NCBI GenBank assembly: GCA_012031565.1
Contig: JAAUUM010000009.1
Coordinates: forward strand, 1-45,967
DNA: 45,967 bases
Direction of reading: 5' to 3'
Source: Synechococcaceae cyanobacterium SM2_3_2
Lineage (GTDB): Bacteria; Cyanobacteriota; Cyanobacteriia; Thermostichales; Thermostichaceae
Below, piece by piece: positions 1 to 45,967 of the stretch; position 1 is the first letter of the stretch, and each line of letters opens with the position of its first letter. Position numbers and translations under genes: made by a program. The notes under the pieces were generated by a model, which saw nothing but the letters and a program-made list of their open reading frames with translations, was not told the DNA's origin and ran no database searches.

Positions 1-789
1 GGGGGTGGCGTCATTGGCGATATGGCGGGCTTTGCGGCAGCGACGTGGTTACGAGGGATCCCGTTTGTGCAGGTGCCCACCTCGTTGCTGGCGATGGTGG
101 ATGCCTCCATTGGGGGCAAAACCGGAGTCAATCATCCCAAGGGCAAAAACCTGATTGGAGCCTTTCATCAGCCCCGCTTGGTTTGGATCGATCCTCATCT
201 GTTGTCCACATTGCCCGCCCGAGAGCTGCGTTCCGCCCTGGCTGAGGTGATTAAATATGGGGTGATTCAGGATGCCGAGCTATTTGCTTTCCTGGAAACT
301 TTGCCTCCCATATCTGGTTACAAAGACTATCCCCCCCAAGCCTTAGAACATTTATTGATCCGCTCTGCCGAATCGAAGGCTCAGGTGGTGCAAGCGGATG
401 AGAAAGAGGGAGGATTGCGGGCGATCTTGAACTATGGCCACACGCTGGGGCACGCTCTCGAAAGCGCCACCCATTATCGTCAGTACCTACACGGCGAAGC
501 CATCGCGGTCGGTATGGTGGGAGCCGGTGCCATTGCCGAGCTGATGGGCTGGTGGGATCCCGAATCGGCCCAGCGCCAAACCCAGCTGATCAAGCACTGT
601 GGATTGCCCAGCACTTGGCCCGAGGGGATCCCTTACGACATCATTCAGCAGGCGCTGCAAGCGGACAAAAAAGTTAAAGAGGGCAGCGTCAGATTTATCC
701 TGCCCACCCAAATTGGCAACGTGAAAATCACTGATCAGGTGAAGGACAGCACGATCCAACAGGCGCTAGAGCAAATCACGGCGCCTTGA
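1..789 (+). CDS. aroB: 3-dehydroquinate synthase, 5' end truncated by window start
   Basis: Open frame from base 1 ([58 protein letters not shown]...) with AroB motifs including [11 protein letters not shown]. Confidence 0.95.
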
Positions 790-822
790 GCCCTGATCCC
801 CTGTCAGAATTAGGTATCAAAT

Positions 823-1110
823 TCAGGTATCAAAGATAGCCAACTCAGCATCAGAACGACTGAGGGAATAGGGAAACGTCAGGGTCTTGGTGTTGCCGTC
901 AGGGTAGGTGTAGCGCACCCAGATTACCGCTTCTTCCAGACGGATCTCAGCTGACCATCGATCCGCCTTGCCCACAAAAGACCAGCGCTCAATCTCTCCG
1001 GGATCCCGTTGGCACCCCATCCGCACCAGCCAATTCTCTAACGTAACCAGAGGATGACTGTAGAGGGGCACATCGTCATCTGGCATCTTGATCGACTCAT
1101 CATCCATCAC
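823..1110 (-). CDS. DUF3143-type small cyanobacterial protein
   Basis: 95 aa; LYSHPLVTLENWLVRMGCQRDP... resembles the DUF3143 family by recall. Confidence 0.75.
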   Translation of the reverse strand: MMDDESIKMPDDDVPLYSHPLVTLENWLVRMGCQRDPGEIERWSFVGKADRWSAEIRLEEAVIWVRYTYPDGNTKTLTFPYSLSRSDAELAIFDT

Positions 1111-1173
1111 ATCCCCACCTCAGTCGTTATTAGTCGTTAGATTGTAGTCATTAAATGAGCTAACTCCTTATCT

Positions 1174-1599
1174 CTAGGCTAACCCTTGCTGCACCCAGGC
1201 CAAAGCTCCCACCAAAAGTAGGCAGGCGGCAAAAGTTCCCCCCATCAACAGCAGCGCAAAAAGTTCAGTTCCAGACAGGGGACGGGTCTTGATCACATCG
1301 CCACCTCCAAGGGGATCCCTCAGACTTGCATCAGGGATCCCGTTGATTCGCTGGCCGAGGTAGTGCGCCCTCAGCAGCGCGTCATACTGGGCTTTCTGGA
1401 CAGGATTGGTCAACGTAATGTAAGCTTCCTGAATATCTTGAAACCGGCGTACCGCCACATCAGGATCCAGCACAGACGTATCGGGATGATAGCGTTTGCT
1501 CATGCGCCGATAGGCCCGCCGAATCTCTGGGGGGGAAGCCCAAATGGGAATCTCCAGTCTCTGATAGTAAGACTCGCCAGTGCTTTCCACAGCTTTCAA
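1174..1599 (-). CDS. J-domain protein with C-terminal transmembrane segment
   Basis: YYQRLEIPIWASPPEIRRAYRRMSKRYHPDTS contains the HPD motif; hydrophobic C-terminus ELFALLLMGGTFAACLLLVGALAWV. Confidence 0.85.
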   Translation of the reverse strand: MKAVESTGESYYQRLEIPIWASPPEIRRAYRRMSKRYHPDTSVLDPDVAVRRFQDIQEAYITLTNPVQKAQYDALLRAHYLGQRINGIPDASLRDPLGGGDVIKTRPLSGTELFALLLMGGTFAACLLLVGALAWVQQGLA

Positions 1600-1651
1600 A
1601 CAACAAATTCAAAAAACAAAAAAGTCCACCAACAGGCTCACTGACGTTGAG

Positions 1652-1689
1652 TTGAGATAGCTGCATTGAGATAGCTGCATTGAGGTAGG
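1652..1689. repeat. 14-bp tandem duplication (ttgagatagctgca, about 2.6 copies)
   Basis: Read directly: ttgagatagctgca-ttgagatagctgca-ttgaggtag. Confidence 0.9.
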
Positions 1690-1741
1690 TGTTGATCAAA
1701 GTGGGCTGATTAAACCTATTCTCTGGACTTATTCCCTGCGC

Positions 1742-1924
1742 TTAGCTCTCTTCGTCAGCCTCATCTGCCGCTGCATTAGGGTAGTAGAAACTGGTGTTGC
1801 GCTCGGTCAAAATCGAACGCCCCAATGACATGGCTCTGGCGGCTTGAGCATCGGCTTTGCGTAGCCAACCGGCATAACGGCGGCGACTTCTCGCCTTCGA
1901 CATCTTCTTCTTAGGAACAGCCAT
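1742..1924 (-). CDS. rpmF: 50S ribosomal protein L32
   Basis: MAVPKKKMSKARSRRRYAGWLRKAD... is a typical L32 N-terminus and size. Confidence 0.9.
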   Translation of the reverse strand: MAVPKKKMSKARSRRRYAGWLRKADAQAARAMSLGRSILTERNTSFYYPNAAADEADEES

Positions 1925-2132
1925 GAGAACAACGGGATAGGTGGGCAGATCAGCAGATCATTTTGAGCCTAACAATCCTAGCAAGACTCTGAGAATTGCC
2001 CCAAGTTTTTTTGCTTAGATTCTGAGGCAGTCATTTTGTAAACATTCGTTAAGAGTTTGCCGTCATCCTGTCCACAGGGCTATGCTGGGCAGCATATTCA
2101 TACCTGGAACACAGAAAGAACCCATTCCTTTT

Positions 2133-2624
2133 ATGAGCGACCAGGCGGAGACCCCCCCCATGCAGCGAACCTCTATTCCAGCAGCAGTTCGGGCAGGCAT
2201 CGATAGTTCGACTTCAGAGCAGCTGAACTCAGTGGTTCGATCTGTGACCACACCTGCTGATCTTGCTGTCGATCTCGTGGATCCCAGCCAAAGCCCTGAG
2301 GATGAGTCTGCAAGCAAGCAAAAGGTAACGCTGTATCTGCCAGCCGCCCTCTATCGCCAGCTCAAAACCCGTGCCGCAGTGGAGATGGAAACCATGTCGG
2401 CGGTCACAGAAAAGGCTCTGCACTTTCTGATCGAGCATCCCGAAACGGTCGAAGGTGTGATGGGTCGTACCCACCAGTTGCACCATTGCCCTGCTTGCGC
2501 CCACCCCTTTGTGATTCAGGGGGATGAAGTGGTCTCCGTTCAGTCTTCCCCCCGCTCCGGCTGGATCCTTGACGACGACTGGGACTCAATCCCCCATGAG
2601 CAAGACAAGTTAGTCACCTGTTAG
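2133..2624 (+). CDS. Predicted ribbon-helix-helix-like protein with C-terminal Cys-rich motif
   Basis: ORF 2082..2624, likely start MSDQAETPP at 2133. KVTLYLPAALYRQLKTRAAVEMETMSAVTEKALHFLIEHPE resembles RHH; HHCPACAHPF follows. Confidence 0.6.
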   Translation: MSDQAETPPMQRTSIPAAVRAGIDSSTSEQLNSVVRSVTTPADLAVDLVDPSQSPEDESASKQKVTLYLPAALYRQLKTRAAVEMETMSAVTEKALHFLIEHPETVEGVMGRTHQLHHCPACAHPFVIQGDEVVSVQSSPRSGWILDDDWDSIPHEQDKLVTC

Positions 2625-2717
2625 TCCTTCACTGACAAGATAAATCAGCCCAATAAATCAGCTCATTGTCCATTGCTATCCACTTGTTCCATTGCCGCCC
2701 ACTTGTAGAGATGAGCC

Positions 2718-4229
2718 ATGCGAGAACTCGAAGTCCTCTTAAAAGCTCAATATCCTCTCATCTACCTGCAAACGCCGGAAGAGGAACGGGCAGAGCACGT
2801 TTTGGCTAACATTGGCAAGCGGATCCAGCCTCTGCGGCGACTGTTTGTTTGGACAGTGACTCACGGGATCATGGAATATGGCAACCCTCGCAGCCTGACT
2901 CAGCACAATACCCAATCTCCTCAACCTGCAATTCAGTGGGCAATGGAGCAAAAGGAGCCGGGTATCTTTGTTTTCAAAGACCTGCATGACTTTTTGGACA
3001 ATGCTGAAGTGAAGCGGTGGCTGCGGGATGCGGTGGCCAGTCTCAAGGGTACCTACAAATCCATCGTCCTGATGTCGCCGATCCAGGTGATCCCGATTGA
3101 ACTCGAAAAAGACGTGGCAGTGGTGGACTTTCCCTTGCCTGACATGGTGGCAATTGATCGGGTCATGCATCGTCAGTTGGAGCAGGTCTCTCCGGGGATC
3201 CATCTCAGTAGCGAGTCCCGCGAAAAATTGGTCAAGGCCGCTCTGGGACTAACTTTGGACGAAGCCGAAAAAGTCTACCGCAAAGCCACGGTGGTAGCGG
3301 GATCCCTGACGGAGCGCGAGGTCGATGTGGTTCTGTCTGAGAAAAAGCAACTGATCCGCCGCAATGGCATCCTGGAATTTATCGAGGATGTGGAATCCAT
3401 CGACTCGGTGGGTGGCCTGGAAGAATTGAAGCGATGGCTGATGCAGCGATCAGGGGCCTTTACCGAACGAGCCCGTGAATATGGCCTGCCCCAGCCCAAA
3501 GGGATGCTGATTTTGGGGGTGCCCGGTTGCGGCAAGTCGATGATTGCCAAGACCACCGCCCGTCTCTGGGGATTGCCCCTCCTGCGGCTGGATATGGGCC
3601 GTATCTACGATGGATCCACTGTTGGCAAGTCTGAGGCTAACCTGCGCAATGCCCTCAAAACCGCTGAATCCTTATCCCCTGCCATTCTGTTCATCGACGA
3701 GCTGGATAAAGCCTTTGGCGGCTCTGCTGGCTCTGCCGATTCGGATGGGGGTACCTCCAGCCGGATCTTCGGTTCTTTTCTGACCTGGATGCAGGAGAAA
3801 AAGTCGCCGGTCTTTGTGATGGCCACCGCCAACCGCGTGGATAAGTTGCCTGGAGAGTTCTTGCGTAAGGGCCGCTTTGATGAGATTTTCTTTGTGGATC
3901 TGCCCAATGTCAGCGAACGGCATGACATTTTCAAGATTCACCTGGAAAAACGCCGCCGGGATATCGAACGTTTCGATCTCGAACAGCTCTCACGCGCCTG
4001 TGATGGCTTTTCCGGTGCCGAAATCGAACAAGTTTTGATCGCTGCGATGTACGAATCCTTCGCCCAAAATCGAGAGTTTACCCAGCTCGATGTCCTAGCA
4101 GCGACGAAGTCTACTCAACCCCTCTCCCGTACCATGACGGAACAGGTGTCGGCGTTGAGAGAGTGGGCACAACAGCGTGCTCGACCTGCCGCCACATCGG
4201 TGGCCGACTATCAAAGGATGGAGTTTTAG
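2718..4229 (+). CDS. ycf46: AAA family ATPase, Ycf46-like
   Basis: 503 aa; Walker A GVPGCGKSMIAKT, Walker B ILFIDELDKA; N-terminus MRELEVLLKAQYPLIYLQTPEEERAE as in cyanobacterial Ycf46. Confidence 0.9.
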   Translation: MRELEVLLKAQYPLIYLQTPEEERAEHVLANIGKRIQPLRRLFVWTVTHGIMEYGNPRSLTQHNTQSPQPAIQWAMEQKEPGIFVFKDLHDFLDNAEVKRWLRDAVASLKGTYKSIVLMSPIQVIPIELEKDVAVVDFPLPDMVAIDRVMHRQLEQVSPGIHLSSESREKLVKAALGLTLDEAEKVYRKATVVAGSLTEREVDVVLSEKKQLIRRNGILEFIEDVESIDSVGGLEELKRWLMQRSGAFTERAREYGLPQPKGMLILGVPGCGKSMIAKTTARLWGLPLLRLDMGRIYDGSTVGKSEANLRNALKTAESLSPAILFIDELDKAFGGSAGSADSDGGTSSRIFGSFLTWMQEKKSPVFVMATANRVDKLPGEFLRKGRFDEIFFVDLPNVSERHDIFKIHLEKRRRDIERFDLEQLSRACDGFSGAEIEQVLIAAMYESFAQNREFTQLDVLAATKSTQPLSRTMTEQVSALREWAQQRARPAATSVADYQRMEF

Positions 4230-4374
4230 AGGAAAACCGTTTTAGGTTGAGGGCAACACCAAACCAGTACAATCCCGGCCAGGAAGAAAACTGATACTTG
4301 GTGAAGACCTCAACCCAGGGCTTTGGCCCTCCGACTCTTGTCCTACCCCTTTTATTTCTCTAGGAGAGAACATC

Positions 4375-4725
4375 ATGTCTCATTTTAGCACCCTTCGTAC
4401 CAAAATCACCGAAGCCGCCACCTTGCAGCAATCCCTGCGGGATCTGGGCTTCACGGTTCAGCAAAATGCTGATGTGCGCGGCTACAACAACCAGCGTGTC
4501 CGGGCCGACATTGTGGCGGTCTTGGAAGGCGAGTATGACCTGGGCTGGTCTCAGAATCCTGATGGATCCTACGATTTGATCGCGGATTTGTGGGGTGTGG
4601 CCAAAAAGCACAACCAGACCGAGCTGATCAACTCCATCAACCAGAAGTACGCCGTCAATAAGACCTTGGCCGAAGTCAAGCGTCCTGGTCTCAGCAACGC
4701 CAATGTCAAAGTGGTGATGCACTAA
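4375..4725 (+). CDS. ycf35: DUF1257 / Ycf35-like protein
   Basis: MSHFSTLRTKITEAATLQQSLRDLGFTV...VRADIVAVLEGEYDLGWSQNPDGSYDLIADLWG matches Ycf35 as recalled; gaggagagaac-like RBS region upstream. Confidence 0.9.
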   Translation: MSHFSTLRTKITEAATLQQSLRDLGFTVQQNADVRGYNNQRVRADIVAVLEGEYDLGWSQNPDGSYDLIADLWGVAKKHNQTELINSINQKYAVNKTLAEVKRPGLSNANVKVVMH

Positions 4726-4778
4726 TCTGGCCAGAATCCCTCTGGGTTCTTCTGTTGTGTTGTTTCTTGAGCTTGTGG

Positions 4779-4805
4779 GGGGTTGCCTTTGGGTGGCCCC
4801 TTTTT
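4779..4805 (+). terminator. Rho-independent terminator downstream of ycf35
   Basis: GGGGUUGCC-UUUG-GGUGGCCCC forms a 9-bp stem (with GU pairs) followed directly by UUUUU. Confidence 0.65.
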
Positions 4806-4940
4806 CATGATGATATTCATGAAGATATTCAAGATGATAGGGATGTGGTTGGCGATAGCAGGTAGTGCTTGCCCAGTCATGGCCCAGGTTGAAATCCAGA
4901 GCTGAGGCTGTCTTAGGATAGATAAGGCATAGATAAGACA

Positions 4941-5564
4941 GTGACACGACACGAGGATCCATTGGTGCTGACACTCAGCGATGCACAAGATTGGCTTAGC
5001 CAAGTGGTCTGGTTGGATTACAAGCTGGCGGTGGCCTTGTCGGTGATCGCCCCTCTGTTGCTATTGGGCTGGGCTGCTGTGGTGCGGCTGCAACCTTTGC
5101 TGGCGCTGATGATCATTTATTGGCGGGTTTCCAGTCTGTTGGCGGTGACGGTGTATCTGATGATTGCCGAATTTCCGGTGAGTTTTATGACAGGGACGGC
5201 GGCCCGAGCCTTGATCCCCGCTTGCCTCTGGTTTTGGGACGACCTGAGCCAAGGGATCCTGTTGGCGGGGGGATCCCTGAGCCGGATCTTTCGCTGGTGG
5301 CGTTGGCTGGTGACGGGCTACATGGGGGCGGGTTTTCTGCTATCTCTGGGCTTTTTGCCCTGTGCTTTTCAGCAACGGTTGGACGCCACCTGTCGGATCT
5401 GGTTAGAGCCGCCCTTGATGTTTCGCCAAATCTTCCACCCCACCATCCCCGTGGAAAACCTGGGCCTAGTCGGGATCCTCGGATTGCTGGCCTATGTGCT
5501 CTACAGCCTCTATTTTGGTTGGCGACTGCGGCGGGGTGACTTTGATAAGTATCCAGAAGGATAA
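4941..5564 (+). CDS. DUF3177-type multi-pass membrane protein
   Basis: 207 aa with several hydrophobic segments (LLLLGWAAVV, LGLVGILGLLAYVLYSLYFGWRLRRGDFDKYP); family assignment by recall. Confidence 0.7.
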   Translation: MTRHEDPLVLTLSDAQDWLSQVVWLDYKLAVALSVIAPLLLLGWAAVVRLQPLLALMIIYWRVSSLLAVTVYLMIAEFPVSFMTGTAARALIPACLWFWDDLSQGILLAGGSLSRIFRWWRWLVTGYMGAGFLLSLGFLPCAFQQRLDATCRIWLEPPLMFRQIFHPTIPVENLGLVGILGLLAYVLYSLYFGWRLRRGDFDKYPEG

Positions 5565-5608
5565 CCCCAGCAGGAAAAACCCAAAAGGAACAACCCAGCA
5601 GGAAAAAC

Positions 5609-5935
5609 ATGCAATCTCTCCCCTGGCCACAGGCTCTGGAACGCTACAGTCAACGGATCCCATCGGAGGCCCTGCGGGTACAGATTCGGATGGACGGAGA
5701 GGATGACTGCGTGCTGATCTACAAGGGCTTTAGCAGCTCTCTGATGCGGGCCACCCCTGCCAGTGCTGACGAGTCTGTCATTCCTTTAGCCGCTACGTTG
5801 ATTGGGCTGGAAAGGCTCCGGGCACCTCTGGATCCGCTCAACCCGGAAGTGTTGGCCACCTATCAGGATCCCGAAGCGGTGCGGGCACTGTTGCGAGAGC
5901 AGGGGATGGATCCCTCAGGATTGGTGAATGTCTAG
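5609..5935 (+). CDS. Conserved hypothetical cyanobacterial protein
   Basis: 108 aa ORF close behind the DUF3177-type gene; LRVQIRMDGEDDCVLIYKGFSSSLMRATPASADESVIP. No function recognised. Confidence 0.7.
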   Translation: MQSLPWPQALERYSQRIPSEALRVQIRMDGEDDCVLIYKGFSSSLMRATPASADESVIPLAATLIGLERLRAPLDPLNPEVLATYQDPEAVRALLREQGMDPSGLVNV

Positions 5936-5944
5936 CTCAGACCT

Positions 5945-6265
5945 CTAGGCCACCGCTTGCCGCAACCGTTGGAGCAGGTCAGCAGGGCGCAACACCCCCT
6001 CGATCCGGTCAATGGGCTGGCCTCCCTTAAATAGGATCAAGGTGGGCAGGGCGCTGATCTGCCAGTCGGAGGCGATAGCAGGGTACTTCTCGGTGTCCAC
6101 TTTGACGATTGATACCTCATCCCCAATGCCACTCTTGACTTCTTCTAAGACGGTGGCCATCAACCGGCAAGGGCCACACCAGGAAGCATAGAAATCCACC
6201 AGGATCGGCGTTTTGGATCCCGCAATCATCTCGGCAAAACTGTTGAACTTTTGATGCTGTGCCAT
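5945..6265 (-). CDS. trxA: Thioredoxin
   Basis: ILVDFYASWCGPCRLMATVLEEV with WCGPC active site and cis-Pro ALPTLILFKGG; likely start MAQHQKF at 6265 rather than the longer ORF start at 6337. Confidence 0.92.
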   Translation of the reverse strand: MAQHQKFNSFAEMIAGSKTPILVDFYASWCGPCRLMATVLEEVKSGIGDEVSIVKVDTEKYPAIASDWQISALPTLILFKGGQPIDRIEGVLRPADLLQRLRQAVA

Positions 6266-6517
6266 GGTTTCCCTTCTAAATAGTAGGCTCCCAATAGTTA
6301 GGCGGACGGCAACATGCGACTCAGCACTCAATCCCAATCAGCATATGCCTCAACCCTAGAGCTAAAACTCAATCATAAGCTGGCTCAAGCCTGGATCCCG
6401 TGGGGTTTAGAGTATCTTCGCATCCGGCGGGTCTGTCAGCCCCAAAGCTTCTCAAGAGCGGCTTTACAATGAAATGAGGTAAAAATTGAAATGAGATAAC
6501 AATTCATTGAGTCTTTA

Positions 6518-7039
6518 TTGGGAGCATCTTTGACCTTGGCTGATTCTTCGCACTCCAACTCCACTGCAACCGCTTCAGTGCCTGCCACTCTGGCCAAGAT
6601 CGTTCAACGTTTTCAGAGGGCTGAGTTACCCAAGCGGAAATATGAATTATTGCTCGCCTATGCCAAGCGACTGGATCCCCTGCCAGAAGACGATCACCGC
6701 GAGGAATACAAGGTGGCGGGGTGTACCTCTCAGGTCTGGATCACCAGCCAGTGTGCCGATGGGCAAGTCCAGTTTTTTGGCGACTCAGACTCCCAGTTGG
6801 TCAAAGGGTTGGTGGCGGTGTTGGTGGAAGGCTTGAGTGGGCTTTCGCCGGCAGAAGTGGTGCAGGTGCCAGCTGAGTTTATCCAAGATACGGGCCTCAA
6901 CGTCAGCCTCACCCCCTCCCGCACCAATGGCTTCTACAACATTCTCAAAACCATGAAGCAACGGGCTTTAGGCTATGCCGCCCAAGGGATCCCTAGCCCA
7001 GATCAGGGGGAAGTGCTGGGATGCCAAGATGTGCCTTGA
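6518..7039 (+). CDS. sufE: SufE family protein
   Basis: YAKRLDPLPEDDHREEYKVAGCTSQVWI contains the SufE V-x-GC-x-S motif. Start codon uncertain. Confidence 0.88.
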   Translation: MGASLTLADSSHSNSTATASVPATLAKIVQRFQRAELPKRKYELLLAYAKRLDPLPEDDHREEYKVAGCTSQVWITSQCADGQVQFFGDSDSQLVKGLVAVLVEGLSGLSPAEVVQVPAEFIQDTGLNVSLTPSRTNGFYNILKTMKQRALGYAAQGIPSPDQGEVLGCQDVP

Positions 7040-7158
7040 GGATCGAGCTGCCTTCGAGCCACTGGAACGTGAATAATTGCTCTATAACTCTGGGATCCCT
7101 GGCCAATCAGAGGATCCTGGATGACCAAGGGCTGGTTTTTTGCTAAACCAGAAGCATG

Positions 7159-7252
7159 ATTGTGCCTATCGATTTGTCCATCAATTGTGCTTGTCCATCA
7201 ATTGTGCTCATCGATTGTGTCCATCAATATGCCCATCAATATATTGACCCCA
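7159..7252. repeat. Degenerate direct repeats around ttgtccatcaattgtgc
   Basis: Perfect 17-bp pair at 7174-7190 and 7191-7207, flanked by diverged copies (catcgattgtg, tccatcaatatg, cccatcaatat). Confidence 0.85.
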
Positions 7253-7325
7253 TCATTTGCACTCTGGGTTTGTGTCCCACCTTCGCAGGGTGATGGCCGC
7301 TCAGAGGTTGCGTTGTTCCACGGAT

Positions 7326-7370
7326 TCTGATGTTGCTAGTTCTGATGTTGCTAGTTCTGATGTTGCTAGT
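7326..7370. repeat. 15-bp tandem triplication (tctgatgttgctagt x3)
   Basis: Three perfect adjacent copies. Confidence 0.97.
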
Positions 7371-7399
7371 GTTGATCGTTCTCTCTGCCCTAAATCATT

Positions 7400-7804
7400 T
7401 TGGAGACTAACTCATTGCGTCAGATTATTCCTTCCCCTAACACCTTTGACGATTTTACCTATCGCCTTGCCCTCGCCGCCGTTGAGGCTGCATCTGATCG
7501 AAAAGCTGGAGAGATCCTCCTGCTGGATGTGCAAGACATTTCCACCCTGGCGGACTATTTTTTGCTGGTGACGGGCTACTCCACTACGCAGGTTCGAGCC
7601 ATCGCCAACGCCATTCAAGACAAGCTGTTAGAGCAAGAAAGCCAAACTCCTCGCCACATTGAAGGGTTACAATCTTCCACCTGGATCCTGCTGGACTATT
7701 CCGACGTGATTATTCATGTCCTGACGCCTCAAGAGCGGGAGTTTTATGATCTGGACACCTTCTGGAGTGAGGCCCGTCCTGTGGATTTGCCCATTGCCGG
7801 GTGA
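7400..7804 (+). CDS. rsfS: Ribosome silencing factor RsfS/Iojap
   Basis: KAGEILLLDVQDISTLADYFLLVTGYSTTQVRAIANAIQDKL... WILLDYSDVIIHVLTPQEREFYDLDTFW. ORF track starts at TTG; exact start uncertain. Confidence 0.93.
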   Translation: METNSLRQIIPSPNTFDDFTYRLALAAVEAASDRKAGEILLLDVQDISTLADYFLLVTGYSTTQVRAIANAIQDKLLEQESQTPRHIEGLQSSTWILLDYSDVIIHVLTPQEREFYDLDTFWSEARPVDLPIAG

Positions 7805-7835
7805 TGTGGTGGGGGGGATCCGGGATGGACAATGC

Positions 7836-9752
7836 TTAGGATCCCTCCCCTGAGGTCAACGGCGACTGTAGGGGCAGCCAAATCTCAAAAACAGTCCATT
7901 CGGCGGCACTGGTGACAGCGATCTGCCCATGCAGAGCTTCCACCAGAGCTTTGACCAGCGAGAGTCCCAAGCCAGTGCCCCCCCGTTGCCAGGGATCCCC
8001 TTTGGGTACGCGATAAAACTTATCGAAGATGCGGGGTAATTCTTGGGCGGGAATCTCGGCGGTATTGCCAATGCTGATCTGGATCCCAGGGATGGCCTGT
8101 TGGGTCAGGGGGGTGGCACTGATCACGATCTCGCCCCCTGGCTGGGTGTACTTGCAGGCATTGTTGAGCAGCTCTTGCAGGATTCGATCCAATCCGGTGG
8201 CTTCGGTTCTGACAGTGGGCAACTGGGCTTCGGCTGTGTAGCGCAGCTTGACTTGATACTCATGGGCGCGGATGGCGAAGGTTTGGGCGCATCGTTGCAG
8301 GACAGCGTTGAGATCGATCTCATCGAGATTAACCGGATCGGGCTTGGATGCCAACCGTTGCAGGTTGAGCAAGTCCTCCACCAGGTTGATCTCCCGCCGA
8401 CACTCGCTCTCCAACATGCCGATATAGCGGTTGAGCCGTTCCACCGACACCATCTCACTGGCGGCAGTTTGTTTCAACATCTCGACAGCCACTCGGATCG
8501 AGGCCAGAGGGGTTCGCAATTCGTGGGAGACAGTGCTGAGAAAATCGTCCTTGAGCTGATGAAATGTCTCCAGCTCATGAATCCGGGCTTGATCCCGCTC
8601 GTGCAAGGTCAGGTGCTGGAGGGCAACCGTCAGATGGGTTGCCACTTGATAGGTGAGGTTGATCTCTGACTGCTTCCAGCGGCGGGGGCCAGCGTTTTGA
8701 TAAACCGCCAACAGTCCCCAGGCTTTGGATTCAAAGGTAACGGTAACGATCAGATAGGCCCGAGCTTGAAATCGCTCCAGCATTTTGACGTAACAGTCAC
8801 TCAAGTCTGCTTCATAGATGTCTTCGACGGTGCGAAAAACATTGGTGTGCTCACCCGCTTCGATCAGGCTGTTACGCAGGGGGGTATCTGCATAGTGGCT
8901 GAGCTTCTGAACATTGCAGTCGCTCATAGTGGATTGCAAAACAGGATCCCATTCCTGCCGATCCAGCAGGGATTCCCATTCTGGCAGCACAGATTCCGCC
9001 ACAAATTCGCCGCTCCAATCGGGCCGAAAGCGATAGATCACCACCCGATCCGCCTGCAAGGTCTGGCGTAATTCTGTCACTGTGGTCTGTAGCGTTTCCT
9101 CAACTGTCAAGGGGCGGGGGATCTTCGAGATGAGGTGTAGCAGTTGCTCTCGATCAGCCAGGGCTTGCCGCTCCACCTCCAATGCTTTTTCGATGCGGAT
9201 CGCCTCTGCCTGCTGAATGGCGATGGAGAGTTGGGTAGCCATTTGCATCAGTGTGGCCACCTCTAGATCCTGCCATTGGCGCGGCCCACTACACTGATGG
9301 GCAATCAGCAACCCCCAGACTCGGGATCCCTCAAAAATCGGCACAACCAGATTGGCCTTGACCTCAAACCGTTCTAAGAGGGCAAGATGGCAGGGACTGA
9401 GACCAGCCTGAGTGACATCGGGTATCAAATTGATCTGGTCTTTGCCGTTGTATTGCTCCGCCCGCGACTCTCGAAAACAGGTGTCTTCAATCTCAACCCC
9501 CAAAGAAGGCGTCCATCCTGTTCCGACCGATTCTGCGACAGGGGTGCCATTGTAATGGGGGTCAAATTGGTAGATCAGCACCCGGTCTAAGCCCATGAGG
9601 CGGCGGGCCTCAACCACCGTTGTGTTAAAGACAGTGGCCAAATCTAGCGACTCGCGGATCCTGGTGATCACATCTATTATCTGACTATGCTTTGAGAGAG
9701 AGGAATAAGTGATCATTCCAGAGCGCCGCAACGAATCCATACTGCAAACCAC
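7836..9752 (-). CDS. Tandem-GAF sensor histidine kinase, candidate cyanobacteriochrome
   Basis: Two GAF domains (AGLSPCHLALLERFEVKANLVVPI; ADLSDCYVKMLERFQARAYLIV), HisKA STVSHELRTPLASIRVAVEML, HATPase FDKFYRVPKGDPWQRGGTGLGLSLVKALVEAL. Confidence 0.9.
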   Translation of the reverse strand: MVCSMDSLRRSGMITYSSLSKHSQIIDVITRIRESLDLATVFNTTVVEARRLMGLDRVLIYQFDPHYNGTPVAESVGTGWTPSLGVEIEDTCFRESRAEQYNGKDQINLIPDVTQAGLSPCHLALLERFEVKANLVVPIFEGSRVWGLLIAHQCSGPRQWQDLEVATLMQMATQLSIAIQQAEAIRIEKALEVERQALADREQLLHLISKIPRPLTVEETLQTTVTELRQTLQADRVVIYRFRPDWSGEFVAESVLPEWESLLDRQEWDPVLQSTMSDCNVQKLSHYADTPLRNSLIEAGEHTNVFRTVEDIYEADLSDCYVKMLERFQARAYLIVTVTFESKAWGLLAVYQNAGPRRWKQSEINLTYQVATHLTVALQHLTLHERDQARIHELETFHQLKDDFLSTVSHELRTPLASIRVAVEMLKQTAASEMVSVERLNRYIGMLESECRREINLVEDLLNLQRLASKPDPVNLDEIDLNAVLQRCAQTFAIRAHEYQVKLRYTAEAQLPTVRTEATGLDRILQELLNNACKYTQPGGEIVISATPLTQQAIPGIQISIGNTAEIPAQELPRIFDKFYRVPKGDPWQRGGTGLGLSLVKALVEALHGQIAVTSAAEWTVFEIWLPLQSPLTSGEGS

Positions 9753-9902
9753 CTCTCTACTAGTCAGAATTCCAACATTAAAACAGCTTACCGCTGTAAA
9801 AATGTCTACCTTCCATCATAGTGTTGTAACGCTGGCAATACCTAGGACACGCGATAAAAACTCATAAGTTCGTTTATCAGTTTGTCTAAGGTTACAAACC
9901 CA

Positions 9903-11036
9903 TCATCCGCGTTGAGGCAGCGGCGTATAGGGCACCCCATGTTTGCCAATATATTCTTGGGTAGGCCGGAAGATGCGGTTGTCAGAGAGTTGTTCTCGCC
10001 AATGGGCCAACCAGCCCGCCGCCCGCGAAATGGCAAACACCGGGGTAAACAGATCCGTCGGGATCCCCAGCTTGGAGTAGACCAGACCAGAATAAAAATC
10101 CACATTGGGATAAATGCCCCGGGATCCCAGTAACTCTTCGCAGACCCGCTCCACCTCTAGGGCCACATCAAAATACTTGTCATGCCCATAGCGGTCAAAC
10201 AGCTCCTCCACCAGACCTTGTAAAACAATGGCACGGGGATCCTTGACCTTATAGACCCGGTGGCCCATGCCCATAATCCGCTGCTTCTTTTCCAACCGCC
10301 TCTCGATGTAGGGTCGGACATTCTCGACACTGCCAATCTCTTGCAGCATCAGCATCACTTGTTCGCTGGCTCCCCCATGCAGCTGCCCCGATAGGGTGCC
10401 AATCGCCGACGCCACCACGCTATAAGGATTGGCCAATGTAGATGCATTCACCAGCAGGGCAAAAGTGGAGGCATTGACCGTATGTTCGGCGTGCAAAATT
10501 AAGGAGATATCAAAGATCCGCGCCGCCCACTTGTCTGGAACGGTGCCCGTCAACATATAGAGAAAATTGGAGGCATGGTCGAGACCATCGTGGGGCTGGA
10601 TCGGATCATCCCCCTGCCGCATCTGGTGAAAGGTGGCCACAATCGTCGGCAATTTGGCCAAGAGTCGGGTGACGGTGCCAAAGACATAATCGTCGTCGTA
10701 CTCTTGCCACGGATAGAACAGCCCCAAGCCCGCCACACAGGTTTGCAGCGCATCCATCGAATGGCTGGTGGGGGGGAATGACTTAATCATGTCCCGGATT
10801 CTATATTTCACCCGCCGATGGGTACGGATCGCCTCTTGAAAGGTATTGAGCTGCTCTGTTGTGGGCAACTGGTCAAAGACTAAGAGATAGGTTGTCTCTA
10901 GGAAAGTGCTACCGCGCGTCAGTTCTTCAATTGGAATGCCGCGATATTCTAAGATGCCCGCTTGTCCGTCCACATAACTAATGTTGGAGCGGGTGGCAGG
11001 AACGCCTTCGAGACCAGGTTTGTAATCGCCAGACAT
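9903..11036 (-). CDS. gltA: Citrate synthase
   Basis: ILEYRGIPIEELTRGSTFLETTYLLVFDQLPT, LILHAEHTVNASTFA, GQLHGGASEQVM, IMGMGHRVYKVKDPRA. Likely start MSGDYKPGLEGVPATRS at 11036 (ORF extends to 11078). Confidence 0.95.
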   Translation of the reverse strand: MSGDYKPGLEGVPATRSNISYVDGQAGILEYRGIPIEELTRGSTFLETTYLLVFDQLPTTEQLNTFQEAIRTHRRVKYRIRDMIKSFPPTSHSMDALQTCVAGLGLFYPWQEYDDDYVFGTVTRLLAKLPTIVATFHQMRQGDDPIQPHDGLDHASNFLYMLTGTVPDKWAARIFDISLILHAEHTVNASTFALLVNASTLANPYSVVASAIGTLSGQLHGGASEQVMLMLQEIGSVENVRPYIERRLEKKQRIMGMGHRVYKVKDPRAIVLQGLVEELFDRYGHDKYFDVALEVERVCEELLGSRGIYPNVDFYSGLVYSKLGIPTDLFTPVFAISRAAGWLAHWREQLSDNRIFRPTQEYIGKHGVPYTPLPQRG

Positions 11037-11148
11037 AGGGAAAGAACTGATAGCGTTGAGGTAGCAACAGTTTGCCACAAAACGTTGGGCCGAGTGTCCA
11101 AACCTGAAACAAAGTCAGGGGCAACTCGCTGTAAAAACGATTTTCTCT

Positions 11149-11232
11149 ATGATTTTGGTCTAACCATGATTTTGGTCTAACCATGATTTTGGTCTAACCA
11201 TGATTTTGGCCTAACCATGATTTTGGCCTGAG
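11149..11232. repeat. 17-bp tandem array (atgattttggtctaacc), about 4.8 copies
   Basis: Copies at 11149, 11166, 11183, 11200 and 11217; the last two carry a T-to-C change (ggcctaacc). Confidence 0.97.
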
Positions 11233-11292
11233 TTAACCCTGACCTAAGTTTATTCACCAGCGGGAACGATTAGCTAATTGGGCACCCCCCGC

Positions 11293-11823
11293 TCAAGCGT
11301 AGTCTAGGCCAGGGGATCCCATTTGTTCTAGCGGATAGAAAATCGCCCGGACATTGGGGCCAAAGTGGATCTGATCGCCGGGTTGGAGCACATAGCTGTG
11401 AGCCTCATTGTCATTGACAAAGACCCCATTGCGGCTGTGGGTTCGGTCGTCTCGGCCCCCATCAAACAGACGATAGGTATGGCGACCTTCCGCCTCAGGA
11501 TTGGGCACCCGTACCAAGTGGGCGTGATGTCGAGACAGAAACCGATCATGAATCCGAATGGTATTATCCCCAGTCCGGCCCACTGTTTCGATCACATCCC
11601 GCAAAATCACCACCTGCGTAGACTCAGGGGTTTGCAAAATCAAAGCATATTGAGCCGCCCCAGCCAGATGGGGATCCACAGCATTGGGCACATCACTCAC
11701 CCCCATGCCGCCAGCGGAGGTCAGCCCAGCGCTTTCAACGACCGGCCTCCGTTCTGGCAGAGGAGCCTGTTGGGTGGTGGAGGAAAACTGTGTCTGGGTG
11801 GTTCTGGGATCAAGCTCAGACAT
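11293..11823 (-). CDS. FHA domain-containing protein
   Basis: VGRTGDNTIRIHDRFLSRHHAHLVRV...DRTHSRNGVFVNDNEAHSYVLQPGDQIHFG is a canonical FHA pattern. Confidence 0.9.
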   Translation of the reverse strand: MSELDPRTTQTQFSSTTQQAPLPERRPVVESAGLTSAGGMGVSDVPNAVDPHLAGAAQYALILQTPESTQVVILRDVIETVGRTGDNTIRIHDRFLSRHHAHLVRVPNPEAEGRHTYRLFDGGRDDRTHSRNGVFVNDNEAHSYVLQPGDQIHFGPNVRAIFYPLEQMGSPGLDYA

Positions 11824-12104
11824 GGCTAGCCCTGGTGGTGCGGATGATCAAAAGTGAAGGTAGGAGAAGAAAAAGACGTTATCCGTTATTGTGCCTGTGT
11901 TTTGCCTGTTCTCAACCGCTTAGGCACGAGGGATCCCAATAGTTTGCCATGTTTTGTAGGGTGTTGAGAGGTTGGTGTCTAGGTTGATGAATGGGCTTGG
12001 GGTCGCTCTGGACTGTCAGTTCAAGATCAGGGGCTCAGGGTGGCAAGATTAGGGGAAAGCCAGAGGCAAATGCCATAATCAGGAACAGTGTCAACCTCGC
12101 GCCC

Positions 12105-12818
12105 ATGCCTCCACTGTCTCCCCCAGATCCTCAGTCTCAACCTTCCCGCTCAGAAGCTTTGGCCCCCATTGAATCCCAAATCGAAGGCAAAAGCGATCCC
12201 AACGGTAGCTCAAAAACGGGCCAACCCGATCCAGGATCTTCTAGCTGGTGGCGACAGCACCGGGAAAATATCATCACCATCCTGCTGGCGGTTGTGATGA
12301 CAATAGGGATCCGCACCTTTGTGGCCGAGGCTCGATGGATCCCGTCCAATTCCATGCTGCCCACCCTAGAAGTGGGGGATCGGCTGATTGTAGAAAAAAT
12401 CTCCTACCATTTTCGGGATCCCCGGCGAGGAGACATCATTGTTTTTGATCCGCCTGAGCGTCTGAATTTTGAGGGAGCCTACATCAAGCGAGTGGTGGGG
12501 TTGCCCGGTGACCGGATCCGCATTGCTGATGGCACCGTAACGATCAATGATGTGGTGATCGAGGAAGCCTATATCTTTGAGCCGCCCGATTATTCCTGTC
12601 CAGGCACCTGCCCCGGTATTTCATCCCAAGAATCCGATTTTGTGGTGCCGGAGAACCAGTATTTTGTCTTGGGGGACAACCGCAATGACAGCCAAGATTC
12701 CCATTATTGGGGCTTCTTGGAGAAAGACAATATCATTGGTCACACCATCCTGCGGTTTTGGCCCTTCAACCGACTGCACTATTTTGGGGCACAGACCTAC
12801 GACGACATCCCTTCCTAA
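12105..12818 (+). CDS. lepB: Signal peptidase I
   Basis: FVAEARWIPSNSMLPTLEVGDRLIVEKISYHFRDPRRGDIIVFDPP...YIKRVVGLPGDRIRI...VLGDNRNDSQDSHYWG. In-frame ATG at 12105 preferred over ORF start 11991. Confidence 0.93.
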   Translation: MPPLSPPDPQSQPSRSEALAPIESQIEGKSDPNGSSKTGQPDPGSSSWWRQHRENIITILLAVVMTIGIRTFVAEARWIPSNSMLPTLEVGDRLIVEKISYHFRDPRRGDIIVFDPPERLNFEGAYIKRVVGLPGDRIRIADGTVTINDVVIEEAYIFEPPDYSCPGTCPGISSQESDFVVPENQYFVLGDNRNDSQDSHYWGFLEKDNIIGHTILRFWPFNRLHYFGAQTYDDIPS

Positions 12819-12955
12819 TTGGACTCCCAAGCTTACGGTGGCTGAGCGGATTCTTGATGTTTTCTTCGGGTCGTCCATCCGTCTAGAGGCTGGCTATCCT
12901 AGAAGGTATACACACCCTTGCGGTGTCATTGGCCAGCACCAGGGAATCGGGCAAG

Positions 12956-14131
12956 ATGGCAACTATCGACGCGAATGAAATCTGGATCGATCCTTGGGTA
13001 GATCCTTGGGAGGATGCTCCCCCTTCTCAACCTGCTGTGGATCCCTTGGTTCAGCAGGATTTGGTGGCGTTTTTGTCAGAACCGCTGGAGTTTGAGCCTA
13101 TTCCTTTGACAGCCCCGCCCAGCCTTGAGAGTCCACCGGATGCCCCTTTGGGTCAACACTCTTTGGGTCCACAAAGACAACCTATTCAGGTCAGTGGATC
13201 ACCATTTTCATCGAACGGCCAGCAGCTGTCCGATGTTGAGCAGGAAGCTTATCAATTGCTAGAGGTGCCCGTCTGGGCCTCCGCGAGTGAACTTCAAGCT
13301 GCCTATCGCCACCAAATGCAACAGATCCATCCCGACCGCTTGCCCGCCAATACGCCGATGATTTTGCGGGCTTCGGCTGAACGAGAATTCAGACGACTGC
13401 AAGATGCCTATCGTCTCCTGCTCACCCACACGGCGATCTCTGCCCAATCAAACGGCACTGGAGATCCACTCGGTTCTGGCCCAGAGTCACCGGATATCGA
13501 TCGGGATGGGCCTGCTGACCTGAGGGATCAAGAACAGGGATCCCCTCCCTCGGCTGTTCCTGTTCCTCTGCCGACAGAACTGGCGGGCTTGCCGCTGCCA
13601 GCACAGCTCCCAACTTGGCTGGGATCCCCAACGTCACGGGGTTGGTTGGCGGTGGGAGGCGGTGGGGCTGTTCTTGGCTTTGTGCTGGGGGTTGCCACTC
13701 TTTCTCTCTCTCGCACTCCGGCCCCGATATCCACTCTCGCAACGGTGACCCTAGCGGAGGACATCTCACCCACTGCGGCGGAGATTGTCCTGCCACCCTC
13801 TTCAGCTCCAGATTCTCTGCCTGTGGCATCCAGCGCCCCAGACCGGATCCGACTGGCTCAAATCGATCGCTTTGCCTTAATCTTGCAGGAACTTCGCCCT
13901 CACATGGCCAGAGCTGACCAAGACTTAGCCCTGGCCACTGATTCGGCAGAACGCGCTGCCATTGAGGCTGAATTTAATCGGCTGGCCCGTCCGATCATCG
14001 AATCCTATGGACTGGAGCCGGAAGAGTATCAACGCATTGCCCAACTCTCTCAAGAGAATGCCGAGATTGCTGAGCAAATTGTGGAAGCAGCCCAGAGACT
14101 TCAACTCCGTCAGCCCCCTGTAACTGAATAG
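12956..14131 (+). CDS. J-domain protein with transmembrane segment
   Basis: EAYQLLEVPVWASASELQAAYRHQMQQIHPDRLP contains HPD; TM WLAVGGGGAVLGFVLGVATLSLS. Likely start MATIDANEIW at 12956. Confidence 0.8.
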   Translation: MATIDANEIWIDPWVDPWEDAPPSQPAVDPLVQQDLVAFLSEPLEFEPIPLTAPPSLESPPDAPLGQHSLGPQRQPIQVSGSPFSSNGQQLSDVEQEAYQLLEVPVWASASELQAAYRHQMQQIHPDRLPANTPMILRASAEREFRRLQDAYRLLLTHTAISAQSNGTGDPLGSGPESPDIDRDGPADLRDQEQGSPPSAVPVPLPTELAGLPLPAQLPTWLGSPTSRGWLAVGGGGAVLGFVLGVATLSLSRTPAPISTLATVTLAEDISPTAAEIVLPPSSAPDSLPVASSAPDRIRLAQIDRFALILQELRPHMARADQDLALATDSAERAAIEAEFNRLARPIIESYGLEPEEYQRIAQLSQENAEIAEQIVEAAQRLQLRQPPVTE

Positions 14132-14326
14132 CCCTTCCCCAGAGGCAAAGGGATCCCTGTGGCCTTCATGTCTGGATACTGAGCAAGGCTGATACCTCTG
14201 GGAGCAAGGGATCCAGGCTATAGTTAGGTGTGATTTTGGGGCTGCTGGTCGCCTGCGGATTGGGGGGTGTCAGATCGTCACATCGGATCGTCACACTTGT
14301 GGTTTTCTCGAAGCAATTGGCCTTGT

Positions 14327-15589
14327 ATGGATCTGCTGGAATATCAAGCCAAAGAACTGTTTCAACAAGCTGGGATCCCGGTGCTGCCCTCTCAGCGAAT
14401 CGATCAATCGAGTCAGTTGAAGTGGCTGAAGATTCCTTACCCGATCGCCCTCAAATCACAGGTGCGGGGGGGAGGTCGCGGCAAAGTGGGAGGGGTGCGT
14501 TTTGCCGATAACACCATCGATGCCATCGCCACAGCCCAGGTGCTTTTTGGCCTGACCATCAATGGCGAATTGCCGACAGCGTTGCTGGCCGAGGCAAAAT
14601 ACCAATTCAGGGAAGAGTATTATTTGGCCATTCGCATCGACCCCACCCTGCGTCGGCCTGTGCTGCTGGGATCCCGGCGGGGGGGGATCCAAATTGATGA
14701 GCGGGCCGAAACGATCCAACGGGTGGCAGTATCCGTGTCTTTTGCGCCCTATCATGCCCGACACCTGGCCTCCCGCATGGGTCTTCAGGGATCCCTGTTG
14801 TTGGCGGTGGCAGATGTGCTGGAGCGGATGTACGACCTGTTCTCGCGGCTTGACCTGAACCTGATTGAGATCAATCCTTTGGGGGTGAGTGCTGCCGGAG
14901 AGGTGATGGCTCTGGATGGCAAGGTGGTGGTCAATCCTGAGGGGATGCATCGCCAACCGCAGTTGATGGCATTGCTAACGAGCGATCCACCTATGCAGCC
15001 GGGATCCCAGGATTGGGCCGGACGGGTGCAGCAGGTGGGGATGCGCTGGATCGATTTGGAACCCGTTGCTCTAGGGGCTCATTCTGACGACCCCGGTGGG
15101 GAGGGGGCAAAGGGGGCAAGCGGTTTTTCCACCCATCCCGAGAGCTTGGTGGTGCTGAGCAATGGCACCGGACTGCTTTTGGCCACCCTTGACCGCCTCC
15201 ATGCCCAAGGGATCCCGGTGGAGAGCTGTTTGATTGTGCCAGAACGCGGGGATCCCGAGACCCTCAGACAGGGATTTGATTTGCTGTGGGAAAAGGTGAG
15301 TACCTACACACAGCGTTCGTCTGGGCCAGGGATCTTGATCGATTTGGTGGGTTGCCTGACCACCCCGGATGAGTTGTTGCCCATTCTGCAACGGTTTCAG
15401 CGCAAGTTAGAACGCTTTACCCCTGCCATCACATGGGGGATCCGCAGCCTGATGGGAGAATGGGACGACCTCAAGAGCCAAGACCCTAGCGTTCGAGTGC
15501 TGGGATCCCTTGAGGCTGTGCTGCCGCAACTGAGTTGGGAGCAGCAGGTTCCACAGGAAGAATCCTTTGAAACCTCCGTCCTGTCTTGA
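14327..15589 (+). CDS. sucC: ATP-grasp succinate-CoA ligase beta-subunit-like protein
   Basis: MDLLEYQAKELFQQAGIPVLPSQRI, KSQVRGGGRGKVGGVRFADN, LNLIEINPLGV, VMALDGKVVVNPEG. Confidence 0.85.
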   Translation: MDLLEYQAKELFQQAGIPVLPSQRIDQSSQLKWLKIPYPIALKSQVRGGGRGKVGGVRFADNTIDAIATAQVLFGLTINGELPTALLAEAKYQFREEYYLAIRIDPTLRRPVLLGSRRGGIQIDERAETIQRVAVSVSFAPYHARHLASRMGLQGSLLLAVADVLERMYDLFSRLDLNLIEINPLGVSAAGEVMALDGKVVVNPEGMHRQPQLMALLTSDPPMQPGSQDWAGRVQQVGMRWIDLEPVALGAHSDDPGGEGAKGASGFSTHPESLVVLSNGTGLLLATLDRLHAQGIPVESCLIVPERGDPETLRQGFDLLWEKVSTYTQRSSGPGILIDLVGCLTTPDELLPILQRFQRKLERFTPAITWGIRSLMGEWDDLKSQDPSVRVLGSLEAVLPQLSWEQQVPQEESFETSVLS

Positions 15590-15636
15590 TCATGTAGTCT
15601 TGACCCTATAACTGTCTGGTATGTGTAACCTTTTGA

Positions 15637-15678
15637 CAGATCTCCTGAGATCAAGTTTTCATTGAGTCAGGAGATCTG
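15637..15678. terminator. Perfect 12-bp inverted repeat, possible bidirectional terminator
   Basis: CAGATCTCCTGA (15637-15648) and TCAGGAGATCTG (15667-15678), 18-nt loop, between convergent genes; no clear poly-T tail. Confidence 0.5.
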
Positions 15679-15716
15679 CTATCACAAGACTTCAAATTTT
15701 CAAACCAAATGACATC

Positions 15717-16073
15717 TTAAGAAGCGTAGTAAAACTTCTCACTGACGACCTTACCGTCTTTCCACTTAGACACCGAAACTTGGTGATACTGCCGGGATCC
15801 CCATTCCGCATGGGTGTAGTCGTTGTACCACTCAGAGATAATCACATCATCTCCAAAAGCAACGTTTTTGAGTTCCATGCCCCGAAACTCGGTCACTTTC
15901 GAGAAAAAGTCAATTTCCCGCAGCCGGTTGGCTTCTTTGCCGACGATGGGAGGGTTTTCGTTCTCCTGCATCACCACATCATCGGCGTAATATTGCTCAA
16001 AAATATCCATAGCTTTGCCAGCAAAGAGCTGGGTTTTGATGTCTTCAAAAATGGCGCGCAGATCGGTGCTCAT
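15717..16073 (-). CDS. SnoaL/NTF2-like domain protein
   Basis: MSTDLRAIFEDIKTQLFAGKAMDIFEQYYADDVVMQENENPPIVGKEANRLRE resembles the SnoaL-like fold family; start at 16073 inferred (ORF to 16223). Confidence 0.8.
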   Translation of the reverse strand: MSTDLRAIFEDIKTQLFAGKAMDIFEQYYADDVVMQENENPPIVGKEANRLREIDFFSKVTEFRGMELKNVAFGDDVIISEWYNDYTHAEWGSRQYHQVSVSKWKDGKVVSEKFYYAS

Positions 16074-16251
16074 GGGCTCTACTCCTGATTTGAATAAACA
16101 AAAAGTTTGATGAAGCGATATTGATCGACTGGAGTCAACCCAAGGCCGTCTTGCCAGATATTGAAGCCCGATCAACAGCTTCTTCAATATATTAGCACAT
16201 ACTGTTTGGATCCAAACTAACAAATGGGATCCTTTTCTGATCGAGATGCTT

Positions 16252-18081
16252 TTACTCCGGCTGGATGTCCACCGTCAGCTCGTCCAAATTCCACAATGCG
16301 CCCAAGATAGGCCGGGGATCCACGCCCTCCACCCGATCCCGCACGGCGGTCAAAACCAGCGGATTAAAGGTGCCGATCAGGGGGAGTTGCTCTTGGGCAA
16401 TGATCTGGTAGCGGTCATACAGCCGCTTGCGGCTCTCAAAATCTAACTCGCGGGTGCCCTGAGCAAAGATGCTGTCGATCTCCTGCTCCCACTCCGTCAC
16501 CTCCACCCCCTCTGCCTCACTGCCGGGTTGGGATCCCAGATTCCAAAGGTGCAGACGGCCACTGCTGCGCCAGATGTTGGCCCCATTATTTGGCTCCACC
16601 CCCCCACCGCCAAAGCTGAGCAAGATCGCCTCCCATTCACGAGAGTTGATCCGCTCGATCAAGGTGTTAAAGGCAATGGGGTTGAAGTCCACCGTGATGC
16701 CAATCGCCGCCAGATCCGCCTGGATCCGGGATCCCGTCGCCTCTCGCTCATTGTTGCCCGCATTGGTCTGAAGGGTAAAACGCACCCGATTGCCCGCCTC
16801 ATCCCGTAAGAAACCATCCTCTCCATACTCAAATCCTGCCTCTAGCAGTAAAGACCGGGCCAACTCAGGATCGTAGTCATACCGAGGTGCCCCTTCTTCT
16901 GGGCTGAGATGAAATGGACTGGCGGGAGAAATGGTGTAGTGTTGCACCTGTCCCAACCCCTGCAAGACCCCATCCACCAAGCCCTGCCGGTCAAGGGCAT
17001 GAGCCACCGCCTGCCGAAACCGCAGATCTCGAAACCACCGGGAGCGTACCGGATCCACAAACGGCTGGCCAGACTCTGGCTGAGTGGCGATGGATTGGTT
17101 AAAGGCCAAAAAATTGTTGTTGAGAGTAGCTCCCAAATTGTAAATCGTGAATTGATCCCGCTCTTCTTCCTGTTTGAGCAGGCGAAAGTCACTGCCCCGC
17201 ACGTTATAGCTATCCAACTCACGGGAGCGAAATTGCAGAAATTCGGTGTCCTGAGAGTCCACCAATCGAATCACCAAATTCGGGATCCGGGGCGATGGGG
17301 CCAAGCTGGGATCCTGGTTTTTCCAGTAGTAAGGGTTGGCCTGGTAGATCACCCGTTGATTGGGGGTGTACTCGGTGATGACATAGGGGCCGCTGCTGAT
17401 GATCTGCTCCACGGGGGTTTGGATATCCCAGGTGCGTAAAAAGGCAGGATTGCCCTCGGCATCGACATCGTCGATGGCAGGCTTGAGGATATGGCGCGGC
17501 ATGATCGGGGATCCCGCCTGGATTAAAAAGGGGGCGAACGGTTCGGGCAGCACAAACTCAATGCGTCGCTGATCTAGAGCCCGCACTTGGGGCAGGGATC
17601 CCTCTTCTCCAATCCGCTGCACATCTCGGCTGGAGGTGGGGATGGCCTCATTGAAGATGATGTCATTGAAGGTGAAATCCACATCTGCCGCCGTCAAAGG
17701 CTCCCCATCCGACCAGCGCAACCCTTGCCGCAGCCTGAATACATAGGTCAGCCCATCCTCAGACTCTTCCCACCCCTCCGCCAAGTCCGGCATCGAGAGC
17801 AGGGTATCGGGATCGGTGGTGGTCAATCCCCCCATCGTGTAGGCCAACACATCGCGCGTAGCACTATCGGTAGACAAATAATAGTTAAAGCTGCTGGGAT
17901 CCGAGATTTGGCCAAACACCAGCCGATCGGTACGCACCGCCGCCACACTACACCCGCTCAACAGGCCCCAACACAGGCACACAGCCCAAACAAAACCTAG
18001 CCATCGGCAGGCGTTGGCACCTCTGGGGTTGCTGATCACAGTGCTGATCATGGGGGTGCTGATCATGGGGATCCCTCGCAA
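16252..18081 (-). CDS. Family 5 (peptide/oligopeptide-type) ABC transporter substrate-binding lipoprotein
   Basis: Lipobox CLCWGLLSGC; DPDTLLSMPDLAEGWEESEDGLTYVFRLRQGLRWSDGEPLTAADVDFTFN is typical of SBP family 5. Confidence 0.92.
   Translation of the reverse strand: MRGIPMISTPMISTVISNPRGANACRWLGFVWAVCLCWGLLSGCSVAAVRTDRLVFGQISDPSSFNYYLSTDSATRDVLAYTMGGLTTTDPDTLLSMPDLAEGWEESEDGLTYVFRLRQGLRWSDGEPLTAADVDFTFNDIIFNEAIPTSSRDVQRIGEEGSLPQVRALDQRRIEFVLPEPFAPFLIQAGSPIMPRHILKPAIDDVDAEGNPAFLRTWDIQTPVEQIISSGPYVITEYTPNQRVIYQANPYYWKNQDPSLAPSPRIPNLVIRLVDSQDTEFLQFRSRELDSYNVRGSDFRLLKQEEERDQFTIYNLGATLNNNFLAFNQSIATQPESGQPFVDPVRSRWFRDLRFRQAVAHALDRQGLVDGVLQGLGQVQHYTISPASPFHLSPEEGAPRYDYDPELARSLLLEAGFEYGEDGFLRDEAGNRVRFTLQTNAGNNEREATGSRIQADLAAIGITVDFNPIAFNTLIERINSREWEAILLSFGGGGVEPNNGANIWRSSGRLHLWNLGSQPGSEAEGVEVTEWEQEIDSIFAQGTRELDFESRKRLYDRYQIIAQEQLPLIGTFNPLVLTAVRDRVEGVDPRPILGALWNLDELTVDIQPE
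18041..18070. repeat. 15-bp tandem duplication inside the SBP signal region (gtgctgatcatgggg x2)
   Basis: Two perfect copies, preceded by a partial one; gives MISTPMISTVIS at the protein N-terminus. Confidence 0.9.
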
Positions 18082-18378
18082 AATCTGAGCAGTCTATCCA
18101 AGTTGTCTTAGCCCAGTTGTAGCAGTAGCTGGACTAGCCCAAAGGCCACAGCAGCACAATTCCTCTGGGATCCCCCAGTTTGACCCCCAGCCATGATGGT
18201 GGAGCCTGGGCAGAACAGTGGGGGTGGAGAGAACGACAATGACAGGGATCCCGGTTCAACCTAGCTAACCAAAACTTAGGGAACCATTAAAGAGCCCTTA
18301 ACCCGAGAGTTTGATCAGAGATGGTAGCGTTCGTGCAACTGGCAAAAGCAATACTCAATTTCTTCTAATTCTCTAAAT

Positions 18379-19491
18379 TTGTCTCAAAAAGCTCTTCAAA
18401 AGGAAGGCATTACGATGGCCATTCACACCCTTTTTGGCAGACGGCAGTCTTTGATGGCTGCGGCAATGTTGGTTTCTGGTCTTGTCAGCTTTGGGTCTTC
18501 GCCTCTGAATTCTTTGGCCCCAGCCCATGCTCAGCAATCCGAGAGCATCACAGTCTACACTGCCCTCGAAGACGATCAATTGGCGGTCTATCTGCCCCTG
18601 TTCGAGGAAGCTTATCCTGACATCGAAGTCAATGTGGTACGGGACTCCACCGGCATCATGACCGCCCGCCTGATGGCCGAGCAAGATAATCCTCAAGCGG
18701 ATGTGGTGTGGGGTCTGGCCGCCACTAGCCTTTTGGTGGCTGACGAAGCAGGGATGCTGGAACCCTATGCCCCAGAAGGATTGGAACGGATTGTTCCCCA
18801 ATTCCGGGATAGCAACGATCCCCCGTCTTGGGTGGGCATTGACACTTACTTCTCAGCCTTTTGTGCCAATACCGTTGAGCTGGAGCGCCAAGGCTTGCCC
18901 GTGCCCACCTCTTGGGCTGATCTGACGGATCCCGTTTATGCCGGACAAATTGTCATGCCCAACCCCGCCTCCAGTGGCACGGGTTTTCTCTCGGTGGCGG
19001 CCCTATTGCAAATGATGGGGGAAGAAGAGGGCTGGGAGTATCTGGAAGCCCTGCATGAAAACATAGCCCAATATATGCACTCGGGATCCCGGCCTTGCCG
19101 AGCTGCTGGGGCCGGTGAATATGCCATTGGCATCTCGTTTGACTATCGAGCAGTCTCTCAAAAAAATGATGGTGAGCCGATTGAGCCTGTTTTCCCGGCT
19201 GAGGGATCCGGCTGGGAAGTGGAGGCCAACGCACTAATCGCCAAATCTGAGATCAAAGATGCTGCCCGCACCTTTTTGGACTGGGCCATCTCCGATGAGA
19301 TCATGGTGGAGTATGCCAAGAGCTACCCGGTGACAGCAGCCCCCACCGATGTGCCCATTCCTGAGGGCTATCCTGCCGATCCCGTCGCTCAACTGTCGGA
19401 GTCCAACGACCTGACCTGGGCAGCGGTCAACCGTGAGCGCATCCTGGAAGAGTGGACTGAGCGCTTTGACGGCAAGTCCGAACCTCGCTAA
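18379..19491 (+). CDS. ABC transporter substrate-binding protein, 2-aminoethylphosphonate- or Fe3+-type
   Basis: Signal peptide then [80 protein letters not shown]. Likely start MAIHTLF near 18415. Confidence 0.85.
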
Positions 19492-19514
19492 GCCCACCTC
19501 AGGTTCTTCCTCTT

Positions 19515-20633
19515 ATGGCCCGCGAGCTGCTGCAACCTCAATCCTCTGCCCCAGCCTCTGGTGCTGAAACGGCTGTGATCCAGGATCCCTATCTGTCTAT
19601 CCGGCAGGTGAGCAAATCCTTTGGTTCGTTTGTTGCTCTTGAGGGCATCGATCTAGAGGTGAACCCAGGGGAGTTCATTTGTCTGCTGGGGCCTTCGGGC
19701 TGTGGCAAGACGACACTGTTGCGGATCATCGCGGGCCTGGAGACCCCTGATAGCGGCCAGATTTGGCAGGATGGCCGAGATATCACCCCGCTGCCCCCCT
19801 CTCGGCGGGATTTTGGCATTGTGTTTCAGTCCTACGCGCTATTTCCCAACCTGACTGCTGAGCAGAATGTGGCCTATGGTCTGGTGAATGCCGGGATCCC
19901 TAAGCCCGAACGGCAGCGACGGGTGGCGGAGTTGTTGGAGTTGGTGGGGCTGACGGGCATAGGGGGCAACTATCCGGCCCAACTGTCGGGAGGACAGCAG
20001 CAGCGCATCGCTTTGGCTCGGGCTTTGGCCCTCAGTCCCGGCTTATTGCTCTTGGATGAGCCTCTGTCGGCCTTGGATGCCCAGGTGCGGGGATCCCTGC
20101 GCTCAGAGATCACCCAATTGCAAAAATGCTTGGGGGTCACCACCGTCATGGTCACCCACGACCAGATTGAAGCCCTGACGATGGCCGATCGGGTGGTGGT
20201 GATGGCCAAGGGATCCATCGCCCAGGTGGGATCCCCGCTGTCCATTTATCGAGATCCCGCCAATCCCTTTGTGGCCCAGTTCATCGGATCCATGAACTTT
20301 TTGCCAGCTGAGGTAACGGGATCCCAGCGAGTGCTGTGTGGTGGGGTGGAGCTGATGGTGAATTCACTGCTAGAGACGCTACGGCCAGGACAGTCTGTGC
20401 AGGTGGCGATCCGACCGGAGGATATTCGGCTGAGAGAGCAGCCCGGTGCCAATACCTTAACGATGCAGCTCCAGCAGCAGGAGTTTCTCGGATCCTTTTG
20501 TCGGCTGCATCTGCTGAGTGAAGCAGGGATCCCGGTGTTGGTGGATATCCCGCCGGAGCAGTGGGGACAGATCCCAGACGGACAACATTGGATCCAATTG
20601 CCCGCCGAGCGGATCCAGGTTTTTGAGTGCTAG
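19515..20633 (+). CDS. ABC transporter ATP-binding protein
   Basis: GPSGCGKTTLLRIIAGL, LSGGQQQRIALARALAL, LLLLDEPLSALDAQVR; C-terminal TOBE-like region. Confidence 0.93.
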   Translation: MARELLQPQSSAPASGAETAVIQDPYLSIRQVSKSFGSFVALEGIDLEVNPGEFICLLGPSGCGKTTLLRIIAGLETPDSGQIWQDGRDITPLPPSRRDFGIVFQSYALFPNLTAEQNVAYGLVNAGIPKPERQRRVAELLELVGLTGIGGNYPAQLSGGQQQRIALARALALSPGLLLLDEPLSALDAQVRGSLRSEITQLQKCLGVTTVMVTHDQIEALTMADRVVVMAKGSIAQVGSPLSIYRDPANPFVAQFIGSMNFLPAEVTGSQRVLCGGVELMVNSLLETLRPGQSVQVAIRPEDIRLREQPGANTLTMQLQQQEFLGSFCRLHLLSEAGIPVLVDIPPEQWGQIPDGQHWIQLPAERIQVFEC

Positions 20634-20639
20634 ACATCT

Positions 20640-20987
20640 TTATGATCTGTCGACATCAGGCTGTGGGGGATGCTGGTTGCGAATCAGATAACGCAATTCA
20701 TCTAAGAGAACATCAAAGCGTTGATCTTGTTCTACCTGTCGGTGCCTGATCTGTTCCATTTCCGCTTCGTGCTGATCCATCCGTTCCCACGATTGCCGCA
20801 TCATGTCAGAGAGCAGCCCAATCTGAGCCTGAGTACCCAACTGAGCGAGCTGCAACTTTTTTTGATTATTTTGAAACTGCCTTTGATTTTCTTTAATTTC
20901 TCCTAGTCCCTGAGTACTCGCTTCTGAAACTCGTTCAATGGCAGAAGCAAGTCGGGCAAAGTTGTCATTTAAGTCCTCATTGGTCAT
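20640..20987 (-). CDS. Small coiled-coil hypothetical protein inside the ABC transporter cluster
   Basis: 115 aa, no family recognised; opposite strand to flanking genes; [38 protein letters not shown] is coiled-coil-like. Confidence 0.6.
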
Positions 20988-21027
20988 TCCTTGTCTCTCA
21001 CAAAACTGTGGATCTGGAGCCTATACT

Positions 21028-22811
21028 ATGACTTCCCAACCCCGGCTTCAACCAGACCAAACTTCCTCTGCGGATACCAAGGGATCCCTGGATAGCCCCC
21101 CAAAAACCCTCGTCACTGGCGAGGATTGGATGGCGCGGGGCTTAGTGCTGCTGATCGCCCTCTGGCTACTGGTGTCGGTGGCACTGCCGCTCTATCAAAT
21201 CCTCAGCCGCAGCTTTGTAGACAACGCGGGAGCCTGGGTGGGATGGGCCAACTATCAGCGCTATTTCGGCACCCCTCGACTGGCGGATTCCTTTAGCCAC
21301 AGTCTCTATGTTTCCATCGTCAGCACCTTGATCTCGGTGGGATTGGCCTTTGGCTACGCCTATGGTCTGACCCGCACTTGTATGCCCGCCAAGGGGATCT
21401 TTCGCCTCTTGGCCCTAATGCCCCTCTACTTGCCCTCACTGGCCCATGCCATCGGGCTGATCTATCTATTTGGCAATCAAGGGGTGGTGACAACAGGGTT
21501 CTTTGGGCTGTTGCCCCGGATGCCGATCGGTCTGTATGGCCCCACTGGGATCATTTTGGGGGAGAGCATCTACTGCTTCCCACAGGCGGTGTTGATCTTG
21601 ACCACAGCCTTGCTACTGGCGGATGGGCGCTTGTTTGAGGCCAGTGTGGCGCTGCGGGCTCCCGCTTGGCGTACCTTCTGGACGGTGACGCTGCCGGGGA
21701 TCAAATTTGGTCTGGTCAGCGCTCTTTTTGTCTGTTTCACCCTAGTCTTTACCGACTTTGGCGTCCCAAAAGTGGTGGGGGGCAACTATAACGTCTTGGC
21801 CACAGATATCTATCGCCAGGTGATTGGCCAGCAAAACTTCACGATGGGTGCCACCATCAGTGTGCTGATGCTGATCCCGACGGTGATCGCGTTTATCATC
21901 GACCGGATCGTACAGCGGCAACAGGTGGCAATGGTGGGATCTCGGATCGTGCCCTACCAGCCCCGGCCTCATGCGTGGGTCGATCGCCTCTTTTTGGCAT
22001 TTTGCACCCTGATCGCCTTCTTGGTGGTGACGGTGCTGCTGACGTTGGCCATTGCCTCACTGATCGATGTCTGGCCCTATCAACTGGGCTTGAGTTTGCG
22101 TCACTGGGATCTCAATCAAGCGGCGGGGGGTGGATACCAGGCGTTTTGGAATAGCCTACGCATGTCGTTTTACTCCGCCATTGTGGGCACAGGACTGGTC
22201 TTTAGCAGTGCTTATGTCATTGAAAAATGTCGGCCTTGGCCTCGTTTGCGCCAGTTGGCTTATTTTGCCTCGACGCTGCCGGTGGCGCTGCCTGGATTGG
22301 TGTTGGGGCTGGCCTACATCTTCTTTTTCAACGCTCCCGTGTGGCGGTTGTGGGGGCTAGAGATGGCCAATCCCTTTCACGGCCTCTACAACACCATGGC
22401 TCTATTGGTGATCTGCAATGTCATCCACTTCTATACCGTCAGTTTTTTGACCGCAACAACCACATTGCGACAGTTGGATCCCGAGTTTGAGTCGGTGGCC
22501 ACTTCGATGGGGGTGCCCTTTTACCGGACGTTTTATCAAGTGACGACGCCGTTGTGTCTGCCTGCCCTATTGCAAATCGGCTTTTATCTCTTCGTCATGT
22601 CGATGGTGACGGTGTCGGCGGTGATATTTTTGTATCCCCGCAGCTGCGGCTGGCGTCGGTGGCGGTGGTGAATATGGATGATGCCGGCAATACAGCGTCT
22701 GCGGCGGCGATGTCGACCTTGATTGTGCTGGCTAGCTTGGCGGTGCAGATCTTATATGGAGCTGCCACCCGAGGGATCCAACGGCGTACCCAGGCTTGGA
22801 AACAACGATAG
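21028..22811 (+). pseudogene. Two-domain ABC transporter permease with apparent 1-nt deletion near 22630
   Basis: ORF 20938..22671 (likely start MTSQPRLQ at 21028) ends [19 protein letters not shown]; frame at 22554..22811 continues the expected sequence [42 protein letters not shown]. Confidence 0.8.
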
Positions 22812-22889
22812 TTTTCAAATGCTAGTTCTCAGCAGACAGGCGAGCTGAGCAGAATAACTCTTACCTCCGTATTTTCTCTTAGGGGATTT

Positions 22890-23612
22890 CTATCCCAGTT
22901 GAAGCAGCACTTGGTCTTTTCCATCCTGCTCTTGTAAGTGCACTCGGATGGAGTCCTGAGGCTGGGTTTCTAGCCGCAACCCCACATAGTCGGGCTGAAT
23001 GGGAAACTCCCGGTGGCCCCGATCCACCAAGACCGCCAGCCGCACTAGGCGGGGACGACCAAAGTGAAACAGCGCATCCATCGCCGCCCGGATCGTCCGC
23101 CCCCGAAAGATCACATCATCCACCAACACCACGGGCCGGTCGGTCAAATCGCAGGGCATGGTGCTGCGGTCAGGGGTGCGTAAACCGCGCTGGCGCAGGT
23201 CATCTCGAAAGAAGGTGATATCCAGGGATCCCACCCCCGGCGAAATGCCCGTGAGTTGTAGCAGCTGTTGCCCCAGTCGATGGGCCAAGGGCACCCCCCG
23301 CGTTCGGATCCCGATCAACACCACAGCAGCAATATCGGCATGATCAGATTGCATCTGCTCGGCCAGATCCCAGATCGCCTGCTGAATCTCAGGGGATCCC
23401 ATCAGTTGGACGCTAGATCCTGGCTGGGGGTTGGATCCAGTTACTAGGCCAGATTCGGTGATGGATTCAGATTCGGTGATGGAGTTAGACATGGCGGGTT
23501 CAATCGCATGAGGAGGATGCAGAGACTTGTCTTGATCGTCAGGTTGTGTCGTACCCTGATCCATCCAGTTACACCAGATAGCCGCAGCACGAATGGACGC
23601 ATTGTATTGCAC
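22890..23612 (-). CDS. pyrR: PyrR-type uracil phosphoribosyltransferase/regulator with N-terminal extension
   Basis: PRTase motif RPVVLVDDVIFRGRTIRAAMDAL; AVVLIGIRTRGVPLAHRLGQQL; C-terminal RLAVLVDRGHREFPIQPDYVG. Start uncertain. Confidence 0.9.
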   Translation of the reverse strand: MQYNASIRAAAIWCNWMDQGTTQPDDQDKSLHPPHAIEPAMSNSITESESITESGLVTGSNPQPGSSVQLMGSPEIQQAIWDLAEQMQSDHADIAAVVLIGIRTRGVPLAHRLGQQLLQLTGISPGVGSLDITFFRDDLRQRGLRTPDRSTMPCDLTDRPVVLVDDVIFRGRTIRAAMDALFHFGRPRLVRLAVLVDRGHREFPIQPDYVGLRLETQPQDSIRVHLQEQDGKDQVLLQLG

Positions 23613-23712
23613 TCTATTGAGTTCTCACCAGAACCGCAGATGACACTGAGATCGAGAGCAAGATCACCAGCGCCCGCAAAAGGTGAAGTCTTGCCCCCAG
23701 CGGCGGCACATC

Positions 23713-23754
23713 CTTTAGTGCCCAGCCTTTAGTGCCCAGCCTTTAGTGCCCAGC
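23713..23754. repeat. 14-bp tandem triplication (ctttagtgcccagc x3)
   Basis: Three perfect adjacent copies. Confidence 0.97.
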
Positions 23755-23984
23755 TTGTATTCCCAGGTTTTATCCCCCTGATACTCCTTGGCTAAGATCT
23801 CCCTACCATTGGGTAGTTGGGCAAGGGGCGTAAGCCATTGGTTTCTAGTTAGTCGATTGATGCTGCAGGGCACTAGATTCTTGCTTACCGGAGGTCTGCA
23901 AGGCTACAGACAGTGGGATCCTTACCCGAGTGTATTTTCTGATACTTCGATCCGATTGGGAATCAATCACAGTAGTTTGGGATC

Positions 23985-26728
23985 ATGTTTCGCCGCAGGT
24001 CTGTTTTGATTTTTCAGCCCTCTCGCCCGCACGAGATCTTAGATACGGGGAAAAAACCTGCTGATTCTATGGCTGACTTTTGGTCTCCTCGGCTTCTCTA
24101 TCGAGGGCGTCCGGTGGCGGGTCGCTCCCAGGCCATTTTGCACACCCTGTTCGAGAGCGTCAACGAAGGTCTGTTCATTCTGGATACCACCCCCCAGGGT
24201 TTTATCTTCAAAGCCTGTAACCCAGCCTTTGCCCAATGGATGGGATTGGCTCCCCAAGCCCTCAACAACGTGGATCCCAGGGAAGCTCTGCCCATTGATA
24301 TTGCCGGAGCCTTTTATGACAATGGCCACCAGTGCTTGAGCCAAAAAGTATCGGTTCGCTTTCAGGCCACCATCCACAGCCGCAGCCTGATCGTGACCCT
24401 ATCGCCGGTGTTAGAGGAAGATGCTCCGGTGCAGCAGATGGTGGGAGCGTGCCAAGACATCACCGATTTGAAAGTGGCGGAAGCCATGCTCCAGCGCAGC
24501 CAATTGCGCCTGCAACGGCAAAATCAAACCCTGATGCAGTTGGCCCACAATCAAGCCTTGGCCTCAGGCAATCTCAATGAGGCGCTCCATCAGATCACCG
24601 AAGCCGCTGCTGAGATCATTGAGGTGGAGCGGGTGGGAGTCTGGCTGTATAACCCCGAACGGACAAAGTTGGTTTGTATCGATCTCTATGATCGGAGCCT
24701 ACAAGCCCACCGCGAAGCCAAGCCGCTCGATGTGCAGGTTTACCCGGCCTATTTTGAGGCTCTGCAAAATGAACGGGCCATTGCCGCTGCCGATGTGCTG
24801 ACGGATCCCCGCACCCATGAGTTGGGCAAATCCTATTTACTAGGATCTGAAATCCGGGCTTTGTTGGACGCACCGGTGCGGTTGGGGGGGCGCGTGGTGG
24901 GGGTGATCTGCCATGAGCACACTGGGGGATCCCGAGCCTGGGTCGGAGAAGAGCTGGCCTTTGCGGGATCGGTGGCGGATTTGGTCACGTTGGCCCTAGA
25001 AGCCTCCGAGCGGCAGCAGGCGGAGCAAGCTCTGCGGCGGGCGGAAGAACGCTATCGGATTTTCTTTGAGGAGGCCATCGAAGGCATCTTCTTTACCACC
25101 GCCACGGGTCAGTGTGTATCAGCGAACCCTATGCTGGCCAAAATCTTGGGTTACGAGTCACCAGGGGAGTTGATTGAACATCTCACCGATGTCTCTCGTC
25201 AGCTCTACGTGGATCCCCAGCGACGGCAGGAGTTTCTCCGCCAAATTGACGAAAATGGGGCTGTCTGGGGCTTTGAGTCAGCGGTGTACTGTAAAGATGG
25301 CAGCACCACCTGGATCAGTGAGAACACACGGGCGGTGAGGGATAGCAACGGCATTCTGATGGGCTATGAAGGTACGGTCGAAAACATTACTGCCCGCAGA
25401 CGGGATCAGGCCATCATCGAATACATGGCCTATTTTGACAGTTTGACCGGGTTGGCCAACCGAGAACGATTTGATCAAGATCTGGAGGAAGCGTGCTCCA
25501 GGCGCAAGGCCAAGATCTGATGGTGGCAGTTTTGTTTATTGACCTGGATCGGTTCAAACAGATCAACGATACCCTCGGCCATCAGGTGGGAGATGAGCTG
25601 CTCAAACTAGCGGCTGAACGGCTCAAACTGTGTGTACGAGAAGATGATCGGGTGGCCCGTTGGGGGGGCGACGAGTTTACGATTCTGCTGCCACGGATCC
25701 TGCAAGACACTGAGGTGATCAAGGTTGCCCACCGGATCCAGGCAAGTTTTGACCAGCCGATCATGGTGGGATCCCATAGCTTGCATATCACCTGTAGCAT
25801 TGGCGTTGCGCTTTTCCCTCGGGATGGTCTGGATGCCGCAGCCCTTTTGCAAGCCGCTGATACCGCCCTCTACCAAGTTAAAGAGTCTGGTCGCAATGGC
25901 TACAGCTTGTTCCGACCTGAGATGAATACGGTGGCGCTGAACCGGTTGCGGATTGAGACGGATCTACGGGAGGCGATTCAGGCTCATCAATTCCAGCTCT
26001 ACTATCAGCCCCAAGTGGACTGCCGAACTGGTGAACTGTTGGCCATGGAAGCTCTGTTGCGCTGGCATCATCCCAGCCTGGGCCTGTGTTCGCCCTTGGC
26101 CTTTATTCCGGTGGCTGAGGATAGCGGATTGATCGTCCCCATCGGTCACTGGGTGCTTCAGACCGCCTGTCAACACTGTCGATCCTGGCAGCAACAGGGC
26201 TTTCCCGATCTCAAGGTGGCGGTCAACCTATCGGTGAGTCAGTTTCGAGAGGCCAATTTGGTGGAGATGATCAAGGAGGTTTTACAGATCACGGGGCTGG
26301 ATCCCGCTGCTCTCAAATTGGAGATCACCGAGAGTGTGGCCATGAACCATGTGGAGATGGTGCTAAATGTGCTGCAACAGCTGCGGGACATTGGCATCCA
26401 AATCGCCATTGATGATTTTGGGGTGGGCTACTCCTCGCTCAATTATTTGAAGCAATTCCCCATCGACGCCCTCAAGATCGATATGTCGTTTGTCTCAGGG
26501 ATCCCGGATAGTAAAAGCGATGTGGCGGTGGTGCGAGCGATCATCAATTTGGGCCGTAGCCTCGAAATGCGGGTGATCGCGGAAGGGGTGGAAACCGCTG
26601 AGCAAGCGCAGGTGTTGCGAGACCTAGACTGTGATGAGATGCAGGGCTACTGGTTTAGCCGACCGTTGCCCTCCGATCAGGTTTTGGCCTATTTGCTCAA
26701 TCCCACCCATCCCGCTATTGCCAGCTGA
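23985..26728 (+). pseudogene. PAS-GAF-PAS-GGDEF-EAL protein split by apparent 1-nt frameshift near 25494
   Basis: ORF 23985..25520 ends DSLTGLANRERFDQDLEEACSRRKAKI*; ORF 25493..26728 resumes LLQAQGQDLMVAVLFIDLDRFKQINDTLGH with RWGGDEF and MEALLRW (EAL). The second ORF has a possible GTG start at 25493. Confidence 0.85.
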
Positions 26729-26778
26729 CCAGCCTGGGGTGGGATCCCTGCCTACGGCGGATCCGATGAACCAGTGCA

Positions 26779-26828
26779 GTTTATCTAGGGCGGTTTATCT
26801 AGGGCGGTTTATCTGGGGCGGTTTATCT
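26779..26828. repeat. 14-bp tandem array (gtttatctagggcg), about 3.6 copies
   Basis: Copies at 26779, 26793, 26807 and a partial one at 26821. Confidence 0.95.
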
Positions 26829-26917
26829 TGAGAGGGGTCAAGAATGTTCGGCCTTTGCGGGTCTAAGTCCTCAAAATGGCCGGTCTTTTTTAATCGGGAG
26901 CTTCCGGGATAAGCCCA

Positions 26918-27106
26918 ATGGGTGGACTGTTTTACTTTGGGGCGGCTCTGTTGCCGATCATCACGGTGTTGCTGCTTTTGGTGGTGGCTCGTCGTCCTGC
27001 CGATCAGGCGATGCCGGTGGCTCTGGTGGTTACCATCTCGATCAGCGTGGTCATTTTTAATTTTGCTCTCTCAGTAGTTTTGAAAGTTTTGAAGCCGGGA
27101 TGTTAG
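26918..27106 (+). CDS. Small two-helix membrane protein
   Basis: 62 aa; MGGLFYFGAALLPIITVLLLLVVARRPADQAMPVALVVTISISVVIFNFALSVVLKVLK has two hydrophobic segments. Confidence 0.5.
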   Translation: MGGLFYFGAALLPIITVLLLLVVARRPADQAMPVALVVTISISVVIFNFALSVVLKVLKPGC

Positions 27107-27115
27107 CTCCGATTA

Positions 27116-28756
27116 TTAGCTGCCTGGTTTGTAGAGGCCAATCGCCACCACCTGATTGGATCCCACCTCAAACGCAAAGGCAATACCCAAGCTGTCGTAG
27201 TTGACGTAGTAGCGATCTTCACGGGCCACCTCGCGGCTCCCGACCGGAAAAGGCACCACCTCGTTGTAGCCCCCTTCTCCCGGCGGGCCATACACTTGGG
27301 TCACCTCTCGATACGTGGATCCCACACGGATCCCTTCGGGAGTTTGAGCATTGGCCTGAGTGGTATAAATGCGATCAGCAAAGTAGCTATCCACAATGCC
27401 GGGATTGCGGTAGTTGAACAAAATATAGTCCTGGATATAGATGATCTTGAGATCGCTGTTGGGTTGAAAGACATTGGCCCGCGAGGTGCCCGCGATGCTA
27501 TCCACATTGCCCAAGACGGTGGTGTCCACATTGCGGGTATCCATACCCAGATCAAAGCGACCCACTCGCCGTTCTGCCAGCGATACCATGACCGATTCCT
27601 GCCGCTGCTCGGCGGGGCGGCTGCGGGCGGGCAAGCTGGCCAAAGTGCCTAGTCCGGCATTGAGCCAATCCCCATCCGATCCTGAGATGGCTTGCATCGG
27701 GGTCAGGCCATCCACAATCGGACGATTTTCGCCAGTCCGCCAGCGCCCCACCGCCATCTCCACCGCCGCCCCAGAAGGTAACAAAAAGAAGCGAGTCTGG
27801 CGATCGGTGCCCTGAGTGGGCTGTCCCAAAATGGCCACTTGACCGCTAGCCGCCAATTGGGAAGCCAATAACACCGCCCCCTGCCGGGTCTGACCATCCA
27901 CCAACACCACCAAAGGCACCCCTGCTCCAATTGGCAGCTCCGGGCTATTCCAGGTGGTCAGCTGCCCAAACCGATCTTCAGTCACCACCAAATTGGTGAT
28001 GGAGCGCGGCAAAAACAGGCGGGCCACATCAGCAATCACCTGGGGGTCATAGCCCGTGGATCCCCGCAGATCCAAAAGGATCCCTTGGGAATAGTCCTCC
28101 AGATAGAGAGCCCGCCGGATTTGCTGCGGGGTGGCCGGGGTCAGCTCCGGGATCCGAAAGTACATCACCCCTGTGCCCAAGATCCGACTCTCCAGCGGCG
28201 TCCGGGCCTGACTGAGCAAGGCGCGAAAGGCTTCTGGCGGCAAAAACTGATCGACGGGATCCCCGAATCGCTCTAGGGTCTCGATGATGACTTCATACTC
28301 GATTTCTTGGGTGGGTTGAGGATTGCTGTAACCCCGCGCCAGCACCTGTTGATACAGCTCGTTATAGTTGACCGCCCCCGCCTGGGATCCCGCATCCAGA
28401 GAGTCGTTAATAAAGAGACCCACCAGCTGACGCAGATCGGCTCCGGCCTGATACTCAGGGGCGAGAACTGGGGATCCTGGCTCAATTGGGATGCCATTGG
28501 CAGGGGCAACCTCGCCCGCCGTGAAGTCCATCATCACTGGATTTGCGGGGCTAGCCTCAAGCGGCAACGGTAAATCGGGAGCCATTAAATTGGGAGCATT
28601 GGGGGATCCCACAGTGGGCGGTGGGGGTAAAGGTTGCGACTGCCCCCGGGAGGACTGGCTGAAGAGGAGGATCCCCATCACCAATCCGGCCCGCCCTAGC
28701 CCTCTGCTGCTGCTCGAAAAAAAAGTCATCCCCAATTCCCCACTCGATAGAGACAC
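27116..28756 (-). CDS. S41-peptidase-like protein, probably catalytically inactive
   Basis: YSQGILLDLRGSTGYDPQVIADVARLFLP and PLVVLVDGQTRQGAVLLASQLAASGQVAILGQPTQGTDRQT align with the CTP core; C-terminal GIRVGSTYREVTQVYGPPGE domain. Confidence 0.75.
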   Translation of the reverse strand: MSLSSGELGMTFFSSSSRGLGRAGLVMGILLFSQSSRGQSQPLPPPPTVGSPNAPNLMAPDLPLPLEASPANPVMMDFTAGEVAPANGIPIEPGSPVLAPEYQAGADLRQLVGLFINDSLDAGSQAGAVNYNELYQQVLARGYSNPQPTQEIEYEVIIETLERFGDPVDQFLPPEAFRALLSQARTPLESRILGTGVMYFRIPELTPATPQQIRRALYLEDYSQGILLDLRGSTGYDPQVIADVARLFLPRSITNLVVTEDRFGQLTTWNSPELPIGAGVPLVVLVDGQTRQGAVLLASQLAASGQVAILGQPTQGTDRQTRFFLLPSGAAVEMAVGRWRTGENRPIVDGLTPMQAISGSDGDWLNAGLGTLASLPARSRPAEQRQESVMVSLAERRVGRFDLGMDTRNVDTTVLGNVDSIAGTSRANVFQPNSDLKIIYIQDYILFNYRNPGIVDSYFADRIYTTQANAQTPEGIRVGSTYREVTQVYGPPGEGGYNEVVPFPVGSREVAREDRYYVNYDSLGIAFAFEVGSNQVVAIGLYKPGS

Positions 28757-29034
28757 CGACCAAAATCTCGGATAGCATTCAAGCTAAACCATCGGGGACA
28801 CCCCTGTCAGTAGCGTTTTGTCATAAAATTTCTAAGGGATTGCACTACCTGGGGTGTAAGTCAGGCTTAAACAGGCTTCCAGCCCTATGTCTCTATTCTG
28901 TTAAAGATCTGTTAAGAGACTCTAAAGGTTGATGCCGGGATCCCCATCTGGGGCTATCACTTTTCAGGGTCAATCATCCTGAGACCAAGCCTGATGAAGC
29001 CCAGCATGAAGAAGCCAGAGATGATGAGACGAGA

Positions 29035-29982
29035 ATGGTTTGGGACGAGCAGGGAGCCTCTTTGTTTCAGCACACGTCTGTTTTGAGTGCAGCCTTGATG
29101 ACGGGGATCGCCATCCGACCGGGCGGCTGCTATTTAGATGTGACAGCAGGCGGCGGCGGCCATACGGTGGCCCTGTTGGCGGCTCAGGCGGCGCGGGTGG
29201 TGGCACTTGACCAAGATCCAGCGGCACTAGCAGCAGCAAAAGCCCGAGTGCAGGCATGGCTGGGATCCCAACCGCCGGATTTTCCTCAACCTGTGGTCAC
29301 CTTTCACCATCTCAACTTTGCCGCCTTTGATTGGGAGCAAGATGGGCCTCGGGATGACAGGGGGCAGGGGATCCCGTTTGATGGCATCGTGGCGGATCTG
29401 GGGGTGAGTTCCCCGCAGTTGGATCAGCCTGAACGGGGGTTTAGTTTTCGGCAGACCGGCCCGCTGGATATGCGGATGGATCCCAGTCAGTCTCGTACCG
29501 CCGCCGATTGGGTCAATTACAGCGATGCAACTGAGCTAGAATCCCTGTTTAGTCGTTATGGTGAGGAACGCTTTTCCCGGCGCATCGCTCGCCATATCGT
29601 CGCCAATCGGCCTTTTCAGACCACCACAGAGCTAGCGGAAGCCATCACCAAAGTGGTGCCTGGAGGGGGCAGAGGCCGGATTCATCCCGCCACCCGTGTT
29701 TTTCAAGCACTGCGGATCGCCGTCAATGGCGAGTTGGAGGCATTAGAGACATTGCTGAAGAAATCTCCCGACTGGTTGGCCGCTGGGGGGCGCTTGGGGG
29801 TGATCAGTTTCCACAGCCTCGAAGATCGGTTGGTCAAGTGGGCCTTTCGCCGGGATGATCGCTGGGATATCATCACTCGCAAGCCCCTTCAAGCAGATCC
29901 TGACGAGATTGCCGCCAACCCGCGTGCCCGGTCAGCCAAATTGCGGATCGCCGCTGTCACTCATCCTGATGGAGATTTCTGA
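29035..29982 (+). CDS. rsmH: 16S rRNA (cytosine(1402)-N(4))-methyltransferase
   Basis: TSVLSAALMTGIAIRPGGCYLDVTAGGGGHT, GIVADLGVSSPQLDQPERGFSFRQTGPLDMRMD, VISFHSLEDRLVKWAFR. Confidence 0.95.
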   Translation: MVWDEQGASLFQHTSVLSAALMTGIAIRPGGCYLDVTAGGGGHTVALLAAQAARVVALDQDPAALAAAKARVQAWLGSQPPDFPQPVVTFHHLNFAAFDWEQDGPRDDRGQGIPFDGIVADLGVSSPQLDQPERGFSFRQTGPLDMRMDPSQSRTAADWVNYSDATELESLFSRYGEERFSRRIARHIVANRPFQTTTELAEAITKVVPGGGRGRIHPATRVFQALRIAVNGELEALETLLKKSPDWLAAGGRLGVISFHSLEDRLVKWAFRRDDRWDIITRKPLQADPDEIAANPRARSAKLRIAAVTHPDGDF

Positions 29983-29984
29983 CA

Positions 29985-30581
29985 ATGCCAGTGCCCCAGC
30001 CCGCGCGTTCCACCCGTCGCTCTCGTCGCAAGACTCAGGCCAAACGGGATCCCATCCGGGCTTTTGATACCCGCTCTGGCGCGGATCCCCTCACCACGCT
30101 GGCTCATCCCACCACAGGGATCCCGTTGGCACAAAGGCGGCAAGCCCAGAACCTCGCCTATCGAGGGCCAGCATCGAGCACCTCCGCCCAGGCTGCTTTT
30201 GCCTCACCGTTACGGATGGCGCATCCTCTCCAGATGCCCACATGGGTGCGTTATGCTACTTGGTGGCGACAGACCACAACAGGGGTGGCGATCTTCACCT
30301 GTGCCATCACCACCGGACTCTATAGCTGGACGGTCTACACTCAGCACCGCTGGAGCGTCCAATATGAGGCGCTCGAACAGATGCAGCGGCACGACCGTCA
30401 GTTTCAGCTCACCCAAGAATCGATGGCCAATTCTCTGCGGGAAACCGCCACCCGAGGCGAGATGGTGCCCTTAGTGCCCGACCGGATGATCGATGTGCCG
30501 ATTATTCCCGCCGAAGGGATCGAGATCCCGCCCGCCCCTGCGGCCACCGCTACCCAACAGATCCGGCCTGTGGGGTATTGA
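29985..30581 (+). CDS. Single-pass membrane protein, candidate FtsL-like division protein
   Basis: Starts 2 nt after rsmH; TM TTTGVAIFTCAITTGLYSWTVYTQ followed by a heptad-like segment. Confidence 0.65.
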   Translation: MPVPQPARSTRRSRRKTQAKRDPIRAFDTRSGADPLTTLAHPTTGIPLAQRRQAQNLAYRGPASSTSAQAAFASPLRMAHPLQMPTWVRYATWWRQTTTGVAIFTCAITTGLYSWTVYTQHRWSVQYEALEQMQRHDRQFQLTQESMANSLRETATRGEMVPLVPDRMIDVPIIPAEGIEIPPAPAATATQQIRPVGY

Positions 30582-31224
30582 GCCAGTCTTCGCTCCAATC
30601 CTGCTGCAAAGCGGTTTTGAACAACTGCAAAGCCCGACCCCGATGGCCAATTCGAGCCTTGTCAGCCGGATCCATCTCGGCGAAGGTCTGTCTCAACTCG
30701 GGCACCCAAAATAGGGGGTCATAGCCAAATCCCCCCGCTCCAGATGGAGAAAGCGCGATCTGTCCTGGACAGGATCCCGTCACCGCAATCCGAACCTGCC
30801 CATCAGGATCGCTGAGGGCGATAGCACATTCAAACGAGGCCGTCCGATGATTCAGATCGTCGGGATCCTGACCATGTTGGCGCAACACCTGTTTCAGTTC
30901 GGCCAAGAGCTTGAGGTTCCGTTCCTGATCGGTGGGGGCATAGCGGGCGGAATAGACCCCAGGAGCCCCTCCCAGCCCATCCACACACAGCCCTGAATCA
31001 TCGGCAATGGCCCATTGGCGGGTGGCGAGGGCGATACCGACAGCCTTTTGGACAGCGTTGGCCGCAAAGGTGGTGCCGGTTTCTTCGATATCCAGCTGAT
31101 CAGGCTTGGCTTGCAGCACCCAAGTGGGGATCCCTGGGGCTGATTGCAGGGTCTCAAAAAAGCGGCCCAGCTCTTTGATCTTGCCAGTGTTGCCACTAGC
31201 CACAACAAGGGGAATCTCAGACAT
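30550..31224 (-). CDS. rdgB: RdgB/HAM1 family non-canonical purine NTP pyrophosphatase
   Basis: PLVVASGNTGKIKELGRFF, AIADDSGLCVDGLGGAPGVYSARYA, GAGGFGYDPLFWVPE. Confidence 0.95.
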   Translation of the reverse strand: MSEIPLVVASGNTGKIKELGRFFETLQSAPGIPTWVLQAKPDQLDIEETGTTFAANAVQKAVGIALATRQWAIADDSGLCVDGLGGAPGVYSARYAPTDQERNLKLLAELKQVLRQHGQDPDDLNHRTASFECAIALSDPDGQVRIAVTGSCPGQIALSPSGAGGFGYDPLFWVPELRQTFAEMDPADKARIGHRGRALQLFKTALQQDWSEDWLNTPQAGSVG

Positions 31225-31327
31225 GAACAGGCCATGATGAACAGGGTCATGACAGACTATAACGCTTTGGTACTAAGCTCACTCTCAAGGGCTGCCGAAG
31301 GTTTCTCCCCAACCCTCTGCCAGCCTG

Positions 31328-31942
31328 ATGGTCAACCTTTTGAAAAAAACAGAAGATTTTTATTACTTTAGATTTGAAAATATGTCCGTAAACCCTTTTC
31401 CCTCATCAGCACCAATGACTGTCTGTACCTGTTGTCCCAGAGGGATCCCGCGTCGGCAGTTCTTAGCTGGCATGGGGATCCTGGCGCTCAGTGGCACCGG
31501 TGGTTGGCCCGCCTCAGCCGCTGCGTCAGTCGAAGCTTTGGTGCTCAGTTGTATTGATTACCGGATGATCAAGTCTGAGCAGCACTTTCTGCAAACCCTT
31601 GATTTGGAGGGCCGTTATGATTGGACAGCCTTGGCCGGAGGATCCCTGGCTGTGGCGGGCTTTCCCCATGCCGCCGATGCCAACGCCTTTTGGGATCAAC
31701 TGGAGATAGCCCACCAGCTGCACCATATTCAGCGGGTGATCCTCCTGGATCATCAAGATTGTGGAGCCTATGCCCTCAAGCTGGATCCCCGTTTAAGTCA
31801 GGATCCTGTCCGAGAACAACAGGTTCATCGTCACTATCTGCAACAGGCCAAACAGGAGATCCAGTCCCGCTTTGCCCACCTCACGGTCGAAACCTACTGG
31901 GCTACGCTTGATGGGCAGATCACAGCCATCACCACCGTCTAG
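31328..31942 (+). CDS. Beta-carbonic-anhydrase-like protein with Tat-like signal peptide
   Basis: RRQFLAGMGILALSG signal; VLSCIDYRM (C-x-D-x-R) and LLDHQDCGAY (H-x-x-C). Start could be ATG 31328 or 31382. Confidence 0.75.
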   Translation: MVNLLKKTEDFYYFRFENMSVNPFPSSAPMTVCTCCPRGIPRRQFLAGMGILALSGTGGWPASAAASVEALVLSCIDYRMIKSEQHFLQTLDLEGRYDWTALAGGSLAVAGFPHAADANAFWDQLEIAHQLHHIQRVILLDHQDCGAYALKLDPRLSQDPVREQQVHRHYLQQAKQEIQSRFAHLTVETYWATLDGQITAITTV

Positions 31943-32125
31943 TCTTTAACGGATCCCCCTTCTTCCTCTACTGCTTGTCAATCTTTTGTGCAACCACTGA
32001 ACAGAGAAAACACCTCAGCTTTGAGAAGATTTCCCCAAACCTCTTCTTCCTTTCATCACTTCCGGCTGGTTTTCACCTTTGATTCGACTAAAGTATGATC
32101 CAAGGCACTACCTCAGGAACCCTCG

Positions 32126-34294
32126 ATGACTGCTCGTCCTAGCACGCCGCTAGGTGAAGACCTTTCCCCTCTCCTGAATGCTGATTCAGGGATCCCATTG
32201 GAGACGGCTCTGGTGGATAGAGGGGTGTTGACCGCCAGTCAGTGGGCTTGGGCTCTCTATGAGTCTGCCGAAACCCCTTTGACCGTCACCGAGATATGTC
32301 TAGCGCATGGGTGGGCAGAGCCGATGGAACTCTATTCCCATGTTTGTACCCAGCACTTGGGCTTGGGAGATATTCTACTTTTGACCCAGCAGCTCACCCT
32401 AGAGCAGTGGCAAGAGGCGATCCGTCAGGTGCAGTTTGACCTAAATTCGGTTAACACCACAGGGATCCCGGCCTGGGCTGATCATCTGGTACAACACCAA
32501 CAGCTGACCCTAACTCAGCTCCACGGGGCCATCACCCGACAGGCGCAACTGCTTCTCCATCCTCAACCCAATGCCTGGGAAGCGATAGCTAGCATCGGCC
32601 AAGAGGGAGACCCTCAAGAGGGATCCCTGGCCTATTCGCTCTACTCTTCGCTTGAGGATCTGCAACCGCTTTACTGGTCTGTTCAGAATGCCCAGCTCGA
32701 CCGTCAGGAAAACTCCCTGCATCTGGAATCGCTGAACCAACGCAATCAGGTTTTGGCCCTGAAGGTGGAGGCATTGCAGGCCCAACTCAACGACCAAACG
32801 GCCCTGAATCAGCAGCTACAGGAGGAGGTTGAGGTCAGCCAATCAATTGAACAAGAGCGCTCGGCTGAACTGCAACGGGCTTTGGCGGAGGCGACCGCTC
32901 ATCTGCAACAGCAGCAGCAGGCCCACCAAACTCTCTTTAAGGCCCACACTTTAGATCAACAACGGATCCAAGACCTGGAAAGTCAACTGGACCACAAAGA
33001 TCGGCTAACGGAGAAGCAACAACAAGCACTACGGCTGCTCAAAGAGCAAATGGATCGGCAAGCTCAACAGCAGGCCCAAGCCCTAGAAGCCTCAGAACAG
33101 CAGGCCCGCGCCCAACAGATTCAATTTCAGGAGCAGCTTCTCACCAGCCGGAGTGAAGAAAAACGTCTACGCACAGAACGGGCGGCTTTGCTAGAGCAGA
33201 CTATCTTGCTGGAAGGGGAGATCGAGCATCTCAAGGCTTGGATTCAACAGTTACAGGAGCAGTCCTCCCTGACCTCCCCCTCCAGTGGGGTATTCACTGG
33301 CTCCAGCGCCCCTGGGCGAGGCCAACCGAGTTACGAAGATCTACTCTCAGAACTCAGAACCCTGCAAGCGAGTCTGGCGGAACAGGCGGAACATCAACGC
33401 CAGATGCAGATGGGGCAAGATTTGTTGGATATGGAGGTGGAGCAACAGCGAGACTTTATCCAGCAATTAGAGGCGGCGTTGGCCACAGAGCGGGAGGAGC
33501 GGCAGAAGGCCGAACAACGAGCCCAGCAGCACATCCAGCTTTACACCTCCCAGATCGAGCAGATCAACCAAGATCGGCAGCGGGAGATGGAAAAGAAACA
33601 GGACTTGATGCGGGAGATCCAGCGATTGCAGCAAAATGCTGGCTCAGCTTCTCCCATTCAGACAGCTCTGGCTTTTCAGCCTGCCAGTGGACTGGCGATG
33701 GTATCATCTCCGACTGCTGCGGGCGGATCTGCGTCGGCCTCCCCGCCCATAGCCCCGCCACCTCAGCCTACCGATCAAGATCAAGCCGAACAAGATCAAA
33801 AGGCTGGGATCCCAGATTTAGCCGAGGTCGAGATGGAGCTAGAGCTGACTCTGGATGGATTCGACCAAGCCACCCCCTGGATCAAACGGATCCTGGCTCA
33901 GCTCTTTGCTATCGATTTGCTCAAGGCTGAGGCGATTCAGACCACACTGCACCATTGGGAGCAAGAGGGGGGGACTTTTACGGATGTGTTGGCCCGTTCA
34001 ACGGGACTCAAGCCTGAGACCGTCAAATTTTTCGGGGATGGGGGCTTTGGGGCACGGCTCATGGGATCCCGCACGGTGGAGGATTTTCTGGTGGCTTCTG
34101 GGCTGGTGACAAGGTTTCAGATCGACCAGGCTCGGCGAACGGCTCAGGAGCAAGGATCAGGGGCAACAGTGAGCCAAACCTTAGCTGTTATGGGCATTTT
34201 GTCTTCCCGCACCGCTTGTTTTTTTGCCGAGACTTTTGGGGCTGCTACCTCTACATCGGGATCCCGACGGCAGGATTGGCAACTGGAGGAGTGA
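32126..34294 (+). CDS. Large coiled-coil protein with GspE/MshE-N-like terminal modules
   Basis: 722 aa; long Gln/Glu-rich coiled coil; ends carry modules such as TVEDFLVASGLVTRFQIDQARRTAQEQGSGATVSQTLAVMGILS. Confidence 0.75.
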   Translation: MTARPSTPLGEDLSPLLNADSGIPLETALVDRGVLTASQWAWALYESAETPLTVTEICLAHGWAEPMELYSHVCTQHLGLGDILLLTQQLTLEQWQEAIRQVQFDLNSVNTTGIPAWADHLVQHQQLTLTQLHGAITRQAQLLLHPQPNAWEAIASIGQEGDPQEGSLAYSLYSSLEDLQPLYWSVQNAQLDRQENSLHLESLNQRNQVLALKVEALQAQLNDQTALNQQLQEEVEVSQSIEQERSAELQRALAEATAHLQQQQQAHQTLFKAHTLDQQRIQDLESQLDHKDRLTEKQQQALRLLKEQMDRQAQQQAQALEASEQQARAQQIQFQEQLLTSRSEEKRLRTERAALLEQTILLEGEIEHLKAWIQQLQEQSSLTSPSSGVFTGSSAPGRGQPSYEDLLSELRTLQASLAEQAEHQRQMQMGQDLLDMEVEQQRDFIQQLEAALATEREERQKAEQRAQQHIQLYTSQIEQINQDRQREMEKKQDLMREIQRLQQNAGSASPIQTALAFQPASGLAMVSSPTAAGGSASASPPIAPPPQPTDQDQAEQDQKAGIPDLAEVEMELELTLDGFDQATPWIKRILAQLFAIDLLKAEAIQTTLHHWEQEGGTFTDVLARSTGLKPETVKFFGDGGFGARLMGSRTVEDFLVASGLVTRFQIDQARRTAQEQGSGATVSQTLAVMGILSSRTACFFAETFGAATSTSGSRRQDWQLEE

Positions 34295-34325
34295 ATTGGG
34301 ATGTGTTCCTAGATCTTGCTTAATC

Positions 34326-34351
34326 ATTATCAAAAAGAATTATCAAAAAGA
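34326..34351. repeat. 13-bp tandem duplication (attatcaaaaaga x2)
   Basis: Two perfect adjacent copies. Confidence 0.9.
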
Positions 34352-34355
34352 TTAA

Positions 34356-34392
34356 AAAGTGGAGATGTCAAAATACACCACTTTGTGATTTT
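34356..34392 (+). terminator. Possible weak terminator after the 722-aa gene
   Basis: AAAGTGG (34356-34362) / CCACTTT (34378-34384), then gtgattttt. Confidence 0.35.
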
Positions 34393-34607
34393 TAGCAGTT
34401 GGTCAGTTCAATATTGGATCCCCACACTCTTCAGCCCTTGATCAAGTGCCTGAATGATCAAGAACCTGAAGCCCGTCTAACCGACGCCATCTTAACAGGG
34501 GTAATCTGTGACCAACGAATCCAATTTCCCACTGGATCCAGGTTGAATTGTTGAACTTAAATTTTTGAACTTCGTGATTTTAGTCTGTTGCCAGTTCGCC
34601 ACAGAGT

Positions 34608-35174
34608 TCAAGCACTCTTGCGAATGACATCCTGCATCGTGAAGCCGCGCTTACGCAGCTCCTGATCCAGCAGCAAAGCATTGTCCACCAAGTCCACAAA
34701 CAGAACTCCATCCAGATGATCGATCTCGTGCTGGATCACCCGTGACAGCAGGCCAGAGGTTTTAACGGTGCGGGGGCGACCCGTCTCATCTTTGAAGGAG
34801 ACGACAATCTCGTCATAGCGGGTGACATCACAGTAGACGCCGGGGACACTGAGACATCCCTCTTGGTCGATCACTTTGGATCCCCCATAGCCCTTGATTT
34901 CGGGGTTGATTAACACGAGGGGCAATGTGTCCGCCTTATCAGGATGGGGATCCACCACAATAATCCGCTTGTGGACTCCCACCTGAGGAGCCGCTAGCCC
35001 AATGCCATCGGAGCTATACATGGTTTGCAGCATATCCCGCGCCAGTTGGCGGATCTCTTCATTGATTTTGCTCACCCGTTTGGCTGGTTGACGCAGTACC
35101 TGATCCCCCATGGTGTGAAGGGTGAGAGGAGGGTTTTTGAGCTTAACTTTGGGGACGGCGATGGCGGCGGTCAT
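34608..35174 (-). CDS. def: Peptide deformylase
   Basis: GIGLAAPQVGV, QEGCLSVPGVY, VIQHEIDHLDGVLFVD. Confidence 0.96.
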   Translation of the reverse strand: MTAAIAVPKVKLKNPPLTLHTMGDQVLRQPAKRVSKINEEIRQLARDMLQTMYSSDGIGLAAPQVGVHKRIIVVDPHPDKADTLPLVLINPEIKGYGGSKVIDQEGCLSVPGVYCDVTRYDEIVVSFKDETGRPRTVKTSGLLSRVIQHEIDHLDGVLFVDLVDNALLLDQELRKRGFTMQDVIRKSA

Positions 35175-35569
35175 GAATAGTTAAAAAGAAGAAAACGGAT
35201 TCGCTTTATTATCCTATCGTAGGCTCTCGGATCCCGGCTTTTCTCCTTGTGGCAGAAGTGACGGGATCCCTGACTGGCCAGCCTTGAAATCATCTTGAGG
35301 TCATCGTTTTGCACTCGGATCCCCTTGGATCGAATCTTTCAGCCGGGATCCCAGCACTCTCAAGTCCCAGCAGGGCTACAGCGTTGGTTTGGGGTAGAGT
35401 AATCTCCCCTTGGCTTAACGATTGGTCATCGGTTGGCTATCGGGGGCACTAGGAGCCCGGATGGCACCATCGCTAATGACTTGAAAAGAGCCACTTTCTG
35501 GAGGGGCAGTTGGGTCAGCCGATGTGTTCCAACCATTCCAGCAATGGCTATCGTGGAGGGTAGTCATCG

Positions 35570-36387
35570 TTGGGTAAAGGCCGCTTGCTCAATTCGTCCG
35601 CCAAATCCTTGGATCCCAATGCCCTAGCTCGGGGGATCGATTCGCTTGTGGAGTGGGTGGTGGCTTCTGACTCAGACAAGGTAAAGGCGACCATCCACCG
35701 CCTGCGTCAACAGCACCCCACCGCCTCTAAACGCCAGCTGGCCCACAAAATTATCACTCAACAATCTGTGGCTAATGGTCTATGGGGTGCCCTGGCGGGC
35801 TTAGGGGGATTTATGGCGATGCCAGCGGTGCTGCCGATGGATCTGGCCAAAGCCTGGAAAATTCAAGCCTACACCATCAAGGCAATTGCTTATCTCTATG
35901 ATGATTTGCCGGACAACAAAGATGAGCTCAAAACCGATATTTTTTTGCTGCTTTCTAATAAGTCAATGCAAGAGATCAAGGCTTTTGTTACCAAAGAATC
36001 AATGAAGATGCAATCTCAATTGAGGGCTGAACCTGATCCATCGTGGGATCCCAAGATAACCAGCCCCCCGATCCCTGCTCGACGGTTGTCACAAACGGGT
36101 GCCCCCAGCAGCCTAGTCTCGCAACACATCAAAGCGGCCCTGTGGGAGTCAGCCAAGGGCAAGATGGTGGAGCGGGTCTTGCATAAGTCCCTCAGCAAAG
36201 CAATTCCGGTGGTAGGAGCTTTTTGGGGGGGAGTTATGACTATATGACAACACAATCTGTCGGCAAGTTAGCCATCGACTACTATGAACAGCTCGGCCCC
36301 CACATGATCAGCCAGATCTTTGCGGTTTATGCTCAATCCGATTCTCTATATCTTGGAGTCAAACACTCCCCACGCCTCAATTCCTAA
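35570..36387 (+). pseudogene. EcsC-like protein with apparent 1-nt frameshift near its C-terminus
   Basis: ORF 35570..36247 ends IPVVGAFWGGVMTI*; the adjacent frame continues DYMTTQSVGKLAIDYYEQLGPHMISQIFAVY... to stop 36385-36387. A G7 run lies just upstream. Confidence 0.65.
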
Positions 36388-36390
36388 GGC

Positions 36391-39300
36391 TTAACTTATC
36401 AGGGACAACAGTGAAACTTTAGCTTTTTGCATCACGGGATCCCATTGCTTAGGGGTGTCTTGCCGAAACAGTCTCATGGTGGGGTAATAGGGGGTGTCCT
36501 CACGTTCCAAAAGCCAACGCCAATCACAATTGTGACAAAGTAATGTCCAGGTGGGTCGTCCCAATGCGCCTGCTAAATGAACCACTGAGGTATCGACACT
36601 GATCACCAGATCCAGATGAGCAAGAATGGCTGCTGTATCGGCATAGTCTTGAACATAGGGATCCCAATTGATCACCGATATAGATCCTGGAAGTTGATCC
36701 AACTGTGAGACCTGCGGGCCTTTTTGCAGACTATGAAACTGGATCCCTTTGAGGCTCAAAAGAGGTAGCCAATCTTGGAGACGGCTAGAACGATTGTGGT
36801 CATTACCTTGGGTGGGACTACCGGCCCAACAAATGCCGACATGAAAACTCTTTTGGTTGGCATTAGGCGGTCTTATAGCTTTGGTTTTAAAGCCTTGGGG
36901 ATGATGAGAGCTTCCATTCTGAGGCTGAAAAACAAGATTGAGTTGAGATTGTAGATCTGGTCTGACAGGAGGAATCTTGAGATAAGGAACTTGATTAGGG
37001 ATCCCTTTGAGGTCAATATCCAAGCAACCTGGCAAGCTCATCATGGGTGAGTAGACTTGAAAGGATGAAAGCGGGATATCTCCAGCGTTATAGATCTGGC
37101 TAATCCCTGATACCTGCTGAAAAAGACGGGTGAGATGATGGGGACACACCACAATCAGATCTTGGCAGCGCTGCAATGCTAAAGGGATAAACCGAACGAA
37201 TTGGATCGCATCTCCTGCCCCTTGCTCGGTATGCACCAGCAGTGTCTTTTGAGAAATATCCTCTCCAGCCCAGCGAGGATGAGGGCATTTGAAGGCAGTG
37301 AATTGATTGGTTTGCCACCGCCATTCAAACTCTTTCCATCCATCCCGTAGGGATCCCAATTTCAACAGTGCCATACCTTTATTCATGTGGGCATCGGCAA
37401 AACTGGGATCCAGTTCAATGGCTTTGTCATAGAGCTGAATTGCCTCATCCAGACGATTCTGGTTGGCAAAGGTATAGCCCAAGGAATTATGTGTTCGGGC
37501 ATTGTCAGGATCCTCTTGGATCGAGATTCTTAGATGTTGTTCAGCTTCCTGCCATTGCTCAATATCGCCACAGGTTACACCCAGGTTATAGCGGGCCACT
37601 TTAATGCTGGGATCCAGCTCCAGACAGCGACGAAAATACTCAGCTGCCAGCTTCCGCTCCCCTCGTCCATGAGCTTGGATCCCTTGTTGTAGGTAAAAGT
37701 CAGGATCCTCTTTGGGGCGACAGGAGGGATCCCATTGGGCTAGAGCTTGCTGTGCCACCTGCATGGCGGGATCCAAGGCTAGGCAGCGTTTCAGTAGAGC
37801 TATGGCTTGGGCAGGATCTGATGAGGACTGAGCTTGGGCAAAAAGGTGATCGGGATTGTAATCAGTCTCAAATTTGTGCTGCAAATGTTGGAGATGAGAT
37901 TGGGTGATCTGAGCCATCTGTTGCAGGTAACCTTGCTGCTGGGGGGTGATGGGTTCTTGATAAGTATGGGGAGCAGATTGAAACTTTTTGAGCTGAAAAT
38001 CTAAATGATTACCGGGATAACGGCGATATTCGACAGTCTCTTCAGGGATCCAAATGATGCTAAAAAAGGTGGTCAGCCACGCAGCATAGGCTTGATCCTC
38101 ACCTCCATAGATGGACTGACGAAAGGGATCTTGGCTGGGAAAACCCTCAATGAACTCGTGAGCCTCGCGGCGGATGCAGAGATTCAGGGTGTGTACCTGC
38201 TTGATTTGTTCTGCCCAGTAGGGATGAAGAGGATCCTCTATTTTGATGCCTGTTTTGACAGCCGCAGGATAGCTACTAGGCAAGCGATAAATCGGATTAG
38301 CCGTGTTGGGATTAAGCGGGCGATTGAGTATTTGTAGACAAGTTAGAACATGATTGGGCAAGAATAAGTCATCGTCGTCGCAGAAGAAAATCGCCTGAGC
38401 TGTAGTTGCTGCCACTCCTCGATTACGAGTTGTTGCTAGTCCTTGATTCTCCTCTTGCCGAACGATCTTAACCCACGGTTTAGTACTGGCCCATTCTTGT
38501 AGTCGAGTCCAAGTTTGATCGGTGGAAGCATCATCCACAATCACAATTTCATGCCGCATCCGCTCGGAGTAAGGATACTTTTGATAAAAGAAGTCGATGC
38601 TAGCTTGAATACTCTGTAGCGTTCGTTCTAGAATTTCCCAGCCCTTTCGCTCAACATTAAAGACAGGCACCACCACAGCAAAATGAGTCACCATCGGCTC
38701 TGGGTCTTGATCCCCACAATCGGGTCGAAATAGAGGAGCAGGATCCCCAGTCGCCATCTGTTGCAAAGCCTCATCCGGCAAGACATAGGAGGTGCCCAAT
38801 AGCCTCTCTTGTTCATCATCATTAAATCTGGGATCCCCCAAGACCTCTGGGAAGCGGGTGTTGGGCAAAACCTGCACCGCAAAGATCTCCTCTACCCCTT
38901 CTTCAAAGCGCAAGAATCCCAAGGTCTGACCACTCTCGATATTGACCACCCAAACCCCACAGATCCGCTCGGTCAGTTTTTGGGTAATCGGGATCCCGCT
39001 AAACACCGCCGACTCCCGCACCTTCGAGAGGCCAATAAAAGCAATCGGCCCACAGAAATCAATGCCCCGCGTGAAACCCGGCATCTCCGCCACCGGCTGC
39101 CAAGTGCCCTGCTGGAGATCCACCCGCGCCAAAGTGCCTTGGCCTGACTCCAAGACCCACAGCTGATCCCGATACCAGCGGGGAGAATGGGGCATCGACA
39201 ACCCCCGCACCAGGATCCGGTTAGAGGTGATATCCATCAACAGGCCGCCATTGGCCTTATTCGTCCGCCAGCCCCCAGCGGTATCCGTCTCTCCCAGCGC

Positions 39301-39822
39301 CGTTACAAAACGAGGGATCCCGTCCACCATCGCCAACCCATTCAGGTGACATCGATCCGTCAGATCATAGGCACTGACAAAAGGAGGTCGCCAGCGAGGC
39401 ACAAAGCTATGGTCAGCATCCAACGTGCAGAGGCAAGAAAAGCGGGTATTGAGAAACCACAGCCCCTCTCGCCCATAGGCCATCTCATGAATATCAATAT
39501 CGCCAGTGATATGGGTGGCACGGGGAATAAAACAGGCATCATGCTTGCCAGGGGGATCCAACTTTTGCCCCACCGCTGGACTATTGCGATGCTCCCAGAT
39601 CTGGTGGGCACAGCCAACCGCCAGCTTATTGCCCTCCACCGCCAACCCCATCGGCTTTTGAAACACTCGAAAATGGGTATTGAGCTGTGCTCCATCTGCC
39701 CGTACCACAATCAGCTTGCCCGCCTGATAGGTGGACACCAGCAGCGAGACCCCCAACTGATTCAGGATCTGGGGCAGATTGGTGGTGTGAACACTGCGAA
39801 GATTGCTGCTGATGGGATCCAT
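36391..39822 (-). CDS. TIGR03032-like / GT2 / TPR / GT9-like multidomain fusion
   Basis: 1143 aa: LVSTYQAGKLIVVRADGAQLNTHFRVFQKPMGLAVEGNKLAVGC; VVVPVFNVERKGWEILERTLQSI..IVIVDDASTDQTWTRLQE; TPR LDPSIKVARYNLGVTCGDIEQWQEAEQHLR; C-term HTEQGAGDAIQFVRFIPL and LAHLDLVISVDTSVVHLAGALGRPTWTLL. Confidence 0.9.
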   Translation of the reverse strand: MDPISSNLRSVHTTNLPQILNQLGVSLLVSTYQAGKLIVVRADGAQLNTHFRVFQKPMGLAVEGNKLAVGCAHQIWEHRNSPAVGQKLDPPGKHDACFIPRATHITGDIDIHEMAYGREGLWFLNTRFSCLCTLDADHSFVPRWRPPFVSAYDLTDRCHLNGLAMVDGIPRFVTALGETDTAGGWRTNKANGGLLMDITSNRILVRGLSMPHSPRWYRDQLWVLESGQGTLARVDLQQGTWQPVAEMPGFTRGIDFCGPIAFIGLSKVRESAVFSGIPITQKLTERICGVWVVNIESGQTLGFLRFEEGVEEIFAVQVLPNTRFPEVLGDPRFNDDEQERLLGTSYVLPDEALQQMATGDPAPLFRPDCGDQDPEPMVTHFAVVVPVFNVERKGWEILERTLQSIQASIDFFYQKYPYSERMRHEIVIVDDASTDQTWTRLQEWASTKPWVKIVRQEENQGLATTRNRGVAATTAQAIFFCDDDDLFLPNHVLTCLQILNRPLNPNTANPIYRLPSSYPAAVKTGIKIEDPLHPYWAEQIKQVHTLNLCIRREAHEFIEGFPSQDPFRQSIYGGEDQAYAAWLTTFFSIIWIPEETVEYRRYPGNHLDFQLKKFQSAPHTYQEPITPQQQGYLQQMAQITQSHLQHLQHKFETDYNPDHLFAQAQSSSDPAQAIALLKRCLALDPAMQVAQQALAQWDPSCRPKEDPDFYLQQGIQAHGRGERKLAAEYFRRCLELDPSIKVARYNLGVTCGDIEQWQEAEQHLRISIQEDPDNARTHNSLGYTFANQNRLDEAIQLYDKAIELDPSFADAHMNKGMALLKLGSLRDGWKEFEWRWQTNQFTAFKCPHPRWAGEDISQKTLLVHTEQGAGDAIQFVRFIPLALQRCQDLIVVCPHHLTRLFQQVSGISQIYNAGDIPLSSFQVYSPMMSLPGCLDIDLKGIPNQVPYLKIPPVRPDLQSQLNLVFQPQNGSSHHPQGFKTKAIRPPNANQKSFHVGICWAGSPTQGNDHNRSSRLQDWLPLLSLKGIQFHSLQKGPQVSQLDQLPGSISVINWDPYVQDYADTAAILAHLDLVISVDTSVVHLAGALGRPTWTLLCHNCDWRWLLEREDTPYYPTMRLFRQDTPKQWDPVMQKAKVSLLSLIS

Positions 39823-39952
39823 GACTGGAGAACTTGAGAGACTGTCGCTTTACTGTAAAGGATCCCCCCATTTGGTGGGATGGGGATCCCAAATTGAAGC
39901 TGTAAAATTGTGGAACGTTGGCTATTCCCAACAAAGTCATTCCAGCCTTTCG

Positions 39953-39986
39953 TTGTTCCTGGATTAGCCTTGTTGCTGGATTAGCC
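39953..39986. repeat. 17-bp tandem duplication (ttgttSctggattagcc x2, one mismatch)
   Basis: ttgttcctggattagcc then ttgttgctggattagcc. Confidence 0.85.
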
Positions 39987-40017
39987 TTCTCGCCCTGTCC
40001 CCAAGGTTTTGATCGGC

Positions 40018-40218
40018 ATGAATCTCCTCCCTCACCCCCAGCATCGCCCCCTACCTGCGGGATCCCTGGTTCAGTGGCGGGAACGTCAGCGCCAGATGAC
40101 TCAAACTTGGCAATGGATGATGGTCGCTCACCACACCGTTTCGGGACGCATGATGGTGAGAGGACTGCTGGCCATTTCAGGTGCTTTAATGCTCTGGGAT
40201 TCGACCCTGCTGGGGTAA
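40018..40218 (+). CDS. Small hypothetical protein with C-terminal hydrophobic segment
   Basis: MNLLPHPQHRPLPAGSLVQWRERQRQMTQTWQWMMVAHHTVSGRMMVRGLLAISGALMLWDSTLLG; no family recognised. Confidence 0.4.
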   Translation: MNLLPHPQHRPLPAGSLVQWRERQRQMTQTWQWMMVAHHTVSGRMMVRGLLAISGALMLWDSTLLG

Positions 40219-40291
40219 GTTTACAAGCTAAGATTTAGCCTACCCGGTTCAGACCTGTTACTCAGCCTGCCGATCATTCAGCTTATCGGGA

Positions 40292-40600
40292 TTATTCTGG
40301 CTCTACCGGGATCCCCATTTCTTGCTCCCATTGGTCAGGCAATAGCGTATGAAGGCTAAGGGCATGAATGGTCTGTCCGATCTCGTTAGCCAAGGCATCA
40401 TAGACCAGCCGATGCCTTTGCAGGGTCAACCGCCCAACAAATAAGCCCGAAGCCACCCAGACGGTATAGTGTCCCCCGGAACTGAGGGGATCCTTGCGGC
40501 CAGCATGACCAGCATGGCGGTGAGAATCATCCTGCACCTTGACTGCTGTCGCTTCCAACTTGTCTATTAAGACCGTTCGGATCCGCTCTGCAATGTTCAT
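40292..40600 (-). CDS. BolA family protein
   Basis: MNIAERIRTVLIDKLEATAVKVQDDSHRHAGH...GRLTLQRHRLVYDALANEIGQTIHALSLHTLLPDQW. Confidence 0.92.
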   Translation of the reverse strand: MNIAERIRTVLIDKLEATAVKVQDDSHRHAGHAGRKDPLSSGGHYTVWVASGLFVGRLTLQRHRLVYDALANEIGQTIHALSLHTLLPDQWEQEMGIPVEPE

Positions 40601-40646
40601 GGGGTCGAGAAGAGGCTATAGCTGTAGGGTAGCTGTAGGGCGAGAA

Positions 40647-40979
40647 CTAGGCCAGAGATTGGGCCATAGCCTGCTTCACCAAGGGTTCTAGCTCACCCCG
40701 TTGGTGCATTTCGAGAATAATATCGCAGCCACCAACGAACTCCCCTTGAATATAGACTTGGGGAATGGTCGGCCAGTTAGAAAAGGCTTTGATGCCCTGA
40801 CGAACATCGGCATCTTCCAGTACATTGACCGAGCCGTAGGCATAGCCAAACTGATCAAATGTCCGCACCACCGCGTTGGAAAACCCACACATTGGCATCT
40901 CAGGGGTGCCTTTCATATAGATCAAAATCGGGTTTTGGCGAATCTGATCGCGGATTCTATCTTCAATCAAAGGATCCAT
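40647..40979 (-). CDS. grxD: Grx4-family monothiol glutaredoxin
   Basis: PILIYMKGTPEMPMCGFSNAVVRTFDQFG; FSNWPTIPQVYIQGEFVGGCDIILEMHQRGELEPL. Active site CGFS. Confidence 0.95.
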   Translation of the reverse strand: MDPLIEDRIRDQIRQNPILIYMKGTPEMPMCGFSNAVVRTFDQFGYAYGSVNVLEDADVRQGIKAFSNWPTIPQVYIQGEFVGGCDIILEMHQRGELEPLVKQAMAQSLA

Positions 40980-41153
40980 TGGGGGCGCACTCCTGTCCTA
41001 ATCACTTGGGATTGCAAATGTGGAATTGCAAATTAGCATTGTTTCATTGTGGCCTAAGTTTGGGGTGCTGAGAGGAAATGATCTCAACACCCTCATCCGA
41101 TTGAGTCGCTGGACGCTGGACTGACAAGCTCTTGACAAGCTCTGGAGCGAGCG

Positions 41154-42416
41154 TTAGCTCTCAGGCAACGCGGCCAATTCCACAGGGATCCTCAAGGTTT
41201 GGCCTTGTCTTTGCAGCTCCAGCTCCAAGGATTGGTCGATGGGGCTGCTTTCCACTAATCGCTGCACCTGAGTTGATTCCGTCACCTCTTCTCCATTGAT
41301 GGCGGTGATCACATCCCCCATCTGCAACCCAGCTCTCAGGGCAGGTGAGTCCGGTTGAATCGCCACCACCACCACCCCTCTTGTCTCCTCAATGGTGAAG
41401 TCGGTGTTGGGATCCGCATTCAAATCGCGGGCCACATTAGGCGTCAGGGTCACCATCTGGATCCCGAGGTAAGCCCGTTCCACCCGTCCAGTGGCAATCA
41501 GTTGATCGGCAATCTCCCGAACTCTGTTAATCGGGATCGAGAATCCCAGCCCTTGAGCACCGCGAATGATGGCGGTATTGACCCCCACCACCTCGCCGTT
41601 GGCATTCATCAAGGGGCCACCAGAATTGCCCGGATTAATGGCCGCATCGGTTTGGATAAATTCCACCCGACGGTCAGCCCCCGCCCGGATTTCGCCACTA
41701 GAGCGACCTGTGGCACTGACGATCCCAACGGTGACAGAGTTGTCAAGCCCGAGCGGGTTGCCGATGGCGATCACCCATTCCCCAGGCCGCAACAGGTCAG
41801 AATCTCCCAGCGAGACCGCCGGTAGAGCAGAAGCATCGATCTGAACCACCGCCACATCCGTCAACAAATCGGTGCCGATCACGCGCCCCTCAAACTCGCG
41901 GCCATCCCGCAGGGTAACCAGAACCTGATCTGCGCCGTCGATGACGTGGGCATTGGTGATAATCTTGCCGTCTTCACTCAGAATGAACCCAGACCCGGAT
42001 CCCTGTTGTTCTCGCTCAGGCATCGGAGGCATTTGCCCAAAGAAATTGCGGAAAAACGGATCCTCAAAGTCCGGTTGAGCGCGGTTGGCTAGGTTACGAG
42101 ACGTGTCGATCCTTACCACTGAGGGGCCAACTTGATCCACCACGTCCGTGATGAAGTTTTGGGTGCCGGGGAGAGGTTGGGCCGGAGCCGACTGGGCCAC
42201 CAGCTGCGGGGATGCCTCAGATTGAGCCGGGGATCCTAACAAAGCCCACGTGCCCAGAGCGGATCCACTGGCGGCCACCAGCATCAATGCCACCGCTTGA
42301 GCCACTGATAACAATCGTCCAGATTGGGGAGCCGGGTTAGAAGGAGGGATATCTGGCATCATTGTGGTTCCTTGAGGTGAAGAGAGTGGGATGGAAGAAT
42401 GAATTGTTTTGCCCAT
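41154..42416 (-). CDS. HtrA/HhoA-type trypsin-like serine protease with PDZ domain
   Basis: GSGSGFILSEDGKIITNAHVIDGADQVLVTL, TDAAINPGNSGGPLMNANGEVVGVNTAII, PDZ GDVITAINGEEV. Confidence 0.95.
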   Translation of the reverse strand: MGKTIHSSIPLSSPQGTTMMPDIPPSNPAPQSGRLLSVAQAVALMLVAASGSALGTWALLGSPAQSEASPQLVAQSAPAQPLPGTQNFITDVVDQVGPSVVRIDTSRNLANRAQPDFEDPFFRNFFGQMPPMPEREQQGSGSGFILSEDGKIITNAHVIDGADQVLVTLRDGREFEGRVIGTDLLTDVAVVQIDASALPAVSLGDSDLLRPGEWVIAIGNPLGLDNSVTVGIVSATGRSSGEIRAGADRRVEFIQTDAAINPGNSGGPLMNANGEVVGVNTAIIRGAQGLGFSIPINRVREIADQLIATGRVERAYLGIQMVTLTPNVARDLNADPNTDFTIEETRGVVVVAIQPDSPALRAGLQMGDVITAINGEEVTESTQVQRLVESSPIDQSLELELQRQGQTLRIPVELAALPES

Positions 42417-42756
42417 CCTGGCACTGCTGCCCCGATCAGAAAAGGGGGATCCCTGGACATTTTGAGGGGGGATCCCCGGCTTTTGGCGGTAGGTTAGGGG
42501 AGATGCCTTCGATCAAGCGCCCCTGTCTTGAACATTTTGAACTTTTAGACAAAAGTGTCCTGCCTTTACCCGTTATCTCAAGGAGAGTGTCAAACTGGAG
42601 AAAAGACCTCCCCGAGATCTTGTGCTCCGATCCACGGATAACTCCATTGTGATTGTCAGCAATAAAGGTTGAGTCTCAGGATTTCCATCGTCACGATGAT
42701 CCATAGATGATTCATAAGCCGATCAAGGGGAAGTTATCAGCCCCTTTTCTTTCTCG

Positions 42757-42784
42757 TTGAGTCCCCAAGGTTGAGTCCCCAAGG
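42757..42784. repeat. 14-bp tandem duplication (ttgagtccccaagg x2)
   Basis: Two perfect adjacent copies. Confidence 0.9.
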
Positions 42785-42859
42785 GTTAACTCCAGAGGAA
42801 ATCGGAGAAAAATGGGAGAAAGATAAGTGGCAGTCCCCTTGAGCTAGGAGTACAAGCAG

Positions 42860-44158
42860 ATGCAAAGTGGTTGGCGGGTCGGGAAACTGTTTGGGATCCC
42901 TATCTTTTTGGATTATTCCTGGTTTGCCATTGCGGCTCTGATCACTCTGTTCTATGCGGTGGCTTTGGCGGAGCAGTTCCCTGAGATGACGCAGGGGATG
43001 GCAGCTTTCTGGGGGGTCTTGGCCTCAGCAGGACTGTTTGCCTCCATCTTGATGCACGAGATTTGCCACAGTGTCGTGGCTCTGGCCCACGGGCTGAAAG
43101 TGCGTTCGGTCACGTTGTTTGTCTTTGGGGGAGTGGCCAACATCGAACGAGAGGCTCCCACTGCCGCATCTGCTTTTTGGGTCGCTTTGGCGGGGCCAGC
43201 CTTCAACCTCAGTCTCTTTGCCCTGCTCAATCTGTTGCTACTCAGTGGCTGGATTGCGGAGGAAACCCCCGTACATCAGATTGTCCTGCTTTTGGCTGAT
43301 CTCAACTTGTTTGTCGGCATCTTTAACCTATTGCCGGGATTACCCCTAGATGGTGGCCAGATCTTGCGGGCCCTTGTTTGGGGCATCACCGGCGATAAAG
43401 CCAAAGGGATCCTGTGGGCCTCGCGGTCGGGGCAGTGGTTGGGCATGGGCTTAATTGGGTTAGGGATCCTGTCTTTCTTGCAGGGGCTGCCCGGTGGGCT
43501 GTGGATCGCGCTGGTGGGCTGGTTCATCTTGGGCAATGCCCGCATGTTCGCTCAGGCCAATCGCCAACAGGAAGCGTTGGAGTCCCTCAAGGCAGGGGAT
43601 GCCATGAGCCGCCGTTTTCGGGTCTTGGATCTATCAATGACGGTGCGAGAGTTTGTCGATCGCTTTATGATCAGCACCAGCGCCCTCTTTTCAGGATCCA
43701 CGCCGTCCACCAAAGAAGGTGCCCCTGTCGAGCCCCCCGAGATCTTTTTTGCCGAAGCCGATGGCCGCTACAAGGGCATGATCCGACCCGATTTGATCAG
43801 TGGCATTGAGCGCAGCCAATGGGAACAAATCACTCTTGAGGCCATTTTGCGACCGATGACCGACTTGCAGGGGGTGCGAGAGGATGCTCCCCTCAAGCAG
43901 GCGGTATTGTTGATGCAGCATAACCAAGCCACCCAGATTCCGGTTTTCACCCCTACGGGTGCCATTGCGGGGTTGATCGATAAAGGGGATGTGGTTGCCG
44001 CCCTCGGCAAAAAAATGGGTTTAAAGGTGCCAGTAGAGCTATTGCAGCAGATTCGTTCCCGCGAGGACTTCCCCCCCGGTCTCAAAATCCAAGAGCCGTT
44101 GGATCCCGCTATGGTGGTGGGCAAACCTGTAGACCTGAAGCCCGATCCTGATGCTTAG
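42860..44158 (+). CDS. Site-2 protease family (M50) metalloprotease with CBS domains
   Basis: ILMHEICHSVVALAHGLKVRSVTLFVFGG (HExxH) and LLPGLPLDGGQILRALVWG; CBS-like C-terminal half. Confidence 0.93.
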   Translation: MQSGWRVGKLFGIPIFLDYSWFAIAALITLFYAVALAEQFPEMTQGMAAFWGVLASAGLFASILMHEICHSVVALAHGLKVRSVTLFVFGGVANIEREAPTAASAFWVALAGPAFNLSLFALLNLLLLSGWIAEETPVHQIVLLLADLNLFVGIFNLLPGLPLDGGQILRALVWGITGDKAKGILWASRSGQWLGMGLIGLGILSFLQGLPGGLWIALVGWFILGNARMFAQANRQQEALESLKAGDAMSRRFRVLDLSMTVREFVDRFMISTSALFSGSTPSTKEGAPVEPPEIFFAEADGRYKGMIRPDLISGIERSQWEQITLEAILRPMTDLQGVREDAPLKQAVLLMQHNQATQIPVFTPTGAIAGLIDKGDVVAALGKKMGLKVPVELLQQIRSREDFPPGLKIQEPLDPAMVVGKPVDLKPDPDA

Positions 44159-44197
44159 CCAGTCTTTATGGCGGAAATTCCCGCGAGGAAGTAACCG

Positions 44198-45214
44198 CTA
44201 GAGTCGATTGCCTCGCTGCCGCAGGAGGGGCGAAAGATCGCTTTCGTCGTAGATGTCTCCCACCAGTTCCTCTAACAAATCCTCCAAGGTGATCAATCCA
44301 GTCGTGCCGCCGAACTCATCCACCACGATGACCAGATGTTGTCGAGAGCGCAGCATATCCTTCATCAAGGGGCCAATTCGCTTGGTGTCTGGCACAAAAA
44401 TGGGCGGATTCATCACCTCTCCCAGTGGCCGATCTCCCTCTTTTCTAAGCTGATGGAGCGCCTGTTTGAGGTGGATGATGCCGACAATCTCGTCTTTGGA
44501 GTCCTCCTGCACTGGGATGCGCGAGTAACCGGTGGCCAGACACAGCTCCACCACATCCCCCAGGGTTTTCTCATGAGAGATTGTTTCCATCCTGACCCGG
44601 GGCTTGGCCACATCTCGGGCGGTGAGGCGATCCAATGACAGGGTACCCCGCAACAGTCGCCGTTTCTGCCAGTCCAGCAGACCCCGCTGCCCCAACATTT
44701 CGATCAGCATTTCTAGATCCCGCAGCGAGGCTTCAGAGGAGATCGGAGCCAACTGCATCAGACTGAAAAGTCGCTGCACCAAATTCTCGAACAACATCAC
44801 AAATGGATGCAGAATGACCGAGAGCCAATAGATGGGGGCCACTGTCCATTGGAAAACCTGGATCGGACGGCTTACAGCAAACGACTTGGGCATGATCTCC
44901 CCAAAGAGCAAGACCATGAGGGTGGTGGGGGCGGTCGCAATTAAGCCGCCTAATTCGGGCCCAAACAAATCGATGAAGAGGCTGGTGGCTAAGGCCGCTG
45001 TGCCGATATTGATAAAGTTATTGCCTAATAACAGGGTGGTAATAAATCGCGACCGACGGTTTCGCACCAACAGATAGAGACCTTTGGGATCCCCTTCTTC
45101 CTCGATCAGGTTATTGAGTTTGAGTTCGTCCATCGTGGTGATGGCTGTTTCTGCTGACGAAAACAAGGCTGAGAGAGCCAGCAGAACCACAAACATGAAC
45201 AGGATCCCGATCAT
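44198..45214 (-). CDS. CNNM/hemolysin-C-type transmembrane CBS protein
   Basis: LFSSAETAITTMDELKLNNLIEEEGD, VRMETISHEKTLGDVVELCLATGYSRIPVQEDSKDEIVGIIHLK, VDEFGGTTGLITLEDLLEELVGDIYDE. Confidence 0.93.
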   Translation of the reverse strand: MIGILFMFVVLLALSALFSSAETAITTMDELKLNNLIEEEGDPKGLYLLVRNRRSRFITTLLLGNNFINIGTAALATSLFIDLFGPELGGLIATAPTTLMVLLFGEIMPKSFAVSRPIQVFQWTVAPIYWLSVILHPFVMLFENLVQRLFSLMQLAPISSEASLRDLEMLIEMLGQRGLLDWQKRRLLRGTLSLDRLTARDVAKPRVRMETISHEKTLGDVVELCLATGYSRIPVQEDSKDEIVGIIHLKQALHQLRKEGDRPLGEVMNPPIFVPDTKRIGPLMKDMLRSRQHLVIVVDEFGGTTGLITLEDLLEELVGDIYDESDLSPLLRQRGNRL

Positions 45215-45305
45215 AAAAACCTGTTACCTCGGTGGCCTCTAGAGTGGCATAAATGGCCCCAGCAGCCTGAGCTTTCAGATTCTTGTGGTCTATTTCTTTG
45301 CCGTT

Positions 45306-45335
45306 GCTATTTTTGTTGATGCTATTTTTGTTGAT
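45306..45335. repeat. 15-bp tandem duplication (gctatttttgttgat x2)
   Basis: Two perfect adjacent copies; a 12-bp pair (cagtcagatcat/cagtcagatcaa) follows at 45394-45417. Confidence 0.92.
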
Positions 45336-45672
45336 ACCAATCCAGCACTTTATCGAGCCCTGTAAAGAATCACAGAATAAAGTTGTGATGAGTCAGTCAG
45401 ATCATCAGTCAGATCAAAAGAGGGAAACGGGACTGTCCGTGTTTCGTCCGCGCTTCCCTCTCCTGATGTCCACTCCTCACCTGTAGGGGATTGTAGACCA
45501 TCTCGGGGGGGGCGACAAGCTACCACTGGCGGCGTTTATCAGCATCCTGATTGCTAACCGCCAACAAGGATCCAGGTGCAGCAGATCAGGAAGACGCCTG
45601 AGGTACATTTTTGAGACAGGGCTATGCGAGAGAGTCAATTAGGATGAGGGAGAACCCTTGCACTCGTCCCTC

Positions 45673-45967
45673 ATGCCCTCCCCTTCATCACAACTGGATC
45701 CCGTTGAGGTGGGTGATCTCGCTCCCAAGGCTGAGAGGTCAGGATCCCAAGATGCAGCTAATTTTCGGCAATCGCATCCCCATCAAGTGGGCAAAACTGA
45801 CGATCACAACCCCACCAGTTCACCGGAGGGCTTATCCTCAGGGGAGCCTGTCTTAGGGTCATCACCGCAGGGGTTAGGCTTTTGGGGGTTGGTGCGAGAG
45901 GATATCGCCTGTGTGTTTGACCGGGATCCGGCGGCTCGTAACCGATGGGAAGTGATGCTGACCTACC
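45673..45967 (+). CDS. cysE: Serine O-acetyltransferase, 3' truncated by window end
   Basis: Open frame to the window end: ...GLGFWGLVREDIACVFDRDPAARNRWEVMLTY resembles the CysE N-terminus (LREDIACVFERDPAARS..EVLLCYPG). Not in the supplied ORF track because it lacks a stop. Confidence 0.8.
   Translation, partial: MPSPSSQLDPVEVGDLAPKAERSGSQDAANFRQSHPHQVGKTDDHNPTSSPEGLSSGEPVLGSSPQGLGFWGLVREDIACVFDRDPAARNRWEVMLTY

Follow-up and report, generated by a model that had tools for sequence, protein, structure and literature searches.

The reverse-strand open reading frame at positions 7836-9752 of the window (the whole stretch of 45,967 nucleotides analyzed here) probably encodes a soluble cyanobacteriochrome (CBCR) histidine kinase, in which the first of two GAF domains (GAF1) is a photosensor of the DXCF type, while the second (GAF2) is of the insert-Cys type and is predicted to be a poor photoconverter. 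With this gene, a cyanobacterial genome that is poorly sampled gains a probable photosensor kinase of the blue/green DXCF kind. Five elements of this model are observed directly, i.e. the domain order, the alignment of four cysteines, the membership of GAF1 among DXCF domains in sequence and tree, the pattern of conservation, and the presence of genes for PcyA and a haem oxygenase. The window corresponds to one entire contig (C20) of an assembly of 3.9 Mb in 323 contigs.

Read from the GTG at position 9752, the gene product has 638 amino acids. Four codons further inside, an ATG at 9740 lies in the same frame, preceded by AGAGG about 11 bases upstream; it is probably the true start (634 amino acids), which leaves the GTG start uncertain. 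The Pfam domains follow the order GAF1-GAF2-HisKA-HATPase_c, with E-values of 2.8e-40 for the two GAF stretches, 4.4e-14 for HisKA and 1.2e-19 for HATPase_c; all exceed their gathering cut-offs, and the scores are far beyond chance. These domains confirm the initial annotation, which had proposed a CBCR histidine kinase with two Cys-bearing GAF domains from the letters alone, and whose reading frame, coordinates and quoted peptides are exact. NCBIfam returned only generic kinases for this frame, every match lying below its cut-off. The GC3 of the gene is 0.64, within the range of the neighboring genes (0.56-0.68), and hence the gene is not compositionally foreign.

GAF1 (amino acids 37-181; 9210-9644, reverse strand) is recognized by Pfam, phmmer, Foldseek and the phylogenetic tree, and it can be aligned with solved CBCRs along its length. 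Among the solved CBCR GAFs, phmmer matches include 6oap (6e-44), NpR6012g4 (6bhn, 1e-38) and TePixJ (3vv4, 4e-37). In the alignment, C92 of the motif D90-T91-C92-F93 (9474-9485, reverse strand) falls on the DXCF cysteine of TePixJ, whose motif reads DPCF, and C121-H122 (9387-9392, reverse strand) falls on the canonical bilin Cys and His of TePixJ and the other solved CBCRs. The presence of both elements identifies GAF1, by sequence, as a dual-Cys CBCR domain of the DXCF type. The initial annotation had matched GAF1 to the Cys-His position of phytochrome-type and cyanobacteriochrome GAFs; the position is right, but the domain is not simply phytochrome-like. Each GAF moreover holds a second candidate chromophore cysteine that had been overlooked, namely C92 in GAF1 and C279 in a loop of GAF2. 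The tree, which comprises 69 GAFs, groups GAF1 with DXCF domains in a clade (support 100/99) of 24 rows, 21 of them DXCF.

With TePixJ (PDB 3vv4/4fof/2m7u), GAF1 shares the second Cys, the canonical CH, the fold and about 43% identity. The two differ in output, which is a chemotaxis receptor in TePixJ and a HisKA/HATPase kinase here, and in two positions of the pocket: alpha4 is Phe in GAF1 and Leu in TePixJ, and beta2 is Pro (P71) in GAF1 and Val in TePixJ. The best match in both sequence and structure is the dual sensor histidine kinase PPHK (PDB 6oap/6oaq/6ob8). Its solved GAF, however, reads DQYF where GAF1 has DTCF and thus lacks the DXCF cysteine, so that the photocycle of GAF1 cannot be deduced from sequence similarity alone; this counts against our model. 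An AlphaFold model of GAF1, built on a three-row alignment with one added relative (L024), reached a mean pLDDT of 74 and a pTM of 0.74, and its 50 best Foldseek matches are all bilin-binding GAFs, with 6oaq first (2e-14) and TePixJ included. A further point on the debit side is that the lid covering the pocket is the very part in which this model is weak (residues 78-93 of the model, pLDDT <50), so it has no bearing on pocket geometry.

In DXCF CBCRs, the second Cys takes part in the isomerization of phycocyanobilin (PCB) to phycoviolobilin (PVB) and adds to C10; the dark state absorbs blue light and the photoproduct green (PMC11284453). The trapped-twist mechanism of the teal DXCF photocycles has been ascribed to Phe at both beta2 and alpha4 (PMC5240096). 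Because GAF1 combines Pro with Phe at these positions, a blue/green photocycle is predicted as more likely than a blue/teal one. The pigment should be available in the host, since the genome encodes a single Fe_bilin_red gene, which is PcyA according to NCBIfam (score 339.8 bits, cut-off 206), and one haem oxygenase (E = 1.3e-83). To judge from its residues, GAF1 has everything expected of a working bilin photoswitch and is the conserved sensor of the pair.

GAF2 (amino acids 213-383; 8604-9116, reverse strand) is supported by Pfam, alignment and tree. Compared with NpR6012g4 and GAF1, it contains an insertion of 16-20 residues ahead of the DXCF position, which holds C279 (MSDCNVQKL; 8916-8918, reverse strand). 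Our reference sample consists of 40 GAFs, all non-identical and all carrying a Cys in this loop column, drawn by similarity to GAF2 and not as a random census. C279 follows the beta2 Phe (F250) at a distance of 29 residues, an offset found in 38 of the 40 and also in UG1 (F684 to C713; PMC5240096). The Asp at the DXCF position precedes the canonical Cys by 31 residues, again as in 38/40; the same offset follows for UG2 from its D583 and alpha4 L622 (PMC5240096) by our own arithmetic, in which alpha4 equals Cys + 8 and the canonical Cys is implied at 614. Because these spacings agree with those of the sampled and published insert-Cys CBCRs (NpF2164g3, NpR1597g2, Mbr3854g4, Mbl3738g2; PMC5240096), whose canonical Cys is also kept, GAF2 can be assigned to the insert-Cys type.

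A canonical bilin pocket next to a variant one was what the initial annotation had seen in this kinase, the variant being the Tyr that follows the Cys of GAF2. Both cysteines that it named, C121 in SPCH (amino acids 119-122) and C320 in SDCY (318-321), do fall on the column that holds the bilin-linking Cys in solved CBCRs. The reading of C320-Y321 (8790-8795, reverse strand) as a special variant is nevertheless misleading and is ruled out: the canonical pair is Cys-Tyr in 39 of the 40 insert-Cys GAFs, which makes it the norm of this type, and Tyr occupies the position in 12/36 DXCF and 2/32 XRG-like GAFs of the same set as well. Our searches of the literature turned up no mention of Cys-Tyr in CBCRs of the insert-Cys type.

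The true deviations of GAF2 are a Tyr-to-Pro exchange in the motif at the DXCF position, D289-T-P-L292 (8877-8888, reverse strand), and the fact that its nearest orthologue has lost the canonical Cys. In the DXYL motif, the Asp is present; the Tyr column of the sample holds Tyr in 30 sequences, His in eight, Phe in one and Pro in one, the last being GAF2 itself, so that DTPL is unique among the 40. The GG following the motif is lost, and the loop reads CNVQ instead of CXXR/K, an element that is poorly conserved (PMC5240096): R or K is found in 30 of the 40 sampled sequences and Q in five. Both the Asp and the Tyr of DXYL are important for efficient photoconversion; in UG1 and UG2, a Phe in place of the Tyr kept about 90% photoconversion, while a Cys left 12-20% (PMC5240096). 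GAF2 may still take up a bilin, but with DTPL for DTYL it probably either photoconverts poorly or is drifting into a relay module. A single-sequence AlphaFold model of GAF2 reached a pLDDT of 47 and was discarded.

In the 69-GAF tree, calculated with the insert columns included, five GAF2s form a clade of their own (100/99) that joins a group of mostly XRG-type GAFs (82/94), several of which also directly precede the kinase in other proteins. However, a topology that unites all insert-Cys GAFs in a single clade costs 8.4 log-likelihood units when the insert is left out and is not rejected (p-AU 0.143). The identical spacing tends to favor a single origin of the insert. As to the spread of the architecture, a DXCF GAF and an insert-Cys GAF occur together in 12 other loci among those fetched, and whole-protein matches with E <1e-105, some of them partial, were obtained in seven other genomes out of approximately 390 sampled from the class. 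Hence, the exact architecture is uncommon, while its parts and their pairing are already known. A thread of mild interest is the apparent wear of GAF2.

This thread can be followed in L027, a full-length orthologue from a genome of the same family (G002), which has the same GAF1-GAF2-kinase layout and 55% identity over the whole protein. Identity amounts to 63% in GAF1, 48% in GAF2 and 55% in the kinase. The GAF1 of L027 keeps DTCF and CH, as do those of L056 and L057; its GAF2, unlike that of the window protein, reads NASY at the canonical site, with Ser for Cys, and its loop lacks a Cys at the matching position. More has been retained in the GAF2s of the next relatives, L056 (insert Cys, DTYL, CH), L062 (insert Cys, DTYL, CY) and L057 (CH and DTYL, no insert Cys). 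GAF2 looks as if it were eroding in this family of genomes, an impression based on two sequences; one orthologue and one unique residue provide little ground for describing GAF2 as worn, and this weighs against our model. With due reserve, we can picture a tandem CBCR kinase that retires its second, insert-Cys photosensor lineage by lineage while the kinase stays wired through GAF2. Intact pairs in relatives, the Tyr-to-Pro pocket in the GAF2 of the window protein and the lost bilin Cys in the sister genus suggest this scenario, although we would give it somewhat less than even chances. The window protein, L027, L056, L057 and L062 form a small natural series for the loss of one light-sensing domain from a tandem photosensor and, if the scenario is true, for the conversion of a photosensor into a signal relay that is blind to light.

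Two alternatives concern how much light sensing GAF2 retains. If both GAFs work, the kinase would read blue/green through GAF1 and near-UV/violet versus a longer wavelength through GAF2, integrating or comparing the two bands. The canonical Cys, the insert Cys, the Asp at the DXCF position and the Phe at beta2 and alpha4 are all kept in GAF2, and the recurrent pairing in 12 other loci points the same way; we nevertheless regard a two-color kinase as unlikely, given the Pro at the Tyr required for efficient UG1/UG2 photoconversion, the lost GG and an orthologue in the same family without the canonical Cys. The opposite possibility, a degenerate GAF2 that is fully light-blind in vivo and serves only as linker or in dimerization and signal transmission, comes nearer to an even chance without reaching it. 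The layout has been retained in L027 despite NASY and the missing loop Cys, divergence is faster in GAF2 than in GAF1, and DTPL is unique in the sample, all as this explanation would have it; yet both cysteines and most pocket residues remain in the window protein, and if relaxation were complete, the survival of C320 would be odd.

It is very improbable that both domains are ordinary GAFs that bind a small molecule other than a bilin and carry their cysteines by coincidence. Generic GAF domains are indeed frequent in this genome (23 Pfam matches), but the best solved relatives all bind bilin, the four cysteines occupy the four columns expected of CBCRs, and the tree places both domains within CBCR clades. 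GAFs unrelated to bilin were rejected on the phmmer and Foldseek matches.

Under the preferred model of a working GAF1 and a poorly photoconverting GAF2, we infer bilin binding, colors, signal direction and partner as follows. Phycocyanobilin would be attached to GAF1 via C121, with C92 of DTCF as the second thiol, and GAF1 would probably isomerize it to phycoviolobilin before the photocycle begins. By analogy with other CBCRs of the DXCF type, a blue-absorbing dark state is expected, in which C92 is bonded to C10 of the bilin; 15Z/15E photoisomerization would then release C92 and yield a green-absorbing state. GAF2, with C279 and C320-Y321, may bind bilin too, its DTPL predicting little photoconversion. 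The change could travel along the helices that join GAF1, GAF2 and HisKA and alter autophosphorylation at H410 and the subsequent transfer of the phosphoryl group to a response regulator whose gene lies elsewhere.

HisKA (8349-8552, reverse strand; Pfam) contains the phosphoacceptor H410 (8523-8525) in an intact H box, and HATPase_c (7866-8201, reverse strand; Pfam) contains intact N (LLNNACKYT), F (IFDKFYR) and G2 (GTGLGL) boxes. The G1 box of classical kinases is DxGxG. That of the window protein (amino acids 559-568) has GNTAEIP instead, a departure that counts against our model; across the CBCR kinases L027-L062 and the window protein, DxGxG is replaced by NTG/NSG/NTA types. Because NTG/NSG is common to the relatives, the departure is a trait of the clade and not a loss. 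Contig C20 contains no receiver-domain gene, whereas 53 receiver matches were found elsewhere in the genome, in agreement with the earlier remark that no response regulator is adjacent. The neighbors are an rsfS-like gene (forward strand, tail to tail) and a citrate-synthase-like gene, and nothing in this arrangement suggests an operon with a partner gene.

A scan of the genome's contigs for relatives found, besides an unrelated kinase, a single relative of the CBCR kind. A PAS-rich kinase on contig C140 (L001) is a probable second CBCR of this genome; its GAF combines DPCF with SCY and thus represents the DXCF type with Cys-Tyr. At the end of contig C143, a GAF is combined with a methyl-accepting chemotaxis protein in a PixJ-like layout (L008); since it reads SDSY at the canonical Cys site, it probably binds no bilin covalently. 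On contig C222, a sensor kinase that combines PAS domains with the remnant of a GAF (L013) extends over two frames with an internal stop and is possibly a pseudogene or an assembly error.

Within the window, a PAS-GAF-PAS-GGDEF-EAL protein of c-di-GMP turnover (23985-26728, forward strand) is interrupted inside GGDEF near 25490-25520; its two reading frames cover successive stretches of NCBIfam NF053781 (691-866, then 868-1265), and the break is either a real frameshift or an assembly error. An ABC permease frame (20938-22671, forward strand), which adjoins an iron-type binding protein and an ATPase, ends in a frame-shifted tail, with the break near 22630; the likely C-terminus of the permease is found in another frame. 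Finally, a protein of 1143 amino acids (36391-39822, reverse strand) appears, from its translation, to be a single chain that unites an N-terminal domain with a segment resembling glycosyltransferases and with TPR repeats.
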